Of a stretch of 64,000 bases of DNA, positions 1 through 64,000 are shown piece after piece. The stretch's first letter is position 1, and every line of letters begins with the position of its first letter. The translations under genes were made by a program, and so were the position numbers. Under the pieces are notes generated by a model. The model made no database searches. It was not told where the DNA came from and was given only the letters and a program-made list of their open reading frames with translations. The stretch is from Sinosporangium siamense (GTDB lineage: Bacteria; Actinomycetota; Actinomycetes; Streptosporangiales; Streptosporangiaceae). The DNA lies in NCBI RefSeq assembly GCF_016863435.1, contig NZ_BOOW01000015.1:62001-126000 (forward strand). The letters are read 5' to 3'.

Positions 1-1
1 C

Positions 2-1096
2 CAGGCCGGCGCCCCGGTGTCCACGGGCGACGACTACGCCGACCCCAACAAGCGCCTCAAGGACTACGGCGACAAGAAGTACGGCCTGACCGGCACCACC
101 CCCGGCTGGCGGCACGACTACGTCGACCTCACCCCCTACGCCGGTCAGACAATCAAGCTGCGCCTGCGCTACGCCACCGACGCGGCCTACACCCCGCGCG
201 GATGGCACGCCGACGACTTCTCCGTCACGAGCGGCGGCGCCACCGTGTGGAGCGACGACGTCGAGTCCGGCGCGGCGGGCTGGACCGCCAGCGGCGGCAC
301 CTTCGCCGGCACAAGCGGCGAGGGCTGGGGCGTCAACGACGGCTCCCGCACCATCCAGCGCCTCTACCTCGCCGAGTGGCGCAACCTCGACGGCTTCGAC
401 AAGGGCCTCGCCCACGCCTACGACACGTCCTACTCCAGGGACGGGGCGTGGAAGGTCGAGAAGCTGAAGTACAACGCGCCCGGCCTGCTGGTCTGGTACC
501 GCGACTCGACCTACACCAACAACAACGTGCTCGGGAACCTCGAGGCGTCGCCGAGCCTCGGCGCCAAGGGCAACCTGCTCCTCGTCGACTCCCACTTCGA
601 CCCGCTGCGCCGCGCCGGCGTCGCGGCCGGCAAGGACCCGAGCCTGCGCAAGAACATCGGCGGGCGGGTGCAGAGCTCCAACGCCGCGTTCGGCTTCGGC
701 CGTACCCATGCCTTCCGCGAGTGCCTGGAGGCGCCGAACGAGCCGTTCAGCGAATACTGCACCGACCTGCCCAGGCTCCCCGGTGTCCGGGAGTTCACCG
801 ACGCCAAGGGCTGGGTGCCGGGTATGGAGGTGCGCGACGGCCAGGTCGGCTACCGCGACTTCGACGCCTCGGCGGTGATCCCCGCCAAGGGGGACACTCC
901 GTACAGCACCCGGGTCGTCAACGTGGACGGCACTCCCGCCACGGGCCACTACGGCACCGACATGGGCCACGGCCACAAGCTCGGCACCGGCAACCCCGGC
1001 GACGAAGGCCGCGCCCTCGGCGTCAAGTTCAAGCTGATCAAGCCGCTGCCCGGCAACCTCGGCGCTGTCGTGTACGTCACGCCGCAGCCCAGGTAA
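2..1096 (+). CDS. M6-family secreted metallopeptidase (immune inhibitor A-like), C-terminal part
   Basis: The reading frame is open to the left edge, so only the last 364 residues are present and the real start lies outside. The fragment looks like the C-terminal half of an immune inhibitor A-type M6 peptidase: repeated Asp/Gly/Trp-rich beta-sandwich segments (WHADDFSV, VWSDDVESG), then the long InhA-type stretch with LAEWRNLDGFDKGL and NNNVLG, and the terminal KLGTGNPGDEGRALGVKF region. The catalytic HExxH would be in the missing N-terminal part, so activity cannot be judged. These enzymes are exported and degrade host or environmental proteins. The gene ends just before strong hairpins. Family assignment rests on overall pattern recognition of the C-terminal region. 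Confidence 0.8.
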   Translation, partial: QAGAPVSTGDDYADPNKRLKDYGDKKYGLTGTTPGWRHDYVDLTPYAGQTIKLRLRYATDAAYTPRGWHADDFSVTSGGATVWSDDVESGAAGWTASGGTFAGTSGEGWGVNDGSRTIQRLYLAEWRNLDGFDKGLAHAYDTSYSRDGAWKVEKLKYNAPGLLVWYRDSTYTNNNVLGNLEASPSLGAKGNLLLVDSHFDPLRRAGVAAGKDPSLRKNIGGRVQSSNAAFGFGRTHAFRECLEAPNEPFSEYCTDLPRLPGVREFTDAKGWVPGMEVRDGQVGYRDFDASAVIPAKGDTPYSTRVVNVDGTPATGHYGTDMGHGHKLGTGNPGDEGRALGVKFKLIKPLPGNLGAVVYVTPQPR

Positions 1097-1117
1097 GCCC
1101 TGCTTTCGGCTGTTCCC

Positions 1118-1162
1118 GCGGTCACCCCGGCGTTCCCGGGGTGGCCGCCCGCCGTTGGGCGG
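1118..1162 (+). terminator. Tandem hairpins after the M6 peptidase
   Basis: Arms at 1118-1130 and 1136-1148 form a 13-bp stem with one G-U pair and a 5-nt loop. A second stem (CCGCCC at 1145-1150 with GGGCGG at 1157-1162) follows. There is no U-tract, as is common for actinomycete terminators. They lie 22 nt after the peptidase stop and before the lipid kinase start. Confidence 0.6.
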
Positions 1163-1234
1163 TCCCGCGGTGGCCATACGATGTGAGCCACCCACGGCCG
1201 ACGGCGGGACGAGGCAGCCATAGACGGGAGCAGC

Positions 1235-2176
1235 GTGACCGAACTGCGCAGCAAAGCCGACCACACCAAGGCGATCCTCAGGGAGCGCCGGGTGGCGCTC
1301 GTGGTGAACACACACTCCCGGCGGGGCCGCAGAAGATTCCCCGAGGTGGCCGCACAGCTCAGAGACGCAGGCTTCCGTCCGATCGGCACGTTCGCCGTGA
1401 CCGACACCACGCGGCTGCGCAAGGCCCTGGACGCCGCCCTCGCCCTCGAACCCGATCTGCTCATCGTCGGCGGGGGCGACGGCACCCTGTCCACCGCGGT
1501 CAAATATGTCGCCCACCGCGACGTGGCCCTCGGCGTGATCCCCCTCGGCACCACCAACAACTTCGCCCGCAGCCTCGCCCTCCCGCTCGACGTGGCCGGC
1601 GCCGTGCGCGTGTTCAGCGACGGCAAGGTGGCCGACGTCGACCTCGGCCTCGCGGGTGACTTCACCTTCGCCAACCTCTCAAGCGTGGGCGTGTCCGCCG
1701 AGGTCGCCGCCCGGGTGCGGCCGTGGCTGAAGCGGCTGCTCGGCCGCGCGGCCTACCCGCTGACCGCCTTCACGGTGCTGCCGGGCCACCGTCCCTTCCG
1801 GGTGGTGCTCACGGTCGACGGCCGCCGCCACGAGCTGCTCACCCACCAGCTCAACATCGCCAACGGGCGTTTCCAGGGCGGGTGGCAGATCGCCAAGGAC
1901 ATCAGCATCGACGACCGCAAGCTGGTGGCCTATCAGCTCGGGTCGGGCAAGCGGCTCCGGCTGCTGCTGGAGACCATGGTGCGGGCGACCACGGGCCGCT
2001 GGCGCAGTCTCGCCGGCGGGCCGTTCGTGGTGGGGCGGGAGATGGTGCTGGACACCGTGCCGTCCGGCATGGCGGCCGAGGTCGACGGCGAGGTGCTCGT
2101 GCGCACCCCGGTCACCCTGCGCGCCGAGGCCAACGGGCTGCGGGTCATGGTGCCTTCAGACTTCGTGGACACATGA
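1235..2176 (+). CDS. Diacylglycerol/lipid kinase family protein (YegS/DagK-like)
   Basis: The protein has 313 residues and a GTG start preceded by GGGAGCAGC. The DAGK catalytic fold is clear: GGGDGT at residues 79-84 (nucleotide-binding loop) and PLGTTNNFAR at 103-112, both signatures of the YegS/DgkB/LCB5 lipid-kinase family. The C-terminal half is the usual beta-sandwich (ISIDDRKL, AEVDGEVL near the end). Family members phosphorylate diacylglycerol or related lipids at the inner membrane face using ATP; the exact lipid cannot be read from sequence. The gene stands alone, with hairpins on its left and a 151-nt gap before the sensor kinase. Confidence 0.88.
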   Translation: MTELRSKADHTKAILRERRVALVVNTHSRRGRRRFPEVAAQLRDAGFRPIGTFAVTDTTRLRKALDAALALEPDLLIVGGGDGTLSTAVKYVAHRDVALGVIPLGTTNNFARSLALPLDVAGAVRVFSDGKVADVDLGLAGDFTFANLSSVGVSAEVAARVRPWLKRLLGRAAYPLTAFTVLPGHRPFRVVLTVDGRRHELLTHQLNIANGRFQGGWQIAKDISIDDRKLVAYQLGSGKRLRLLLETMVRATTGRWRSLAGGPFVVGREMVLDTVPSGMAAEVDGEVLVRTPVTLRAEANGLRVMVPSDFVDT

Positions 2177-2313
2177 TCGACATGGGTGGACACGCGAGCA
2201 GTAAGGGTTTCGTACGGCGGAGCCAGGCCGGCCCTTGATTTGTCCCCTGTCCGATTGTCCGGTTTCGCCGAGCCTGCCCGAATGAGATCTACTTTGTAAA
2301 GGCGTCGGGCGGG

Positions 2314-2319
2314 TATGCT
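2314..2319 (+). promoter_or_regulatory. Possible -10 box for the LytS-like kinase
   Basis: TATGCT lies 8 nt before the GTG start at 2328, and a weak -35 (CTTTGT, 2292-2297) sits 16 nt upstream. The short distance would give a leaderless or nearly leaderless transcript, which is common in actinomycetes. No ribosome binding site is visible before the GTG, consistent with this reading. Confidence 0.35.
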
Positions 2320-2327
2320 CGCGGCTC

Positions 2328-3524
2328 GTGGAGCCGCTTGCCGCCGTTCTCCTGGCCGCCGCCCTCATATTGATCCCCGCCCTGGTGCTGTGGCGCATGT
2401 GGCACGGGCGGCGTGAGCTCGGCGGCGGACCCGCCGAGCGCGCCACCTTCGAAACCCTGCACACCGCCTCCCTTGCCGCGCCGCCGCTGCGCGCCGGGTT
2501 GTCGCAGACCGGCGCCGAGAAGGCCGTCAAACACCTGCGCCACCTGCTCGGCTCACCCGCGCTCGCGATCACCGACGACGAACGCCTCCTCGTCTACGAC
2601 GGTGTCGGCGACCACCACGCCCGCCAGGTGTTCGACCACGTCAAACACACCCTGGAACACGGCCGCACCCAGGTCGTGGGCCCCGGCGCCGTCTCCTGCG
2701 GCCGGCCGGGCTGCCCCATCATCTTCGCCGTCGTCGTGCCCCTCACCACCGACGGCCGCATCGTCGGCACCCTCGCGGCCTACGGCACCCACGCCTCCGC
2801 CGGGCTCGTGCGCGCCGCCGAGGAGGTCGCGGGCTGGGTCAGCTCCCAGCTCGAACTCGCCGAGCTCGATCGGTCGCGCACCCTGCTCATCGAGGCCGAG
2901 GTGCGCGCCCTGCGCGCCCAGATCTCCCCGCACTTCATCTACAACTCCCTCACCACCATCGCCTCCTTCACCCGCACCGACCCCGAGCGGGCCCGCGAGC
3001 TCCTCCTGGAGTTCGCCGACTTCACCCGCTATTCCTTCGGCAAACACGGCGACTTCACGACCCTCGCCGAGGAACTGCGCTCCATCGACCACTACCTCAC
3101 CCTGGAGCGGGCCCGCTTCGGCGATCACCTCCAGGTCACCTTGCGGATCGCCCCCGAGGTGCTCGGCGTCGCCGTACCCTTCCTGTGCCTCCAGCCGCTG
3201 GTCGAAAACGCCGTACGCCACGGCCTGGAAACCGAGGCCCGCAGCGGCCGCGTCACCATCCTGGCCGAGGACGCCGGCGCCGAGTGCCGCATCAGCGTCG
3301 AGGACGACGGCCTCGGCATGGACCCCGAGCGGCTCAAGCGCATCCTCGCCGGCGACGTCGCCGAGCGCTCGGAGCAGGGCGGCGTCGGCCTCGCCAACGT
3401 CGACGAACGCCTGCGCCAGGTCTACGGCCACGAATACGGCCTGGTCGTGGAGACCGCGCTCGGCGCCGGCACCAAGGTCAACATCCGCCTCCCGAAGTAC
3501 CACCCCAACGCCTCCGCCCGCTGA
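2328..3524 (+). CDS. LytS/YpdA-type sensor histidine kinase
   Basis: The protein has 398 residues: one N-terminal membrane helix (about 5-24), a GAF-like sensor region (about 65-175), a His_kinase (PF06580) phosphoacceptor segment with QISPHFIYNSL and H202, and a GHKL ATPase with PLVENAVRHGLE (N294) and a GGVGLANVDERL glycine box. This kinase class normally pairs with LytTR response regulators. No regulator is adjacent; the only LytTR protein in the window is at 44396, next to acetate-type symporters. In many actinobacteria such a kinase, a LytTR regulator and the symporters form one block, so this may be a separated partner. The GAF-like region contains SCGRPGC, possible redox- or metal-sensing cysteines. 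Confidence 0.9.
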   Translation: MEPLAAVLLAAALILIPALVLWRMWHGRRELGGGPAERATFETLHTASLAAPPLRAGLSQTGAEKAVKHLRHLLGSPALAITDDERLLVYDGVGDHHARQVFDHVKHTLEHGRTQVVGPGAVSCGRPGCPIIFAVVVPLTTDGRIVGTLAAYGTHASAGLVRAAEEVAGWVSSQLELAELDRSRTLLIEAEVRALRAQISPHFIYNSLTTIASFTRTDPERARELLLEFADFTRYSFGKHGDFTTLAEELRSIDHYLTLERARFGDHLQVTLRIAPEVLGVAVPFLCLQPLVENAVRHGLETEARSGRVTILAEDAGAECRISVEDDGLGMDPERLKRILAGDVAERSEQGGVGLANVDERLRQVYGHEYGLVVETALGAGTKVNIRLPKYHPNASAR

Positions 3525-3667
3525 GACCTGTGGTCCTGCGCCCGTCTGGAAGGTGCCCGCGCGGGAGGTGCTTTGATGAGGTTTAGGGGGTGAAGGTCTG
3601 TGCGATCGCACCTTCAGGGGCCGTCACGGGGGTGTCGGCGGTCCCGTGAAGTCATCGGGGGAAGACG

Positions 3668-4096
3668 ATGGGCCAGGCACGCGAAGCCATGGACAGAATG
3701 ATCGGCGGGTTCCGCGCCAAGGACATGGACAAGGTCATGAGCGCGCTCAGTCCCGCGGTGGTGGTCACCAGCCCTGAGGGGGTCGCCCAGGGCCATGAGG
3801 AGTTCAGCTCCTACGTCGCCCTGTTCTGGGAGGCGTTTCCCGACGCTCTCGCGGCGGAGGAGGCGTCCGCGGAGGCGACGAGGGGAGACACGGCGGTCTG
3901 CGAGGTGTCGGTCACGGCCACCCACACCGGCCCCTACCTGGTGGCGGGCGCCGTCATCCCGCCTACGGGCCGGGCCCTGCGGCTGCGGATCTGCTACGTG
4001 GGCACGGTCGAGGACGGGGTCATCGTGAGCCTGCGCGAGTACTACGACCAGATGGACCTGCTGACCCAGCTCGGCCACCGGCCCGAGATGGTCTGA
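3668..4096 (+). CDS. SnoaL-like/ester-cyclase-type NTF2-fold protein
   Basis: The 142-residue protein matches the small alpha+beta cone (NTF2-like) fold of SnoaL-type proteins: an N-terminal helix pair (MDRMIGGFRAKDMDKVMSAL), then strands with HEEFSSYVALFWEAFPD and a C-terminal REYYDQMDLLTQLG, typical of ester cyclase/SnoaL-like members. The ATG is preceded by GGGGGAAGACG. Functions in the family range from polyketide cyclisation to isomerisation and stress-linked roles, and no biosynthetic genes are nearby, so the substrate is unknown. It is monocistronic, followed by a probable regulated promoter for the VOC gene. Confidence 0.75.
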   Translation: MGQAREAMDRMIGGFRAKDMDKVMSALSPAVVVTSPEGVAQGHEEFSSYVALFWEAFPDALAAEEASAEATRGDTAVCEVSVTATHTGPYLVAGAVIPPTGRALRLRICYVGTVEDGVIVSLREYYDQMDLLTQLGHRPEMV

Positions 4097-4114
4097 GGGG
4101 AACCGCTTTACTCT

Positions 4115-4139
4115 GTACGCTGTATAATGTACTGTGTAC
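4115..4139 (+). promoter_or_regulatory. TATAAT promoter inside a GTAC-bounded palindrome
   Basis: A perfect -10 box TATAAT occupies 4123-4128. It lies within a 25-nt imperfect palindrome whose ends are GTAC (4115-4118 and 4136-4139), with a further GTAC at 4129-4132. It is about 45 nt before the TTG start of the VOC gene. A palindrome over a -10 box is what a TetR/MarR-type operator usually looks like. No -35 box is convincing. Confidence 0.5.
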
Positions 4140-4170
4140 GGAGTTGGTTGCACCATACAAAGGAGTTCCC

Positions 4171-4575
4171 TTGCGCATCTCCGCGTCCGCCGTCTCTCTC
4201 AACGTCGAGGATGTCGCGGCCTCCAGCGCGTTCCTCACGAAGCACTTCGGCTTCACGGAGCAGGCCGCCGACCCCGCGGGCTTCGCCTCGTTGTCGCGGG
4301 AGGACTCCGGGATGAACGTCGTGTTCCTCCGCCGGGGCCTCTCCTCCCTCCCCGCCGACCAGCGTGACGATCACGCCCGAGGCCTCATCCTCGCCTTCGA
4401 GGTCGACGACCTCGAAGGCGAGCTCGCCCGCCTCGAAGCGGAAGGAGTCACCATCACCATGCCCCTCACCCCCGAGCCGTGGGGCGAGCGCGCCTTCCAG
4501 GTGCGCGACCCCAACGGCGTCATCGTGCAGCTCGTCGACTGGAAGGGCGAGGTCACCAGCACCACCCACCACTGA
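4171..4575 (+). CDS. VOC-family (glyoxalase/bleomycin-resistance-like) protein
   Basis: I chose the TTG at 4171 because ACAAAGGAG ends 5 nt before it and the protein then begins at the first VOC strand (MRISASAVSLNVED); an in-frame TTG at 4144 lacks a ribosome binding site. The 134-residue product shows two beta-alpha-beta-beta-beta units: VSLNVEDVAASSAFLTKHFG near the start and the second with LILAFEVDDLEGELARLEAEG, ending in the usual ERAFQVRDPNGVIVQLVDW. Such proteins are metal-dependent dioxygenases, isomerases or drug-binding proteins. The pattern is closest to small glyoxalase-like resistance proteins, but no substrate can be assigned. A palindrome over its promoter suggests local repression. 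Confidence 0.82.
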   Translation: MRISASAVSLNVEDVAASSAFLTKHFGFTEQAADPAGFASLSREDSGMNVVFLRRGLSSLPADQRDDHARGLILAFEVDDLEGELARLEAEGVTITMPLTPEPWGERAFQVRDPNGVIVQLVDWKGEVTSTTHH

Positions 4576-4636
4576 CGCCCCGGGTGACGCCGGCCTCGTC
4601 CGGGCGGCGCTCGCCTCCTGCATGCGATCCCGGATG

Positions 4637-4714
4637 CCCCTGGGCGAGGTACGGCGAAGCCGGAGGCCGGCCTCACGTCCCCTCCCCGGGCTTCCTGGCG
4701 GGGAACGTGAGGCC
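4637..4714. terminator. Convergent terminator with repeated upstream motif (copy 1)
   Basis: Arms GGCCTCACGT (4669-4678) and ACGTGAGGCC (4705-4714) form a perfect 10-bp stem extended by CCCC/GGGG. Immediately before it is the motif CCTGGGCGAGGTACGGCGAA (4639-4658) continuing to GCCGG, which recurs near 18425 and, in part, near 52727. It lies at the convergent VOC/hydrolase junction and overlaps the hydrolase 3' end, so it probably works in both directions. Confidence 0.6.
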
Positions 4715-5551
4715 GTTCCCGGTGTACGGCGAAGCGGTCGCGCCGAGAGCCGAAACGATCACCTCGGCCAGCCGCGCGGGGTGACTCAGGTGCGGAGCGT
4801 GTCCGGCTCCCGGGATGAGCCGCCCTTGCGCCTGAGGAAGCTCGGCGGTGAGCAGGTCGACCACGGGCTTGTAGGCCGGGGGGCCCGCGTCGCCGTAGGT
4901 GATCAGGATGGGGTGGGGGAAGCCGGTGAGGATCTCGGGCCGGATGGCCAGCCGGTCGGGGTCACGATATTGGTCGAGCCAGGTGTCGGCGTTCGCGACA
5001 CATGTGCGGCGCATCTCCTCAGTGAAGAGGCCCGTCCAGGTTCCCGGGCCGAAGCCGACCTTTTCCACAAAGTGGTGTGCACCCTCGGCGAGGAACCCCT
5101 GCGACAGCAGTTCCGCCGCGATCTTCATCTCGGCTGACGCCGTCGTGGCGAGGTGCCGGGTGGATTCGTCCGCGGTCAGGAGGGCGAACAGCGGTGGTTC
5201 ATGGATGACGAGCCCGCTCGTGAGCTCGGGATGTCCGGCACCGAACAGCAGCGCCACGCACGAACCGTACGAATGCCCCACGACAAGAGGCCGGTCGAGT
5301 GCCAGTTCGGAGATCAGGCAGGCCAGGTCCCGGGCATCCTCACGAATGCTCCCCTGTCCGGGAGGGCGGGTGCTCTTGCTGTGGCCGCGCCTGTCGTAGC
5401 CGACGACCTGACAGTGAGGGCTCAGGAGCGGCACTACCCGGTCCCAGGACCGGTGGTCGTCCCATGATCCGTGCACGAGCACCACGGGACGGCCTGTCCC
5501 GGTGATCTCGACGTACAGTTCGGCGTCAGTGCAGTGAACGTGTTGCAGCAC
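4673..5551 (-). CDS. Alpha/beta hydrolase
   Basis: The 292-residue protein starts at GTG 5551, which has AAGAAGGA 4 nt upstream and begins the domain at MLQHVHCTDAELYVEITG. A longer frame to 5653 would overlap the upstream permease gene. The fold is clear: oxyanion-hole VLVHGSW, the nucleophile elbow GHSYGS (S94), a late acidic residue in ITYGDAGPP and the catalytic His in PGAGHAPHLSHP. These enzymes hydrolyse esters, lactones, epoxides or haloalkanes; the substrate is not predictable. It is transcribed 19 nt behind the DUF1275 gene, so the two form an operon. Its 3' end runs into a bidirectional terminator hairpin. Confidence 0.88.
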   Translation of the reverse strand: MLQHVHCTDAELYVEITGTGRPVVLVHGSWDDHRSWDRVVPLLSPHCQVVGYDRRGHSKSTRPPGQGSIREDARDLACLISELALDRPLVVGHSYGSCVALLFGAGHPELTSGLVIHEPPLFALLTADESTRHLATTASAEMKIAAELLSQGFLAEGAHHFVEKVGFGPGTWTGLFTEEMRRTCVANADTWLDQYRDPDRLAIRPEILTGFPHPILITYGDAGPPAYKPVVDLLTAELPQAQGRLIPGAGHAPHLSHPARLAEVIVSALGATASPYTGNGLTFPARKPGEGT

Positions 5552-5570
5552 GTGGTCCTTCTTGCGGTTC

Positions 5571-6311
5571 TCAATGAGATATGGCTGACTCCGCCAGGTC
5601 TGGAGCGCGATGCAGTCGGGCGAGGCGTGCCATGCCAATGACGACGGCGACACTGAGCGGCCCGATCAGTGCGGCGCCGAGCGGGGCGACGGCGAACAGC
5701 GCCCCCGCGACGGCGGCGCCGGCCGCCAAACTCACGATGACCACGGTGCGCAGCAGTGTGGCTTCGCCGTGTTTCGCGGCGAGACCGGCCATGACCGAGG
5801 TCATCGTGCCGGTGACGAAGGTGGTGGTGACACCCGCGACGGCGAGCCGGCGTGCCGCCGCCGTCTGCACACCCATCGCCGCCGACGACAGGACCACGAG
5901 AATCAAGATCATGTATCCACGTGGCTGAGCGTCGTTGAGCGCCCACCCGACCCAGAACGCCGCCTGCAGCACGAGGTCGGCACCGAGGGCCGCTGTCACG
6001 CGGGACGGCCACATTCCCTGCAGGTCGCTCTGCCCGATGGCCAGAAAGCCGCCGAGAAGCCCGGCGGCGAACGCCAGCGTGGCGGCGGCGCACAGGGCGA
6101 ACTCGAACCACTGCGCCTGGCTCGCGGCCAGCCCCAGGAGCACGATGTTGCCCGTCATATTGGCGGTGAACACTTGATTTAGACCGAGAAAGCCGACGAT
6201 GTCGGTCGCGCCGGCCCCGAATGTCAGAGCCACGAGCAGACCGGCCCGCAGCCGGGCCCGCCTGACCGCCACGCTGCCCGGAGGCGGGCGATTCTCAACC
6301 TCCGCCGTCAC
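5571..6311 (-). CDS. YoaK-family (DUF1275) membrane protein
   Basis: The 246-residue protein has about six membrane helices and the family signature FGAGATDIVGFLGLNQVFTA followed by NMTGNIVLLG, diagnostic of DUF1275/YoaK. A second conserved segment, MGVQTAAARRLAVAGVTTTF then VTGTMT, is also present. The family is widespread, small and of unproven function, thought to be transporters or membrane-stress proteins. It is the first gene of a two-gene operon with the alpha/beta hydrolase. Its start is 81 nt from the end of the GlcG/HbpS gene, which runs the same way. Confidence 0.88.
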   Translation of the reverse strand: MTAEVENRPPPGSVAVRRARLRAGLLVALTFGAGATDIVGFLGLNQVFTANMTGNIVLLGLAASQAQWFEFALCAAATLAFAAGLLGGFLAIGQSDLQGMWPSRVTAALGADLVLQAAFWVGWALNDAQPRGYMILILVVLSSAAMGVQTAAARRLAVAGVTTTFVTGTMTSVMAGLAAKHGEATLLRTVVIVSLAAGAAVAGALFAVAPLGAALIGPLSVAVVIGMARLARLHRAPDLAESAISH

Positions 6312-6392
6312 CGGTCACTCCAAGACCGCGTGAACAGGGTGCGGTGCCGCCGGTGAGCACCGAGTTCCGGCGGCGCGTGTCATGCCGGTGCC

Positions 6393-6842
6393 TCACGCTG
6401 ATGCCGGCACCACTTTCTCGCGGAAGGCGGCCAGGGCCGCCGCACCGACAGCTTTGTCCTGTTCGCCGTTGCCGCCGCTCACGCCCACGGCACCGATCAC
6501 CTGGCCCTCGTGCACGATGGGAAATCCGCCAACGAAAACGGCGAACTTGCCCGGGTGCATGTGACTGATGCCGAAGGCCTCGTTGCCCGGCAGGGCGGGT
6601 CCGTCCGGCGGTTCGTTGAACTTGTGGGTGTCACGCTGGTGGCCCGCGGCGGTGAACGCCTTGGCGATCGCGATGTCGACCCCGGTGAGCCGAGCGCCTG
6701 TCATCCGGTGCAGCGCGATGGGGTGAGCGCCGTCGTCGGCGATGCATATCGTTTGCTTCACGCCGATGCGACCGGCCTCCTGCGCAGCGGCCTCGAGCAT
6801 GATCAAGGCGTCTTCCAGCGTCAGCCGATATATGGAATACAT
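6393..6842 (-). CDS. GlcG/HbpS-family (DUF336) protein
   Basis: The 149-residue protein matches the GlcG/HbpS fold: LTLEDALIMLEAAAQEAGRI, then ADDGAHPIALHRMTGA, a central AIAKAFTAAGHQRDT and the C-terminal GGFPIVHEGQVIGAVGVSGG. HbpS from Streptomyces binds heme extracellularly with a two-component system; GlcG and many relatives are small intracellular proteins linked to catabolic operons. There is no signal peptide, so an intracellular role is more likely. It is divergent from the PucR-type regulator across a 277-nt region rich in inverted repeats and may be its target. It may belong to the diiron-oxidase pathway, but that is inference. Confidence 0.85.
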   Translation of the reverse strand: MYSIYRLTLEDALIMLEAAAQEAGRIGVKQTICIADDGAHPIALHRMTGARLTGVDIAIAKAFTAAGHQRDTHKFNEPPDGPALPGNEAFGISHMHPGKFAVFVGGFPIVHEGQVIGAVGVSGGNGEQDKAVGAAALAAFREKVVPASA

Positions 6843-6880
6843 TTCGCCTCCCTGAAGGAATTAATGTGGATTCACCAGGC

Positions 6881-7049
6881 CTATTGCGGTGGGTGGCCGG
6901 CAATAGAAAGATTGTCGGGCCGATGCTGTGTTTCCCTTTTTAAGGAACCGATCCCGATGTATTGCTGAAACGGCGTCCGGAAAATAAAGTGTGGCCGATG
7001 TGGAAGCTTGGGTGCCGAGGGCCGGCGAAAGCTTCAGGTGACCGTCACC
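6881..7049. promoter_or_regulatory. Divergent regulatory region with three inverted repeats
   Basis: Between the GlcG/HbpS gene and the PucR-type regulator are three perfect inverted repeats: CTATTGC (6881-6887) with GCAATAG (6900-6906); GAAGCTT (7003-7009) with AAGCTTC (7029-7035); and GGTGACCGTCACC (7037-7049), a palindrome with a one-base centre. Local AT content is higher than in nearby coding DNA. These are candidate operators, probably for the PucR-like protein. Promoter boxes are not clear. Confidence 0.45.
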
Positions 7050-7119
7050 CAGTGTCCGCGTGGATGCTCAGCTGGGGCAATGTACAATCTACCGAACGAT
7101 CATGATGGGATTTGGGCAG

Positions 7120-8895
7120 ATGGCACATGATCCTCTAGGTGTGGCCCCAAACGACGACGCAGGCGTAACCATCCGAGTTCTGCTTACCGAACCGCTGCTA
7201 CACGGTCGCGTGGTGGCTGGCCGCGCTGAGCTTGACCGAATGGTCACATGGTGTCTTCCGCTCTCCGAGCTTCATTTCTCTTCCGACCTCTCAGGTGTGG
7301 CCGTTCACGCACCGGCCACGGCATTCACCTCTCCCGCCCAAACAGAGACGCTTATCAAAGATCTCGCCAGGCTCCATGCCTCGGCATTGCTCGTCTGGCC
7401 GCCTCCGGGCGAGGCGGCGCCAGACCTCACCGTCGCGGCGCGGGCGGCGGGCAAGGCGGGGGTGCCGATCATCGAGCTCCGCCCGGAAGCCGACTACCGG
7501 ACGGTCAGCCGGCTGGTGGCGGGGAAGACGCTGGCCCAGACGTCGCACGTTCTTCAATACGGCGATCACGTGCACCGGGCTCTGGCGGAGGTGCTGGCCC
7601 GGGGATCGGGCATTCCCGCGATGGCGAGGGCCATCACCGGCCTGTCGCACTGCCCGGTCATGGTGGTCGCCGCGAGTGGTGAGCTCCTGGCCGCCTCGGG
7701 GTTCGGCTCCGCGAAGAAGGCGGCCGAGGCCGGGCGGTTGCTCACCGAGAACCTCGCGTCGCTCCGCGGCGGGTCGTGGGCCGGCACCGGACCGTTCGAG
7801 CTGGAGCTCGTCTCCGAGCAGCCGGCGCGGGAGTTCGCCGCAGACGGCGCAGAGCGGCCGGTCCGTGCGCTGGGCGCCGCGATCGTGTTCGGCGGAGAGC
7901 TCTACGGGTGGCTGCTCCTCATCGAGCCGTCAGGGCCACTCGACGATCACGACCTGGCTCACCAGCGCGTGATAGCAGAGCATGGGGCGACGCTGACCGG
8001 CTCTGAGATGCTCCGCTTACATTCCATCGAGGTCGCGGAGGAACGCGCCCGGGGCGACTTCGTCGACTGCCTGATCCACAGGCGCTTCGCCGATCAATAC
8101 GAACTGCAGGCCCGGGCCCGCCACCACAGGTTCGACGTCGATCGGTCCTACGCGGTGTACGTGGTCACCGCGGCCGCGCTGACCGTGGGGCGCCGTGATC
8201 CGGGCTACATGTCAGCCATGATGCGGATCATTCACGCGATCGAACCTCCGGATGAGCGCAGGACACTCGCCGCGCCGGTCGGCACCTCCATCGTGGTCAT
8301 CCTGCGGCTCCCGAAGTCGCCGGCGGAGCTGCGGGACTCGCTGCGGGAGCAGCCTGCCGTCGCGCAATATGCCCACCAGCTTCACCGGGCACTGCGCGGC
8401 AAGACCGGAGAGGATCTGCGCATCACCTATGGCCAGTCCGGGCATGGCGCGCAAGGAGTCGCGGCGGGCTACTACGAGGCGCAGGTGGCCATGGGGCTCG
8501 CCCGCCGCACGGGGGCGGCGCCGGTCTGCGGCTACGGCGACCTCCGCATCTTCGCCGCGATCAAAGACGTGGCCGCGAGCGACGAGGGGAGGGCGTTCGC
8601 GCGCGAGACGCTGGGAGCGCTCCGCCGGGTGCGCAGCCAGACCGGTGACCTGGAACAGATCGTGCTCGCCTACATCAAGGCGTCGGGCAATCTGAACGCC
8701 GCGGCGCGCAGCCTGAATCTCCATCGCAACACGATGTTGTACAAGCTGGAGCGGGCTTCGCGCGCACTCCGCATGGACATCCGGCTGGCCGACACTCAGT
8801 TCATGGTGTGGCTCGCCCACCACATCGACATCCTGGCCTCGGTGACGGGCACCATGTCCGACGAACTCGCTCCGCCGGGTGACGACCATCCGTGA
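7120..8895 (+). CDS. PucR/CdaR-type helix-turn-helix transcriptional regulator
   Basis: I place the start at ATG 7120, with GGGA 9 nt upstream; in-frame starts at 7060, 7102 and 7105 are possible. The product is about 591 residues. The N-terminal PucR domain is recognisable (VLLTEPLLHGRVVAGRAEL). A GAF-like middle and a CdaR-type GGDEF-like region (ITYGQSGHGAQGVAAGYYEA) follow, and the protein ends with the C-terminal HTH: YIKASGNLNAAARSLNLHRN, TMLYKLERA. These proteins sense purine breakdown products, sugar acids or amino acids and regulate nearby catabolic genes. It converges with the oxygenase operon end (10-nt gap) and diverges from the GlcG/HbpS gene, so it is the likely regulator of this island. 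Confidence 0.88.
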   Translation: MAHDPLGVAPNDDAGVTIRVLLTEPLLHGRVVAGRAELDRMVTWCLPLSELHFSSDLSGVAVHAPATAFTSPAQTETLIKDLARLHASALLVWPPPGEAAPDLTVAARAAGKAGVPIIELRPEADYRTVSRLVAGKTLAQTSHVLQYGDHVHRALAEVLARGSGIPAMARAITGLSHCPVMVVAASGELLAASGFGSAKKAAEAGRLLTENLASLRGGSWAGTGPFELELVSEQPAREFAADGAERPVRALGAAIVFGGELYGWLLLIEPSGPLDDHDLAHQRVIAEHGATLTGSEMLRLHSIEVAEERARGDFVDCLIHRRFADQYELQARARHHRFDVDRSYAVYVVTAAALTVGRRDPGYMSAMMRIIHAIEPPDERRTLAAPVGTSIVVILRLPKSPAELRDSLREQPAVAQYAHQLHRALRGKTGEDLRITYGQSGHGAQGVAAGYYEAQVAMGLARRTGAAPVCGYGDLRIFAAIKDVAASDEGRAFARETLGALRRVRSQTGDLEQIVLAYIKASGNLNAAARSLNLHRNTMLYKLERASRALRMDIRLADTQFMVWLAHHIDILASVTGTMSDELAPPGDDHP

Positions 8896-8905
8896 TCCGG
8901 GGGAG

Positions 8906-10228
8906 CTAGACGGTTTGCTCGCCGTCCGCCGCCGGATCGGGGCCGGCGAACGAGCCCAGCAGCCCGGCGACCGCCACAGCGGCGCCCGCGAGGAAAACAA
9001 GGCCGAACGCGGGTGCTCGATCGATCACGCCGGCGGCCCATGCCGTACCCAGCACCGCCCCGCCGAATCTCGTCAGGTTGAACAGGCCGAGTCCGGCCCC
9101 GAGCCGGCCGGCGCGTGAGCGCGTCGCGCCTATCGCCGCCGGGGTCTGCACGAAGGCGATGCCGGCGCCGACGGTCACGAGTGCGCCCATGAGCAGGGGC
9201 AGGTGAGGCTCCGCGGTGCTGAGGACGACGGCGGAGAGGACCTGACCGGCGATCAGGATCACCAGCCCCAGGCGAAGTGCGAATCTGGCGCCCGCACGCT
9301 CCAGCGTGACGCCCGCGACAGGGGCGAGCACCACCATGGCCAGGGGAACGCCCAGCATCATCGCCCCCGTCGCCTGGGCGCTGACGCCGTGCTCGCCTAT
9401 CAGGTAGAGCGGCATCGCCAGCAGGGTCGCACCCAGGCAGAACATCTGAGCTGAGACGGCCAGACATGAGCGTAGGTAGCGGGACTCCACGACGAGGCGC
9501 GGGGGGAGGAACGGCTCGGCGTGGCGGCGTTCGACCACCACGAACACCACGAGTGTCAGCACTGCGAGGAACGCCCCCGCCCACACGGCAGGTGATCGTG
9601 TTCCCACCGCGGCGGCCGCCGACATGGTGCCGAGTGCGAGAAACGAGGTAAGCGTGAGGAGTGTCGCCCCGGCCCATTCCAGCGGAATCGCACGCGGCCG
9701 GCTCTTCGGCAGGAGCGCGAAGGCGAGCACCAGCCCGGCGAGGGACAGGAGTGCGACGGGCCAGAACACCGCCCGCCAGCCGAACCAGGCCGCGAGGACG
9801 CCGCCGAGGGCGGGACTGGCCGCCTGGCCGAGGCCGTTCGCCGCGGCCCACGCCGCCAGCGCCCGGCCACGGCGAGGCCCGTCGGCGCCCTCGCTGATCA
9901 AGGCCATGACCGTGGGCAGGATCGCCGCCGTGGCCACACCCTGCACGACTCTGCAGGCGACCAGGAGCGGCAAGGCGGGCGCCGCGGCGGCGGCGGCCGA
10001 GCCGGCTCCCAGAACGAGTAGTGCGAGGCAGAAGAGCCGGCGGTGCCCTACGCGGTCACCCAGCCATCCCGCGATCGGCAGTAGCACCGCGAAGGGCAAC
10101 GTGAATGCCGTGATGACCAGTGATCCCGCCGCGAGCGACACGTCCAGGTCGCCGATGAGCAGGGGCATCGGAACGTTGACGATGTTACTGGCCAGCGTGG
10201 CGGTGAAGGTGGCCAGCAGGAGCGGCAC
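8906..10228 (-). CDS. MFS transporter
   Basis: The 440-residue GTG-initiated protein has about 12-14 membrane helices. The MFS loop 2-3 motif is present as GWLGDRVGHRRLFCLALLVL and motif C-like glycine spacing as GLGQAASPALGGVLAAWFGW, which suggests a drug:H+ antiporter (DHA) relative. It is the last gene of the minus-strand oxygenase block, 38 nt after the Rieske ferredoxin gene. It may export a product or import the substrate of the pathway; direction cannot be told from sequence. Confidence 0.85.
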   Translation of the reverse strand: MPLLLATFTATLASNIVNVPMPLLIGDLDVSLAAGSLVITAFTLPFAVLLPIAGWLGDRVGHRRLFCLALLVLGAGSAAAAAAPALPLLVACRVVQGVATAAILPTVMALISEGADGPRRGRALAAWAAANGLGQAASPALGGVLAAWFGWRAVFWPVALLSLAGLVLAFALLPKSRPRAIPLEWAGATLLTLTSFLALGTMSAAAAVGTRSPAVWAGAFLAVLTLVVFVVVERRHAEPFLPPRLVVESRYLRSCLAVSAQMFCLGATLLAMPLYLIGEHGVSAQATGAMMLGVPLAMVVLAPVAGVTLERAGARFALRLGLVILIAGQVLSAVVLSTAEPHLPLLMGALVTVGAGIAFVQTPAAIGATRSRAGRLGAGLGLFNLTRFGGAVLGTAWAAGVIDRAPAFGLVFLAGAAVAVAGLLGSFAGPDPAADGEQTV

Positions 10229-10266
10229 CAGTGCCGCCCGTCTCCAGTGGTCCGGCCGCGGAGCCT

Positions 10267-10632
10267 TCAGCCGGTCACCTCCGGGGCACGCCCGCGACGG
10301 GGGATGTGGGAGGAGGCGGCGTCCTCCGGCAGCTGTACGAAGATCTCGCCGTTCTCCTCCTTCGACGGATAGACCCGAATGGGTTTGGTCGCCGGGGGAG
10401 TGATCGGCTCACCGGAGTCGTAGTCGAACACGCTGCCGTGACATGAGCACAGGAGGCCGTCCGCGGTCGCCAGGCCCGAGGACAGCAGGCAGTCGAGGTG
10501 GGTGCAGTAGTTCGACATGATGTGGACGTGGCCCTCCCAGCGGGCCACCGCGAGCTCGATCTCGTCGACGAAGAATCGGCGTACGACGCCCTCGGGCACC
10601 TGACCCGATCGAGCGACACGCTGGTAATCCAT
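10267..10632 (-). CDS. Rieske [2Fe-2S] ferredoxin-type protein
   Basis: The 121-residue soluble protein carries one Rieske site: C43-x-H45 in CTHLDC and C62-x2-H65 in CSCHGS, spaced as in ferredoxins of oxygenase systems. Such proteins pass single electrons from an FAD reductase to an oxygenase. Its gene lies directly after the FAD reductase gene (9-nt gap), so the two are likely redox partners. A second, different Rieske protein is encoded just upstream of the reductase. The nearby oxidase candidate is the diiron protein at 12280-13002, not a Rieske-type ring hydroxylase, which is absent here. Confidence 0.9.
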   Translation of the reverse strand: MDYQRVARSGQVPEGVVRRFFVDEIELAVARWEGHVHIMSNYCTHLDCLLSSGLATADGLLCSCHGSVFDYDSGEPITPPATKPIRVYPSKEENGEIFVQLPEDAASSHIPRRGRAPEVTG

Positions 10633-10641
10633 CAGAGTCTC

Positions 10642-11862
10642 CTAGTGAGTGGCTGCCGACAGGTCGGCGAGGTCGACGTTCTCGTCGCGGAGTCCTGCGG
10701 GGTCGGGCATGGCACGGGCGGAGATCATCTGTCTGGCCACGGCGATGTCGCCGCCCCTGTCGACCGCGAACGCGGCTCGCAGGACGCCGTTGTGCAGATA
10801 GAAGGCGGTGAAGTCGAAGCTGTCGGCCTGCCCGCGGACGACGATCTCATCGCATCCGTGCCCGTGTCCGACGTGCTGGAGGTTGCGGCCGAACTGGTCG
10901 GACCAGAACCAGTGCGGAGCCGTGTAGGCGATGCGCTCACCAAGGATGTTTTTGGCGGCGGCCATGCCCTGACCGTTCGCGTTGTCGAAATGCTCCACGC
11001 GCAGGTGCCGCTCGAAGAGCGGGTGGTAGTGGCGGGCCACGTCTCCCGCCGCGAAGACGCCCGCCACGCCTGTCCGGCAGTGTTCGTCGACGACGACGCC
11101 GTTGTTCAGCTCCACTCCCGAGCCGATGAGGGGCTCCACGTTGGGCACCACACCCACAGCGATCACGACCACGTCGGCTTCTATCGCGCGGCCGGCCGTG
11201 GTCGTGACGACCGCGGCGTCCGCCGTCTCCATGTACTTCTCGACCGTCTCGCCGGTGCGGAGATCGACGCCGTGTTCGCGTTGCAGGGCGGCGCACACCT
11301 CGCCCATACGGCGGCCGAGGACATGCCCCAGCGGATGATCGGCGCGCTCAAGCACTGTGACGGACGCACCCAGTTCGCGGGCGGTGGACGCCACCTCGGC
11401 GCCGATGAATCCGGCGCCTATCACGAGCACGTGAGCACCTGGCCGGAGATCGGCGCCCAGCCGGTTGGCGTCGGCAAGTGTGCGGAGATAGCGCACACGC
11501 TCACCCTCGACGCCGGGCAGTCTGCGGGGCCGGGTGCCGGTGGCCACCAGCAGCGCGTCGGCCTCCAGGAGGGTCCCGTCGGCCAGCTCCACCGACCGTG
11601 ACCCCCGATGCACTTTGCGCACGTGCGCGCCCAGGCGCAGGCCGACCTCGTTGCGGTCACACCAATCCTCGGTGAGCAGCCACAGGCCGTCCTCGCCCTC
11701 CCGCCCTGAGAGGTAATCCTTGGACAGCGGAGGACGTTGGTAGGGGCGCACGGCTTCTTCGCCGACCACCGTGATCCGGCCGCCGAGACCGCGCCGTCTC
11801 AGCGTGCGTGCCGCGACCGCGGCGGTCTGGCCCGCACCGACTATGATCACCGATTCGGTCAT
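10642..11862 (-). CDS. FAD/NAD(P)-dependent ferredoxin reductase
   Basis: The ATG at 11862 overlaps the stop of the upstream Rieske gene (TGATG) and has GAGGAG upstream. The 406-residue product has an N-terminal FAD Rossmann motif (IIVGAGQTAAVAARTLR), the class signature RPYQRPPLSKDYL of rubredoxin/ferredoxin/putidaredoxin reductases, an NAD(P) Rossmann motif (VLVIGAGFIGAEVASTA) and the late ADVVVIAVGVVPN and GVFAAGDVA segments. It would take electrons from NAD(P)H and reduce the Rieske proteins on either side. Overlapping genes imply translational coupling and a common complex. Confidence 0.92.
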   Translation of the reverse strand: MTESVIIVGAGQTAAVAARTLRRRGLGGRITVVGEEAVRPYQRPPLSKDYLSGREGEDGLWLLTEDWCDRNEVGLRLGAHVRKVHRGSRSVELADGTLLEADALLVATGTRPRRLPGVEGERVRYLRTLADANRLGADLRPGAHVLVIGAGFIGAEVASTARELGASVTVLERADHPLGHVLGRRMGEVCAALQREHGVDLRTGETVEKYMETADAAVVTTTAGRAIEADVVVIAVGVVPNVEPLIGSGVELNNGVVVDEHCRTGVAGVFAAGDVARHYHPLFERHLRVEHFDNANGQGMAAAKNILGERIAYTAPHWFWSDQFGRNLQHVGHGHGCDEIVVRGQADSFDFTAFYLHNGVLRAAFAVDRGGDIAVARQMISARAMPDPAGLRDENVDLADLSAATH

Positions 11863-12194
11863 CACCGCTCCTCGGAGGTAAGCGCGCGAGGGCTGGGGTT
11901 CACGAAAACCGCACCCTGTTCGATTCGCACGTCGTAGGTGGGCTGACACTCCTCACGGTCCGCCGCGCGGCCGGTTTGAGGATCGAAGGCCCATTGGTGG
12001 CCGGGACAGATGATCTGACCGTTCAGCACCGTGCCCTTGGTCAGCGAGCGCTGCTTGTGCACGCAGACATCGCTCACGGCGTATACCGTGCCGCCGATCA
12101 GGAACAGGCCGATCTGCTGTGTACCGACCACGACGAGCTTGCGTTTGCGCCGCGCCAGCTCCTCAAGGGATGCGACTTCCACCCAGCTTCCCAA
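11862..12194 (-). CDS. NirD-like Rieske [2Fe-2S] protein
   Basis: The 110-residue protein carries Rieske ligands C44-x-H46 (DVCVHKQ) and C63-x2-H66 (ICPGHQW). The short chain and the CPGHQWAFD plus TGRAAD pattern resemble NirD and biphenyl-dioxygenase-type ferredoxins. It is translationally coupled to the FAD reductase through a one-base overlap. Two Rieske proteins around one reductase is unusual; one may serve the diiron oxidase and the other a different acceptor. It lies 85 nt behind the diiron oxidase gene in the same direction. Confidence 0.88.
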   Translation of the reverse strand: MGSWVEVASLEELARRKRKLVVVGTQQIGLFLIGGTVYAVSDVCVHKQRSLTKGTVLNGQIICPGHQWAFDPQTGRAADREECQPTYDVRIEQGAVFVNPSPRALTSEER

Positions 12195-12279
12195 CGTCTT
12201 ACCTCGGTCTCGCGGTGTCTCATGCGGATGGTGTCCGGTTCACCGGCGCCGGGCCCGCGGCCCGGCACCGGTGAGTGCG

Positions 12280-13002
12280 CTATGCGCCGACGAGGTCCGA
12301 CTTGACATAGTGGTTGTAGAGCCCCTCGGTGTACGAGTAGCGCATTTCAGCGCCGTAGCGGCACATCTGCAGGCTGCGCTGCTGTAGCTCGGGCGTCGTG
12401 GCGTGGTCCAGCACGATCTGGTAGCCACGCTCCCCGTGCACCTCGTCGGAGGTGATGTGCAGGTCGAAGAACTCGATCTCGTCCTCGGTGAAGCCGTAGA
12501 CCTCGCGCAGCGGCACGATCTGCTTGCGGTAGATGGCCGGAACCTGCGATTCGAGCCCCACCACGAGCGCGGCCGTGGCCACCACGAAGTGTTCGCGCAT
12601 CGCGACGGCGTAGCACCAGGACTGCAGACCGCGCGTGATCGGGTTCATGTTCGACGGGTCCTCGACCCGCTCACGGGTGGTTCCGCAGGCCTCGGCGAAC
12701 CGGATGAGAAGATCGGTGTGCCTGATGTCGGCGAGTTCCTCCTCATACATGTTCTGCAGGGTGAAGTCCTTGGCGCCGGTGTACTGATCCGGCGTGTTGG
12801 CGTAGACGTAGGACAGGTAGTCGGCGAACGGCCCGACGTAGTGGTAGTGGTTCTCCGCCCACCGGGCGAAGTGCTCACGCTTGAGCCTGCCCTCCGCCCA
12901 CGCCTTGCTGAAAGAGGCGTCCTTGGCCTGACGGCCCTTGATGGCGTCTTGCAGCGCCTGACGGAAATCCTGCCTCGACAAGAGCTCCGGCTCCGACATC
13001 AT
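12280..13002 (-). CDS. Heme-oxygenase-like diiron oxidase (TenA/PqqC superfamily)
   Basis: The 240-residue all-helical protein belongs to the TenA/PqqC/heme-oxygenase-like fold. A complete diiron ligand set is visible: E88 and H95 (EEELADIRH), E151 (GLESQVP), H182, D186 and H189 (HITSDEVHG). The spacing (E+7 H; H+4 D+3 H) matches that recalled for the diiron protein CADD and relatives such as UndA, BesC and SznF. TenA thiaminases lack these ligands, and PqqC is metal-free. Known members use O2 to cleave C-C bonds, form alkenes or N-oxygenate amino compounds. Reductase and Rieske genes follow in the same operon, giving a plausible electron supply. The start is ATG 13002; a second ATG is the next codon. 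Confidence 0.82.
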   Translation of the reverse strand: MMSEPELLSRQDFRQALQDAIKGRQAKDASFSKAWAEGRLKREHFARWAENHYHYVGPFADYLSYVYANTPDQYTGAKDFTLQNMYEEELADIRHTDLLIRFAEACGTTRERVEDPSNMNPITRGLQSWCYAVAMREHFVVATAALVVGLESQVPAIYRKQIVPLREVYGFTEDEIEFFDLHITSDEVHGERGYQIVLDHATTPELQQRSLQMCRYGAEMRYSYTEGLYNHYVKSDLVGA

Positions 13003-13119
13003 CGGCTCCTTCCCTAACGCACGTAGTGCTTGAAGACTACGAATTTCGGGGATCGTTTCGTACGGTCATCCGGCACAAGGATTCACCGGTCCCGTGTGCA
13101 CTCCACACGGAATTGTGAA

Positions 13120-14577
13120 TCAGTCCGGCGGAGAGACGTAGACGCTCTTCTCTTGTGTGTAAAAGAGCATCATGGAGTCCCCCGCCTGCTCTTTAAACGT
13201 TTGCGTGCTGGATTCCTTAAGTCCGCCGAAGGGCACGTTCACGGCCATGCCAGTGGTGGGCTGATTGATTTTCACCAGCCCGGACTGGCTGCGGCGGGCG
13301 AAGGCCAGGGCACGTCCCAGATCGCGTGTGACGATCGCGGAGGACAGGCCGTAGTCGGTGCTGTTGGCCATGTCGAGCGCCTCGTCGAAGTCCGCGGCGC
13401 GCTGAAAGCCGAGAAGCGGGCCGAAGACCTCTTCCCTGCCCAGGCGCATCCCGGGAGTGAGACCGGCGAATATCGTGGGGCGGACGAAGAGACCGGACTT
13501 CAGTTCCGGGTCGCCGAGACGTTCACCCCCGGTCACCAGTCGCGCCCCCTCTTCACGACCGATGTGTACATAATCGAGGAACTTCCGCATTTGGAAGTCG
13601 GCGGCGAGGGGGCCCATATCGACGCCTTGTCCGAGCCCGTTCCCCACCGTGAGGGCTTCGGTGAGCACGGTGACACGCTCAAGAAGCGGCTCGTAAACGG
13701 CATTGACCGCTATCACCCTGCTCGTGCCCGTGCACGCCTGCCCGCTCAAACCGAAAGCGCCTTTGACGATAATCCTCGCGGCCTGCTCCAGATCCGCGTC
13801 GGGAAGGACCACCACCGGATTCTTGCCGCCCATTTCAAGTTGAACTCGGCGCGACGGCCCGACAGCGGCGTGCACGGCCTGGCCGGCCGGTGTGGAGCCG
13901 GTGAAGGTCACCGCGGCGACACGCGGATCCGCCGCGACCGCCGCTCCCGCGTCGCCTCCGCCCTGGACCAGGGCCAGCGCACGCGGCGGAACTCCCGCGG
14001 CCACAAGCGCCTCCACCAGCCGCTGCGCCAGGAGAGGCGTGACGGGCGAGGGTTTGAACACGACGCCGTTGCCGGCGGCGAGCGCGGGCCCGAGCTTGCG
14101 GGAGGGGATGTTGATCGGAAAATTCCATGGGGTCACGGCCCCCACCACACCCACAGGTTCTGGCCACGTGTAGACCAGCCCGCCGCCCTCGGCGGGATAG
14201 CTCCGCCCGGAGATCCGCAGCCCCTCGGCGGCGTAGAACCGCAGGTTCATCGGAGTGCGCCTGACCTCGACGGACGCCTCGGGCAGCGTTTTTCCCTCTT
14301 CCCGCACCAGTTCCTCGGTCAGTTCCGCGGCACGCTCTTCGAGGAGATCGGCGGCCTTCTCGAGAACTCGGGCCCGATTCTCGGCGGAAGTGCTCGACCA
14401 CTCGGACGCGCCCTCGCCGACCGCCCTCACCGCCGCGTGGACATCGGCGGCGGACGACAGCGGGAAGTCCCCGATCACATCGTCGTCGTCGGCCGGGTTG
14501 CGCCGGGTGAAGGTCTCTCCCGACTGGGCGGGGACCCACCGCCCTCCGATGAAATTGAGTCCACGACGCCGCGTCAT
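13120..14577 (-). CDS. NAD(P)-dependent aldehyde dehydrogenase
   Basis: The 485-residue protein is full length for the ALDH superfamily. Visible catalytic elements: N152 in TPWNFPINIP, K175 in VFKPSPVT, E248 in QLEMGGKNP and the nucleophile C282 in GQACTGTSR. The overall pattern is closest to succinate- or alpha-ketoglutarate-semialdehyde dehydrogenases (FTGSTPAGQAV, NFPINIPSRKLGPALAAGN), so the substrate may be a carboxylated aldehyde; this is inference. Its ATG overlaps the RidA stop by 4 nt (ATGA), so translation is coupled. In context it would oxidise an aldehyde released by the oxidase or the RidA step. Confidence 0.92.
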   Translation of the reverse strand: MTRRRGLNFIGGRWVPAQSGETFTRRNPADDDDVIGDFPLSSAADVHAAVRAVGEGASEWSSTSAENRARVLEKAADLLEERAAELTEELVREEGKTLPEASVEVRRTPMNLRFYAAEGLRISGRSYPAEGGGLVYTWPEPVGVVGAVTPWNFPINIPSRKLGPALAAGNGVVFKPSPVTPLLAQRLVEALVAAGVPPRALALVQGGGDAGAAVAADPRVAAVTFTGSTPAGQAVHAAVGPSRRVQLEMGGKNPVVVLPDADLEQAARIIVKGAFGLSGQACTGTSRVIAVNAVYEPLLERVTVLTEALTVGNGLGQGVDMGPLAADFQMRKFLDYVHIGREEGARLVTGGERLGDPELKSGLFVRPTIFAGLTPGMRLGREEVFGPLLGFQRAADFDEALDMANSTDYGLSSAIVTRDLGRALAFARRSQSGLVKINQPTTGMAVNVPFGGLKESSTQTFKEQAGDSMMLFYTQEKSVYVSPPD

Positions 14578-15065
14578 ACCGGGTTCTCCTTGTCACTTGC
14601 GTGCCGGCCGTAGGCCGCGGTCAGCTCCACTTCCACCGGCGCCCCGCCGGGCAGAGCGCGAACGCCGATCGCGGTGCGCGCCGGGGCGCCCAGCTCGGGA
14701 AGCGCGGCCGCCAGCGCGGCCGACGCACCGTCGGCGACCTTCGACAGGTCGGTGAATCCCTCGGCGCAGGCGATGAAGACGCTCAGCCGCAGGAGCGCAC
14801 GAAGGTGCTTCACCCCTCCTGCCGCGCCGGCCGCCGCCGACAACGCGTTTCTTGCCGCCAGGCCGGCGGCCTGCGCCGCTGCGGCGACACTCACCTCCGC
14901 GCCCACCAGGCCCGTCACCGTGAGTACGCCGTCTCGCCGGGGCGTCATACCGGCGGTGAAGACGAGAGCGGAGCAGGGGACGCGCGGCTGACATGACGCG
15001 GGTACGTAGTCACCCTGCGGTTGAGGCACTCGGGGGAGTGCCGGATCTGTATTCGTCTCAAACAC
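14574..15065 (-). CDS. RidA-family (YjgF/YER057c) protein
   Basis: I chose GTG 15065, which begins the domain (MFETNTDPALPRVPQPQGDY) and overlaps the end of the transferase gene by 8 nt. The 163-residue product has the Rid core: VFTAGMTPRRDGV, VSVAAAAQAAGLAARNALSA, a coupling strand LLRLSVFIACAEGF and the C-terminal PARTAIGVRALPGGAPVEVE, where the Arg is expected to bind carboxylates. It is nearer the atypical RidA subfamilies than archetypal RidA. Rid proteins hydrolyse enamine/imine intermediates, often from PLP or amine-oxidising enzymes. Position between a gamma-glutamyltransferase homologue and an ALDH suggests deamination of an imine intermediate. Confidence 0.85.
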   Translation of the reverse strand: MFETNTDPALPRVPQPQGDYVPASCQPRVPCSALVFTAGMTPRRDGVLTVTGLVGAEVSVAAAAQAAGLAARNALSAAAGAAGGVKHLRALLRLSVFIACAEGFTDLSKVADGASAALAAALPELGAPARTAIGVRALPGGAPVEVELTAAYGRHASDKENPV

Positions 15066-16689
15066 CGAGCGCCACTCCGTCCTGTCTGGGGTCCGCCGCA
15101 CCGAGCAGCACGCCAGGCTCCTCGCCGGCCGAGATGACCAGCGCGCTGCCGCCCGCCGCCCAGGCACCTTGGGTCACCACGTCGTGCCCGAGCTCTCGGA
15201 GCCGTTCCAGGGCCGCGCCGCCCAACCGGCTCTCGCATCGGAGTTCGGGGGCACGGGCCAGGACGTCGGCGTCGCTGCCGGGGAAGACGGTGAACCTCGG
15301 GGCGCCCACGGCTTCGGCCGGGTTGGCGCCGTGATCGATCAAATGTGAGAGCAGCTGCATGTTCCATTGGACTTGCCCGTCGCCGCCGGGCGTGTTCCCC
15401 ACGTGACGCAACCGGCCCGCCTCGTCGGTGACGATCCAGGCGTTCAGGGTGTGCAGCGGGCGCCGCCGCGGAGCCACCTCATTGGGGTGGCCGTCGCGAA
15501 GGTAGGCGCCGCGGCCAAGCCGGTTGTTGAGCAGGACACCGGTCTCCGGCACCGAGGCGCGGGCACCGAAGGTGAAGGCCAGCGAGTGAATCAAGGTGAC
15601 GGCCTGACCGGTGGCGTCCACCGCCACCACCGAGGTGGTGTCGCCGTCGAAGGGCACCGGTGAGGGGGCGAGCCCGGTGACCTCGCCCCGGTCGATGCGA
15701 CGGCGCCGTGAGGCGAGCGAGGCCGGTGTCAGCAACTCCTGCCAGCGGTCGTTGCCTGAGGCGCATGCGGCCAGCCGATCCGCGAAAGCGATGCGCGCAG
15801 CACCGGCCGCCCAGTGGACCGCCTCGGCGGAAAGCCACGGCAGCCTCGACAGCTCACCGTCGCACAGACCGGCCTGTTGCAGCACCATCCACCCCGGTGT
15901 CGGCAGCGGTGTCTGATGCACTGTCAGCCCCTGATAGCGGACCGTGACCGATGGGCCGATCAGGGCGGACCCGCCGGCGGCCCACTCCTCGCCCGAGAAC
16001 GGGGCTCCGCCCGCCGTCAAGGCGGCGACGGCACGCTCGGCGAGTGCGCCGGTGTAGAAGGCGCCCGGCGCCCCGGCGAGGCGGCGCAGAGTCGCGGCGA
16101 GTTCCGCCTGCACGAGGGGTTCGCCGGCGCGTAGGGGGCGTCCCCGCGGCAGGAAGACGGCGGCCGCGCCGGCGTCCTTCGCCAGCGCCGTCTCGTGTTC
16201 GACGATGTCGAGGTGGGTCTTGACGGTGCAGGGCAGGCCACGCGCGGCGGCTGCGATCGCGGGTGCCCACAACTCCTCCAGGTCACGGGTCGCCGCGGCC
16301 TTGTGCAGTTCCGCCAGGGCGGCCACGGCGCCGGGCACGGCGACCGCCAGTGCTCCCTCAAGAGGAATGGCGGCCAGTCCACGATCTCGATAGAAGCCGG
16401 GCCAACCCCCGTCGGGCCCGAAGCCGCTGCCGCCGAAGGAGACGACCGTCCCGTCCGGCCTCCGCAGCAAGGCGAACGCGTCGCCGCCCACCCCGCACTG
16501 GCCGGGCAGCGCCACCCACGACATCGCCGCCATGGCGAGCGCGGCGTCCACCGCGTTGCCGCCGCTGTCCAGAACCCGGGCACCGGCGAGACTTACGCCG
16601 GGATGGCTGGAGGCCACCATCGCGCCGCCCATGGTGGGCCCTGTGGGAGGACGCTGCCAATCATTGCGCGATATACACACGGCGACCAT
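15058..16689 (-). CDS. Gamma-glutamyltransferase-family Ntn hydrolase
   Basis: The 543-residue protein is a complete GGT-family proenzyme: N-terminal GAMVASSHPGVSLAGARVLD then SGGNAVDAA, the large-subunit GQCGVGGDAFALL and the maturation site D350-T351-T352-S353 followed by VVAVDATGQAVTLIHS. T351 would be the N-terminal nucleophile of the small subunit; the late NTPGGDGQVQWNMQLL segment is also family-typical. No signal peptide is evident, unlike secreted glutathione hydrolases. Cytoplasmic relatives include oxamate amidohydrolase HpxW and acylases, so it may hydrolyse an amide or gamma-glutamyl bond of the pathway substrate. It is the first gene of the minus-strand block, divergent from a permease. 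Confidence 0.88.
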   Translation of the reverse strand: MVAVCISRNDWQRPPTGPTMGGAMVASSHPGVSLAGARVLDSGGNAVDAALAMAAMSWVALPGQCGVGGDAFALLRRPDGTVVSFGGSGFGPDGGWPGFYRDRGLAAIPLEGALAVAVPGAVAALAELHKAAATRDLEELWAPAIAAAARGLPCTVKTHLDIVEHETALAKDAGAAAVFLPRGRPLRAGEPLVQAELAATLRRLAGAPGAFYTGALAERAVAALTAGGAPFSGEEWAAGGSALIGPSVTVRYQGLTVHQTPLPTPGWMVLQQAGLCDGELSRLPWLSAEAVHWAAGAARIAFADRLAACASGNDRWQELLTPASLASRRRRIDRGEVTGLAPSPVPFDGDTTSVVAVDATGQAVTLIHSLAFTFGARASVPETGVLLNNRLGRGAYLRDGHPNEVAPRRRPLHTLNAWIVTDEAGRLRHVGNTPGGDGQVQWNMQLLSHLIDHGANPAEAVGAPRFTVFPGSDADVLARAPELRCESRLGGAALERLRELGHDVVTQGAWAAGGSALVISAGEEPGVLLGAADPRQDGVALGV

Positions 16690-16941
16690 TCTGCGTGCGC
16701 CGCCATCGCCTTTATATGGGCGAAGTGCTAGAGAAGCGGCGGCTGTATATGGGCAGCCTGCACACGCCCGGAGCGGAGTGGAAATGTTTTATGCGGGCGG
16801 CGCCGGACGCTTTCGGTAGAGTGCACAAGGCGCTCCAGGCAGATTGTGCATCTTGCCCGTTGTGGTCCTGTGGTGGAGCGGACAAAAGTCTGTGCATCCG
16901 ACTACGGCCGGCACATGTGCCGTGCAAAAAAGGAAGGTGCC
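16690..16941. promoter_or_regulatory. Divergent regulatory region with direct repeats
   Basis: The region between the GGT-family gene and the permease holds two sets of repeats. TATATGGGC occurs at 16713-16721 and 16746-16754, 33 bp apart (about three helical turns). TGTGCATC occurs at 16845-16852 and 16891-16898, and a related GTGCAC lies near 16821. These are candidate binding sites for the PucR-type regulator. No clean -35/-10 pair was identified. The ribosome binding site of the permease (GGAAGG) ends 5 nt before its ATG. Confidence 0.45.
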
Positions 16942-18381
16942 ATGGCTCTAGGCGCTGCCCATTGGGTCTACTTAGCCGGAATCATACTCATCATCGCCGT
17001 GATGATCGCGCGGAAGAATGTCGTCATACCAGCAATAGCCGCCACGCTGGTGACCACCTGGGTGTACACCGGAAGTCCGATCGCCGGTATGCAGTCGATG
17101 TTCAACGCCAGCCTCGCCGCGGCCAGCGAGCTTTTCAATATTTTCCTCATCATCGCGCTGATGACCGGTCTGCTGGGCGCCTTGCAATCCATGGGAGCCG
17201 ACCGGCGCATGGTGGAGCCGCTCCATCCGGTCATGCGCAACGGCGGCAGCGCCTTCTGGGTGATCGCGCTCGCGACGTACGTGATCGGACTCTTCTTCTG
17301 GCCTACTCCCGCCGCCGCGCTCGTCGGCGGGGTCCTGCTGCCCGTCGCGATCCGTGCCGGCCTGTCCCCGATGGCCGCCGCGTTCGGCATGTCGATCGCG
17401 GGTCAAGGCATGGCCCTGTCCAGTGACTATGTCATCCAGGTGGCTCCCGGTCTTTCGGCCAAGGCGGCGGGGGTGAGCACCACCGCCGTGGCCGACCGCG
17501 CACTGGTGCTGTCCCTCGTCACCGGAGTGCTCGCACTGGTGATCGGCTACTTCCTCCTGCGCAAGACCTTCACCGCGCCCAGTGCGGAGAACTTCACCCA
17601 GTGGGAGAAGCGCGCGCAGACGATTTCCGAGGACGAAGAATCAAATGGAACGATACAAACCGCGCCTCAGCGGACCACCACCTCGAAGGTGTTCGCGGTC
17701 GTCGTCCCGGTGGCGTTCGCGCTGTTGATGGGATATATGCTCCTCGGAAAGTTCACCGATCTGGTGCCCGAGGCCATCGGTGGCAGCGCGTCCGCCTTGA
17801 TCGGCGGCCTGGCGTTGCTCCTGTTGATAGCGGCCTCGGTCGGGGCGGACAGACTCGGCGGTCTCGAATCCTCCGCGAAGCATTTCGTCGACGGACTCCT
17901 GTTCTCGGTAAAGGCCATGGGCGCCGTCGTCCCCATCGCCGGCTTCTTCTTCATCGGCAATCCGGAGCTGGCGGGGCGCATCTTCGGTCTCGAAGAGGGG
18001 AGCCAGGCACCTCGTTTCCTCTTCGACCTCGCCGAGCGCAGCCAGGACATCATTCCGCAGACACCGTTCTTCGCCGCGTTCACGCTGCTGATCATCGGCA
18101 TGCTGGCGGGCATCGACGGGGCGGGGTTCGTGGGTCTGCCGCTGACCGGTTCGGTGGCGGGGTCGCTGGGACTCGCGGTCGACACCGACCCCGCTCTGCT
18201 GGCCGCGGTAGGGCAGATGGGCTCGGTGTGGGTCGGTGGCGGGACGCTGATCGCCTGGTCGTCGCTGCTCGCCGTGGCGGCCATCGCCCGCGTCTCCGTG
18301 CTTGACCTCGCCCGATTGTCCTTCATCCCCGTCGTGATCGGGCTGATCGTCTCGACGATTGTCGGCACCATCATCTTTTGA
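16942..18381 (+). CDS. Polytopic permease, probably ion-transporter superfamily (GntP/CitMHS-like)
   Basis: The start is ATG 16942 (GGAAGG upstream); the product has 479 residues and about 12 membrane helices. Helical hairpins rich in Gly/Ala (MAAAFGMSIAGQGMALSSDY and GGVLLPVAIRAG) resemble organic-anion permeases of the ion-transporter superfamily, but I cannot place it in one family. A charged loop (residues about 218-245) splits two halves. It diverges from the GGT-family gene and is the probable substrate importer of the oxygenase pathway. Together with the downstream MFS gene the island encodes two permeases, perhaps one for uptake and one for export. Confidence 0.65.
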   Translation: MALGAAHWVYLAGIILIIAVMIARKNVVIPAIAATLVTTWVYTGSPIAGMQSMFNASLAAASELFNIFLIIALMTGLLGALQSMGADRRMVEPLHPVMRNGGSAFWVIALATYVIGLFFWPTPAAALVGGVLLPVAIRAGLSPMAAAFGMSIAGQGMALSSDYVIQVAPGLSAKAAGVSTTAVADRALVLSLVTGVLALVIGYFLLRKTFTAPSAENFTQWEKRAQTISEDEESNGTIQTAPQRTTTSKVFAVVVPVAFALLMGYMLLGKFTDLVPEAIGGSASALIGGLALLLLIAASVGADRLGGLESSAKHFVDGLLFSVKAMGAVVPIAGFFFIGNPELAGRIFGLEEGSQAPRFLFDLAERSQDIIPQTPFFAAFTLLIIGMLAGIDGAGFVGLPLTGSVAGSLGLAVDTDPALLAAVGQMGSVWVGGGTLIAWSSLLAVAAIARVSVLDLARLSFIPVVIGLIVSTIVGTIIF

Positions 18382-18424
18382 GCCATGGCAGGCCCGGCCC
18401 CGGCCTCGGCCTTCCCCGCCCGTG

Positions 18425-18513
18425 CCCTGGGCGAGGTACGGCGAGGCCGGGGCGGGTCTCACCGGCCGGTCTCACGTTCCCCGGCCGTGGCCGTGGGCGG
18501 GGAACGTGGGACC
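18425..18513. terminator. Convergent terminator with repeated upstream motif (copy 2)
   Basis: Arms GGTCTCACGTTCCCC (18468-18482) and GGGGAACGTGGGACC (18499-18513) form a 15-bp stem with one G-U pair. The preceding CCTGGGCGAGGTACGGCGAG (18426-18445), continuing to GCCGG, matches the motif at 4639 almost exactly, and the hairpin arms share TCACGT and GGGGAACGTG with that copy. It sits between the convergent permease and RidA genes. Confidence 0.65.
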
Positions 18514-18532
18514 GATCTCGGTTGACGGCGGG

Positions 18533-18937
18533 TCAGGCGCCGGAGCCGCTGCCCTTGACGGCGACGACGTCGATCTCGACGAGGATGCCGCCGAGGTTGG
18601 AGCCGGCGGTGGTGCGGGCCGGCCGGGGTTCGTCGAAGAACTCGCGGTAGGCGGTGTCGAAGCCGTCCCAGTCGTTGTCGACGTCGGCGAGGTGCGCGGT
18701 CACCTTGACGACGTCCTGGAGGCCGGTGCCCGCGGCGTGGAGTGCGGCGGCGACGTTGCGCAGTGTCTGGCGGGTCTGTTCGGCGACGTCGCCGCCGACG
18801 ACGGTGCGGGTGACCGGGTCGACCGGGCCGAAGCCGGCGGTGTAGACGAGGTCTCCTGCGACGACCGCCTGCGAATAGGCCCCCCGCGGGGGCGGGGCCT
18901 GATCGGTGTGCACGCCCCGCTTTTTATGGTCGCTCAT
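18533..18937 (-). CDS. RidA-family (YjgF) enamine/imine deaminase-like protein
   Basis: The 134-residue protein is close to archetypal Rid length: APPPRGAYSQAVVAGDLVYT, AGFGPVDPVT, QTRQTLRNVAAALHAAG, KVTAHLADVDNDWDGFDTAY and the C-terminal ARTTAGSNLGGILVEIDVVA. The residue before the Thr (PARTT) supplies the conserved Arg of the active site. It is the second Rid protein near the oxygenase island but is transcribed separately from it, with a terminator hairpin between. Its ATG follows a structured leader (18938-19030) nearly identical to that of the next gene upstream. Confidence 0.9.
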   Translation of the reverse strand: MSDHKKRGVHTDQAPPPRGAYSQAVVAGDLVYTAGFGPVDPVTRTVVGGDVAEQTRQTLRNVAAALHAAGTGLQDVVKVTAHLADVDNDWDGFDTAYREFFDEPRPARTTAGSNLGGILVEIDVVAVKGSGSGA

Positions 18938-19030
18938 CAGATACCTCCGAGGAGACCCCCACCTTCAGGCGGGGGAGGAATCGGACCCCTGTGGAGCAGG
19001 ACAGGGGCAGGCGTTTCGCCGTTTCGAACA
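18938..19030 (-). repeat. Structured leader repeat, copy A (before RidA)
   Basis: About 93 nt upstream of the RidA ATG closely resemble the leader of the FG-GAP gene (20885-20992), including the ribosome binding site TCGGAGGTATC. Two hairpins are visible: 18956-18963 with 18968-18975, and CCCCTGT (18986-18992) with ACAGGGG (19001-19007). In the first stem, one position is G-C in copy B but G-U here if read as minus-strand RNA (A-C on plus-strand RNA). This favours function in the leader transcript. The sequence also resembles right-end hairpins of TnpB elements. Confidence 0.6.
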
Positions 19031-19048
19031 TCCGGTGAGAGGCCGGTG

Positions 19049-20884
19049 TCAGAGCACGAGGGAGGCGGCGTCCTGGTAGCCGCTGCCGCCGGGGCGTGGG
19101 GTGGAGCTCCACGGGTTCCCGGAGGTCGCGCCGGTGTTGGGGTAGATGGACACGTTGCCGGAGGCGTCGCCGACGACGAGGTCGGGTCCGGTGCCGCCGG
19201 TCACGTGTCCGAGGTTGAGTGTGCGGGTGCCGGTCCAGGTGCCGGGGATCCTGATCGGGTCGGTGGAGGCGCCGGTCGGGAAGACCCAGAGCGATCCGTC
19301 GTTCTCCAGGTCGACAAGGTCGGCGATGCCGTCGCGGTCGATGTCGCCGAGCGCGAGCCGGGTGGCGGTCTGCCAGTTGCTGCCGACCCAGGCGCGCGTG
19401 TCCCAGGGGAAGGCGGTGGCGGATCCGTTGCCCGGGTAGGCGAACATGTCGCCGTTCGGGGAGCGTCCGACGACGTCGGCGCGTCCGTCGCCGGTGACGT
19501 CGCCCAGCAGCAGGGAGTTGAAGATGTTCCAGCCGTTGCCGCCGAAGTAACGTGTGCTCCAGGGCGAGCCGGTGGTGGAGCCGTTGTTGATGTAGATCCA
19601 CAGGGTGCCGCCGTCGATGCGCCTGTCGAGCGCGATCAGGTCCTGGCGGCGGTCGCCGTTGACGTCGCCGAGGTAGACCTGGGAGGCGGAGCCCCAGTCG
19701 GTGCCGGCGGCGGTCCTGGCGGGCCAGGGGTTGCCGGTGGCCGAGCCGTCGTGGGGGAAGAGCCACAGTTCGCTGTTACGGGCGACCTGGGTGACGAGTT
19801 CGAGCTTGCCGTCGCCGTTGACGTCGCCGGTCATGACGTCGAACGCGTAGTTGAAGCCGGTGCCCGCCGCGAAGCGTGCCGTCGGCGACCACATGGCTCC
19901 CGCCGTACCGCTCTGCCAGGGGTGGACCCACAGGGAGCCGGAGGTGTCGCGGGCGATGAGGTCGGGGCGGCCGTCGCCGGTGACGTCGGCCATGCTCAGC
20001 CGGTCGGAGGTGTTCCAGCCGCCGGTGCTGCCGAAGACGATCGAGGTCCAGAAGTTGGTCGAGGTCGCTCCGTTGTGGGGGTAGACGAGGACGGCCCCTT
20101 CGCCGTTGCGCGCCACGATCTCGGGGCGGTTGTCGCCGGTGACGTCGCCCACCGAGAGGGTCTGGGCGAGGTTCCATCCGCTGCCCGACCAGATCGGCGA
20201 GCGTGTCCAGGGGTTGGCGGCCGTGGCGCCGTTGCCGGGATAGACGTAGAGGGTGCCGCCGCCCACCGAGGGGTTGCGCGCGACCAGGTCGGGCTTGCCG
20301 TCGCCGGTGACGTCGGCCACCGCGACCTTGTCGAGGGAGTTCCAGCCGGTTCCGGCGGCGATGCGGCTGGGCCAGGGGTTGGCCGCGTTCGAGCCGTCGT
20401 GCGGATAGAGCCACAGGGTGCCGCTGGACACCGCCGGGTCACGTGCGATGACGTCGGCGCGGCCGTCGCCGGTGACGTCGGCGAGGAGCACGAGGTCGGC
20501 GAATCCCCACTGGGAGGAGGTGGCGGTGAAGGCCGCCTCCCACGGGTTGGAGGTGGTCGCGCCGTTGTTGGCGTGGACGCGCAGCGATCCCGCGTCGGCG
20601 CCGGAGAGCTGGGCGACCAGGTCGGCGCGCCCATCGCCGTTGACGTCGGGCGGAAGCGCGGCGCTGCGAGCGGCGGCGGCCGGAGCGGCGGGACGCTCCT
20701 TGGACCTGATGGCGCTCACGTCCCACGTCTTCTTCTTGCCCTTGAGCTTGACGGGCTTGCCTGGCCTGGTGACGCGGTGGTGGTCCCCGGGCGGGCCGGC
20801 CGCCGCGTGCGCGGCCGGGAGCGCGGTGGCGAGTACGGCGAGAGCCACGGCGGCCGCCGTGACGATGCGGAGGGGGGGTGTCAT
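19049..20884 (-). CDS. Secreted FG-GAP/VCBS-repeat beta-propeller protein
   Basis: The start is ATG 20884 with CGGAGG upstream; 611 residues. A signal peptide (PLRIVTAAAVALAVLATALP, cleavage near AHA-AAG) is followed by a linker and then nine to ten repeats of about 48-55 residues, each with a calcium-binding-like DVTGDGRADVIARD motif (variants DVNGDGRADLV, DVTGDNRPEIV, DVNGDRRQDLI, DIDRDGIADLV). The repeats probably form a beta-propeller outside the cell. There is no catalytic domain, so binding or scaffolding is likely. It is flanked by two copies of the same leader sequence and abuts a TnpB element. Confidence 0.88.
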   Translation of the reverse strand: MTPPLRIVTAAAVALAVLATALPAAHAAAGPPGDHHRVTRPGKPVKLKGKKKTWDVSAIRSKERPAAPAAAARSAALPPDVNGDGRADLVAQLSGADAGSLRVHANNGATTSNPWEAAFTATSSQWGFADLVLLADVTGDGRADVIARDPAVSSGTLWLYPHDGSNAANPWPSRIAAGTGWNSLDKVAVADVTGDGKPDLVARNPSVGGGTLYVYPGNGATAANPWTRSPIWSGSGWNLAQTLSVGDVTGDNRPEIVARNGEGAVLVYPHNGATSTNFWTSIVFGSTGGWNTSDRLSMADVTGDGRPDLIARDTSGSLWVHPWQSGTAGAMWSPTARFAAGTGFNYAFDVMTGDVNGDGKLELVTQVARNSELWLFPHDGSATGNPWPARTAAGTDWGSASQVYLGDVNGDRRQDLIALDRRIDGGTLWIYINNGSTTGSPWSTRYFGGNGWNIFNSLLLGDVTGDGRADVVGRSPNGDMFAYPGNGSATAFPWDTRAWVGSNWQTATRLALGDIDRDGIADLVDLENDGSLWVFPTGASTDPIRIPGTWTGTRTLNLGHVTGGTGPDLVVGDASGNVSIYPNTGATSGNPWSSTPRPGGSGYQDAASLVL

Positions 20885-20992
20885 CTGATACCTCCGAGGA
20901 AACCCCCGCCTTCGGGCGGGGGAGGAATCGGACTCCTGCGGAGCAGGGAAGAGGCAGGCGACTCGTCGGCGGGCGAATCGCCGTATCGAACA
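20885..20992 (-). repeat. Structured leader repeat, copy B (before the FG-GAP gene)
   Basis: This 108-nt segment is the 5' leader of the FG-GAP gene and matches copy A except for a 15-16 nt insertion near its distal end. The hairpin CCCCCGCC/GGCGGGGG and a second stem CCTGC (20935-20939) with GCAGG (20943-20947) precede the ribosome binding site. It lies directly upstream of tnpB, so it could also be the left end of that element. The two copies are direct repeats around the FG-GAP gene. Confidence 0.6.
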
Positions 20993-21024
20993 AACGAGCG
21001 ATCCCTGCATGATCGCGCGATAGA

Positions 21025-22140
21025 GTGCGAGGCGTGGCGCAGACCGTGAAGCGAGCCTACAAATATCGCTTCTATCCGACCCCCGGGCAGGCTGGAGAGC
21101 TCGCCCGGACGTTCGGCTGCGTCCGCCTCGTCTACAACGAGGCCCTGGAGGAGCGCACCCGCGCCTACACCCTCGAAGGACGCCGCATCTCCTATGCGGA
21201 GTCGTCGGCCCTCCTGACCGCGTGGAAGCGCGGCGGGGAGTACGACTTCCTGTTCGAGGTGTCCTCGGTCCCGCTCCAGCAGGCGCTGCGCCACCTGCAA
21301 GCGGCGTTCGTGAACTTCTTCGCCAAACGCGCCAAGTACCCAGTGTTCAAGTCGCGGAAGAAGTCTCGTGCGTCGGCGGAGTACACCCACTCGGCGTTCC
21401 GCTGGCGCGACGGCAGGCTGACCCTGGCGAAGATGGACGCGCCGCTGGACATCGTGTGGTCGCGCCCACTGCCGGAGGGCGCGGAGCCGTCCACGGTCAC
21501 GGTGTCGAGGGACGCGGCCGGGCGCTGGTTCGTGTCGATCCTGGTGGAGGAGAGGATCGTGCCGCTGCCCTCCGTCGACGCCCGGGTGGGGGTGGACGCG
21601 GGCATCGCGGCGCTGGTCACGCTCTCCACGGGTGAGAAGATCGTCAACCCCCGGCATGAACGGGCCGACCGGCGCAGGCTGGCCAAGGCTCAGCGGGCGC
21701 TTGCCCGCAAGGCCGGAGGTTCCGCGAACCGGGCCAAGGCCCGGGTGAAGGTAGCCAGGGTGTATGCCCGGATCGCCGACCGGCGCCGCGATCTGTTGCA
21801 CAAGGTCTCCACACCGCTTGTTCACGAGAATCAAGTGATCGCCGTGGAGGACCTGGCCGTCTGCAACATGGTCCGCAACCGCTCCCTGGCCCGCGCCATT
21901 TCGGACGCCGGGTGGCGGGATCTGCGGATGATGCTGGAGTACAAGGCCGCCTGGTACGGCAGGCGGCTTGCTGTGGTGGACCGCTGGTTCCCGTCCAGCA
22001 GGCTGTGCTCGGCCTGCGGAGCGCTGCAAGACAGGTTGCCGCTGAACGTCCGCACGTGGAAGTGCGCCTGCGGCGCGGTCCACGACCGGGATGTCAACGC
22101 TGCTAGGAACGTACTCGCCGCCGGGCTGGCGGAGAGCTGA
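21025..22140 (+). CDS. tnpB: TnpB-family RNA-guided nuclease (IS200/IS605 OrfB type)
   Basis: The 371-residue protein is a full-length TnpB. GTG starts at 21025, 21034 and 21046 are possible; the last gives the family-typical MKRAYKYRFYPT. The RuvC-like residues are all present: D191 (VGVDAGI), E275 (IAVEDL) and D356 (HDRDVNAA). The zinc ribbon is C328-x2-C331 (CSACGA) and C347-x-C349 (CACG). TnpB uses the RNA from the element right end to cut DNA, which helps element retention. No TnpA transposase is adjacent, so movement would depend on one elsewhere. Nothing suggests a nuclease-dead (TldR) variant. Confidence 0.95.
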   Translation: MRGVAQTVKRAYKYRFYPTPGQAGELARTFGCVRLVYNEALEERTRAYTLEGRRISYAESSALLTAWKRGGEYDFLFEVSSVPLQQALRHLQAAFVNFFAKRAKYPVFKSRKKSRASAEYTHSAFRWRDGRLTLAKMDAPLDIVWSRPLPEGAEPSTVTVSRDAAGRWFVSILVEERIVPLPSVDARVGVDAGIAALVTLSTGEKIVNPRHERADRRRLAKAQRALARKAGGSANRAKARVKVARVYARIADRRRDLLHKVSTPLVHENQVIAVEDLAVCNMVRNRSLARAISDAGWRDLRMMLEYKAAWYGRRLAVVDRWFPSSRLCSACGALQDRLPLNVRTWKCACGAVHDRDVNAARNVLAAGLAES

Positions 22141-22264
22141 AACGCCTGTGGAGCTGGTGTAAGACCTCAACGGGAGTCCTCTCGGGCGGGCAGCCGGCGG
22201 CGAAGCAGGAACTCTCACGGGCGACCATGGGAATCCCGTTCCACGAGGGAGGGGAGGATGTCAA
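22141..22264 (+). ncRNA. Predicted omega/reRNA scaffold of TnpB
   Basis: In this family the guide RNA scaffold covers the 3' part of tnpB and the right end. The 124 nt after the stop codon are rich in short stems (for instance GGGCGGGCAGCC near 22187) and end in the conserved GGGGAGGATGTCAA. The guide would start at 22265 with CGAAGCACGATCCTTC. Assignment is by position and end motif, not by a covariance model. Confidence 0.6.
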
Positions 22265-24723
22265 CGAAGCACGATCCTTCGGCCGGCGCGGTACCTGTTT
22301 CCGTTGACGATGATCCATTTGAGCCCGGGCAGCGGCGGGCTCTCGACCACCGTCTGCTTGGGCTTGTGGTGCCAGTCGCCGCTGAACTCCACTTTGAGGG
22401 TGTCGCGGCGGCGGTCCAGCGACATGCGCAGCGTCACCGGGCCGAACTTGGTGGGGATCTTCTCGAAGCGGGTTTGCTTGTCGGCCGACAGCCACTCCAG
22501 GGGGCAGAGCCGCAGGAGGTAGAGCTGGTCGGGGGTGAGGCTGTCGTCGACGACCGCGTGAAGGAGCGACCAGACGATGATGGGATAGGAGAAGAGGTTG
22601 CCGTAGATCGCGTTGCGGTGCTCGCTTGAAATGTAGGTGTCCTGGGACAGCCCGCCGGTGAGCAGGCCGTACAGCCCCTCGATGAAATGCGCCCGGTCCC
22701 CCAGCTGCCAGTTGTGGAACATGTTCCAGCTGTAGCAGGGCTCGGCGGAGGACTGCTCGTGGTCGAGGACGGCGGGGTAGAGCGCGTTGTGGTGCACGGG
22801 GTCGTAGATCCGGTGGTTGGGGCCCACCCGGAAGAACTCCACGAACGACTTCATCATCGGGTCGGAGGCCGGGAGGAGACCGGCCCACACCGACATCAGC
22901 GCGCCGGTGTCCAGCATGGTGAAGGCGTCCCAGACTCCCTCACCGGCGAACTGCGGCCGGAAGACCGGCCACTCCTTGCCTTCGGCGTCCTTCCACTTCT
23001 TCGATCTGTCGGCCAGGTCGCGTACGGCTTGCGCGAACGTTGTACGGAAGGTCTCGGCGAACGTCGCGAACTCCGCCGCGCGGGGGTGTTTGAGGCGTTG
23101 CAGCAGTTCGACCGCCGAGGCGAAGCCCTTGTAGGTGAAGCACTGGCTGATGAAGCCCTGGGTTTCGACGCCCTCGTCGGTGGAGTGGCCGGGCGGCATC
23201 AGCCCTTTGACGCCGCTGTGGTTGGTGAGCGCGCAGGCCTGGACGACGAAGTCGCAGGCCTTCACGATGACGTCGAGCCATTTGTCGATGAACTCGCGGC
23301 GGTCGGTCAGCAGGGCGTGCACGGACAGGATCTCCAGGATGGCGCCGTGGTCGCTCATCCAGTCGATGGCCTGGAGCGTTTTCGGGGTGGACAGATATCC
23401 CGGGTAGGAGCCGCCGGCGAAGACGGCTCCGGGCGGGACGCGGGTTCCCTGGGTGGCCTTGTAGATCTCGATGTGCTTTTCGACGACGTCGTGGTAGCCG
23501 AGCCGGTCCATGAACATGTGGCTGACCATGGAGGTGGGCGTGCTCCACAGCACGTCGTAGGCGTAGGAGCCGGACAGGAAGGTGAACAGTCCGGTGTCGG
23601 GGCTCTTCTCGGCGACGATCTGGGCGAGTTGCGGGCCTCGTCGTACGACCTGGTTGACATAGTTCTCGGGGGTTTCGACGGTGGCGAGGGTGGTGCCCTG
23701 CTCCTGCCAGTGCCCCTTGCACTGGGCGAGTGCGCCGTCGCGGCCCAGCGCGGCCTCGGCCTTGGCGTCGTCGACGGACTGCGGCAGCATCGGGATCAGC
23801 ACGTCGACGTGGGCTCCCACGGTCACCGGCAGGCCGAGCCGCAGGTCGTAGACCCCTTTCCGTTTGGGGTTCTCCGTCATGGCGATCGAGCCCTTGTCGG
23901 CTGTGATCACGATGACCTTGGCCTTGCCCTCGGAGTCGGTGATCGGCACCGTGAGGGGCTTCCCGCTCGGGTTCCAGACACGTTGCATCGTCAGCCCGCC
24001 CGCGATGGGCGCCGTGTCGGGAAATATGGTGAGCGGCACCCCGTTTTCCTGCTGGTAGGGGCCGGCGGGTTTCATGTAGGAGCCGCTGAGCCAGAGCTGG
24101 AAGACGAAGTCCTTGGGCGCGATGAGCGGGTCGGCGTAGACGACCTCGAAGCGGGTCCAGGAGTAGATCGGCTCGACCGCCGTCTCGACCGGGCCCCCGC
24201 CGGGCACATGGGCGAACACCGACTGCTTGATGACGAGTCCCTCGTGGCGCCGGTGCTCGGTCCACAGGACGGGCACGTCGCTGTCCTCCTGCCAGCCCTG
24301 CTGCCAGTAGCCGAGGTCGTCGTCCCACACCTCCCGGACCGAATCGGGGAAGTCGCGGAAGCCGCCGCCCCGCTGCGGCATCACGACCGTCGTCTGGAAG
24401 TTCTTGCCCCGGTAGGGCTCGGTGTTGGGCTTGGCGGCCATTACCCAGGCCGGATCGCAGATGAGGGCGCCGTTGTAGACGACGTTGAAGCGGAACAGGT
24501 GCCCCTTCCACCCGATCGGCGTCCACACATTGCGCTGGGGGAGCCACCAGTTTTTGGAGCGTTCTACATTGGGTTCCGGGTCGGTCGCGGCGAGCGGCGT
24601 CGGCACGAACGTGTCGGCCTGCGCGCTCGCCGGCGCGGTGAAGTTGACGGCGGTGGCCAGGGCTCCTCCGGCGGCGGCTCCGCCGGTCATGAAGAGCATT
24701 CGGCGCCTGGAAGGTTGATTCAC
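22261..24723 (-). CDS. Tat-exported six-hairpin-type (glycoside-hydrolase-like) protein
   Basis: The 820-residue protein begins with a Tat signal: SRRRMLFMTGG and a hydrophobic stretch ending near ASAQA. The N-terminal half is beta-rich (GWKGHLFRFNVVYNGAL); the second half has helical-hairpin features of (alpha/alpha)6 glycosidase-like proteins (SGSYAYDVLWSTPTSMVSHM, GGSYPGYLSTPKTLQAIDWM, QFAGEGVWDAFTMLDTGALM, SAEPCYSWNMFHNWQLGD). A short beta domain ends at VNGNRYRAGRRIVLR. I cannot name the GH family. The stop codon lies in the right end of the TnpB element, so the native C-terminus may have been slightly longer. It lies downstream of KDG kinase/aldolase genes and an IclR-type palindrome, suggesting it releases the sugar acid used by this locus. 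Confidence 0.72.
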   Translation of the reverse strand: MNQPSRRRMLFMTGGAAAGGALATAVNFTAPASAQADTFVPTPLAATDPEPNVERSKNWWLPQRNVWTPIGWKGHLFRFNVVYNGALICDPAWVMAAKPNTEPYRGKNFQTTVVMPQRGGGFRDFPDSVREVWDDDLGYWQQGWQEDSDVPVLWTEHRRHEGLVIKQSVFAHVPGGGPVETAVEPIYSWTRFEVVYADPLIAPKDFVFQLWLSGSYMKPAGPYQQENGVPLTIFPDTAPIAGGLTMQRVWNPSGKPLTVPITDSEGKAKVIVITADKGSIAMTENPKRKGVYDLRLGLPVTVGAHVDVLIPMLPQSVDDAKAEAALGRDGALAQCKGHWQEQGTTLATVETPENYVNQVVRRGPQLAQIVAEKSPDTGLFTFLSGSYAYDVLWSTPTSMVSHMFMDRLGYHDVVEKHIEIYKATQGTRVPPGAVFAGGSYPGYLSTPKTLQAIDWMSDHGAILEILSVHALLTDRREFIDKWLDVIVKACDFVVQACALTNHSGVKGLMPPGHSTDEGVETQGFISQCFTYKGFASAVELLQRLKHPRAAEFATFAETFRTTFAQAVRDLADRSKKWKDAEGKEWPVFRPQFAGEGVWDAFTMLDTGALMSVWAGLLPASDPMMKSFVEFFRVGPNHRIYDPVHHNALYPAVLDHEQSSAEPCYSWNMFHNWQLGDRAHFIEGLYGLLTGGLSQDTYISSEHRNAIYGNLFSYPIIVWSLLHAVVDDSLTPDQLYLLRLCPLEWLSADKQTRFEKIPTKFGPVTLRMSLDRRRDTLKVEFSGDWHHKPKQTVVESPPLPGLKWIIVNGNRYRAGRRIVLR

Positions 24724-24794
24724 TCGGGACAGCCTCCTCGAACGGCACGGCGGTGCGCGGTGCCGGACGTGACGACGGGGGAGAGGAAGAAGGC

Positions 24795-24833
24795 TTCGAT
24801 ATTTCGAAGATGTATCCGAAATATCGCGATATT
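24795..24833. promoter_or_regulatory. Candidate IclR operators before the Tat-exported protein
   Basis: TTCGATATTTCGAA (24795-24808) has palindromic ends, and AATATCGCGATATT (24820-24833) is a perfect 14-bp palindrome. They are 72 nt and more upstream of the gene at 22261-24723. The first matches sites before the creatininase and DHDPS-family genes. Confidence 0.65.
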
Positions 24834-24892
24834 GGGAACTTTGGCATCGTCATGCGGGAAAGGCAAGAGGTGGCGCCACGGAAAGTGACGCC

Positions 24893-24925
24893 CCGCGCCG
24901 GCGGCGCCGCGCCCCGCCGGCGCGG
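24893..24925 (-). terminator. Hairpin after KDG kinase
   Basis: CCGCGCCGGCGG (24893-24904) and CCGCCGGCGCGG (24914-24925) form a perfect 12-bp stem with a 9-nt loop, 2 nt after the kinase stop on the minus strand. It separates the aldolase-kinase pair from the gene for the secreted protein, which has its own operators. Confidence 0.65.
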
Positions 24926-24927
24926 CG

Positions 24928-25875
24928 TCAGCGCACCGCCGAACCGTCGGGCAGATCGAGCATGTCCAGTTCGGAGCGGGTGGGCAGCCCCTCCCAGTCG
25001 CCGTGGCAGGCCACCGCGAACGCCCCCGTGGTGACGCCCCGCGCGAGCCGCGCGGCGGCGGGCAGCCCGTCAAGCACCCCGGAGAGATAGCCGGCGACGA
25101 AGGCGTCCCCCGCGCCAATCGGGTCGACCGCGGTCACGGGCCTGGCGGGCAGGTGCAGCGTCTCCCGCGTGGTGACCACGCTCGCGCCCGCCGCCCCGCG
25201 CTTGACCACGACCTCGCTCACCCCTGCGGCGAGCAGCCCCGCCACCAGCTCGGCCTCGCCGCCACCCGCGCCGGTGAGGGGAAGTTCCTCCTCCGAGGCG
25301 ACGACGATGTCCGCCTGGACGGCGAGAGCGGTCAGCGTACGGCGGGCCGTGCTCTCGGACCAGAGCCTGGCGCGGTGGTTCACGTCGAGGCAGACACGCG
25401 CGCCGGCGCTCCGGGCCAGGCGCACGGCGGCCTGTACGGCTTGCGCCGGGCCGGGGCCGAGCGCCGGGGTCACCCCGGTGACGTGCAGGACACGTGGCGG
25501 AGACGGGTGGAGCGCGAAGGCGCTCTCCACGTCGCCCGCCGACAGTGTGCCGCCCGCCGAGGCGCGCCGGTGGTAGTCCACCCGCGTCACGCCCGTCATG
25601 CGCTGCTCGAAGACGACGATGCCGGTGGGGGCGGGGTCGGTTCGCAGCGCGCCGACGGCGACGCCTTCGGCGCGCAGCGTGCGGCGCACCAGGTCCCCCA
25701 GCCGGTCGGGGCCGACGGCGCCGGCGAAGGACACGCCGTGTCCGAGGCGGGCGAGGCCGATGGCGACGTTGGCCTCCGCGCCCGCCACGCTGATGTGTGC
25801 GCCGCCGCCGAGGTTGATGGGCCCGTCTGCGCGCAGGCAGGCCATGGCCTCGCCGAGTGTCACGACCTCAGACAT
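24928..25875 (-). CDS. PfkB-family sugar kinase, probable 2-keto-3-deoxygluconate kinase
   Basis: The ATG at 25875 has GGAGG 7 nt upstream and begins MSEVVTLGEAMACLRADGPI, giving 315 residues. An upstream in-frame start would add a 47-residue low-complexity tail made by the 30-bp repeats. PfkB signatures are visible: GGGAHISVAGAEANVAIGLA near the N-terminus, LDVNHRARLW, and the C-terminal anion hole with catalytic Asp in DPIGAGDAFVAGYL. The GEAM and LWS patterns resemble KDG kinases. It would phosphorylate 2-keto-3-deoxygluconate, the substrate for the overlapping aldolase (8-nt overlap), so both act at the end of a sugar-acid pathway. Confidence 0.85.
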   Translation of the reverse strand: MSEVVTLGEAMACLRADGPINLGGGAHISVAGAEANVAIGLARLGHGVSFAGAVGPDRLGDLVRRTLRAEGVAVGALRTDPAPTGIVVFEQRMTGVTRVDYHRRASAGGTLSAGDVESAFALHPSPPRVLHVTGVTPALGPGPAQAVQAAVRLARSAGARVCLDVNHRARLWSESTARRTLTALAVQADIVVASEEELPLTGAGGGEAELVAGLLAAGVSEVVVKRGAAGASVVTTRETLHLPARPVTAVDPIGAGDAFVAGYLSGVLDGLPAAARLARGVTTGAFAVACHGDWEGLPTRSELDMLDLPDGSAVR

Positions 25876-26641
25876 CGCCGCGCCTCCGCTCTCCGTGCCA
25901 GGCATCGTCCCGTCCGCGTTCTGCGTGCCGGGCTTCGTCCCGCCCGCGTTCCCCGTGTCGGCCTTCGTTCCGCTCCCGTTCCTCGTGCTGGGCGTCGTCC
26001 CGTCCGCGTTCCCCATGCCAGGCTGCGGTGAAGGCGCGTGCTCGTTCGGTGAGATCCGCCCATCGGCGACCGGCGGCGAGCTCGGCGGAGACGAGGGCCC
26101 CGCCCACGCCCACGCCGGCGCATCCCGCGCCGGCGTAGGCGGGGACGTCCGCGAGGCGCACGCCGCCGGTGGGCAGCAGGGGCACGTCGTCGAGCGGTTC
26201 GCGGACGGCGCGGATGTAGCCCGGGCCGCCCAGGGCGGCCACGGGGAAGACCTTGACCGCGGCTGCGCCGTACCCCGCGGCCAGGTCGATCTCGGTCGGG
26301 GTGAGCGCGCCGCACGCCACGGGGACGCCGGCGGCGCGGGCGAGGCCGAGTACGGCGGGGACCGTCGTCGGGGTCACCAGGAAGCGGGCGCCGGCGTCGA
26401 TCGCGGCCTCGGCGTCCGCGGCGGTGCGCACGGTGCCGGCTCCGGCGACGACGCCCGGGTGGGTGTTCCAGCGGGTGACGGCGGCGAGGGCGCCCGGGGT
26501 GGGCAGCGTGACTTCCATAAGGGTCACACCGCCCTCCAGCAGGGCGGATGCGATGGCGTCCACGGGTTCCCGGTCGCGCAGGCGGATGATGGCCACGACA
26601 CCGGAGAGGGTCGGCTGCGGATTCTTTGGTTCAGCTCTCAC
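25868..26641 (-). CDS. KDPG/KHG aldolase with repeat-encoded C-terminal tail
   Basis: The core (about residues 1-205) is a class I KDPG aldolase: VVAIIRLRD, LMEVTLPTPGAL (Glu), the GAGTVRTAADAEAAIDAGA loop, FLVTPTTV and the Schiff-base lysine in AAVKVFPVAALGG, followed by LLPTGGV. It cleaves 2-keto-3-deoxy-6-phosphogluconate to pyruvate and glyceraldehyde 3-phosphate. About 50 extra residues follow: a charged, His/Arg/Glu-rich tail of 10-residue repeats (HGERGRDEAR type) coded by a 30-bp tandem repeat. The tail is not needed for family activity and carries the stop into the kinase start. An operator-like palindrome lies 12 nt before its start. Confidence 0.9.
   Translation of the reverse strand: MRAEPKNPQPTLSGVVAIIRLRDREPVDAIASALLEGGVTLMEVTLPTPGALAAVTRWNTHPGVVAGAGTVRTAADAEAAIDAGARFLVTPTTVPAVLGLARAAGVPVACGALTPTEIDLAAGYGAAAVKVFPVAALGGPGYIRAVREPLDDVPLLPTGGVRLADVPAYAGAGCAGVGVGGALVSAELAAGRRWADLTERARAFTAAWHGERGRDDAQHEERERNEGRHGERGRDEARHAERGRDDAWHGERRRGDV
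25891..26023. repeat. 30-bp tandem repeat (minisatellite) inside the aldolase gene
   Basis: Four full 30-bp units (25891-25920, 25921-25950, 25951-25980, 25981-26010) and a partial one (26011-26023) share the core GTCGTCCCGTCCGCGTT with few differences. Because 30 is divisible by three, both the aldolase and the overlapping kinase frames stay open. There is no spacer pattern, so it is not a CRISPR array. Confidence 0.9.
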
Positions 26642-26652
26642 AGAGGCCCACG

Positions 26653-26689
26653 TTTCGATATTATGAAACTATTCTCGGAATCCGAGAAT
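26653..26689. promoter_or_regulatory. Candidate IclR operators in the aldolase/iclR divergent region
   Basis: TTTCGATATTATGAAA (26653-26668) is a TTTC/GAAA-bounded inverted repeat, and ATTCTCGGAATCCGAGAAT (26671-26689) is a perfect 9-1-9 palindrome. They lie 12-48 nt before the aldolase start and 80 nt before the IclR gene. This is the usual layout for IclR autoregulation and control of a divergent operon. Confidence 0.7.
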
Positions 26690-26768
26690 ATCCGACCTCG
26701 CAGTGAGGGCCCTGGAGGGCCGCGCCACGGGGATCCCGCACACGGCGACCGAAAGGCAGGACTCCGTC

Positions 26769-27590
26769 ATGTCCGATGGCGGCAATCAGGCGGAGCGTCC
26801 CGCCTCCACAGGGGTGGACCGCACGCTCACCGTCCTGGAGCGGCTGGTGATGGCCGAAGACGACCTCACCCTGACGGCGCTGGCCAAGATCACCCGCATC
26901 CCGCTGGCCACCTGCGCGAGCATCGTCTACACGCTGGAGCACCGCGGATATGCCACCCGGCGCATCGTCGGGCGCAGCCATTTCTGGCGTCCCACTCTGC
27001 GTCTCTACAGCCTGGCCAGTCAACTGGTCCGCAAGGTGGACCTTTCGCAGATTGCGACCGCCGAGATGCGCGCGCTCGGCGAGGAGATCGGCATGCCCGT
27101 GCACATCGGCGTCCTGGACGGCGCGTCGGTGGTCTACGTGGCGAAGGCCGCCACTCCCGGCTTCATCCAGTTCGACACCTACCCGGGCAAGGTCGCCCCG
27201 TTCGACCTGACCGCTCTCGGCCGGGCCATCTCCGCGCACCTGCCGGAGGACGAGCTGGCGGTCCTGCTGCCCCATCTCCGCCAAGGACAGGGGCCGCGGG
27301 CCAGGGAGGCCGGGCCGGAGGCGTTCAAGGCGTTGCTTTCCGAGGTGCGCGCCGACGGCTACGCCATCGAGGAGGAAGAGGAGCAGGCGGAGATCTCGTG
27401 CGCGGCGGCCCCGTTCTTCGACGCCGGAGGCAGGGTCGCGGGGGCCGTCGGGGTGACCGGCTTCGCCCGTGACTTCGCGGGGGACAAGCGCGCCGTGGCC
27501 GCCGCCGGAGTGGTCCGCCTGGGGGCTGTGATCTCGCGGCGGCTCGGATACCGGGCGGAGTCATTGCCATCGGAGCTAGTCGGCCCTTAA
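26769..27590 (+). CDS. IclR-family transcriptional regulator
   Basis: The ATG at 26769 follows AGGACT and gives 273 residues. The N-terminal winged HTH is clear: RTLTVLERLVMAEDDLTLTA, LAKITRIPLATCASIVYTLE, HRGYATR. The effector domain follows with MPVHIGVLDGASVVYVAKA and the C-terminal EEQAEISCAAAPFFDAGGRV, AGAVGVTGF, an intact IclR effector pocket. It sits between the divergent aldolase-kinase genes and the creatininase operon, and palindromes of one type lie at four nearby promoters. It is therefore the probable local repressor; the effector is likely a pathway intermediate such as KDG. Confidence 0.92.
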   Translation: MSDGGNQAERPASTGVDRTLTVLERLVMAEDDLTLTALAKITRIPLATCASIVYTLEHRGYATRRIVGRSHFWRPTLRLYSLASQLVRKVDLSQIATAEMRALGEEIGMPVHIGVLDGASVVYVAKAATPGFIQFDTYPGKVAPFDLTALGRAISAHLPEDELAVLLPHLRQGQGPRAREAGPEAFKALLSEVRADGYAIEEEEEQAEISCAAAPFFDAGGRVAGAVGVTGFARDFAGDKRAVAAAGVVRLGAVISRRLGYRAESLPSELVGP

Positions 27591-27612
27591 GATTCGGTCT
27601 ATCGGAAATAAA

Positions 27613-27626
27613 TTCGATATATCGAA
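27613..27626 (+). promoter_or_regulatory. Candidate IclR operator before the creatininase operon
   Basis: TTCGATATATCGAA is a perfect 14-bp palindrome ending 10 nt before the GTG of the creatininase-family gene. A repressor bound here would cover the start region of a 4.2-kb, five-gene operon. A half-site-like ATCGGAAAT lies just upstream. Confidence 0.75.
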
Positions 27627-27636
27627 GGATGTCATC

Positions 27637-28371
27637 GTGCCGGTGGCTTTGCGCTGGTCCGAATCGGATCGCGATCTTATAAAACGACATCTGCCGGACG
27701 CCGTCGTCATCATCCCCCTCGGTGCGACCGAGCAGCACGGACCCCACCTCCCCACCTCGACCGACACCCTCATCGCCGACACGATCGCGGGCGGCGCCGC
27801 CGACTCGGCCGCCGGACGCGCGGCCCGGCCGCTGATCGTCGCCCCCGCCGTCTGCCTCGGCGCCTCCGACCACCATCTGCCCTACGGCGGCACGCTCTCC
27901 CTGTCGCCCGAGACGCTGCTGGCCCTGATCTGCGACCTGCTCCGCTCGATCGCGGCCCAGGGCGGGCGGCGGGTGGTCCTGCTCAACGGGCACGGCGGCA
28001 ACACCGGCGTCTGCCACGCCGCGGCCGCCGCCGGCGCCACCCGCTTCGGGGTGTCGGTCGCGCACATGGACTACTGGCGGCTCGCCGGCACCGGCGGCGA
28101 GCCCCCGGTGCCCGGGCATGCCGGCGAGTTCGAGACCTCGATGGTGCTCGCCGTGCGTCCCGACCTGGTCGGGCCGCGTGAGCCCAGGCACGAGACCCCT
28201 CACCTCCCGGCGGTCGAAGGGGCCGATCTGCACTCGGCCGAGGTGTGGCGCGGCATCGACGGTTACACCGACCGGCCCGACCTCGCGCGGAACGAGGACG
28301 GCAAGCGGCGCCTCGCGGATCTGATCGGCCGCACGGCGGACCGCCTGGCAGAGCTCGCGGGTGCGCTGTGA
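27637..28371 (+). CDS. Creatininase-family hydrolase
   Basis: The 244-residue protein has the creatininase metal site: LPDAVVIIPLGATEQHGPHL (Glu/His), PTSTDTLIAD (Asp), LNGHGGNTG (His) and the late AGEFETSMVLAV (Glu). Family members are Zn/Mn amidohydrolases that open cyclic amides or cleave formamides (creatininase, FAPy deformylase MptB/ArfB, mycofactocin MftE). Its partners here are sugar-acid enzymes, so the substrate may be an amide or lactam-bearing sugar derivative; this is inference. It heads an operon whose genes overlap by 1-11 nt. The start is GTG 27637. Confidence 0.88.
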   Translation: MPVALRWSESDRDLIKRHLPDAVVIIPLGATEQHGPHLPTSTDTLIADTIAGGAADSAAGRAARPLIVAPAVCLGASDHHLPYGGTLSLSPETLLALICDLLRSIAAQGGRRVVLLNGHGGNTGVCHAAAAAGATRFGVSVAHMDYWRLAGTGGEPPVPGHAGEFETSMVLAVRPDLVGPREPRHETPHLPAVEGADLHSAEVWRGIDGYTDRPDLARNEDGKRRLADLIGRTADRLAELAGAL

Positions 28372-29129
28372 TCGACTTCCATACCCACGCCCCCGCCTGG
28401 AACGATGCAGGCTGGCTCGGCGGCGCGCGGTTCGGGGCCGAGGAGTTCATCGCCTTCATGGACTCGACGGGCATCGAGCAGGCGCTGGTCCTCAGCCACG
28501 ACGGCCTCTTCAACGCCACCCCGAAGGCCAACGACGACCTCGCGGCCTTCGTCGCGCACCATCCCGATCGGCTCGCCGGTTTTGGAACGGTGCATCCCCG
28601 TGACGCCGGCGCCGCCGCCGAGGTCGACCGCATGCTCGGCACGCTCAAGCTGCGCGGGCTCAAACTGCATCCGTGGCTTCAGGGGTTCAGCATGCACGAG
28701 CGCGCCCTTGACCCCGTCTGCGACGTGCTCGCCCAGCGCGGCGGAATCCTGCTCAGCCACGACGGGACCCCGCCCTACTCCACGGCAGGCCAGATCGCGG
28801 CGCTCGCCCGCCGCCACCCCTCCCTCCCGGTCGTCCTGGGGCACGGGGGCCTCCACGACACCTGGCGCGAATCGCTCGCCCTCACCGTCGAGACCCCGAA
28901 CCTCTACCTCTGCATCTGCGGCACACCGCCCTACGCGGCCCGCGAGATCCTCGCCAAAGCGCCCTCGCACAAGGTGCTGTTCGGCACCGACGCCGGTCTT
29001 TCCGACCGCACGAGCCAGGACTACGCGGTGGCCAGGGTCGCCGAGATCGACGGATGGGGGATCACCGACCGGCAGCGCCAGGCGATGCTGGTCGACAACC
29101 CCCGGGCGCTTTTGGGGGCGGCGCGATGA
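28368..29129 (+). CDS. Amidohydrolase-family (PF04909-type) hydrolase 1
   Basis: GTG 28368 overlaps the creatininase stop (GTGA) and begins MIDFHTHAPAW with the metal-binding HxH. The 253-residue TIM-barrel protein continues with LRGLKLHPWLQGF, LSHDGTPPYSTAGQIAAL, VVLGHGGLHDTW and the late metal Asp in LFGTDAGLS. This is the pattern of amidohydrolase_2 (PF04909) enzymes, which include lactonases and nonoxidative decarboxylases. With an SDR, an enolase-superfamily enzyme and a DHDPS-family lyase nearby, a lactonase role is plausible. It is the first of three related but divergent family members in this operon. Confidence 0.85.
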   Translation: MIDFHTHAPAWNDAGWLGGARFGAEEFIAFMDSTGIEQALVLSHDGLFNATPKANDDLAAFVAHHPDRLAGFGTVHPRDAGAAAEVDRMLGTLKLRGLKLHPWLQGFSMHERALDPVCDVLAQRGGILLSHDGTPPYSTAGQIAALARRHPSLPVVLGHGGLHDTWRESLALTVETPNLYLCICGTPPYAAREILAKAPSHKVLFGTDAGLSDRTSQDYAVARVAEIDGWGITDRQRQAMLVDNPRALLGAAR

Positions 29130-30232
29130 AGGCGACGGTGGCCGCGATCCACACCGCGGCGGTCAGCCTCAAGGCGCACCCTGACCTTTCGGTCAGCGGC
29201 GCCAGAGGCGCGCACGCCAGATCGGACTTCCTCCTGGTCCGCGTCGTCACCAGCACCGGCGTCGAGGGCTTCGGCGAGGTGAGCGGCACGCCGCTGTGGA
29301 GCGGCGAGGACGGCGCCAGCGCCGCGCACTTCATCCGCACCGTCCTCGCCTCCGCCCTGATCGGCAGGCCGCTCGCCCCGGTCGGCGGCCTGGAACTCCT
29401 CATGGACCGGGTCCTCGCCGCCAACCCCTTCACCAAGGCCGGTGTGGCGACCGCCCTGTGGGACGCCTTCGCGCGCACCCTCGGCGTCCCGCTCGCCGTG
29501 GCGCTCGGCGGCCCCTACCGCGACGAGGTCCCGATCAAGCTGTCCCTCTCCGGCGACGGGCCGGTGCTGGACGCGGCGTTCCGCGCGGCGACCGAGGCCG
29601 GCTTCCGCTCCTTCAAGGTCAAAGTCGGGCTCGGCGTCGCCGGCGACGCCGCCCGCGTGGCGCGGGCCCGCGAACTCGCCGGCCCTGCGGCCTTTCTCGG
29701 CGCCGACGCCAACGGAGGCTGGACCCGCAGCCAGGCGGCGCGGGCCATCCCCGCGCTGGCCGCGCAGGATGTCGCCTTCGTCGAGCAGCCGGTCGCCCCT
29801 GAGGACCTCTCCGGCATGCGTGAGCTGCGCGGACGCGGCCTTCCGGTGATCGCAGACGAGTCGGTGTTCGGCACGGCGGACCTCGCCGCGCTGATACGCG
29901 CGGAGGCCGCCGACTGCGTCAGCCTCTATGTGGGTAAGAGCGGCGGCCCAGGCCGCGCCGTCGCCATGGGGCGGCTCGCCGCGGCCTTCGGGCTCGACGC
30001 CCTCATCGGCTCCAACGGCGAGCTCGGCATCGGCGCCGCCGCGCAACTCCACGTCGCCTGCGCGCTGCCGTCACTGTCGGCGGAGTTCCCCTCCGACATC
30101 ATCGGCGCGCACTACTACACCGAGGACATCCTCGCCGAACCGCTGGACAGCGACGGCCGGAGGGTCGCGCTGCGCGACGCGCCGGGGCTCGGCGTCCGTC
30201 CGCGCGAGGATCTGATGAGGGAATTCCGATGA
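29126..30232 (+). CDS. Enolase-superfamily enzyme, muconate-lactonizing subgroup
   Basis: ATG 29126 overlaps the previous stop (ATGA). The 368-residue protein has K164-x-K166 (FKVKVG), metal ligands D194 (ADANGGW), E220 (VEQPV) and D244 (IADES), and K271 (YVGKSGG) opposite the first lysines. Lysines on both sides of the barrel mark the MLE subgroup (cycloisomerases, dipeptide epimerases, OSB synthase) and not the His-Asp mandelate racemase type that contains most sugar-acid dehydratases. A cycloisomerase or epimerase role on a lactone or amide substrate is possible. Family is certain; the reaction is not. Confidence 0.85.
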   Translation: MKATVAAIHTAAVSLKAHPDLSVSGARGAHARSDFLLVRVVTSTGVEGFGEVSGTPLWSGEDGASAAHFIRTVLASALIGRPLAPVGGLELLMDRVLAANPFTKAGVATALWDAFARTLGVPLAVALGGPYRDEVPIKLSLSGDGPVLDAAFRAATEAGFRSFKVKVGLGVAGDAARVARARELAGPAAFLGADANGGWTRSQAARAIPALAAQDVAFVEQPVAPEDLSGMRELRGRGLPVIADESVFGTADLAALIRAEAADCVSLYVGKSGGPGRAVAMGRLAAAFGLDALIGSNGELGIGAAAQLHVACALPSLSAEFPSDIIGAHYYTEDILAEPLDSDGRRVALRDAPGLGVRPREDLMREFR

Positions 30233-31116
30233 TCGTCGACGTGCACGCGCACACCCCCACCCACCGCGACGCCGTGCCGCCGGAGGAGAGACGCGTCTTC
30301 ACCTCCTGGCGCACCGACCGCGACGTCGTCACCACCAACTCCTGGGCCGACTTCGACGGCGCCATGTCCGCCGCCGACGTGGTGATCGTGTTCAACATCG
30401 CGGTGGCCGACCCGGCCGCCGCAACCGGCATCCCGCACCCGCCGGAGCGCACCAACGACGCCACCGCCGAGTTCGCGGCCGCCGACCCCGCCCGCCGTAT
30501 TGGGTTCATGTCGGTCGATCCCACGTCGCCCGGCTGCCTGGAGGAGGCCGAGCGGTGCCGCGAGATGGGGCTCGTCGGCGTCAAACTGGGCCCGAACTAT
30601 CAGAACTTCGACCCCCTGGGCGAGGCCGCGCTGGCGTTCTACGCCTACTGCGAGCGCAACGCCCTGCCCATCGTGTTCCACCAGGGGGCCTCGCCCATCC
30701 GCGCGGCCCCGCTGCGCTACACCTATCCGCTGGTCACCGACGAGGTCGCGCTGCGTTTCCCCGAACTGCGCATCGTCATGGCCCACATGGGCCACCCGTG
30801 GGGCAAGGAGACGGTGGCGACGATACGCAAGCATCCCCACGTCTACGCCGACGTGTCCTCGATCTACCTGCGGCCCTGGGTGTGCTACGAGTCGCTGCTC
30901 GCCGCGGTCGAATGGGGCTGCACCCACAAGCTGCTGCTCGGCTCGGACTTCCCGATCGCCAACACCGGCGAGGCGATGGCGGGCCTGCGCGGCGTCAACG
31001 ACATCCTCGCGGGCACGGCACTGCCGCGGGTGCCGGCCGAACTCGTCGAGCAGATCATCCACGCCGACGCGCTCACCGCACTCGGCTTGACCGCAGGGGG
31101 ATCCCGTGATCGTTGA
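30229..31116 (+). CDS. Amidohydrolase-family hydrolase 2
   Basis: The 295-residue protein overlaps the enolase-superfamily gene by 4 nt (ATGA). It starts MIVDVHAHTPTH, giving the HxH metal pair (H6, H8). MGLVGVKLGPNYQNFDPLG, PIVFHQGASPI (His), IVMAHMGHPWG (His) and KLLLGSDFPIAN (Asp) complete a full PF04909-type site, so this copy should be catalytically competent. Close in type to decarboxylase/hydratase-like amidohydrolases. It shares little sequence with the first and third copies beyond the metal motifs, which suggests different steps, not recent duplication. Confidence 0.87.
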   Translation: MIVDVHAHTPTHRDAVPPEERRVFTSWRTDRDVVTTNSWADFDGAMSAADVVIVFNIAVADPAAATGIPHPPERTNDATAEFAAADPARRIGFMSVDPTSPGCLEEAERCREMGLVGVKLGPNYQNFDPLGEAALAFYAYCERNALPIVFHQGASPIRAAPLRYTYPLVTDEVALRFPELRIVMAHMGHPWGKETVATIRKHPHVYADVSSIYLRPWVCYESLLAAVEWGCTHKLLLGSDFPIANTGEAMAGLRGVNDILAGTALPRVPAELVEQIIHADALTALGLTAGGSRDR

Positions 31117-31849
31117 CGCGCATGTGCGGCTGGGGCGCGGACGCGAGGTCTCCCTCACCGCCGACCGGCTGATCGCCACGATGGACACACTGGGCGTCCA
31201 CATGGCGCTGGTCGCCCCCGACGAGCGCTGCATCGCCTACGACAACCGCGCCGGCAACGAACTTGTGGCGGCGGCAGCGGCGGCGGCGCCGGGCCGGCTG
31301 ATCCCCTACGCGGTCGCCAACCCGTGGCGCGGAAAGGCCGCCGTGGACGAGCTCAAGCGCGCCAGGGACGGCGGTGCCCGCGCCCTCAACGTCGACAGCG
31401 TCTTGCAGGGCTTCGATCTGCTCGACGGCCTGCTCGACCCGCTCCTCGACTTCGCCGCCGGCGAGGGGTGGCCCGTCTACGTCCGCACCGGCACTCCGCC
31501 GAACGCGCTGCCGATGCCGCTGGCCAGCCTGGCCAGGCGCCGGCCGGAGACGCCGTTCGTGATGGGCCGCAGCGGCGCCACGGACTTCTGGATCGACGCG
31601 GCGCCCGCGCTGCGTTACGCGCCGAACCTGTACGGCGACACCTGCTACGCGCCGTGGGACACCGTGCTCAACGAACTCGGCGGCGACCCGGAGATCGGCC
31701 CCTCGCGGCTGGTCTTCTCCACCGACGCCCCCTACACCGTTCCCGGCGCCGAGCTGCGCCGGGTGCTCGACTGGCCGATCGGCGGCGAGGCGCGGCGCGA
31801 CGTGCTCGGCGGCACGATGGCGCGTCTGCTCGGAGCCGCGCACACGTGA
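31106..31849 (+). CDS. Amidohydrolase-like protein 3, altered metal site
   Basis: GTG 31106 overlaps the second amidohydrolase by 11 nt. The 247-residue product begins MIVDAHVRLGRGRE: the usual HxH is HxR, so the second histidine is missing. Later motifs are also weak: PVYVRTGTPPN where the His strand should be and FVMGRSGATDFW in place of the HxG strand, while LVFSTDAPYT keeps the last Asp. It may bind metal poorly, use a single metal, or be a partner subunit of the intact copy upstream. It ends the operon, followed by a strong hairpin. Confidence 0.75.
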   Translation: MIVDAHVRLGRGREVSLTADRLIATMDTLGVHMALVAPDERCIAYDNRAGNELVAAAAAAAPGRLIPYAVANPWRGKAAVDELKRARDGGARALNVDSVLQGFDLLDGLLDPLLDFAAGEGWPVYVRTGTPPNALPMPLASLARRRPETPFVMGRSGATDFWIDAAPALRYAPNLYGDTCYAPWDTVLNELGGDPEIGPSRLVFSTDAPYTVPGAELRRVLDWPIGGEARRDVLGGTMARLLGAAHT

Positions 31850-31854
31850 CGTCT

Positions 31855-31885
31855 CCCGTCTTCCGCGGGTTCTGCGGAAGACGGG
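31855..31885 (+). terminator. Terminator of the creatininase-amidohydrolase operon
   Basis: CCCGTCTTCCGC (31855-31866) and GCGGAAGACGGG (31874-31885) form a perfect 12-bp stem with a 7-nt loop, 5 nt after the last stop. A weak U-bearing tail (CCGTTTCTC) follows. Confidence 0.8.
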
Positions 31886-31915
31886 CCGTTTCTCGGCCAT
31901 GTAGCGGAAAACGTT

Positions 31916-31929
31916 TTCGATATCTCGAA
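31916..31929 (+). promoter_or_regulatory. Candidate IclR operator before the DHDPS-family gene
   Basis: TTCGATATCTCGAA has the same TTCGA/TCGAA ends and TAT core as the sites at 24795 and 27613. It ends 22 nt before the ATG at 31952 and follows the operon terminator, so the lyase-ABC-SDR genes form a separate unit under the same regulator. Confidence 0.7.
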
Positions 31930-31951
31930 TATTAAGGATTACGGAGGGCGA

Positions 31952-32938
31952 ATGATCATCCAGACGAGTGCCTCCCCCGTGGCGGCTCCCCTTGACGGCC
32001 ACGGCGGTCACGGCGACGCCTCGGACCTGGTTCGCGGCATTTCGCCCGTGCTTGAGGTGCCGTTCACCGACGACGGGGACGTCGACGTCGAGGGGTTCGG
32101 CCGGGTCGTCGACTACGTGCTCGGAACGGGCGTCACCAGCGTGATGTTCCCCGGGTTCGCGTCGGAGTATTACAAGCTCACCGAGGAGGAGCGCCGCGAG
32201 CTGACCGGCGTCCTGCTGCGGCGCACCGCCGGCCGGGAGGGCTTCGCCGCCATCGTCGCCGTCCAGGACCACACCACCCGGCTGGCTGTGGCCCGCGCCC
32301 GCGAGGTGGTGGCGGCCGGGGCCGATCTGATCAACCTGCTGGCGCCGCACTTCCTCAACCCCTCGCGCCGGGCCCAGATCGAGCACGTGTCGGCGGTGCT
32401 GGCCGCGGTCGCGCCCACCCCGGTCGTGCTGCAATACGCGCCCGCCGAGACCGGCGCCAGCCTCGACGCCGCGACGATCGCCGGCCTGGTTCGCAGCCAC
32501 CCCAACCTGCGGCTGGTCAAGGTGGAGTCCAGTCCGCCGGGGCGGCTCATCGGCGAACTGGCCGCTCTGGACCCGCCGGTGATCTCGCTGGAGGGCTATG
32601 CGGGCGTGCAGCTGCCCGACGCCTGGCGCCGCGGGGCGGTCGGCAGCCAGCCAGGGTGCTCGTTCACCGAGATCTACGTCGAGATCTGGCGCAGGCTCAC
32701 GTCCGGGGACGAGGCGGGGGGCGAGGAGCTGCATCGGAGGCTCCTGCCGTACATCTCGTACTGGATGCTCGACACGGAGTTGATCATCGCGGCGGAGAAG
32801 CAGATCTCGTTCCGGCGGGGGCTCATCGGCAGCGCGCACTGCCGCGGGCCCGCCCATGTGCTCGACGCCGAGGAACTGCGCCGCATCGAGGTCTTCCTCC
32901 AGGAATTCGCGGACCTGCTGCCGGACCTGTCGGGGTAG
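31952..32938 (+). CDS. Dihydrodipicolinate synthase-family lyase/aldolase
   Basis: The 328-residue protein is a DapA-family (NAL) TIM barrel. The Schiff-base lysine is K190 in LRLVKVESS, and the catalytic tyrosine is probably Y162 in VVLQYAP; MFPGFASEYYKLTEEERREL is the substrate/keto-acid-binding region. GFAS replaces the GTTGE loop of true DapA, so lysine synthesis is unlikely. Relatives include KDG and keto-deoxy-sugar-acid aldolases and dehydratases. With the nearby SDR and amidohydrolases it fits a non-phosphorylative sugar pathway. The ATG has ACGGAGGGCG upstream. Confidence 0.87.
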   Translation: MIIQTSASPVAAPLDGHGGHGDASDLVRGISPVLEVPFTDDGDVDVEGFGRVVDYVLGTGVTSVMFPGFASEYYKLTEEERRELTGVLLRRTAGREGFAAIVAVQDHTTRLAVARAREVVAAGADLINLLAPHFLNPSRRAQIEHVSAVLAAVAPTPVVLQYAPAETGASLDAATIAGLVRSHPNLRLVKVESSPPGRLIGELAALDPPVISLEGYAGVQLPDAWRRGAVGSQPGCSFTEIYVEIWRRLTSGDEAGGEELHRRLLPYISYWMLDTELIIAAEKQISFRRGLIGSAHCRGPAHVLDAEELRRIEVFLQEFADLLPDLSG

Positions 32939-33011
32939 CGGCTCCCTCTTTCCGCCGGGATCTAGAAATAGCGACATAAAGCCAGATATCACTAGCAATG
33001 GAGGTTCTGTG

Positions 33012-34370
33012 GTGAAAGCTGTACAAAAGTTAATGGTCGGCTTAGCTGCCGTCTCCTGCCTCGCGCTGGCCGCGTGCGGTGGCGGCAGCGGCGGCACCGG
33101 TGGACAGGCCGCGCAGAAGGCGCCCGACGCCAAGAACTGGCGTCAGGACATCAAGGGCGGCCCCATCGAGGTCGGCGTGCTGCCCGCCGTCGGCACCCCC
33201 TCCCTGAAGTTCCTCGAGGACATCGCCGCCGCGATGGAGAAGGACTACCCCGGCACCGAGGTGAAGCAGACCTTCGCCAACACCAAGACGCGGCCCGCCC
33301 TGGAGCAGAGGTGGCGCGCGGGCGACGCCCTCGACGTCGACTACACCATGTTCGACGGCACCAACCCGGCCCTGCTGGACTGGGCCGACGACGGCGCCCT
33401 GCTCGACCTCAAGCCCTACCTGGACCAGGTCGACACCACCACAGGAAAGCCCTGGCTGGAGCAGTTCAGCCCCGCGGTCATGCAGTTCATGCAGCACCCG
33501 AAGACCGGCAAGGTCTACGGGGTGCCCTCCGAACTCTCCCTGCAGGTGCTGTTCTACAACGCCGCCCTGTTCGAGAAGCACGGCATCACGCCGCCCGCGA
33601 CGTGGGACGACCTGCTGAAGGCCGCCGACGGGCTCAAGGCGGCAGGAGTGGACCCGATCGCGGTCACCGGCCTGTTCGAGCCCTACATGGGCATGTGGAG
33701 TGACAACATCTGGATGCGCACCGTCGGGTACGGCAAAGCCCGCGAAGTCCTGACCGACGGCAAGGGGTCCATCACCGAGGACCCGGGCTTCCTTAAAGGG
33801 CTGCAAATGCTCCAGGACCTCCGCGACAAAAAAGGGTTCCTCAAGGGCTTCGAAGGCACCGACTTCACCGCGGCCCAGGCTCAGTTCTTCCAGGGCAAGG
33901 CCGGCATGATCCTCATGGGCAGCTGGCTCGTCAGCGAGATGGCCGACGTGATCCCCAAGGACTTCAAGCTCGGCGTCCTGCAGTTCCCCACCGTCACCGG
34001 CGGCACCGGCGACCAGGCGAGCATGCTCGCCGCCGCGCAGCTCATGTCCGTCTCCGCCAAGAGCGAGAACATCCCGCTGTCGCTGGAGTGGGTGCGCCGC
34101 GTCGTCAGCGTGGAGACCCAGACCCGCAGAGCGACCGAGGTCGGGGAGGTCTCCGCGGTCAAGGGGGTGTCGAGCCCTCCGGGTCTGCCCGGCATCGCCG
34201 ACGTCGTGGCCAAGGCCGACCGGCTGCAGGCCGCCTACTACGGCCTGATGCAGTCCAAGGCCAAGGACGTCGTCTACCCCGAGATCGCCAAGTTGATGTT
34301 CGGCAAGCAAGACGCCCAGCAGACCCTCGAAAACCTCGACAAAGGGCTGCGCCGGGTTCACGGCGGCTGA
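33012..34370 (+). CDS. ABC transporter sugar-binding lipoprotein
   Basis: The GTG at 33012 lies 7 nt after GGAGG; GTG 33009 is less likely. The 452-residue product has a lipoprotein signal with lipobox LALAAC (C22) and then a family 1 extracellular solute-binding domain: DYPGTEVKQTFANTKTRPAL, WRAGDALDVDYTMFDGTNPA, VYGVPSELSLQVLFYN and the late GKAGMILMGSWLVSEM. It captures a sugar or sugar derivative outside the cell for the two permeases encoded next. Given the locus, the ligand is probably the oligosaccharide or sugar-acid product of the secreted protein. Confidence 0.92.
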   Translation: MKAVQKLMVGLAAVSCLALAACGGGSGGTGGQAAQKAPDAKNWRQDIKGGPIEVGVLPAVGTPSLKFLEDIAAAMEKDYPGTEVKQTFANTKTRPALEQRWRAGDALDVDYTMFDGTNPALLDWADDGALLDLKPYLDQVDTTTGKPWLEQFSPAVMQFMQHPKTGKVYGVPSELSLQVLFYNAALFEKHGITPPATWDDLLKAADGLKAAGVDPIAVTGLFEPYMGMWSDNIWMRTVGYGKAREVLTDGKGSITEDPGFLKGLQMLQDLRDKKGFLKGFEGTDFTAAQAQFFQGKAGMILMGSWLVSEMADVIPKDFKLGVLQFPTVTGGTGDQASMLAAAQLMSVSAKSENIPLSLEWVRRVVSVETQTRRATEVGEVSAVKGVSSPPGLPGIADVVAKADRLQAAYYGLMQSKAKDVVYPEIAKLMFGKQDAQQTLENLDKGLRRVHGG

Positions 34371-34385
34371 ACCCCGTCATCCCCA

Positions 34386-34421
34386 CCCGCCACGGGCTGC
34401 CTCCGAGTAGCCCGTGGCGGG
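34386..34421 (+). terminator. Intercistronic hairpin between binding protein and permease genes
   Basis: CCCGCCACGGGCT (34386-34398) and AGCCCGTGGCGGG (34409-34421) form a perfect 13-bp stem with a 10-nt loop, 15 nt after the binding-protein stop. Such hairpins in ABC operons stabilise or partly terminate transcripts so that more binding protein than permease is made. Confidence 0.7.
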
Positions 34422-34441
34422 GGCAGACCCCGGGAGGTCAC

Positions 34442-35320
34442 ATGTACAAGGCGGCCCAGCGACGCATCATCGTCCCCTTCCTCGCACCGGCGCTCGTGCT
34501 GCTGGCGGTCTTCTTCCTCTACCCCCTGATCAAGACGGTGGACTTGTCGCTGAACGAGTTCTCACGCACGGGAACCATGAGGTTCGTCGGGCTTGAGCAA
34601 TATCGTCTGCTCTCGGGGGACCCCGACTTCTACAACTCCCTCAAGAACACGTTCCTGATCACCCTCATCGGCAGCGGCATGCTGTTCCCGCCCGCCGTCG
34701 CCGTCGCCTGGGCGCTCTCGCAGCGGATCCACGGCGAACGGTTCTTCAGGTTCGTGCTGTTCGCCCCCGTGGTGCTGTCGGTGGCGGTCGTCTCGCTGCT
34801 GTGGAAGTTCCTCTACCACCCGACTCTCGGGCTGATCAATCCCGCCCTGGAGTCCATGGGGCTCGGCGCCCTGGCCAAGACCTGGCTGGGCGACCCCGCC
34901 ACCGCACTCGCCGCGGTCACGTTCGTCTCGGTATGGCATGGCATCGGGATCTGGATCGTGCTGCTGTGCGCGGGCTTCGAACGCCTGCCCGAGGACGTCC
35001 TGGCGGCCGCGCGGATCGACGGGGCGGGGGAGTGGCGGGTGTTCTGGAGCGTCATGATGCCGATGATGCGGGACCTGCTGCGTGTGCTGGTCGTCCTGTG
35101 GGTGGTGCAGAGCCTGCAGACCTTCGCCTTCGTCTACATCCTGACCGGCGGCGGCCCCTTCGGCTCGACCGACACCGTCGGCACCCTCATGTACCGCGCC
35201 GCCTTCGAACGCGCCGACTTCGGCTACGCCGCGGCAGCCGGCGTCGTGCTCGTGGTGATCATGCTGGCGGTGGCCAAGCTCCTCAACAAGGTGATGAAGC
35301 GCGATGACCTCCAGTACTGA
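34442..35320 (+). CDS. ABC sugar transporter permease 1 (MalF/UgpA type)
   Basis: The ATG at 34442 has GGGAGGTC upstream; 292 residues. Six membrane helices are visible, starting FLAPALVLLAVFFLYPLIKT with SLNEFS after it, as in CUT1-family permeases. The cytoplasmic EAA loop reads EDVLAAARIDGAGEWRVFWS and contacts the ATPase. The gene overlaps permease 2 by 17 nt. No ATP-binding subunit is encoded in this operon; actinomycete CUT1 importers often share a general ATPase (MsiK). Confidence 0.92.
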   Translation: MYKAAQRRIIVPFLAPALVLLAVFFLYPLIKTVDLSLNEFSRTGTMRFVGLEQYRLLSGDPDFYNSLKNTFLITLIGSGMLFPPAVAVAWALSQRIHGERFFRFVLFAPVVLSVAVVSLLWKFLYHPTLGLINPALESMGLGALAKTWLGDPATALAAVTFVSVWHGIGIWIVLLCAGFERLPEDVLAAARIDGAGEWRVFWSVMMPMMRDLLRVLVVLWVVQSLQTFAFVYILTGGGPFGSTDTVGTLMYRAAFERADFGYAAAAGVVLVVIMLAVAKLLNKVMKRDDLQY

Positions 35321-36242
35321 CATGAAAGCGCCCGCCGTACCGGACGTCCCCCCGCCTCCCGCGCCCCCGCGCCCGCCGAAGAAGGCTCGCGACTCGCGTC
35401 GGCCCCGCGCGCCCTTCCGGCCGTATCACCTGTTCTTCTATCTGCTGCTCGGCGCGGTCGCGGTGTCGTCGATCAGCGCCTATGCCTGGGTCTTCAACGT
35501 GTCCATGAAGACCAACGGCGAGTTCATCTCCACACCCCCGTGGCAGATCGCCGAGACCTGGCGCTGGGACAACTACGTCAACGCCTGGGATCGTGCCCAC
35601 ATCGGCATGTTCTTCGGCAACAGCGTGCTCATCAGCGTCGCCTCCACCCTGATCGGCGTCGTGCTGGCGGTCTTCGCGGCCTATCCGCTGGCCCGGATCG
35701 CCTTCAGGTTCAGCGGCGCGCTCCTCGGCGTCTTCCTGATGGGGCTCATGATCCCGTGGATGGTGACCTTCGCCCCGCTGTACCTCATCATGCGCGATCT
35801 CGGCCTGCTCGACAGCCAGCTCGGGCTGATCCTCGTCTACGCCACCTACAACCTGCCGTTCAACGTCTTCGTCCTCGTCGGCTTCATGAAGACCCTGCCC
35901 TACGAACTGGAGGAGGCGGCGGCGGTCGACGGCGCGGGCCCGGCCCGCACGTTCGTCTCGGTGATCCTCCCCCTTCTCGGGCCGGGGCTGGCGTCGGTCG
36001 CCATCATCAGCTTCCTGCAGAACTGGAACGAGTTCTTCTACGCGCTGCTGCTCATCCACTCCCCGGAGAAGATGCCGCTGCCGCTTGGGCTCTTCCAGCT
36101 CGGGCAGGCCGCTGATTACGGTACAAACTGGTCCACGATGTTCGCCGGAATGATGATCACCGTCACTCCGGTGCTGCTGGGATTCGCACTACTGCAAAAG
36201 CAGATCACCAAGGGCCTCACAGCAGGCGCGCTCAAAGGTTGA
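35304..36242 (+). CDS. ABC sugar transporter permease 2 (MalG/UgpE type)
   Basis: The 312-residue protein has a proline-rich cytoplasmic N-terminus (about 35 residues) and then six helices. The EAA loop is YELEEAAAVDGAGPARTFVS, followed by VILPLLGPGLASVAIISFLQ and NWNEFFYALL, diagnostic for MalG-type permeases. It would pair with permease 1. The SDR gene follows 19 nt later, so import and first catabolic step appear co-transcribed. Confidence 0.92.
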   Translation: MTSSTDMKAPAVPDVPPPPAPPRPPKKARDSRRPRAPFRPYHLFFYLLLGAVAVSSISAYAWVFNVSMKTNGEFISTPPWQIAETWRWDNYVNAWDRAHIGMFFGNSVLISVASTLIGVVLAVFAAYPLARIAFRFSGALLGVFLMGLMIPWMVTFAPLYLIMRDLGLLDSQLGLILVYATYNLPFNVFVLVGFMKTLPYELEEAAAVDGAGPARTFVSVILPLLGPGLASVAIISFLQNWNEFFYALLLIHSPEKMPLPLGLFQLGQAADYGTNWSTMFAGMMITVTPVLLGFALLQKQITKGLTAGALKG

Positions 36243-36261
36243 CGAGGTCGAAGGAGACACC

Positions 36262-37050
36262 ATGTCGGCGGCGACATCCCCCCGTCACGCGCTGATCACC
36301 GGCGCGGGCGGAACCATCGGCGCGGCCATCGCCCGCGCCCTGCACCGGGACGGCGCGACGGTGATCGTCACCGACGTCGACCTCGACGCGGCACGCGAGA
36401 CCGCGGCGGGCATCGACGGCGCCGTGGCCATGCACCTCGACATCCGCTCGGACAACTCCGTGCGCGAGGTGGCCGGCTCGCTCACCGCGCGCCACGGCCA
36501 CCTGGACATCCTGGTCAACAACGCCGCCGTCTGCAGCAACGTCGAGTTCGAGTCCCTCCCAGAACCGGTCTGGGCGGCCGACATCGACGTGGTGCTCGGC
36601 GGTGCGATCCGCCTCTGCCAGGCCGTGCTGCCCGGCATGCGGGAGGCCGGCCGGGGCGCCGTCGTCAACGTGGCCTCGGTCAACGGCCACCGCTACTTCG
36701 GCAACGACACCTACAGCGCGGCCAAGGCCGGGCTGCTCAACCTCACCCGCGGCCTGGCCGTGCAGTACGGCCGCTACGGCGTGCGCGTCAACTCCGTGTC
36801 ACCCGGCACCATCGCCACCCCCGCCTGGCGGGCCCGGCTCACGACCCACGCGGACGCCCTGGACAAGGCCGTCGCGTGGTATCCGATGGGACGCGTCGGC
36901 ACCGAGGACGACGTCGCCGAGGCCGTCGCCTTCCTCGCCGGCGACCGCGCCTCGTGGATCAACGGCGCCGACCTGCCCGTCGACGGCGGCCTCCTGGCCG
37001 GCAACCTGCCCATGGCCCGTGACATCGGCGTGGCGGTCGTCGACCGCTGA
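36262..37050 (+). CDS. Short-chain dehydrogenase/reductase
   Basis: The 262-residue protein is a classical SDR: cofactor motif TGAGGTIGAAIA, the NNAAV segment (ILVNNAAVCS), catalytic Ser in VNVASVNGHR and Y-x3-K in YSAAKAGLLNL, followed by VRVNSVSPGTIATPAW. Asp in VTDVDLD after strand 2 points to NAD preference. The last gene of the ABC operon, it is a candidate sugar or sugar-acid dehydrogenase producing a lactone or keto acid for the amidohydrolases. GGAGACACC precedes the ATG. Confidence 0.9.
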   Translation: MSAATSPRHALITGAGGTIGAAIARALHRDGATVIVTDVDLDAARETAAGIDGAVAMHLDIRSDNSVREVAGSLTARHGHLDILVNNAAVCSNVEFESLPEPVWAADIDVVLGGAIRLCQAVLPGMREAGRGAVVNVASVNGHRYFGNDTYSAAKAGLLNLTRGLAVQYGRYGVRVNSVSPGTIATPAWRARLTTHADALDKAVAWYPMGRVGTEDDVAEAVAFLAGDRASWINGADLPVDGGLLAGNLPMARDIGVAVVDR

Positions 37051-37084
37051 CCCGGAGCCCCGGCCGCCGTGCCCGGCGTGGACG

Positions 37085-37114
37085 GTCCGGCTCCGGTCGT
37101 CCGGCGGGCCGGAC
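37085..37114. terminator. Hairpin at the SDR/egtE convergent junction
   Basis: GTCCGGC (37085-37091) pairs with GCCGGAC (37108-37114), and the loop contains further CCGG stems. It lies between two convergent genes (147-nt gap) and is the most likely bidirectional terminator there. Confidence 0.45.
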
Positions 37115-37197
37115 GGCTGGGCTGCTCCCGTGCTCGGTGCGGACGGTTCCGTCCCGGTCAGCGGCGCCTCGTGCGGCCCGCCGTCTCGTGGCGGCGC

Positions 37198-38658
37198 TCA
37201 ACATCGGCGGCGGAGAACATCGGCGAGTTCCCGGAGGGTTTCCAGGCGGGTGCCGGGCGAAGGCGACACACGCAGCAGGGGCCCGGTCATGTCGGAGGGG
37301 GCGCGACTCGTCGGCACGAGCCCTATGAGCAGTGCCGCCTCCGCCGCTCTGGCCTGCGTCTCCTCCGGATCCGTCCCAGGCGGCGGGCGCAGGGTGACGA
37401 TGGCGGAGGGCTCGCCGAGCGGTTCGGCGACGCGCCAGCCGCCCGCGCCGTCCAGGATCCCGCGCGCCGCCGCCCCGGCCGCCGCCAGGCACGCGTGGAC
37501 GGCTTCCGGACCCAGCGCGTGGTGTTCGAGTACGGCGGAGCCGAAGCCGACCCGCGCCGCGATCGCGCCCTCGTAGCTCTCGAACCGATCCGCCGGGCAC
37601 AACGCGTGTGGGCAGGGGATCGTGTCCGGGACGTCGGGCGGGCCATCGAAGTCGGATATGCGGTCGAAATCGCCGCTCGCGCCGAGGACCGCGGCACTTG
37701 GCTCGCCGCGGTCGCCGTTCGTGCCGAGTCCCGCGTGACCTCGCTCGCCCCGCCTGCCGCGCCGGCCGCCGAAGTCGCGGCTCGCGCCGGGCAGGATCAG
37801 GAACCCCACCCCCCGAGGCCCGGCGAGCCATTTGCGGGACGTGCCGATATAGGCCGTCGCGCCGATGCCGCGGGTCTCCACATGACCGAGGGACTGGCAC
37901 ACGTCCACCACCAGCGGCACCCCCGCCGCCCGGCAGAGGGCGCCCACGGCCTGCGCCGGTTGCACGACGCCCCGGTGCGAGGAGATATGGGAGAGCACGA
38001 GCAAGTCGAGGCCGGACACGAGGATCGACCGCAGACCGGCAAGATCGACCCGAGAGTCCCCGTCCAGAGGGATGTCGACCAGCCGCCAGCGGTGCCGCAC
38101 CGCCAGGCGGCACAGCAGCGCCACCGTCGCGCCGTATTCCGCCCGCGTCACCCCGATCCGCGCCCCTGCGGGCAACGCCCAGCCGCCGAGCAGCGCCGCC
38201 GTGGCCGCGGTGCCGCTCTCCACGTAGGCGACGTCCTGGGCCCGTGCGCCGACCAGCGCTGCCAGGCCCGCCTTGGGCACGGTCTGGTCGGGTGCGGCGG
38301 CATAGCCGCCCACCTCGCGTTCCAGCCGGAGATGGGCGGCCATCGTGTTGACCACCCGGTCACTCGGCACATTGCACCCGGCCGCGTCGAGATGCCCCCC
38401 GGGCCCGGCACTCCGCGCCCGCCGCCACGCCTCCGCGACGCTCTCGCCGGCGGCAGCCGTACAAACCGGCTCGGCCGACCGGGAAGCCTTGCCGCTCGCC
38501 GGGATGCCTGGCGTGGCGACGGCCGGACCCGCCTCCGGGCGGGCCGCGGAGGCCGTCGGGCCACACGCCGAGACGCCTGCCGCGCCCGTGTCCGCCGAGG
38601 CGGCGCTCTTCCCGATGCCGCTCCCCGGGCCCGCCCCGGTGTGGGGAGGCCCGTTCAC
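37198..38658 (-). CDS. egtE: EgtE-like class V aminotransferase (C-S lyase of ergothioneine pathway)
   Basis: GTG 38658 overlaps the EgtD stop (GTGA) and gives 486 residues, about 100 more than usual. The PLP-fold core is complete: TAATAALLGGWALPAGARIG, VPLVVDVCQSLGHVET (Asp) and the PLP lysine in YIGTSRKWLAGPRGVGFL. The excess comes from an Ala/Gly/Ser/Pro-rich N-terminal extension (about 60 residues) and a low-complexity insertion (about 50 residues, GRRGRRGERGHAG) after the PLP region. EgtE cleaves hercynylcysteine sulfoxide to ergothioneine. Location at the end of egtABCD supports the role. The extensions are probably disordered and not catalytic. Confidence 0.85.
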   Translation of the reverse strand: MNGPPHTGAGPGSGIGKSAASADTGAAGVSACGPTASAARPEAGPAVATPGIPASGKASRSAEPVCTAAAGESVAEAWRRARSAGPGGHLDAAGCNVPSDRVVNTMAAHLRLEREVGGYAAAPDQTVPKAGLAALVGARAQDVAYVESGTAATAALLGGWALPAGARIGVTRAEYGATVALLCRLAVRHRWRLVDIPLDGDSRVDLAGLRSILVSGLDLLVLSHISSHRGVVQPAQAVGALCRAAGVPLVVDVCQSLGHVETRGIGATAYIGTSRKWLAGPRGVGFLILPGASRDFGGRRGRRGERGHAGLGTNGDRGEPSAAVLGASGDFDRISDFDGPPDVPDTIPCPHALCPADRFESYEGAIAARVGFGSAVLEHHALGPEAVHACLAAAGAAARGILDGAGGWRVAEPLGEPSAIVTLRPPPGTDPEETQARAAEAALLIGLVPTSRAPSDMTGPLLRVSPSPGTRLETLRELADVLRRRC

Positions 38659-39653
38659 ACCGCCGCCAGCGTCAGGCTGAAGTCGCCCGCCGGGTCGGTG
38701 TAGAAGCGCTGTACGGCGAAGCCCGCGTCTCCGAGTTCCTCCTTCAGCCCCTCGCGCCGGAACTTCGAACTGATCTCGGTGCGGATCTCCTCCCCGTCCG
38801 CCAAGGACACGGTGAGGCCGAGTGCGGGAATGCGCACCCGCATGTCGCGGGTGGCGCGCAGCCGCATCTCGATCCACTCGTTGTCCTCGTCGAAGAGCGC
38901 GACGTGCTCGAACAGCGCGGGATCGAAGTCGGCGCCGAGTTCCCGGTTGACCACGTGGAGCACGTTGCGGTTGAAGGCCGCGGTGACCCCGGAGGCGTCG
39001 TCGTAGGCCGCGACGAGCCGGGCCCGGTCCTTCACGAGGTCGGCCCCGAGCAGGAACGTGTCCCCTGGCCGCAGCGTGTCGTGGAGGCTCTTGAGGAAGG
39101 CGCGGCGGGCCGCCGGTTCGAGGTTGCCGATGGTGCCGCCGAGGAACGCCACCATGCGCCGGCCGTCGCGCGGCAGCAGGGCGAGGTGCCGCTCGAAGTC
39201 GGCCCGCACGGCGCGTACGGCGACGCCGGGATAGCGGGCGGCGAGCCGGCCCGCCGCCTTCAGCAGGGTGGTGGCGTCGACGTCGACCGCCGTGTAGGCG
39301 CGCAGGCTGTCGCCCGCCGCCATGGCGTCGAGCAGCAGGACGGTCTTCTCGCTGGTGCCCGAGCCGAGCTCCACCAGGGTGTCGGCGCCGCTCGCCGCTG
39401 CGATGTCGCCGGCCCGTTCCCGCATGATGGCCAGTTCCCGCCGGGTCGGGTAATACTCGTCGAGCCGGGTGATGCGCGTGAACAGGTCGCTCCCCACGGC
39501 GTCGTAGAACCACTTGGGCGGCAGCCACTTCGGCGTGGCGGTCAGTCCGGCGCGGACGTCGTGTTCGAGGTCCAGCCGGGGGTTGCTGCGTTCGAGGTGG
39601 TCGACGAAGCCGACGGACGGGTGGGCCGGGCTGGCCGGGTGGCTGACGGGCAC
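38655..39653 (-). CDS. egtD: L-histidine N-alpha-methyltransferase EgtD
   Basis: GTG 39653 lies after AAGGAGGCACC and gives 332 residues. EgtD (DUF2260-type methyltransferase) signatures: RAGLTATPKWLPPKWFYDAV, GSDLFTRITRLDEYYPTRRE, the SAM loop VELGSGTSEKT, AYTAVDVDATTL, VAFLGGTIGNLEPAARRAFL and the C-terminal EISSKFRREGLKEELGDAGF. It trimethylates histidine to hercynine in three SAM-dependent steps, the first committed reaction of ergothioneine synthesis. It overlaps egtE by 4 nt and follows egtC by 23 nt. Confidence 0.95.
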   Translation of the reverse strand: MPVSHPASPAHPSVGFVDHLERSNPRLDLEHDVRAGLTATPKWLPPKWFYDAVGSDLFTRITRLDEYYPTRRELAIMRERAGDIAAASGADTLVELGSGTSEKTVLLLDAMAAGDSLRAYTAVDVDATTLLKAAGRLAARYPGVAVRAVRADFERHLALLPRDGRRMVAFLGGTIGNLEPAARRAFLKSLHDTLRPGDTFLLGADLVKDRARLVAAYDDASGVTAAFNRNVLHVVNRELGADFDPALFEHVALFDEDNEWIEMRLRATRDMRVRIPALGLTVSLADGEEIRTEISSKFRREGLKEELGDAGFAVQRFYTDPAGDFSLTLAAV

Positions 39654-39676
39654 GGTGCCTCCTTCAGATCGTTGGG

Positions 39677-40384
39677 TTAGAGCGGCAGAACCTGCGTGCC
39701 TCCTCGCGTGACGAGCACGAGGCTCCGGTCGGGCACGGCGTGCCAGCCGGGCCGGTCGTCGAGCGGCTCGCTGGCCACCAGCACGCCGTGGTCGCCTCGG
39801 TGGAGGAAGAGCGTGTCGCCGCACGCGGTGGCGGCGAGCGAGGCGCCGTCGGCGGCGAGCAGGTTGAGCCTGGCCTCGGGGTCCTTGGCGGCGGCTGTGG
39901 TGACGACGCCGGCGAGGGCGTCGCCGAGGGGCAGCCCGGCGCGCAGCCGCAGGAATACGGCGGCGGCGAGCCAGGCGGAGTCGCAGGTGCTCTCGGCCCC
40001 GTCGGCGAGGTCCCTGACGGCGCCGGGGTCGACCCGCCCGTTGTGGCTGAGCAGGTGGGTGCCGTCGGTGAAGGGCGCGGTGGCGGTCTCCTCGACGGGC
40101 ATGCCGGCGGTGGCGGACCGCACGGCGGCCAGCAGGCAGTGCGAGCGGGCGGCGCGGGCGAGGCCGGGCAGGTTGGCGTCGGTCCAGATGGGCACCGTTC
40201 TGCGATAGCGGACGGGGCTGTGGTCGGCTTCGCCGTACCAGCCCATGCCGAAGCCGTCGGCGTTGATCATGCCGTGGCGCTGGAGGCGGGGGGAGTAGGA
40301 CTGCTGGAGCAGGCCGTTGCCGGGGTCGAAGATGAGTGAGGCGAGGCTCGCGGGGGCGCCGAGCCAGGCGGCGTGGCGGCACAT
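39677..40384 (-). CDS. egtC: Gamma-glutamyl-hercynylcysteine sulfoxide hydrolase EgtC
   Basis: The 235-residue class II glutamine amidotransferase-type protein begins MCRHAAWLG, so Cys2 becomes the N-terminal nucleophile after Met removal. NADGFGMGWYGEADHSPVRY, ARSHCLLAAVRSAT and HLLSHNGRVDPG complete the Ntn fold. EgtC removes glutamate from gamma-glutamyl hercynylcysteine sulfoxide, so its presence implies the EgtA/EgtB glutamyl-cysteine route. The ATG abuts the EgtB stop directly (TAGATG). Confidence 0.93.
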   Translation of the reverse strand: MCRHAAWLGAPASLASLIFDPGNGLLQQSYSPRLQRHGMINADGFGMGWYGEADHSPVRYRRTVPIWTDANLPGLARAARSHCLLAAVRSATAGMPVEETATAPFTDGTHLLSHNGRVDPGAVRDLADGAESTCDSAWLAAAVFLRLRAGLPLGDALAGVVTTAAAKDPEARLNLLAADGASLAATACGDTLFLHRGDHGVLVASEPLDDRPGWHAVPDRSLVLVTRGGTQVLPL

Positions 40385-41701
40385 CTACGCCTGCCCGGCG
40401 GGTGCGGTGCGGGCGCAGCGGAAACCGGAGAAGATCTGCCTCCTGATGGGGTAGTCCCAGTTGCGGAACGTCGTGCGGACCGCGGCGGGGTCGGCGGCCC
40501 AGGAGCCGCCGCGCAGCACCCGGTGGTCCCCGCCGAAGAACACCTCGCTGTACTCCCGGTAGGGAAAGGCGCGGAACCCCGGGTAGGGCAGGAAACACGA
40601 CGACGTCCACTCCCAGACCTCGCCGATCATCTGCTCGGCGCCGTAGGCCCCGGCTCCCGCCGGGTAGGCGCCGACGGGGGCGGGTCTGGCGGCGCGGTGG
40701 CCGAGGTTGGCCCGGTCGGGGGTGGGGGGTTCGTCGCCCCAGGGATATTTGCGGGCGCGTTCGGCGTCGGGGTCCCATCCGCAGGCCTTCTCCCATTCGG
40801 CCTCGGTGGGGAGCCGCTTGCCGGCCCAGCGGGCGTAGGCGTCGGCTTCGTACCAGCAGACGTGCTGGACGGGTTCGTCCATGGGGACCGGTTCGGGGCG
40901 GCCGAAACGCGAGCGCCACCAGGTTGCGCCCTCGCGGGTCCAGAACAGCGGGGCGTGGACGCTGGACTCGGTGCGCCACCGCCAACCGCCGGGGGCCCAC
41001 CAGCGCGGGTCGTCGTAGCCGCCGTCCTCGATGAAGTGGATGTAGGAGCGGTTGTCGACGGGGAACCGGTCGATGTAGTAGGCGGGCAGGTCGACACGGT
41101 GGGCGCGCCGCTCGTTGTCGTAGGCCCACGGCTCGGTGTCGGTGCCCATGAGGAACGGCCCGGCAGGCACGAACACCTCGTCGGCCCCGAACGCGGGCCG
41201 GCCGGGCGGCAGGGGGCTGTCGCGCACGAGGCCCGGCTGCCCGGACAGCTGGAGGGTGGCGAGCATGGTCTCGTCGTGCTGGTGCTCGTGCTGGATCACC
41301 AGGCCGAAGACGAACCCGGCCCGGTGCAGGGGCTCGGGGCCCGACAGGTCGATCGCGTCGAGCACGTCCAGGGTGCGGCCCCGCACCCCGGAGATGTATT
41401 TGCGGGTCTCGGCCGGGCCGAGCAGGGGGAGGGTGGGGCGGCTCTTGCGCGGCTGCTTGAAGGCGTCGTAGAGGTCGTCGATCTCTGGCCGCAGCGGGGT
41501 GATGCCGCCGGCCTCGCGCAGCACCCACAACTCCTCGTAGTTGCCGATGTGCGCGAGGTCCCAGATCAGGGGCGACATCAGCGGCGAGTGCTGACGCAGC
41601 AGCAGGTCGTCCTCGGCGTCGGTATACGCGAGCGACCGGCCCCGCACGGCGGCCAGGTCGGTTGCGATTCGTTCCTTGAAGGTGGCTGCGAAGTCGTTCA
41701 A
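40385..41701 (-). CDS. egtB: Ergothioneine sulfoxide synthase EgtB
   Basis: I choose TTG 41701: it overlaps the EgtA stop (TTGA), has GGAAGG 7 nt upstream and begins MNDFAATFKERIATDLAAVR, giving 438 residues. The DinB-like N-terminal domain has a His in LIWDLAHIGNYEELW and the iron-binding H-x3-H-x-E in QHEHQHDETM. The C-terminal FGE-sulfatase domain follows: FLMGTDTEPWAYDNE, FPVDNRSYIHFIEDGGY, CWYEADAYARWAGKRLPTEA, EWEKACGWD, VWEWTSSCFLPYPGF and RVLRGGSWA. The enzyme couples hercynine and gamma-glutamylcysteine with O2 at a non-heme iron. Confidence 0.95.
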   Translation of the reverse strand: MNDFAATFKERIATDLAAVRGRSLAYTDAEDDLLLRQHSPLMSPLIWDLAHIGNYEELWVLREAGGITPLRPEIDDLYDAFKQPRKSRPTLPLLGPAETRKYISGVRGRTLDVLDAIDLSGPEPLHRAGFVFGLVIQHEHQHDETMLATLQLSGQPGLVRDSPLPPGRPAFGADEVFVPAGPFLMGTDTEPWAYDNERRAHRVDLPAYYIDRFPVDNRSYIHFIEDGGYDDPRWWAPGGWRWRTESSVHAPLFWTREGATWWRSRFGRPEPVPMDEPVQHVCWYEADAYARWAGKRLPTEAEWEKACGWDPDAERARKYPWGDEPPTPDRANLGHRAARPAPVGAYPAGAGAYGAEQMIGEVWEWTSSCFLPYPGFRAFPYREYSEVFFGGDHRVLRGGSWAADPAAVRTTFRNWDYPIRRQIFSGFRCARTAPAGQA

Positions 41702-42981
41702 GACTGCCCTTCCTCGCGTCGCAGGGACGGCGGGTGCCCGCCCGGTCCGCTCAGCCGTTCGATCAGGTTCTCGGGACCGCAGGCCATGAGGTCGGCCGCG
41801 GGGGACAGGCCCGGTGTCACATACCGGTCGGCGAACTCGGCCACCCGCTCGACGAGGCCCTTCCCCGCGCCGAGCCGGGGAAGGGCCGCAAGCGCCGCGT
41901 CGAAACACGCCTCCGCCGCGCCGCGCAGGGCCGTGTCGGCGAGGCCGTGCCGTGCGGCGTGCCGCCACCGCGAGGTGCCGGGCGGCGGCGCCGAGAGGTA
42001 AGGCTCGGCGCCCGCGAGAGCGGTGTCGGCCGCCGTGTCGTCAACGATCAGCGCGTGGGTGACGGCCACGCACACCGGCCACAGGTCGGGGTGCTGGGCG
42101 TCGAGATAGCGGATCTCCAGCCACCCGCGCGGCCGGACCGGCGGGAACAGGGTGGTGGCGTGGTAGGCGAGGTCGTCGAGGGTGGGGCGGGGGACGGTCG
42201 CCGGGCCGGTCAGCCAGTCGCGGAAGGTCGAGCCGTCGTGGACGGGGCGGTAGCCATCCGGGCCATGCCGTACCAGCATGAGGCGGGCGTCGAGCAGGTA
42301 GTCGCGCCACGCCCCCGCGGGGTCGGCGGCGGCGGGCACGGGGGCGGTCCTGGAGCGGTCGAGGTTCTCCCACACGGCCTGGCGGCCCGACATCCACATG
42401 CAGCGGCGGCCCGCCATGAGCGGCGAGTTGGCGAAGGCCGCGGTCAGCACGGGGCCGAGGGTGTGGGCGCGTTCCCACCGCCGTGCCGGATGCTCGCCGA
42501 GATCCAGGTTGACCTGGATGGAGGCGGTGGAGCACATCATGAGCGCGCCGTACGGCAGGCCGAGGAAGGCCGCCATCGCGTCGTAGCGCGGTTCGTGCAC
42601 CTGCCTGGCGGCCCGGCGCACCGGGTCGAGGCCGACTCCGGCGAGCAGCAGGCCGTCCGCCAGCAGGGCGGCCCGGACGACCGCGACGTCGGCGGCGAGG
42701 GCGCCGATCGCGGCGGTCAGGTCGCCGGCGGGGCCGGAGAGTTCGAGCTGGCCGCCGGGTTCGAAGGTGATCCGGCTGCCGCCGGGCAGGGCGGGCAGCG
42801 CCTCGGCGACCCTGGCGACCGGCACCGGGCGGGCGGGAGCCGTACGGTCGAAGACCAGGAACTCCAGTTCGGCTCCGACGCGGTCGCCGCCTGAGGTCAG
42901 GACGGGGAAGCATGAACGCGCGAAGTCATCCACCGCCGAGACGTCCATGATCGGCGTGTCCTCGGCCGCCAGCCCGACCAT
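41698..42981 (-). CDS. egtA: Glutamate-cysteine ligase EgtA
   Basis: ATG 42981 follows AAAGGGGAT and gives 427 residues; an in-frame start at 43035 is possible but lies inside a duplicated segment. The protein has the GshA/GCS2-like fold: GGDRVGAELEFLVFDRTAPA, ITFEPGGQLELSGPAGDLTA, MMCSTASIQVNLDLGEHPAR, AFANSPLMAGRRCMWMSGRQ and GWLEIRYLDAQHPDLWPV. It makes gamma-glutamylcysteine for EgtB. It is the first egt gene, 154 nt after the anti-sigma gene, in the same direction. Confidence 0.93.
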   Translation of the reverse strand: MVGLAAEDTPIMDVSAVDDFARSCFPVLTSGGDRVGAELEFLVFDRTAPARPVPVARVAEALPALPGGSRITFEPGGQLELSGPAGDLTAAIGALAADVAVVRAALLADGLLLAGVGLDPVRRAARQVHEPRYDAMAAFLGLPYGALMMCSTASIQVNLDLGEHPARRWERAHTLGPVLTAAFANSPLMAGRRCMWMSGRQAVWENLDRSRTAPVPAAADPAGAWRDYLLDARLMLVRHGPDGYRPVHDGSTFRDWLTGPATVPRPTLDDLAYHATTLFPPVRPRGWLEIRYLDAQHPDLWPVCVAVTHALIVDDTAADTALAGAEPYLSAPPPGTSRWRHAARHGLADTALRGAAEACFDAALAALPRLGAGKGLVERVAEFADRYVTPGLSPAADLMACGPENLIERLSGPGGHPPSLRREEGQS

Positions 42982-43012
42982 TCGATCCCCTTTCGCGCGG
43001 GTGTCCTCGGGT

Positions 43013-43170
43013 CTACAGACCCGTGAGACGGCCACGCGTTACAGGCGACTTCGAGGATCGGCCGCGCCCCGCTTCGCCGGCGGCTGCCGGAGCGGATGGT
43101 GTCTGCTCTATACAGACCGGCCGGGCGGCCCGGCGTTACAGGGGACTTCGCGGATCGGCGGTGCGCCGCT
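43013..43170. repeat. Duplicated tail of the anti-sigma gene
   Basis: Two similar copies of about 60 bp lie 97 bp apart: 43013-43074 and 43110-43171. Both contain ACAGACC, then GCGTTACAGG, GACTTCG and GGATCGGC. In copy 2 this is the real 3' end of the anti-sigma gene (codons for ADPRSPL and stop). Copy 1 would code ADPRSRL and stop in the same manner but has no gene attached. It is thus a duplicated gene end in the egtA leader region. Confidence 0.75.
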
Positions 43171-43447
43171 CGCGGAAGGCCGCCAGCAGCCGCTCACGCG
43201 CCTCGGCGGGCAGCTCCTCAGGCAATGCTTCGGGTGGGGCCTCGGCGGAGCCGTTTGCCGCGTGCCGCTGGGGGTTGCGCAGGCGGCCGAGCAGGCCCGC
43301 CGTGGCGCGAAGCTGGCCGACATAACGCTCGCAGCCCCCACAGCCGGCCAGATGGGCCGTGAGGTCGCCGCGCGCGGATTCTTCCAGCGCATCGTCCATA
43401 TAGGCGGTGGCGAGTTCCACCACCTCTTCGCACCTGAACCGCTTCAC
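43136..43447 (-). CDS. Zinc-binding anti-sigma factor (ZAS/RsrA-like)
   Basis: GTG 43447 is the first start after the sigma-factor stop, 45 nt downstream, with GAGG upstream; the product has 103 residues. Zinc/redox ligands: C6 (RFRCEEV), H32, C36 and C39 (HLAGCGGC). The spacing C-x25-H-x3-C-x2-C equals that known for RsrA (C11, H37, C41, C44), the thiol-sensing partner of SigR. The C-terminal half is Ala/Glu/Arg-rich with no membrane helix, so it is cytoplasmic. It should bind and hold the sigma factor until oxidised. Confidence 0.82.
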   Translation of the reverse strand: MKRFRCEEVVELATAYMDDALEESARGDLTAHLAGCGGCERYVGQLRATAGLLGRLRNPQRHAANGSAEAPPEALPEELPAEARERLLAAFRERRTADPRSPL

Positions 43448-43491
43448 AGTTGTGATCGCCTCACCCTCTCGCGGATCGAATCGTATGTGCG

Positions 43492-44193
43492 CTAGCTCGG
43501 CCGGGCGGCCACCTGAAAGTAGTCGGAAAGCCGGCCCCGCACCGACGCGCGGGCCCGGTGAAGGAGGACCCGCTGATTGGCGGCCGAGATGGCCAGGATC
43601 TCGCACACCTCCTCCGATGTGCACCCCTCGACATCGCGAAGGGTGATCACGGTGCGCTGCCGGGGCGGCAGCTCGGCCAATGCCGCCGCGAGCCGGTCGC
43701 GCGTCTCGGCGGCCAGCGCCTCACCCTCGGGCGTCGGCCAGCGGGCCGGGGGCTCGCGCCAGGCGCCGGGGCTCGGCCCGCCCGCCCCGTGGAAACGCCT
43801 GTCGGGCCGGTCGGCCGCCGGCGCCCCGTCGTGCTCGGGGGCTCCGTCGAAGGCGCTGCTCCAGGGGATGGTACGGCTTTCGCGCGCCTGCCGTTTCTTG
43901 GCGGTGTTGGCGAGGATCCGGTAGATCCAGGTCTTCACCGAGGACCGCCCTTCGAACCCGTCGATGCCCGCGATCACCGCGAGCCAGGTCTCCTGGACGA
44001 CCTCCTCGGCGGAGGCGCGGGTGGACAGGTAGGACCCGGCGACGCGCAGCATGCCGGGCGACCACTCGTCGAGCAGCCTCGCGAACAACTCCTCGTCGCC
44101 GGAGCGGAGTCCCGCGACCACGACGTCGTCCGGAGGCAGCCCACCAGCCGCGATAATCCCCACGGTAGATAGCTTCCCCGCCAGCCCCGACAC
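43492..44193 (-). CDS. ECF-type RNA polymerase sigma factor
   Basis: The 233-residue protein has region 2 (LLDEWSPGMLRVAGSYLSTR, ASAEEVVQETWLAVIAGI, SSVKTWIYRILANTAKKR) and region 4 (ALAELPPRQRTVITLRDVEG, CTSEEVCEILAISAANQRVL, LHRARASVR). An unusually long, Pro/Gly-rich linker (about 50 residues) joins them, and there is a 25-residue N-terminal extension. The anti-sigma gene follows 44 nt downstream, then egtABCDE, all in one direction. A GGAAC-N17-GTT promoter lies 70-93 nt upstream, the usual self-recognised pattern of ECF factors. Confidence 0.92.
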   Translation of the reverse strand: MSGLAGKLSTVGIIAAGGLPPDDVVVAGLRSGDEELFARLLDEWSPGMLRVAGSYLSTRASAEEVVQETWLAVIAGIDGFEGRSSVKTWIYRILANTAKKRQARESRTIPWSSAFDGAPEHDGAPAADRPDRRFHGAGGPSPGAWREPPARWPTPEGEALAAETRDRLAAALAELPPRQRTVITLRDVEGCTSEEVCEILAISAANQRVLLHRARASVRGRLSDYFQVAARPS

Positions 44194-44261
44194 ATGTCCA
44201 CATCGTCATGCTTTGTCGGTTTCGGTCCGCTAGATCTCGTAATTATGCATAGACCGGGGTA

Positions 44262-44286
44262 AACACCGTGGAACACTGCTGGTTCC
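44262..44286 (-). promoter_or_regulatory. ECF-type promoter before the sigma factor gene
   Basis: On the minus strand GGAAC (44286-44282) is followed after 17 nt by GTT (44264-44262), the classic ECF -35/-10 arrangement. GGAAC also forms an inverted repeat with GTTCC (44270-44286 overall). The predicted start is about 60 nt before the sigma-factor ATG, consistent with autoregulation. Confidence 0.6.
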
Positions 44287-44395
44287 CTCGGTATCAGGAA
44301 GATGACGGGCTGCTCACGGAGCATATTCAGCCGTTGACTTCTGGTGTCGGTTTCATCACGCTCTAGGAAAATCTGTAAGTGTTGAGAGGTGGACC

Positions 44396-45148
44396 GTGAC
44401 CGGCCTGCGAGTCCTGGCCGTGGACGACGAACTCCCCGCGCTGGAAGATCTGGCCTACCTGCTGCGGGCCGACCCCCGGATCGCCGAGGTGGCCACCGCC
44501 CGCGACGGCGCGGCGGCGCTGCGCCTGCTGGACCGCGCCATCGCCCAGGGCCGGCCGGTGGACGCGGTTTTCCTCGACATCCGGATGCGGGGGCTCGACG
44601 GCGTCGTGCTCGGCAGACTGCTCTCCCAGTTCGCGAGCCCGCCCAAGGTCGTCTTCGTCACCGCCTACGAGGAACACGCCGTCGACGCCTTCGAGATCAA
44701 GGCCGAGGACTACCTCCTCAAGCCCGTCCGGGCCGAACGCCTGGCCGAGGCGGTCCGCCGGGTCTGCGTGGCGGCCGACGCCCCCGAACCCGTCCGCGCC
44801 GAACCCGACACCATCCCCGTCGAACTCGGCGGCGTGACGAGATTCGTCTCCAGCTCCGACGTGGTCTACGTCGAGGCCCAGGGCGACTACGCCCGCCTGC
44901 ACACCCACGGCGCCAGCCACCTCGTCCGCATCTCGCTCAACACGCTGGAGGAGCGGTGGGCGGCGGCCGGGTTCGTGCGGGTGCACCGCAGCCACCTCGT
45001 CGCCGTCAAGCACATCGAGGAGCTCCACCTCGACTCCGGCCGCTGCACCGTGCGCGTCCGCGGCGCCGAGATCCCGGTCAGCCGCCGCCACACGCGTGAG
45101 CTGCGCGACCTGCTTGTGCGCCGGGCCCGCAAGGGAAGGGCCGATTGA
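44396..45148 (+). CDS. LytTR-family response regulator
   Basis: The 250-residue protein has a receiver domain (VLAVDDELPALEDLAYLLR with the acidic pair; phosphoacceptor D61 in FLDIRM; Thr/Lys in VTAYEEHAVDAFEIKAEDYL, LKP) and a C-terminal LytTR DNA-binding domain (VVYVEAQGDYARLHTHGASH, RVHRSHLVAVKHIEELHL, VSRRHTRELRDLL). LytTR proteins bind direct repeats about 21 bp apart. The gene is coupled to a small membrane protein and an acetate-type symporter. Its kinase is not adjacent; the LytS-type kinase at 2328 is the candidate. GTG 44396 follows GAGAGGTGGACC. Confidence 0.92.
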   Translation: MTGLRVLAVDDELPALEDLAYLLRADPRIAEVATARDGAAALRLLDRAIAQGRPVDAVFLDIRMRGLDGVVLGRLLSQFASPPKVVFVTAYEEHAVDAFEIKAEDYLLKPVRAERLAEAVRRVCVAADAPEPVRAEPDTIPVELGGVTRFVSSSDVVYVEAQGDYARLHTHGASHLVRISLNTLEERWAAAGFVRVHRSHLVAVKHIEELHLDSGRCTVRVRGAEIPVSRRHTRELRDLLVRRARKGRAD

Positions 45149-45519
45149 AGGCGGACCGGCCGCGCCGGGTGGTCGTCACCAGCCCCAGGACCTCGGCCGC
45201 CCGTCCGCCCCGCTATCCCGCCACCCGCGAGATCGACGAGCAGACCGGCCTCGGTGAGGTCTACATGCGGTCGCTGGTGCGCGCGCAGCTCCGCCTGGCG
45301 TTGTTCGTGTGCACCGTGCTTGGCTGCGTGGTCCTCGGGCTGCCGCTGATCTTCGTGCTCCTGCCCGGCTTCTCGCAGGTCGCCGTGCTCGGCGTGCCGC
45401 TGCCCTGGGTGGTGCTCGCCGGGCTGATCTATCCCGCGTTCGTGGGCGGCGCCGTACTCTATGTACGGCAGGCCGAGCGCAACGAGGCGCGGTTCGCCGA
45501 GCTGCTGGAGCGCGAGTGA
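45145..45519 (+). CDS. Small membrane protein with symporter operon (DUF485-like topology)
   Basis: TTG 45145 overlaps the response-regulator stop (TTGA); 124 residues. A basic 40-residue N-terminus (TREIDEQTGLGEVYMRSLVR) precedes two membrane helices (LALFVCTVLGCVVLGLPLIF and VVLAGLIYPAFVGGAVLYVR), and a short acidic tail follows. The two-helix topology and position before a symporter match DUF485 proteins, but the DUF485 signature is not clear. It is probably an accessory subunit of the next gene. The next gene overlaps by 4 nt. Confidence 0.75.
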   Translation: MKADRPRRVVVTSPRTSAARPPRYPATREIDEQTGLGEVYMRSLVRAQLRLALFVCTVLGCVVLGLPLIFVLLPGFSQVAVLGVPLPWVVLAGLIYPAFVGGAVLYVRQAERNEARFAELLERE

Positions 45520-47024
45520 ACGCCGCCCTCCAGATGGGCGCCGTGGTCGCGGTGGTGTCGGCCACGCTCCTCATCGGGGTCTTCGGGTTGCGCGTGTCGC
45601 GCACCACGTCCGACTTCTACGTGGCCTCCCGCACGGTCTCGCCCCTCTGGAACGCCTCGGCCATCGGCGGCGAATACCTGTCGGCCGCGTCGTTCCTCGG
45701 CATCGCCGGGCTGATCCTCGCCTACGGCGCCGACATGTTGTGGTTGCCGGTCGGCTGGACCGGCGGCTATCTGGTGCTCCTGGTGCTGATCTCGGCGCCG
45801 CTGCGCCGCTCCGGGGCCTACACCCTGCCCGACTTCGCCGAGGCCCGCCTGGAGTCGATGGTCGTCCGGCGCGCCGCCGGGGTGCTGGTGGTGCTGATCG
45901 GCTGGCTCTACCTGATGCCGCAGTTTCAGAGCGCCGGGCTCGTGCTGCGCACCGTCACCGGGGCGCCTGTGTGGGCCGGGTCGCTGCTCGTGGCCTTCGT
46001 CGTGGTCGTCAACGTGCTGTCGGGCGGCATGCGGTCGATCACCTTCGTCCAGGCGTTCCAATACTGGCTGAAGCTGACCGCGCTGGCCGCGCCCGTGATC
46101 TTCCTGCTCATCGCCTGGCGCCGCGACGGCGCGCCGGGGCTGACCGCGCAGGACCTCTCCACCTGGGCGATGCCGCTGGCGGGCGACCGCGACTACGACA
46201 TCTACTCGACCTACTCGCTGATCCTCGCGACCTTCCTCGGCACCATGGGCCTGCCGCACGTGCTGGTCCGCTTCTACACCAACCCCGACGGGCGCGCCGC
46301 CCGCCGCACCACTCTCGTCGTGCTGGCCCTGCTGGGGTCGTTCTACCTGCTCCCCGCGATCTACGGCGCCCTCGGCCGTATATACGCGACCGACCTGCTG
46401 GCCGAGGGGCGCAGCGACGCGGTCGTGCTGACCCTGCCGGGCCGCCTGCTCGGCGGCACCCTCGGCGAACTGCTCACCGCGCTCGTGACCGCCGGGGCCT
46501 TCGCCGCGTTCCTGTCCACCTGCTCGGGGCTGACCGTGTCGGTCGCCGGGGTGATCGGCCAGGACCTCCTCCAAGGGGGCGTGCGGTCGTTCCGGGTGGC
46601 CGCCGTCCTCGCGGTGCTCATGCCGCTCGGCCTCGCGCTCGCCGCCCGGGCGCTGCCGGTGGCCGACGTGGTCGGCCTGGCCTTCGCCGTGGCGGCCTCG
46701 TCGTTCTGCCCCCTGCTGGTGCTCGGCATCTGGTGGCGGCGGCTCACCGACGCCGGCGCCATGGCGGGCCTGGTGAGCGGCGGCGGCCTGGCGAGCCTCG
46801 CGGTGATCGCCACGATCGTGGGCGGCCCGCACGACGGCCTGCTCGGCGCACTCCTCGCCCAGCCGGCCGCGTGGAGCGTGCCGATCGCGTTCGTGGTGAT
46901 GATCGTCGTCTCGCTGCTGACCCCGCATCGGGTGCCGTCCGGCGTGGCGCGGATCATGGTGCGGCTGCACACACCCGAGAACCTCGACGTGGACCGCGGC
47001 GACTGGCGGCCCCGCCGCACGTGA
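45516..47024 (+). CDS. Sodium:solute symporter, acetate/monocarboxylate type (1)
   Basis: GTG 45516 overlaps the upstream stop (GTGA) and gives 502 residues and about 13 membrane helices. SSS signatures: SDFYVASRTVSPLWNASAIG, GEYLSAASFLGIAGLILAYG, GGMRSITFVQAFQYWLKL and GTMGLPHVLVRFYTNPDGRA. The last is typical of the cation acetate symporter (ActP/MctC) group. It should import acetate, pyruvate or propionate with Na+ or H+. It differs strongly from the second symporter at 47794, so the two may have different substrates. Confidence 0.9.
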   Translation: MNAALQMGAVVAVVSATLLIGVFGLRVSRTTSDFYVASRTVSPLWNASAIGGEYLSAASFLGIAGLILAYGADMLWLPVGWTGGYLVLLVLISAPLRRSGAYTLPDFAEARLESMVVRRAAGVLVVLIGWLYLMPQFQSAGLVLRTVTGAPVWAGSLLVAFVVVVNVLSGGMRSITFVQAFQYWLKLTALAAPVIFLLIAWRRDGAPGLTAQDLSTWAMPLAGDRDYDIYSTYSLILATFLGTMGLPHVLVRFYTNPDGRAARRTTLVVLALLGSFYLLPAIYGALGRIYATDLLAEGRSDAVVLTLPGRLLGGTLGELLTALVTAGAFAAFLSTCSGLTVSVAGVIGQDLLQGGVRSFRVAAVLAVLMPLGLALAARALPVADVVGLAFAVAASSFCPLLVLGIWWRRLTDAGAMAGLVSGGGLASLAVIATIVGGPHDGLLGALLAQPAAWSVPIAFVVMIVVSLLTPHRVPSGVARIMVRLHTPENLDVDRGDWRPRRT

Positions 47025-47464
47025 CGTCCCGATCCTCGCCGCCTCGGCCCGGCCCTACCCGATGTCCTGGTCGCCGCCATCAGGGGGGCTCCGCCCTACC
47101 GTGGGATCGTCTCGCGCCCGGCCCGTGTCTGTGATCGTCTCGCGTGGCGAGGCCGCCCCCGGCTCGCGTCTGCGTGGGGTTCCGCCGTACAGGCCGGTCT
47201 TCCGGCGGAGGCTTGACGGGGGCGGGTTTGAAACGTGATGAGCTGGTGTTTTTGATGATTTTTCCGGATGCGGGGCGGTAAGTGGGAGCGAGGCAGGGTG
47301 ACCGTTCACCGCTGCTAGGGAACCTTTCACCGCAAGGTGGGGCCAACTGGTCGCCGCCTCGTGCCGACTCGCCGATGCACCCGCGCGCCCCTCTCCAAAA
47401 CCGCTACGGTCGCCTCTTACGTTGAGCGTGATCGGCATCACACTCGCAAGGGGAGGGTCATTCA
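47025..47464. other. Long intergenic region before the second symporter operon
   Basis: This 440-bp gap holds no convincing gene. It contains GATCGTCTCGCG twice (47105-47116 and 47133-47144), a GC-rich segment with GGGCTCCGCCCTACC, an AT-richer stretch around 47240-47280, and a 21-bp-phased direct repeat at 47301-47333. Minus-strand frames here have no ribosome binding site and no recognisable product. It is probably the regulatory region of the DUF485-symporter pair. Confidence 0.7.
47301..47333 (+). promoter_or_regulatory. Candidate LytTR binding site (21-bp-phased direct repeat)
   Basis: ACCGTTCACCGC (47301-47312) and ACCTTTCACCGC (47322-47333) are direct repeats exactly 21 bp apart, two helical turns. 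LytTR regulators such as AgrA and AlgR recognise 9-bp direct repeats with about 12 bp between them, with half-sites like ACAGTTAAG or CCGTTCGTC. The site is 132 nt before the DUF485-symporter operon, and the LytTR gene lies just upstream. Confidence 0.65.
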
Positions 47465-47797
47465 GTGACCACCAGGCAGCACGACATATCGGTCTATGAA
47501 CAGGTGCAGCGGAGTGGAGAGTTCCAAGAGCTGAAGCGACGGTTCCGATCGTGGGCTTTCCCGATGACCGCAGCCTTCCTCGGGTGGTATCTCCTCTATG
47601 TCGTGCTGTCTGGTTTCGCCCGTGACTTCATGGGCGTCAAGCTCCTCGGCAACATCAACGTGGCACTGGTCTTCGGCGTGCTGCAGTTCGTCTCCACCTT
47701 CCTGATCGCCTGGGCCTACTCGCGCCACGCGGAGCGCAAGCTCGACCCGCTGGCCGACAAGCTCCGGCACGAGGTGGAGGAGAAGGAGGCGCGATGA
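47465..47797 (+). CDS. DUF485 membrane protein
   Basis: The 110-residue protein (GTG start with AAGGGGAGGG upstream) has the DUF485 pattern: VQRSGEFQELKRRFRSWAFP, MTAAFLGWYLLYVVLSGFAR, DFMGVKLLGNINVALVFGVL and QFVSTFLIAWAYSRHAERKL. Two membrane helices are followed by a charged tail (DPLADKLRHEVEEKEAR). DUF485 proteins (E. coli YjcH) are encoded with acetate symporters and probably form part of the transporter. It overlaps the symporter start by 4 nt (ATGA). Confidence 0.94.
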   Translation: MTTRQHDISVYEQVQRSGEFQELKRRFRSWAFPMTAAFLGWYLLYVVLSGFARDFMGVKLLGNINVALVFGVLQFVSTFLIAWAYSRHAERKLDPLADKLRHEVEEKEAR

Positions 47798-49404
47798 GCC
47801 AGGAACTGCTGTCCACGATTCTCTTCCTGCTTTTCGTGGTGGGCACCCTCGCCATCACGTTCTGGGCCAGCCGCAACACCAAGGACGCCGCCGACTACTA
47901 CGCCGGCGGGCGGTCGTTCACGGGTGTGCAAAACGGCATGGCCATCGGCGGCGACTATATGTCCGCGGCGTCGTTCCTCGGCATCGCCGGCATCATCGCG
48001 CTGTCGGGATATGACGGCTTTCTTTACTCGATCGGCTTCCTCGTGGCCTGGCTGGTCGCGCTGCTGCTCGTCGCCGAGCTGATGCGCAACTCCGGGAAAT
48101 ACACAATGGCCGACGTTCTCGCCTTCCGGATGAGCCCTCGGCCGGTCCGCACGGCCGCCGGGGTCTCGACGATCACGGTCAGCATTTTTTATCTGCTCGC
48201 CCAGATGGTGGGGGCGGGCGCTTTGGTGGGTCTCCTGCTCGGCGTCACCTCCGAGGGGGGTAAGGCGCTCACCATCGTCGGGGTCGGCCTACTGATGATC
48301 ATTTACGTGGTCGTCGGGGGCATGAAGGGCACCACCTGGGTGCAGATCGTCAAGGCCGTCCTGCTCATGGGCGGCGCGACCCTCGTGACCCTGCTGGTCC
48401 TCGGCAAGTTCGGGTTCAACCTCTCCGCCCTTCTCGGCCAGGCCGCCTCCCAGAGCGGCAAGGGCGACGTGTTCCTCAACGCGGGCCTCAAATACGGCAC
48501 CGAGGCGCAGGGCCTCGCGGGCAAGATCGACCTGATCAGCCTCGGCCTGGCCCTCGTGCTCGGCACCGCCGGGCTTCCCCACATTTTGATCCGCTTCTAC
48601 ACCGTTCCCACGGCCAAGGACGCCCGCAAGTCGGTTATGTGGGGCATCGGCATCATCGGCACCTTCTACCTGCTGACCCTCGTGCTCGGCTTCGGCGCCG
48701 CCGCACTCGTGGGCAGCAAGGCCATCGCCGAACAGAACGCCGCCGGCAACACCGCGGCACCCCAGCTCGCCAAGGTCGTCGGCCAAGAGCTCTTCGGCGA
48801 CTTCGGCGGCACGCTCCTCCTCGCGATCATCGCCGCCGTGGCCTTCGCCACGATCCTGGCCGTGGTCGCGGGCCTCACGCTGGCCTCGTCCTCCAGCTTC
48901 GCGCACGACCTCTACGCACACGTGATCAAGCGTGGCAAGGCCACCGAGAAGCAGGAGATCACGGTCGCCCGCATCTCGGCCTTCGTCATCGGCGCCGTCG
49001 CGATCGTGCTCGGCATATTCGCTCAGAAGCTCAACGTGGCGTTCCTCGTCGCGCTGGCCTTCGCCGTGGCCGCGTCGGGCAACCTGCCGGCCATCCTCTA
49101 CAGCCTGTTCTGGAAGCGGTTCAACACCTCCGGGGCCGTCTCGGCGATCTACGGTGGTCTGCTGTCCGCCGTGATCCTCGTGATCTTCTCCCCGGTGGTC
49201 TCCGGCACCCCCACCGCCCTCTTCCCCAACGCCGACTTCGCCTGGTTCCCCCTGCAGAACCCCGGCATCGTGTCGATCCCGCTCGGCTTCCTCGCAGGCT
49301 GGCTGGGCACCGTCCTCAGCCGCGAGAGCGACGAGAGCAAATACGCCGAGATGGAAGTCCGCTCCCTCACGGGTGTCGGCGCCGAAAAGGCCAGCACCCA
49401 CTAA
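47794..49404 (+). CDS. actP: Cation acetate symporter (ActP/MctC-like) (2)
   Basis: The 536-residue SSS protein has about 13 helices: SRNTKDAADYYAGGRSFTGV, QNGMAIGGDYMSAASFLGIA, YLLAQMVGAGALVGLLLGV, VVVGGMKGTTWVQIVKAVLL, GTAGLPHILIRFYTVPTAKD and NLPAILYSLFWKRFN. This pattern is typical of ActP/MctC acetate-propionate-pyruvate symporters. It is translated together with DUF485 and followed by a strong hairpin. Regulation by the LytTR protein through the repeat at 47301 is likely. Confidence 0.93.
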   Translation: MSQELLSTILFLLFVVGTLAITFWASRNTKDAADYYAGGRSFTGVQNGMAIGGDYMSAASFLGIAGIIALSGYDGFLYSIGFLVAWLVALLLVAELMRNSGKYTMADVLAFRMSPRPVRTAAGVSTITVSIFYLLAQMVGAGALVGLLLGVTSEGGKALTIVGVGLLMIIYVVVGGMKGTTWVQIVKAVLLMGGATLVTLLVLGKFGFNLSALLGQAASQSGKGDVFLNAGLKYGTEAQGLAGKIDLISLGLALVLGTAGLPHILIRFYTVPTAKDARKSVMWGIGIIGTFYLLTLVLGFGAAALVGSKAIAEQNAAGNTAAPQLAKVVGQELFGDFGGTLLLAIIAAVAFATILAVVAGLTLASSSSFAHDLYAHVIKRGKATEKQEITVARISAFVIGAVAIVLGIFAQKLNVAFLVALAFAVAASGNLPAILYSLFWKRFNTSGAVSAIYGGLLSAVILVIFSPVVSGTPTALFPNADFAWFPLQNPGIVSIPLGFLAGWLGTVLSRESDESKYAEMEVRSLTGVGAEKASTH

Positions 49405-49432
49405 GACCGGCCCACTCCACCCACCAGACCAG

Positions 49433-49456
49433 CCGCGCGGCCGTCCGGCCGCGCGG
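49433..49456 (+). terminator. Terminator after the acetate symporter
   Basis: CCGCGCGGCC (49433-49442) and GGCCGCGCGG (49447-49456) form a perfect 10-bp GC stem with a GUCC loop, 29 nt after the symporter stop, followed by UUCCUGAC. Confidence 0.8.
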
Positions 49457-49504
49457 TTCCTGACAAAACTTTCTGCCCCAGGGACCGTCGGGGCGGACCT
49501 GGAA

Positions 49505-49756
49505 GGCCCGGCTGCGCTGAACGGTGCTCTCGCCGCAGCCGGGCCACTGTCGTGCTTCGGGGCATGCTTTGGGGGGCTCGTCACGCTGGACCCGATCGAC
49601 CCCTACGCCCTCGACCGGCTCCGCAACGCCGCCGCCCGGCTGTACGGCCATCGAGCCGCGGACCGATCGCTGACCCACCTCGGCAATCGGGAATGACCGG
49701 CTTTGGAGAACGACGTGGCCGGCCGCGCCGTACGGTGCTCTCAGCGCGGCCGGGCC
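49505..49756. repeat. Pair of hairpins with conserved loop ACGGTGCTCTC
   Basis: Copy 1: GGCCCGGCTGCG (49505-49516) pairs with CGCAGCCGGGCC (49534-49545), a perfect 12-bp stem. Copy 2: GGCCGGCCGCGC (49717-49728) pairs with GCGCGGCCGGGCC (49744-49756) with one bulge. Both loops contain ACGGTGCTCTC (49521-49531 and 49732-49742). Stem bases differ between copies but pairing is kept, which suggests selection on structure. Confidence 0.65.
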
Positions 49757-49790
49757 ACCGTCATGTTTTCCGGCTTTGCCGTACGAGGGG

Positions 49791-51347
49791 TTAGTGGTGG
49801 CTGTCGGACAGGTCGAGGTCGCGGGGGGTGAGGAGCCAGACGGCGACGGTGGCGGCGAGCATCAAGGCGCCGCCGACGGCGCCGAAGAGGGCCAGGGACG
49901 AGGTGAAGGCGGCCTGGACCTCGCGGACGATCGGGGCGGCGGAGGCGCCGAGGGACTTGACGGCCTCCAGGGCCCCGGCGAGGGATTCGCGGGCCGCGTC
50001 GGCGGCGGGGCCTGGCAGGCCCTGGGCGATGAGGTCGGCCCGGGGGAGTTCCGCGCGATACATCACGGCCGCGACGCTGCCGAGTACGGCGATACCGAAG
50101 GTGGCGCCGAGCTCGTAGCTCGTCTCCTCGATCGCCGCGGCGCTGCCGGCCTTCTCCGGCGGGGCGCCCGCCATGATGACGGCGGAGGCGACGGCCAGCG
50201 ACCCCATCCCGGCCCCGATCAGCAGCAGGGCGACGGCGACGGTGGCGTAGCCGACGGGCGACGGCCAGGCGTAGAACATGAAGTATCCGAGCCCCGTGGT
50301 CGCCAGCCCACCGGCGAGCACCGTGCGCGCCCCGAAGATCTCGGCCAGGCGCGGCGCGAGCGGGGAGACGATGCCGGAGCTGATGGCGATGGGCAGCAGC
50401 CGGATGCCCGTCTCCAGAGGCCCGTAGCCGCCCACGAGCTGCATCCACTGCGCGAGCAGCAACATGATCGCGGCCATCGAGATGCTGGTGGTGAGCGCGG
50501 TGAGGGTTCCCGCGGAGAACGCCTTGCCCTTGAAGAGGCGGAACTCCAGCAGCGGGTCGGGCCGCCTGAGACTGCGCACGACAAACCACCCGAGCGTGCC
50601 CGCGGCGGCGGCGAGGCAGACGAGCGCGACGGGGTCGGTGACGCCGTGCTTGCCGAACTGCTTGATCGCGTAGACGAGCGCGGTCATGCCGACGATGGAC
50701 AGGACCGTGCCAAGGGCATCCCAGCGGCCGGGGGAGGGGTTCCTGGACTCGGGGAGCAAAATCAGACCGGCGGCGATGGCGATCAGCATGATCGGCACAT
50801 TGATGAGGAAGGCCGACTGCCAGGAGAAGTACTCAAGCAGCAGGCCACCGAGCACCGGCCCGAGCGCGCCGCCGAGGGAGGCCATGGTGGCCCACACGCC
50901 GAGCGCGGTGGCCCGTTCGCGCGGGTCGGTGAACAGGACGCGGATCATCGACAACGTCGACGGCATGATCAGCGCGCCGCCGATGCCGAGCAGGGCCCGC
51001 AGCAGGACGACGTGCGCCGACGTGGTGGCGAGGAGCACTCCGGCCGACACCAGGCCGAATACGGCGAAGCCCAAGAGCAGCGCCTTCTTGCGGCCCCACC
51101 GGTCGCCGAGCGCGCTGGCGGTCACCAGCAGGCCGGACAGGACCAGGGAGTAGGCGTCCAGGATCCAGAGCAGTTCGACGGAGGTGGGGCGCAGGTCGGC
51201 GCTGAGGGCGGGCAGGGCGACGTTGAGGATCGTGATGTCCATCACGATGAGCAGGAGACTCGACGACAGGACCGCGAGCGCCGCCCAGCGTTTGGGGTGG
51301 GGGGCGGGCGTGGAGCGTTCCGGTCTTCGGGTGGAATGGACGGCCAA
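49791..51347 (-). CDS. DHA2-family MFS drug exporter
   Basis: The 518-residue protein has 14 predicted helices, as in DHA2 (EmrB/QacA-type) exporters. LLLIVMDITILNVALPALSA (motif D1-type), LGDRWGRKKALLLGFAVFGL (motif A), LGIGGALIMPSTLSMIRVLF (motif B) and MASLGGALGPVLGGLLLEYF (motif C, antiporter signature) are all visible. It should expel hydrophobic drugs or dyes in exchange for protons. A TetR gene lies 50 nt upstream in the same direction and probably controls it. Confidence 0.93.
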   Translation of the reverse strand: MAVHSTRRPERSTPAPHPKRWAALAVLSSSLLLIVMDITILNVALPALSADLRPTSVELLWILDAYSLVLSGLLVTASALGDRWGRKKALLLGFAVFGLVSAGVLLATTSAHVVLLRALLGIGGALIMPSTLSMIRVLFTDPRERATALGVWATMASLGGALGPVLGGLLLEYFSWQSAFLINVPIMLIAIAAGLILLPESRNPSPGRWDALGTVLSIVGMTALVYAIKQFGKHGVTDPVALVCLAAAAGTLGWFVVRSLRRPDPLLEFRLFKGKAFSAGTLTALTTSISMAAIMLLLAQWMQLVGGYGPLETGIRLLPIAISSGIVSPLAPRLAEIFGARTVLAGGLATTGLGYFMFYAWPSPVGYATVAVALLLIGAGMGSLAVASAVIMAGAPPEKAGSAAAIEETSYELGATFGIAVLGSVAAVMYRAELPRADLIAQGLPGPAADAARESLAGALEAVKSLGASAAPIVREVQAAFTSSLALFGAVGGALMLAATVAVWLLTPRDLDLSDSHH

Positions 51348-51397
51348 GGATTTTCCCCCGTGGTTCAGTGCAGGTGTGACTTAAGCGACAAGTGACG

Positions 51398-51961
51398 TCA
51401 GCGCTGGGCGTGACCGGCGAGGAAGCTCTCCCTGACGAGCCGCACGGCGTCGTTGCGCGCGATGTCGCCGCGGCGCAGCGTGTCCCGGACCGCTATCAGC
51501 AGGCCGAACATGGCGCAGCCGATCCACCGGACGGGCATGTCGGCGCGGAGCACCCCGGCCCGCTGCGCGGCCGCGTAGAAGCCCTCCTCGATCCCGGAGA
51601 GGGCCTCGACGCGCTCGACGAGCTCGGGTATGCGCTCCATCTGGTGGTCGGTCAGGGCGAAGCCGTAGTCCTCGGCGTCGGCCACGAGCTCTTCGATCAG
51701 GTGGTGCAGAGCGGCCCCGATGCGCTCGGGGTCGCCGCCCTCCGCCGCCTCGGCGATGCCCGCGGTCTGCAGGGCGCGCGCCCAGTTGGCGAGGGAACGG
51801 TGGCCGAGGGTGAGGATGAGCTCCTCGCGTGTGGCGAAGTGGCGGTGCAGGGTTGCTCTGCTGATCCCGATGGCCGTGGCGAGCTCGCTCATCGACGAGG
51901 CGGGGGCGGCGTTCAACTGGCAGATCGCCCTGCTGATGATCTGCTCCCGACTGATCGCCAC
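51398..51961 (-). CDS. TetR-family regulator of the adjacent exporter
   Basis: The 187-residue protein has a TetR-type HTH with SSMSELATAIGISRATLHRH followed by FATREELILTLGHRSLANWA. The HTH residues are well conserved; the C-terminal ligand domain is typical in length (about 130 residues). It precedes the DHA2 exporter in an apparent operon, so it likely represses exporter synthesis until a drug binds. The divergent gap to the next TetR gene (112 nt) contains TTTGTCGCAAA and ACAACTTTGT, possible operator parts. Confidence 0.9.
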   Translation of the reverse strand: MAISREQIISRAICQLNAAPASSMSELATAIGISRATLHRHFATREELILTLGHRSLANWARALQTAGIAEAAEGGDPERIGAALHHLIEELVADAEDYGFALTDHQMERIPELVERVEALSGIEEGFYAAAQRAGVLRADMPVRWIGCAMFGLLIAVRDTLRRGDIARNDAVRLVRESFLAGHAQR

Positions 51962-52073
51962 GATTCATCCTTATCTCGTATGAAACAACTTTGTCGCAAA
52001 CTAGACGGTACATGCTATTCGCGGGTTGAAAGTTGCTCCCTCAGCGCCATGGATCGACCGTGTCCGAACCGTT

Positions 52074-52673
52074 ATGGTCATGGTCGTGAAGGATCGCGGA
52101 AGCGTTCGTTGGGCCGGCAACGGGGAAGCGGCACCGTCGGGGGCGCGGACGCGCATTCTCGACGCGGCCGAGGAACTGTTCGCCGGCGGGGGATACGACG
52201 CGACTCCCACTGCGGAGATCGCCAAGGTCGCGGGAGTGCCGAAGGGACTGCTCTTCCATTACTTTCCAAAGAAGATCGACGTCCTGGTCACCTTGATCGA
52301 CGAACGCACCCTCGTCATGGAGGGACCCGAGATCGAAGCCGTCCCCGGCGATCCCGCGGGCACCCTGTCCAGACTCGCCCGGCGTTTACCACTGCGCGCC
52401 TCACCGGCGATGCGCCGCATCCTGTTCCGCGAGGCCGACACCCACGGGTCGGTCCGCGAGCGCCTCGGCCGCCTCAACGGAGAGCTGATCCGGCGGGCCA
52501 GGTTCGCGCTCGAACTCGCGCTGCCCACCAGGCGCGGCGACGCCGCCCGACTGGAGGCCGCCGCCGCGACCTTCGCCGCCGTGCTGCTCTACCAGGAGAA
52601 CCTGTGCCAGCTCACCGGCCACCAGATCGACCCCGACGCCGTCGCCGAACTGATCGCCCACGCGTTGGGGTAG
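52074..52673 (+). CDS. TetR-family transcriptional regulator
   Basis: ATG 52074 is the preferred start (199 residues); 52026, 52080 and 52086 are alternatives. The HTH is clear: ARTRILDAAEELFAGGGYDA, TPTAEIAKVAGVPKGLLFHY, FPKKIDVLVTLI. The C-terminal half is a 130-residue helical ligand domain. Divergent from the exporter's TetR and convergent with WS/DGAT, it has no obvious adjacent target; it may act on the shared divergent region. Ligand unknown. Confidence 0.9.
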   Translation: MVMVVKDRGSVRWAGNGEAAPSGARTRILDAAEELFAGGGYDATPTAEIAKVAGVPKGLLFHYFPKKIDVLVTLIDERTLVMEGPEIEAVPGDPAGTLSRLARRLPLRASPAMRRILFREADTHGSVRERLGRLNGELIRRARFALELALPTRRGDAARLEAAAATFAAVLLYQENLCQLTGHQIDPDAVAELIAHALG

Positions 52674-52726
52674 CATCCGCCGCCACCTGAGACCTCCGCC
52701 GGGCCGGGACCCGTCGGGCCTCCGCG

Positions 52727-52751
52727 CGAGGGTACGGCGGAGCCGGGGCGG
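52727..52751. repeat. Third, degenerate copy of the convergent-junction motif
   Basis: GCGAGGGTACGGCGGAGCCG (52727-52746) resembles the core GCGAGGTACGGCGRAGCCGG found before the terminators at 4669 and 18468. It again sits between convergent genes (TetR and WS/DGAT). The hairpin that follows is less regular here. Confidence 0.45.
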
Positions 52752-52845
52752 CCACGCACGTGGGCGTCGAGGTGGGTCCGGCGGCCCTTTTTCCCGGCCG
52801 TCGCCGAGAGCCGAGGCTCATGCCGTACGCACCGGTGGCGCTCGC

Positions 52846-54408
52846 TCAGGCGGGGACGGGCTCCCGCCTGTCGGCGAGGGTGACGCGCAGCGCCGGCAGC
52901 GGGGCCGCGGCCGGCTGCGGGACGGGCGCGGGGGGCGCCGGCACCGGCACGGGCTGCACGGTCGGCGTGGGCAGCAGCGCGGTCAGCTCGTCCATGGCGT
53001 GCTCCAGATGGCTGAGCAGCTCCCACACGTCGTCCACCCGCGTCGGGCAGGCCACGATCCCGAAGTCGAGCGAGCCGTCGTAGGAGAAGCAGGTGATGTT
53101 CACCCCGCCGGTCACGTCGCTCAGCGCCGAGATCGGATGGTAGGCCAGCACCTTCGCCCCGCACATATAGAGCGGGAACTGCGGGCCGGGCACGTTGGAG
53201 ATGATCAGGTTGACCACCGGAGCGGCCGACGCGGTCAGCCGGAACAGCGCCGGGCTGGCCAGGGTCAGCAGCGGCGCGGGGAGCAGCGAGGTGAGGTCGT
53301 TCAGCCAGTTGGCGGGCGACAGGGCGAACCTCCGCTTCGCCGTGCGCATGTTGTCGCCGACCGCGGCCAGCCGCTCGCGCGGGCAGGCGATGTCGGTCGC
53401 GAGCGGCGTCACCATCGCCGACAGGCGGTTGCCGACCGCGTCGTCGCCCTCCGTCTTGCGCACGGCCACCGGCACGGCGGCGATGAGCGGCTGCGCCGGC
53501 AGCGCCTTCCGCTCGCGCAGCCAGGCCCGCATCGCCGAGGAGCACAGGGTCATGACCACGTCGTTGACGCTCAGCCCGAACGCCTTGGCGACCCTTTTGA
53601 CCTCGCCCAGCGGGATCGATCCGTACGAGAACCGCCGTTCGCCGCTGATCCGCCCGTCGAGCGGGGTGCGCGGCGCAGTGAGATCGGGAAGTTCCGGCAT
53701 CTCCCGCGAGTCTCCCGAAAGCAGCCGCGTGGTGCGCGCGATAAAGCGCGCTCCCGGCAGCGACGAGGCCAGCGGGATCGCGTCGAGGTCGGCGGCGGCG
53801 CGGGTGAGCGAGCGCAGGGCGCGCATCGGGTGGGTGGCGGAGCGGACGACCGCGTCGGCCAGCATGTTGAACCGGTCGGGCACCACCGGCCGGCCCCCCG
53901 CCGCGGGCGGCTCGACGGCGCGCGGCTCGGGGGACAGATCGAGCAGGGAGGCCAGCGTCTCCGCGCCCGTCACGCCGTCGATCACGCTGTGGTGCACCTT
54001 GGTGTAGACCGCGACGCGGCCTCCGGCCAGGCCGTTGATCAGGTGGATCTCCCAAAGCGGGCGGCGACGGTCGAGCCGCGCCTCGTGGAGGCGGGCGACG
54101 AGCTCGGCGAGTTCGCGCTGTCCGCCGGGGGAGGGCAGGGTGCTTTCGTAGACGTGGTCGGCGACGTCCATTTCGTCGTCCTGCACCCAGTAGGGCAGGT
54201 CGAGGGCGAGCGGGACGTCGGCCAGGCGCAGGGAGAGCGCGGGCGACAGGTGCAGCCGGTCGCGGAGCAGTGCGATGAGCCCGGCGCGCGTCACCTCCCC
54301 CGAGGGGGCACAGGCCGGGTCCAGAATGGCGAGCCCCGCGACGTGGACGGCCGTGGTGGCCGACTCGGCGTGGAGGAACTGCGCGTCGAGAGCCGTCAAC
54401 TGGCGCAT
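52846..54408 (-). CDS. Wax ester synthase/diacylglycerol acyltransferase (WS/DGAT)
   Basis: The 520-residue protein is a bacterial WS/DGAT: MRQLTALDAQFLHAESATTA at the N-terminus, PLWEIHLINGL and the catalytic HHxxxDG as VHHSVIDGVTG (H139, H140, D144, G145), then KRVAKAFGLSVNDVVMTLCS, VIAAVPVAVR-like PLIAAVPVAVRKTEGDDAVG and NLIISNVPGPQFPLYMCGAK. It transfers acyl groups from acyl-CoA to diacylglycerol or long-chain alcohols, storing lipid. A Pro/Ala-rich tail of about 30 residues extends beyond the core. It is monocistronic, and many actinomycetes carry several copies. Confidence 0.93.
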   Translation of the reverse strand: MRQLTALDAQFLHAESATTAVHVAGLAILDPACAPSGEVTRAGLIALLRDRLHLSPALSLRLADVPLALDLPYWVQDDEMDVADHVYESTLPSPGGQRELAELVARLHEARLDRRRPLWEIHLINGLAGGRVAVYTKVHHSVIDGVTGAETLASLLDLSPEPRAVEPPAAGGRPVVPDRFNMLADAVVRSATHPMRALRSLTRAAADLDAIPLASSLPGARFIARTTRLLSGDSREMPELPDLTAPRTPLDGRISGERRFSYGSIPLGEVKRVAKAFGLSVNDVVMTLCSSAMRAWLRERKALPAQPLIAAVPVAVRKTEGDDAVGNRLSAMVTPLATDIACPRERLAAVGDNMRTAKRRFALSPANWLNDLTSLLPAPLLTLASPALFRLTASAAPVVNLIISNVPGPQFPLYMCGAKVLAYHPISALSDVTGGVNITCFSYDGSLDFGIVACPTRVDDVWELLSHLEHAMDELTALLPTPTVQPVPVPAPPAPVPQPAAAPLPALRVTLADRREPVPA

Positions 54409-54636
54409 CGTCCGGGCCTCCTCAACAGGGATGAATCCTGATATTTACGATCATCATCCCATTCGTGGGTTTCTGTGGTGTTTCGTCCGAGTTGCCGGGT
54501 GAGTGTTCTCGATGAACTCCCGGTAACCGGTCCCCTGGAGGCCCTCAACGTCACCATCTCCGCGCCCACCTTAATATCCACCGGAAAGCCGGAGATTCCT
54601 CGGGGGGAGCGATATTCCGGTATGTGGGAGGGTTCA

Positions 54637-55866
54637 TTACCACGCAGTGACATTCACCGGATGCCGCACAACCGCGTCGAACAGGTAGCCCTGCGTGTTG
54701 AACACCGCCGTCTCCGGCTGCGTCTTGCCCGTGATGTCCGTTGCCCGCGCCATGAGCATGTACGGCCCGAGCCTCGTCGGGAACCACTCCACATGCCAGC
54801 GTGTCCACGCAGGGGCGAGCCGCGGCCCGTGCCTCAGCGCCCGCTGCCACGAGCGGCCCCCGTCGACACTGACCTCGACATTCGTGATGTGCCCGTCGCC
54901 CGACCACGACCGCCCGCGCAGCACGTGCCGCCGCCCGGCCGCGAAGGCCGCCCCCCACGCCAGCTCGAACGCGCTCTTCACCACCTGGCTCGTCACCGGC
55001 TTGCCGCCCTCAGGCGGGAAGTCGGGACCGAACATCCGGTAGAACCGCGTGCTCCACGGCGACAGCAGCGGCCGCGCCGACACCTCGATGTCGCCCACCC
55101 ATTTGATCGAGGAGATGCCACTCCACCCCGGCACCACCAGCCGCACCGGGAAGCCGTGGTCGGCCGGGAGCGGCTCGCCGTTCATGTCGTAGGCGAGGAT
55201 CACGTCCTTGATCGCCTTGGCCACCGGCAGCGGACGGCGCACCGGGCCCAGGTTGACCCCTTCCTCGACGTAGTCGGGGTCGAGGCCGCGGGGGAGGAGG
55301 TCCAGCGCCCGGTCGAGCATCCCGGCGCGCTCCAGCACCTCGGCCAGGCGCACGCCCTTCCAGCGGGCCACCCCGATGCCGCCGAGCCGCCACGGCGTGC
55401 CGTGGACCTCCTGGTTCTGCTGGGTGGCGAACAGTGCCCTGCCGTTGCCCGCGCACTCGATGCCCGCGTCGAGGGTGGTGCTCGGCATCGCCCGCAGGTC
55501 GGCGTAGGTGAAGTCGCGCGGCGCGGCCAGGCCGTCGCCGTGCAGGCGCAGCCGCCACGAGCCCACGTCGATGATCGGCGTGCAGGTGTGGTTGCGCACG
55601 AAGAAGCGGTCGTTCGGCACGTGGTAGCCCTGGCCGCACATGGCCTCCCAGCGCATCTCGGCGCTGGTGCCGTGGCGGATGAACAACTCGGGCGGGAGCG
55701 GTTTGACGATGGGGCCGGCTCTCCGCGCCCGCGGGACGTGGCGCATGAGCGGCGGCACGTCGCCGAGCGCGCACAACATGCCGGGCCCCGCGTTGCGGGC
55801 CGTGAGCCATCCCTCCATGCGCACCTGGTCGTAAACCGCTTCACTGGTCAGGTCGTCGAGATCCAT
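54637..55866 (-). CDS. Sulfite-oxidase-family molybdopterin enzyme
   Basis: The 409-residue protein has the SUOX fold: PNDRFFVRNHTCTPIID, the molybdenum-ligand Cys in GIECAGNGRALF, GGIGVARWKGVRLAEVLERA, ADHGFPVRLVVPGWSGISSI, KWVGDIEVS and a C-terminal Mo-co dimerisation domain (GDGHITNVEVSVDGGRSWQR). It lacks a signal peptide and heme domain, so it is a cytoplasmic plant-type-like or prokaryotic SorA-like enzyme. Sulfite oxidation is the probable reaction; other sulfur substrates are possible. The gene stands alone, with a 228-bp gap to WS/DGAT containing nothing recognisable. Confidence 0.9.
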   Translation of the reverse strand: MDLDDLTSEAVYDQVRMEGWLTARNAGPGMLCALGDVPPLMRHVPRARRAGPIVKPLPPELFIRHGTSAEMRWEAMCGQGYHVPNDRFFVRNHTCTPIIDVGSWRLRLHGDGLAAPRDFTYADLRAMPSTTLDAGIECAGNGRALFATQQNQEVHGTPWRLGGIGVARWKGVRLAEVLERAGMLDRALDLLPRGLDPDYVEEGVNLGPVRRPLPVAKAIKDVILAYDMNGEPLPADHGFPVRLVVPGWSGISSIKWVGDIEVSARPLLSPWSTRFYRMFGPDFPPEGGKPVTSQVVKSAFELAWGAAFAAGRRHVLRGRSWSGDGHITNVEVSVDGGRSWQRALRHGPRLAPAWTRWHVEWFPTRLGPYMLMARATDITGKTQPETAVFNTQGYLFDAVVRHPVNVTAW

Positions 55867-55964
55867 ATGGCCACCTCGGGGTTTCGGGCTATGGATTCAT
55901 TTATTTCCTACCAGGAAACCATCTAATGCGCACGGGAGCCACTCCGGCGTGATAAATGGCTCCT

Positions 55965-57647
55965 TCATCGCTTGAGGAAGGCGAGGAGCCGGTCGATCGG
56001 CCAGGTGTTGATCACGTCGTCGGTGGTCAACCAGGCCCGCTGGGCGATGCCGACCCCGAAACGCTGGTGGTCGAGGTGCGGGATCGCGTGGGAGTCGCTG
56101 TCGATCGAGAACTTCACGCCGTGGTGACGCGCCAGCCGGACCAGATCGGCGGGCAGGTCGGACCGGTCGGGGTGGGAGTCGATCTCCATCGCGGTGCCGG
56201 TGCGGGCAGCCGCCTTGAACACCGCCTCCCAGTCGGCGTCGACCGGGCCGCGCTTGCCGATCTTGCGGGTGGTTGGGTGGCCGATGATGTCCACACCGGG
56301 GTTCTCGCAGGCGGCGATGAAACGGCGGGTCATCTCGTCGCGCGACTGGTTGAAATGCGAGTGCACGCTCGCCACGCAGACGTCGAAACCTTCGAGCACA
56401 TCGACCGGCCAGTCGACCGAGCCGTCGGGGCCGATGTTGAGTTCGCTGCCATGCAACAACCGCATGTCCGGATATTTCCGCTGAAGGCGGGAAAGCTGGG
56501 CGCGTTGGGCCAGCGCCTTGTCCAGCGTCATCCGCTGCATGACCAGATCCGGCGCGTGATCGGTCACCGCGTAATAGTCGTATCCGCGGGCGCTCGCCGC
56601 CGCCACCATGTCCGCGAGCGTGGCGATGCCGTCGGTCAGATCCGTGTGCGTGTGCAGATCGCCCCGCAGATCCGCCAACGTCACCAGCTCCGGCAACTCG
56701 TCCTTCAGCGCCGCGGCCACCTCCCCGCCGTCCTCCCGCAGCGGCGGCGGCACCCACTGCATGCCGAGCGCGTGGTAGATGTCCTCCTCGTGCTCGGCCG
56801 CGATCACCCGGTCGCCGTCGAACAGGCCGTATTCAGAGAGCTTCCACCCCTTCTTCACCGCGATCTCGCGGATGTGGACGTTGTGCTCCTTGCTGCCGGT
56901 GAAATATTGCATCGCGGCGCCCCACGACTCCGCCGGCACCCGGCGCAGATCGACCTGCACCCCGCCGGTCGTGCGGATCGAGGTCTTCTTGTCGCCTGCC
57001 GCGATCACCTCGGCGACATAGGGCTGCCCGCGGAACTCCTCCATCACCGACACGGGCGCGACCGTCAGCAGATCCACATCGCCGATCGTGTCCCGCATCC
57101 GGCGCAGCGACCCCGCGTAGGCGATGCGTTCCACCTGCAGCGACGCCATGATCTGCTCGGCCAGCGACATCGCAAGCCCGATGTGCACCCGCCGGCCCGC
57201 CTGCTCCAGCTGCTCGATGCCCTTGAGCAGATTGGCCTCGGTCTTCGGGCCGAACCCCTTCATCCCCGTCAGCCGCCCCGCCGCGATGGCCTCCCCCAGC
57301 GCCGCCGGCGAGTCGATGCCGAGCTCCTGGAACAGGAAAATCGCCGTCTTCGGCCCAAGCGACGGAATGCGCGTCAACCGCCGCACCCCCTCGGGCACCC
57401 GCCCGCGCAACTCGTCAAGCTGCCGGAAACTGCCCCGGGCGAGGAACTCCTCGACCTTCTTGGCGATCGCCTCACCCACACCGGGCACCCCACGCACATC
57501 GGCTGCGGCGATGTCCTCGGGGTAACCCGCGATCGCCTTCGCCGCCTTCTGATAACTGCGCACCCGAAACGCGTCACCCCCGGTCAACGCAAACAGATCC
57601 GCGTATTCCGTGAGCGCCGCCGCCACCTCGTCGTTCGCCCGAGCCAT
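55965..57647 (-). CDS. polX: PolX-type DNA polymerase/3'-5' exonuclease
   Basis: The 560-residue protein shows all PolX parts: an N-terminal 8-kDa-like HhH domain (FRVRSYQKAAKAIAGYPEDI, GVPGVGEAIAKKVEEFLARG, IPSLGPKTAIFLFQELGI), a nucleotidyltransferase palm (AYAGSLRRMRDTIGDVDLLT with the GS and D-x-D motif, and VQVDLRRVP) and a C-terminal PHP phosphoesterase (LRGDLHTHTDLTDG, LLHGSELNIGPDG, SVHSHFNQ, NPGVDIIGHPTTR, SDSHA). It fills short gaps in base-excision or end-joining repair. It is monocistronic and divergent from the toxin-antitoxin pair. Confidence 0.94.
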   Translation of the reverse strand: MARANDEVAAALTEYADLFALTGGDAFRVRSYQKAAKAIAGYPEDIAAADVRGVPGVGEAIAKKVEEFLARGSFRQLDELRGRVPEGVRRLTRIPSLGPKTAIFLFQELGIDSPAALGEAIAAGRLTGMKGFGPKTEANLLKGIEQLEQAGRRVHIGLAMSLAEQIMASLQVERIAYAGSLRRMRDTIGDVDLLTVAPVSVMEEFRGQPYVAEVIAAGDKKTSIRTTGGVQVDLRRVPAESWGAAMQYFTGSKEHNVHIREIAVKKGWKLSEYGLFDGDRVIAAEHEEDIYHALGMQWVPPPLREDGGEVAAALKDELPELVTLADLRGDLHTHTDLTDGIATLADMVAAASARGYDYYAVTDHAPDLVMQRMTLDKALAQRAQLSRLQRKYPDMRLLHGSELNIGPDGSVDWPVDVLEGFDVCVASVHSHFNQSRDEMTRRFIAACENPGVDIIGHPTTRKIGKRGPVDADWEAVFKAAARTGTAMEIDSHPDRSDLPADLVRLARHHGVKFSIDSDSHAIPHLDHQRFGVGIAQRAWLTTDDVINTWPIDRLLAFLKR

Positions 57648-57725
57648 AGGCCCACCCTAGAGGCTCCCACCGACAGGCTTACGCCGTACAGCACGAGCCG
57701 GACCGGGGTGGTGAGGTACGCTGAG

Positions 57726-57742
57726 GTCTAGACAGACTAGAC
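57726..57742 (+). promoter_or_regulatory. Candidate Phd operator
   Basis: GTCTAG (57726-57731) and CTAGAC (57737-57742) form a perfect 6-5-6 inverted repeat, 24 nt before the antitoxin start. A possible -10 (TACGCT, 57717-57722) is just upstream. Phd/YefM antitoxins normally bind such short palindromes to repress their own operon. Confidence 0.65.
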
Positions 57743-57765
57743 GGGATGCCTTGAGGGGGTGCCTT

Positions 57766-58017
57766 GTGGCCGAGTGGCAAGTGCAGGAAGCGAAACAGCG
57801 GTTCAGCGAGATGGTTCGTCGTGCACTACACGAAGGCCCTCAAGTCGTCACGCGCCATGGAGAAGAGGTGGTGGTGGTCGTCGATGTCGCCGAATACCGC
57901 CGTCTCACCAATCACGGATCCGATTTCGCTGACTTCCTGCTCGCCGACCCAGATTGGGGCGACGACGTGGAGTTTCCGCGGAGCAAGGATCTGCCTCGTG
58001 AGATCGTCTTCGACTGA
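57766..58017 (+). CDS. Phd/YefM-family antitoxin
   Basis: GTG 57766 is preceded by GAGGGGG and gives 83 residues. The N-terminal half has the Phd/YefM DNA-binding fold (EWQVQEAKQRFSEMVRRALH, EGPQVVTRHGEEVVVVVDVA, EYRRL). The acidic C-terminal tail (DFADFLLADPDWGDDVEFPR) should wrap the toxin. It is followed without a gap by the PIN toxin (TGATG), so the two are co-translated and the antitoxin represses its own promoter. Confidence 0.9.
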   Translation: MAEWQVQEAKQRFSEMVRRALHEGPQVVTRHGEEVVVVVDVAEYRRLTNHGSDFADFLLADPDWGDDVEFPRSKDLPREIVFD

Positions 58018-58454
58018 TGGGCGTCGGTTTCCTGCTCGATACCAATGTGATCTCCGAAGCGCGCAAGCGAAACGGGAGTTCCGTGGTCAAAGATTGGATC
58101 CGCACTTCCTACGGCCCCACGCTGCATCTCAGCAGCCTGACGGTCGGTGAGATCCGCTGCGGTATAGAGCTCTGTCGAGAGAAGGATCCGGCCAAGGCTG
58201 CCACCCTAGAGCGCTGGCTACTTACCCTCCGTCGGCAGTTTGGTGACCGGATCATCCCTGTGACAGCAGCGGTCACGGAGGAATGGGGGCGATTGAATGC
58301 ATTGCGCACCCTGCCGGCAGTCGACGGTCTTCTCGCGGCCACGGCACGTGCGCATGGCTGGACTTTGGTCACCTGCAATGTGAAGGACTTCATGGGCACA
58401 GGGGTGTCCTTGCTCAACCCCTTTGAGACCACCTCGCAGGGGTCGTCACACTAG
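58017..58454 (+). CDS. VapC/FitB-type PIN-domain toxin
   Basis: The 145-residue protein has the PIN acidic residues: D in FLLDTNVISEARK, E in LSSLTVGEIRCGIE, D in PAVDGLLAATARAHG and the late T/N-x-x-D in LVTCNVKDFMGTGVSLLNPF. The DTNVISE motif and C-terminal NPFE resemble the FitB subgroup, which often pairs with Phd-like antitoxins. It is predicted to cleave RNA under stress. The ATG overlaps the antitoxin stop by one base. Confidence 0.9.
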   Translation: MGVGFLLDTNVISEARKRNGSSVVKDWIRTSYGPTLHLSSLTVGEIRCGIELCREKDPAKAATLERWLLTLRRQFGDRIIPVTAAVTEEWGRLNALRTLPAVDGLLAATARAHGWTLVTCNVKDFMGTGVSLLNPFETTSQGSSH

Positions 58455-58459
58455 GTCGG

Positions 58460-59200
58460 GTGCGGACCTCGCTGATCTCCATCACGTCGTTGTTGCCGGT
58501 TGTGCTCGTCGTGCTGATCCTGTTGGGGGCGGCGGCAGCGTGGCTGGGGCGGTTGGGGCATGGCAGAGAGGTGCTCGTCGCATGCGGGCGGGCGGTGGTG
58601 CAGCTCTTGGCCGTGTCCGCACTGATCGCGTGGGTCGTGATGCACTCGGCCGCCGTGGCGGGGTTTCTGCTGCTCATGTACGGCGTGGCCACGTTCACCG
58701 CAGGGCGGAGGATCACGCGGGGCGGGGCGGTGTGGTGGGCCGGGGTGCCGATCGCGGCGGGGACGGTGCCGGTGCTGGCGGTGCTGTCCGGGAGTGGGGT
58801 GATCTCCACGGCGGGCATCGTGGTGATCCCGATCACCGGCATCCTGCTGGGCGGCTGCCTGACGGCCACCACCCTGGCCGGGCGGCGGGCCGTGGAGGAG
58901 CTGCGGCAGCGTAAGGGTGAGGTGGAGGCCGCCTTGGCGCTGGGCTTCACAACGCGTGAGGCGGCGTTGGAGATCTGCCGCCCGGCGGCCTCCCACGCCC
59001 TGGTGCCCGCTCTCGACCAGACGAGAACGGTGGGTCTGGTCACGCTGCCGGGGGCGTTCGTGGGCATGCTGCTCGGCGGGGCGAGCCCGGTGGAGGCGGG
59101 GGTCGTGCAGCTCGTGGTCCTGGTGGCCCTGCTCGCCGCCGAGGCGATAGCCGTACTCGTGACCATTGAGCTTGCGGTGCGAGGTTATCTCCGGGTGTAG
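58460..59200 (+). CDS. UPF0014/FetB-family ABC permease
   Basis: The 246-residue protein (GTG start, 5 nt after the toxin stop) has six or seven helices: VLILLGAAAAWLGRLGHGRE, ACGRAVVQLLAVSALIAWVV, VVIPITGILLGGCLTATTLA, ALALGFTTREAALEICRPAA, RTVGLVTLPGAFVGMLLGGA. These are diagnostic of UPF0014 (E. coli FetB/YbbM, plant STAR2). FetB works with ATPase FetA in iron/metal resistance. No FetA gene is nearby, so the ATPase must be elsewhere. The 3' end overlaps the convergent ligase gene by 16 bp. Confidence 0.88.
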   Translation: MRTSLISITSLLPVVLVVLILLGAAAAWLGRLGHGREVLVACGRAVVQLLAVSALIAWVVMHSAAVAGFLLLMYGVATFTAGRRITRGGAVWWAGVPIAAGTVPVLAVLSGSGVISTAGIVVIPITGILLGGCLTATTLAGRRAVEELRQRKGEVEAALALGFTTREAALEICRPAASHALVPALDQTRTVGLVTLPGAFVGMLLGGASPVEAGVVQLVVLVALLAAEAIAVLVTIELAVRGYLRV

Positions 59201-60561
59201 CGGTGTTTGACCCCCGGTGGGAAGTATTCGGGGTCCCCTGCCGCCAGCAGCCGGACGACGGGGCGCCGCCGCTCCTGAGGCACGTAGTTCGCGAACTCAC
59301 TGTTCAACCGCAATAGCTGACCGAGTACGGCATCAGCCACCAAAGCCGTGTCCCCCGCCTCCTCGCCCCGGCCGGGGGCCAGCTCGACGGTGACGATCAG
59401 GGACAGGTCGCGCGTCGCCGGGTCCTCGGTCACCTCCATGACGAACTTCCCGGTGACCATCCGGTTGACCTCGGGCTGCTCAAGCCCGATGGAGATGTTC
59501 TCCGGATAGACGTTCGCCCCGTAGTAGGACACCGCAAAACGTCCCCTGCCGAAGACGTACACAAACGGCAGCGCCGGCCCGCTCACCGGGGGGCGATAGC
59601 CGTACCCGTCGAGGAAGCCCAGCAACTCGTCGTGTCCCAGCAGCCCGCCCTCGTCGGCGATGTGATAGCGGACGAGCGGCACCCCGTTGTCGCCGCTGAA
59701 CAGCAGTGTGCCGTCGACCGTCTCAAAGAACCGCACATCCGGGTCATATTGCACCAGCGTGGGCAGCCGGGCCGAGCCGAACAGCTCCCGCGCGACCTCG
59801 GGCCGCCCCGCCAGGAAACGGCGGATGCCGATGGACAGCGGCGTCTCGTTGCCGAGCACGCCCGCGTCGGCTGTGCCGTACAACGAGGCGGTGCCGCGGG
59901 CGGGGTCGGCGATGCCCGCCCGCTCGCACACCAGCGTGCGCCACTCCTCGCTGAACACCTCGCCGGCGGTGACCAGTTTGAGGTGGTAGTCCGACCACTG
60001 CACACCTTGCGCCGCACCTGTGTCGATGACGTCCTTCAGGAACGGCGGGTAGCCGAGGAGCACCACCTGGTCGACGTGCGGCCCGAGTCCGGCGACGACG
60101 CGAAGGATCTCCCGTTTGTCGCTGCCGGGCGCGACCACCGTGATCGGGTGGCCGCGGTCGGCCAGATGGCGGCAGCACGCGATGGTGAACAGGCCACCGA
60201 CCCAGGTGCCGAGCGCGAAGCAGACCACCGCGAGGGTACGGCGGGAGCCGGCGTCGAAGGCGTCCCGGAACACCTGCTCGAAACGATCGGTGATGACCCG
60301 TTCGTCGTCGCTTGAACGCGGCCAGAACGTCGGTTCCCCGGTCGAACCCGACGACACCGCCACCATGTCGCCGAGCACACCGTCCCGGCACAGGTCGGGG
60401 AGGGGGTGCTTGCGTGTGTAGTTGTCCTTGGTGGTGAGGGGCAGACTTGAAAAGTCATCCAATGTCTGGATTTGATCGGGTGCTATGGCGTGTTCCGCGA
60501 GGAAACCCCGATAGGCCGGAACGGTCCGCGCCACCTGCTGAAACAGTTCAACTGGATCCAC
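59185..60561 (-). CDS. PaaK-like phenylacetate-CoA ligase-family protein
   Basis: The 458-residue protein resembles PaaK-type adenylating enzymes: PLTTKDNYTRKHPLP, the P-loop-like VAVSSGSTGEPTFW, LVTAGEVFSEEWRTLV (Glu of AGE), SLYGTADAGVLGNETPLS and a C-terminal hinge after GDPEYF. Such enzymes activate aryl or short-chain carboxylates as acyl-AMP and then CoA. The aromatic pathway genes (paaA-E) are absent, so the substrate is open. It follows the pyruvate oxidase gene by 24 nt in the same direction, which suggests a joint role. Confidence 0.8.
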   Translation of the reverse strand: MDPVELFQQVARTVPAYRGFLAEHAIAPDQIQTLDDFSSLPLTTKDNYTRKHPLPDLCRDGVLGDMVAVSSGSTGEPTFWPRSSDDERVITDRFEQVFRDAFDAGSRRTLAVVCFALGTWVGGLFTIACCRHLADRGHPITVVAPGSDKREILRVVAGLGPHVDQVVLLGYPPFLKDVIDTGAAQGVQWSDYHLKLVTAGEVFSEEWRTLVCERAGIADPARGTASLYGTADAGVLGNETPLSIGIRRFLAGRPEVARELFGSARLPTLVQYDPDVRFFETVDGTLLFSGDNGVPLVRYHIADEGGLLGHDELLGFLDGYGYRPPVSGPALPFVYVFGRGRFAVSYYGANVYPENISIGLEQPEVNRMVTGKFVMEVTEDPATRDLSLIVTVELAPGRGEEAGDTALVADAVLGQLLRLNSEFANYVPQERRRPVVRLLAAGDPEYFPPGVKHRYTRR

Positions 60562-60585
60562 CCGCCGACTCTAGGCGAGCCGGCC

Positions 60586-62328
60586 TCACGGCCGAGGAAT
60601 GTTGCGCAGGTTGGATCGCGCCAATTGCACCATCCGTCCCACTCCGCCGTTGAACACCGTACGGCTGGCCGACAACGCGAAGCCCGTGACCTGCTCGGCG
60701 GTGATCTTGGGCGGCATCGAGAGGGCGTGCGGGTCGGTGGCGATGTCCACCAGGACCGGCCCCTTGTGGTCGAACGCCGCACGCAGCGCACTGCGCACCT
60801 CACCCGGCTTCTCCACCCGGATGCCCCGAGCCCCCGCCGCCGTGGCGATGGCGGCATAATCCGTGCGCGGATAGGACGTGCCGTACGGCGCGAGCCCGTC
60901 CACCATCATCTCCAGGTCGACCATCGCCAGCGACGAGTTGTTGAACACCACGACCTTCACCGGCAGGTCGTATTGCACCAACGTCAGGAAGTCCCCCATC
61001 AGCATCGAGAACCCACCGTCTCCCGACATCGACACCACCTGCCGGTTCCGGTCCAGGAACTGCGCCCCGATCGCCTGCGGCAGCGCATTGGCCATCGAAC
61101 CATGCACAAACGACCCGATGACCCGGCGCCTGCCGTTCGGCGTGAGATAGCGCGCCGCCCAGACGTTGCACATGCCGGTGTCGACGGTGAAGATCGTGTC
61201 GGCCGCGGCCTCCTCGTCCAGGATGGAGGCGACGTACTCGGGATGGATGGGAATGTGCTTGTCGACATTCCGGGTGTAGGCCTTGACGACCCCTTCCAGC
61301 GCGTCGACGTGCTTTTTGAGCATTCGGTCGAGGAAACGGCGGGAGGTCTTCTCCCGCACCCTCGGTGTCAGGCAACGCAGCGTCTCGCCCACATCACCCC
61401 AGACCGCCAGATCCAGCTTGGCTCGCCGCCCCAGCCGCTCGGGCGCGATGTCCACCTGCGCGATCCGCACGTCCTTCGGCAGAAACTCGTTGTACGGAAA
61501 ATCCGTGCCGAGCAGGATCAGCAGGTCGCACTCGTGCATGGCCTCGTAGGCTGCGCCGTACCCCAGCATGCCGGACATGCCGACGTCGAATGGGTTGTCG
61601 TACTGAATGTGCTCCTTGCCGCGCAGCGCGTGACCCACGGGTGCTTTGAGCTTCTCCGCGAACTCCATCACCTCGGCGTGCGCACCCGCCACCCCGCGCC
61701 CGCAGAAAAGCGTCACCCTCTCCGCCGAGTCGATCAGTTTCACGAACTCCGCCAGCTCCCGGTCACCCGGCCGGATCGCCGGCTGTGAGGGCACCACGGC
61801 GGGTTCGACCGACTTGTCCGGTGCGTCCTTGCCCGCCACATCGCCCGGGAGCGACACCACCGACACTCCACGCAGCCCCAGCGCGTGGTGGATGGCGGTC
61901 TGCACGACACGCGGCATCTGCTCCGGCGTGGAGATCAACTCCGAGTAGTGGCTGCACTCCTCGAACAGCCGGTCGGGGTGGGTCTCTTGGAAGTAGCCCG
62001 TGCCGATCTCGCTGCTCGGGATCTGCGCCGCCAGCGCGAGCACCGGCGCGTTGGAGCGGTGCGCGTCGTACAGCCCGTTGATCAGGTGCATATTGCCCGG
62101 ACCGCACGACCCCGCACAGGCCGCGAGCCGCCCGGTGAGCTGAGCCTCGGCGCCGGCCGCAAACGCCGCAGTCTCCTCGTGGCGCACCTGGATCCACTCG
62201 ACGTCGCTGCTCCGGCGGATGGCGTCGACCACGGGGTTCAGGCTGTCGCCGACCACCCCGTAGACCCTCCGCACCCCCGCGCGGACAATGAGATCGACGT
62301 ATTGCTCGGCCACCGTTTGCCTGGCCAT
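60586..62328 (-). CDS. poxB: Pyruvate oxidase/pyruvate dehydrogenase (quinone)-like TPP enzyme
   Basis: The 580-residue protein has full TPP-enzyme architecture: the Glu in VRHEETAAFAAGAEAQLTGR, a FAD/DHS middle domain (YGAAYEAMHECDLLILLGTD, FPYNEFLP) and the TPP-binding GDGGFSMLMGDFLTLVQYDL plus NNSSLAMVDLEMM. The pattern matches PoxB, which oxidises pyruvate to acetate and CO2 and reduces quinone at the membrane. The acetate made could link to the PaaK-like ligase behind it. It shares direction with, but is separate from, the DapF-like gene. Confidence 0.9.
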   Translation of the reverse strand: MARQTVAEQYVDLIVRAGVRRVYGVVGDSLNPVVDAIRRSSDVEWIQVRHEETAAFAAGAEAQLTGRLAACAGSCGPGNMHLINGLYDAHRSNAPVLALAAQIPSSEIGTGYFQETHPDRLFEECSHYSELISTPEQMPRVVQTAIHHALGLRGVSVVSLPGDVAGKDAPDKSVEPAVVPSQPAIRPGDRELAEFVKLIDSAERVTLFCGRGVAGAHAEVMEFAEKLKAPVGHALRGKEHIQYDNPFDVGMSGMLGYGAAYEAMHECDLLILLGTDFPYNEFLPKDVRIAQVDIAPERLGRRAKLDLAVWGDVGETLRCLTPRVREKTSRRFLDRMLKKHVDALEGVVKAYTRNVDKHIPIHPEYVASILDEEAAADTIFTVDTGMCNVWAARYLTPNGRRRVIGSFVHGSMANALPQAIGAQFLDRNRQVVSMSGDGGFSMLMGDFLTLVQYDLPVKVVVFNNSSLAMVDLEMMVDGLAPYGTSYPRTDYAAIATAAGARGIRVEKPGEVRSALRAAFDHKGPVLVDIATDPHALSMPPKITAEQVTGFALSASRTVFNGGVGRMVQLARSNLRNIPRP

Positions 62329-62409
62329 GACGGCCCCCCTAGATCAGTCGTACGTATCGATCAATCTACGTACCCACCAGGGGGAGCGCATTATGCGGCA
62401 TTTGTCCGG

Positions 62410-63384
62410 CTATATGGTGACGCCCAGCTCGGCGAGCCGCGCCCGGTTGGCCCGGTCCAGCTCCGCGTAGGCTGCGATCTCCTCGTCGAACCGCTCGGTA
62501 TCCACCGCAAAGTCCGGGCCCGCCTCCGCCTCCTCCAGCGAGACGGTTGCGCGTGAGACGAAGGTCGCGTTGCCCTCCAGCGTCGGGTGCCACCGCCCGC
62601 CCTCATCGCGGAAGACCGCCTTTGCCACCCCGCCCGGATTGCGCACCGTGAGCGGAATGCCTGCCGGAATGCCGCGCAGCTTCGAATACACGGCAGACGA
62701 CGCGATCACCCCCGAACCACACGAGAGCGTGAGCCCCACCCCGCGCTCGAACGTGCAGACGAAGATCTCATGCTCCCCAAGCGGCTGGACAAACGACACA
62801 TTCGCCCCGATCGGGAACGTCTCCGTGAGCGCCTCAACCCGCCGCCCCACGGACACGAGCTCCTTCTCGTCATAGTGATCCACGATCGCGATCAGATGCG
62901 AGTTGGGTACGGCAAGAGCCGTGAAACCCAAGGGCGACCCAAGAGCTGGAATCACCTCGTCAAACCACTCGTGCACTCCCGCCACGATGGGCTCCGGCGC
63001 GTGAAACGAGACCGGCGGCAACGAAACAGCCGTGCGCGGCACGCCACCCTCACCCGCCGCCCGCTCGACGAGGAACCGATGCGGCCCGGTGCTGACCGTC
63101 GCCGACTCCTCCGCACGCCGATCAAGCACATAACGCCCAAGGCACCGCATACCATTGCCGCACAGGCTGGACCTTGAACCGTCCGGGTTGTAGAAGAGCG
63201 CCTCCGCCGCGCCGGTGGGGTCCTCCACGAAGTAGACCCCGTCCGCCCCGAGCGGACCGGTGCGATCACACAGATTGCGCACCACCCTGCTCAGATCAGT
63301 GGTGATCGGCAGGCCCTCGGGCAGCTCAACGACAAGGATGTCGTTACGCGACCCATGGGTCGAAAGAACGTCGAGTGTGGTCAT
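62410..63384 (-). CDS. dapF: Diaminopimelate epimerase-like protein (DapF family)
   Basis: ATG 63384 gives 324 residues; a longer frame exists but is less likely. The two catalytic Cys regions are present: C75 in LCGNGMRCLGRYVL and the second in LSCGSGVIASSAV. The first motif is GSRNDI in place of the usual GNDF, and the chain is longer than typical DapF (about 275). It may therefore be a second, specialised DapF or a PhzF-like epimerase. Standard DapF makes meso-DAP for lysine and peptidoglycan. Divergent from coaE. Confidence 0.75.
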   Translation of the reverse strand: MTTLDVLSTHGSRNDILVVELPEGLPITTDLSRVVRNLCDRTGPLGADGVYFVEDPTGAAEALFYNPDGSRSSLCGNGMRCLGRYVLDRRAEESATVSTGPHRFLVERAAGEGGVPRTAVSLPPVSFHAPEPIVAGVHEWFDEVIPALGSPLGFTALAVPNSHLIAIVDHYDEKELVSVGRRVEALTETFPIGANVSFVQPLGEHEIFVCTFERGVGLTLSCGSGVIASSAVYSKLRGIPAGIPLTVRNPGGVAKAVFRDEGGRWHPTLEGNATFVSRATVSLEEAEAGPDFAVDTERFDEEIAAYAELDRANRARLAELGVTI

Positions 63385-63404
63385 CGGTGGCCTGCCCCGT
63401 GTGG

Positions 63405-63434
63405 TGCGACGTGCTGTAGCGGCCATCCTATAAG
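63405..63434 (+). promoter_or_regulatory. Possible coaE promoter
   Basis: TGCGAC (63405-63410) and TATAAG (63429-63434) with an 18-nt spacer fit a sigma-70-like promoter before coaE. The -35 match is weak. The region also carries a TAGGAT-like -10 on the opposite strand for the dapF-like gene. Confidence 0.35.
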
Positions 63435-63488
63435 GCCGGTTTCCAGGAGGATCTCCCCCACGATGGTGGCACCCCCACCGAGGGCCGT

Positions 63489-64000
63489 ATGCTGCCGAAC
63501 GTGCTGAAGGTTGGTCTTACCGGCGGGATCGGATCCGGCAAGAGCGAGGTGTCACGGCGGCTGTCCGCCCGCGGCGCCGTGGTGATCGACGCCGACAAAA
63601 TCGCCCGCGAGGTCGTGGAACCCGGCACCCCGGGCCTCTCCGCCGTCGTGGCCGAGTTCGGCCCCGAGATCCTCCGCGAGGACGGCTCCCTGAACCGCGA
63701 GAAACTAGGCTCGATCGTCTTCGCCGACCAGTCGAGACTCAAGGCCCTCAACGCCATAGTCCACCCCCTGGTCGGCACCCGCGCTGCCGAACTCCAGCAG
63801 GCCGCCCCCGCCGACGCGATCGTGGTCTACGACGTGCCGCTGCTGGTGGAAAATAACCTGGCCTCGATGTACGACCTGGTCGTCGTGGTCGACGCAGCCG
63901 ACGAAACCCGCGTCGAACGCCTCATGAAACACCGCAACATGCCCGAACCCGACGCCCGCGCCCGCCTCGCCGCCCAAGCCCCCCGCGAAACCCGCCTGGC
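63489..64000 (+). CDS. coaE: Dephospho-CoA kinase CoaE, N-terminal part
   Basis: The gene runs off the right edge; about 170 residues are visible. From ATG 63489 it reads [20 protein letters not shown] (Walker A), then [20 protein letters not shown] (Asp of the CoA-binding domain), [48 protein letters not shown] and [10 protein letters not shown]. These are diagnostic for CoaE, which phosphorylates dephospho-CoA to CoA. GTG 63501 is an alternative start. GAGGG precedes the ATG. In many actinobacteria uvrB follows coaE. Confidence 0.95.

Follow-up and report, generated by a model that had tools for sequence, protein, structure and literature searches.

The window, the stretch of 64,000 nucleotides of Sinosporangium siamense DNA analyzed here, carries on its minus strand a regulatory gene pair followed by the genes for ergothioneine synthesis. 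Transcription runs in the order sigma, anti-sigma, egtA, egtB, egtC, egtD and egtE, down to position 37198 (Table 1), so that the initial annotation was right to place a sigma and an anti-sigma gene 5' of egtABCDE. Divergent from the sigma gene is a gene for a LytTR-type response regulator (44396-45148, plus strand), and the frames beyond it (about 45461-49404) resemble sodium:solute symporters by eye.

Table 1 Genes and sequence features of the sigma/anti-sigma/egt locus (window coordinates)
Feature	Position	Strand	Basis or remark
ECF sigma gene, sigma-70 regions 2 and 4, GTG start	43492..44163	minus	profile matches and orthologue comparison
Anti-sigma gene, 103 aa, zf-HC2/ZAS type, CHCC ligands C6, H32, C36, C39	43136..43447	minus	PF13490 and orthologues
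egtA, glutamate-cysteine ligase of the ergothioneine pathway	41698..42981	minus	TIGR03444, 382.5 bits (cut-off 370.8)
egtB (start inferred)	40385..41704	minus	TIGR03440, 423.9 bits (cut-off 360)
egtC	39677..40384	minus	TIGR03442, 271.6 bits (cut-off 218.65)
egtD (start approximate)	38655..39644	minus	TIGR03438, 358.6 bits (cut-off 290.9)
egtE (start approximate)	37198..38511	minus	TIGR04343, 399.5 bits (cut-off 400), nearly full length
Distal egtA promoter copy, TGTAACG-N15-GGTCTGTA	43111..43140	minus	exact match
Proximal egtA promoter copy, TGTAACG-N15-GGTCTGTA	43014..43043	minus	32 nt 5' of the egtA ATG
Tandem duplication of about 67 bp (43098-43164 and 43000-43067)	43000..43164	minus	local alignment
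GGAAC-N17-GTT string, rejected as promoter	44262..44286	minus	0.95 expected by chance in the window

In a profile search, the sigma gene product matched PF04542 (50.6 bits) and PF08281 (58.4 bits) and otherwise only related sigma models, as expected of an ECF sigma factor, which has regions 2 and 4 only. Comparison with orthologues identified the GTG at 44163 as the conserved start, ten codons 3' of the start of the longest frame, and not position 44193. Against the SigR/SigH model TIGR02947 the protein scored 55.7 bits, under the cut-off of 251.55 bits, whereas a SigR copy on another contig of the same genome scored 350 bits. The anti-sigma protein likewise reached 29.9 bits with the RsrA equivalog model TIGR03988, far under its cut-off of 62.5, while the true RsrA encoded elsewhere in the genome gave 101 bits. 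The genome's own SigR/RsrA pair lies on contig C17, and the identification of the window pair as SigR/RsrA was rejected because the genome has that pair elsewhere.

The anti-sigma gene lies 44 nt 3' of the sigma gene, an order that relatives keep. Translated from the GTG at 43447, its product begins MKRFRC and matches PF13490 (zf-HC2) at 31.9 bits, over the gathering cut-off of 22.2. The four ligands and their spacing (C-x25-H-x3-C-x2-C) are invariant across 25 orthologues and are exactly those read in the initial annotation. Compared with solved structures, the protein's profile matched RsiW and RslA best, and RsrA and ChrR weakly. The predicted structure is helical (mean pLDDT 80); its top fold matches were anti-sigma domains, though weak, with none at an E value of 0.001 or better, so the fold contributes little that the sequence profile does not already show. 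By eye the protein has no membrane segment; it is small and single-domain and looks soluble. From its family and the gene order, we infer that it would bind and inhibit the sigma factor.

To place the locus in its family, we examined 121 Streptosporangiaceae genomes. A genome search found a sigma homologue in 36 of them, and a further search of the same set found egtA in 110. Sigma homologues at least 60% identical are nearly always encoded on the same strand as egtA and immediately 5' of it; in two genomes (G031 and G069) the distance is about 2 and 4.5 kb, and in Planotetraspora (g22) the sigma gene stands head-to-head with a second egtA copy. Among named Streptosporangiaceae loci, 46 (L127-L172) have the sigma gene and a CHCC anti-sigma gene, and the order sigma, CHCC anti-sigma, egtA holds in all 44 that are long enough to tell; the other two (L144 and L160) are on contigs that end just beyond the anti-sigma gene. 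The linkage spans genera as distant as Nonomuraea, Planobispora and Rhizohabitans. One lineage (L023, L024 and L203) keeps the sigma gene, the egtA promoter and egtA, with no recognisable anti-sigma gene between them. A sigma tree placed most egt-linked sigmas in a single group with support 91, which comprises 54 rows, 52 being egt-linked; the Herbidospora sigma is set apart on a long branch. The egt comparison lies mostly within this one family, and common descent therefore accounts for some of the conservation.

Reading the gaps upstream of egtA side by side revealed a promoter-like element, TGTAACG-N15-GGTCTGTA, with the -10 variants G(G/A)TCT(G/A)TA. The window has two copies, against 0.07 expected by chance at up to two mismatches. 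They arose by tandem duplication of about 67 bp, the alignment of the repeats scoring 69 compared with a maximum of 37 in 500 shuffles. In the distal copy, the -35 takes in the anti-sigma stop codon. A single promoter copy stands at egtA in the other sigma-carrying genomes; in the congener G004 it corresponds in position to the distal copy of the window, and the duplication occurs only in this genome among those compared. It looks recent.

Across genomes, the element follows the sigma gene. Of 23 genomes with the sigma, 22 show it at egtA when at most one mismatch is allowed, and the same search gave one stray match away from egtA; in the remaining genome (G003, Nonomuraea deserti), the element has two mismatches. 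Among 77 related genomes that lack the sigma, two contain the pattern somewhere and none at egtA. Where the sigma gene and egtA are kilobases apart (2-4.5 kb), the element remains at egtA; the second egtA copy of G031 lacks it. Conservation over 45 rows is concentrated in two sharp blocks, GTAACG and CGGgTCTgTAG, a build typical of ECF promoters. The regulon was examined by pattern searches of eight genomes with up to three mismatches and the reversed pattern as control; matches were no more numerous than with the control, so no target beyond egtA is detectable.

Two variants of the arrangement were observed within the family. In Planotetraspora (L026-L028 and L194), the sigma gene is divergent from the second egt cluster, where the element reads GTAACG-N15-GAGACC, with the same -35 and a different -10. 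In Streptosporangium, the region between the anti-sigma gene and egtA holds an additional zf-HC2 gene, read from the other strand (L004, promoter at 910; L009, 2715; L025, 970; L130-L132, L135, L141 and L142). This gene has a site of its own, TGTAACG-N15-GGCACT, divergent from the egtA promoter, and its product could be a feedback inhibitor.

Homologous sigmas also occur away from ergothioneine genes. In Kribbella, Lentzea, Amycolatopsis, Pseudonocardia and others, sigma homologues 53-62% identical are encoded with CHCC anti-sigma genes, and no egt genes were found nearby. Like the window pair, they have a site before a neighbouring gene with the same -35 and a 15-nt spacer, but the -10 and the targets are different. 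Their site, TGTAACG-N15-GGCACTGA, often stands 5-6 nt 5' of the ATG of the neighbour, which suggests leaderless transcripts. A scan allowing up to three mismatches with GTAAC fixed, over a set that included some Streptosporangium loci, gave 55 matches to it compared with 1 in shuffled sequence. The neighbours (at L173, L175, L181-L187, L191, L195, L199 and other loci) encode a Na/H-exchanger-type antiporter, MFS transporters, a Rieske-TPP enzyme and an FMN reductase. The sigma-4 helix NQRVLLHRAR, the expected reader of the -35, is nearly identical in the egt and non-egt sets, and together with the shared -35 and spacer this indicates that these features follow the sigma family whatever the target. 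By this comparison, the -10 (GGTCTGTA in egt members, GGCACTGA in the others) and the target are what changed between the two sets, the -35 and spacing being kept. The wider subgroup thus seems to control antiporters and oxidoreductases via TGTAACG-N15-GGCACTGA, and the function of this actinobacterial ECF/zf-HC2 family seems not to have been described.

ECF sigmas usually, though not obligatorily, recognise their own promoter and so establish positive feedback. In the window, no egtA-type site was found in the 400 nt 5' of the sigma gene, and looser matches occur in 2 of 46 relatives; positive feedback is therefore not indicated, and the sigma operon seems to be made from another promoter than that of its own sigma.

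We consider it likely that, in Streptosporangiaceae, the pair forms an ECF sigma/anti-sigma switch dedicated to ergothioneine synthesis as its single target. In the proposed mechanism, the CHCC zinc-finger protein would hold the sigma inactive; upon release of this inhibitor, the sigma would direct RNA polymerase to TGTAACG-N15-GGTCTGTA before egtA, turning on egtABCDE. The state of the switch would then be set by sigma release and not by positive feedback. The predicted sigma-directed transcription of the egt genes is strongly supported because of the linkage, the egtA-specific site, the homologous sigmas with the same -35 and spacer, and the sigma-4 helix. The local sigma switch on egt put forward in the initial annotation gains accordingly from the linkage, from a promoter that is all but exclusive to egtA and from its family-wide build. 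Its further statement that both genes run into egtABCDE describes the gene order correctly but overlooked the conserved promoter that egtA has of its own.

Other readings of the promoter were weighed. The initial annotation gave the sigma gene a GGAAC-N17-GTT promoter, on which the sigma would act before its own gene, with egt served by read-through. That string exists and the gene order permits read-through, but almost one occurrence is expected by chance per window, the string is missing 5' of the sigma gene in 46 of 46 named relatives, it is not present in the congener G004, and egtA has a dedicated promoter; we rejected it as a promoter, a chance-level, unconserved string before the wrong gene, and regard this reading as the least credible of all. 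Hardly more probable is that the egtA element is an RNA structure or a palindromic operator in the egtA leader (GGNTCTRTAGANCC). Many genomes do have a near-palindromic -10 part and show a few paired changes in it. In Nonomuraea, however, the 3' arm of the palindrome decays, whereas the TGTAACG block and the GGTCTGTA half are retained, and the Herbidospora element has its end about 7 nt 5' of the egtA ATG, a spacing that would fit a transcription start and a leaderless transcript and not an RNA element. It also seems unlikely, if less remote, that TGTAACG-N15-GGTCTGTA is recognised by another regulator or sigma and that the egt-adjacent pair serves something else. The sigma is tied to the site by sequence comparison only, and its own gene lacks the site; against this, the site at egtA tracks the presence of the sigma, the same -35 and spacing stand beside homologous sigmas with other targets in other families, and no other genome location is enriched for it.

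What would release the sigma is a more evenly balanced matter. Thiol-redox control of the switch is plausible, and for the trigger itself, oxidation of the CHCC thiols or some other thiol or electrophile stress, we put the chances at about equal. The fuller version, in which a stand-alone thiol-stress sigma switch for the ergothioneine promoter alone arose in Streptosporangiaceae from the wider ECF subgroup by keeping the -35 and gaining a new -10 and target, falls just short of an even chance. A considerable, somewhat smaller probability attaches to the switch as described answering to a signal other than thiol oxidation, with the zinc being structural, as in RsiW, and the cue being zinc supply, a metabolite or proteolysis. 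RsiW has the CHCC ligands, yet is redox-insensitive and keeps its sigma bound when oxidised (PMC5358783). The residues reported to set the redox sensitivity of RsrA are E39, E40, L45 and E46 (PMC5358783), and at these positions the window protein has A34, G35, E40 and R41, which are unconserved in the 25 orthologues; its score with the RsrA model points the same way, as does the separate SigR/RsrA pair of the genome. On the other side, the N-terminal cysteine, which in RsrA is required for oxidative release (PMC4960319), is invariant, the protein belongs by its small size, soluble look and single domain to a class often linked to intracellular redox sensing (PMC7406223), and the target pathway makes a redox thiol. 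The RsrA-like redox character suggested in the initial annotation is hence borne out for the CHCC spacing, but this spacing is common among ZAS proteins and is shared by RsiW, and the RsrA-model score and the absent flanking determinants do not bear it out.

Actinobacteria have ergothioneine as their second low-molecular-weight thiol, next to mycothiol, and its control is known mainly from global regulators of Mycobacterium. A sigma factor for one operon, if true, would separate this control from the SigR/mycothiol response, and what the cell senses before making ergothioneine would become directly testable. The locus also offers a compact promoter-sigma-inhibitor set of very high predicted specificity, together with a subgroup of actinobacterial ECF sigmas with promoters that are recognisable in the sequence. 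We found no description of an ECF sigma encoded with an egt operon in open-access full text, the literature covered by our search.

Among known systems, SigR-RsrA of Streptomyces coelicolor (SigH-RshA in mycobacteria and corynebacteria) resembles the window pair in having an ECF sigma gene followed by a gene for a small CHCC zinc anti-sigma protein, and in a probable tie to low-molecular-weight thiols. SigR is an autoregulated sigma with a large regulon and promoters of the GGAAT type, whereas the window sigma has the site TGTAACG-N15-GGTCTGTA and one detectable target, with autoregulation not seen. RsiW of Bacillus subtilis is a top profile match of the window anti-sigma and shares its CHCC ligands, but it is anchored in the membrane and freed by proteolysis, and oxidation does not affect it (PMC5358783); by eye the window protein has no membrane segment. 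RslA of Mycobacterium tuberculosis, the other top match, differs in being membrane-associated (PMC2877774). For the ergothioneine genes and enzymes themselves, WhiB3 and PknD have been described as regulators in M. tuberculosis (PMC9480834), and in Sphingopyxis the EcfG general stress response regulates the ergothioneine genes (PMC7083833). All three resemble the proposed switch in exerting stress-linked control over egt genes or EgtD, and EcfG is also an ECF sigma, but they are global regulators encoded apart from the operon; EcfG acts on 79 transcription units via a partner switch, compared with a single detectable target, the adjoining egt operon, for the window sigma.
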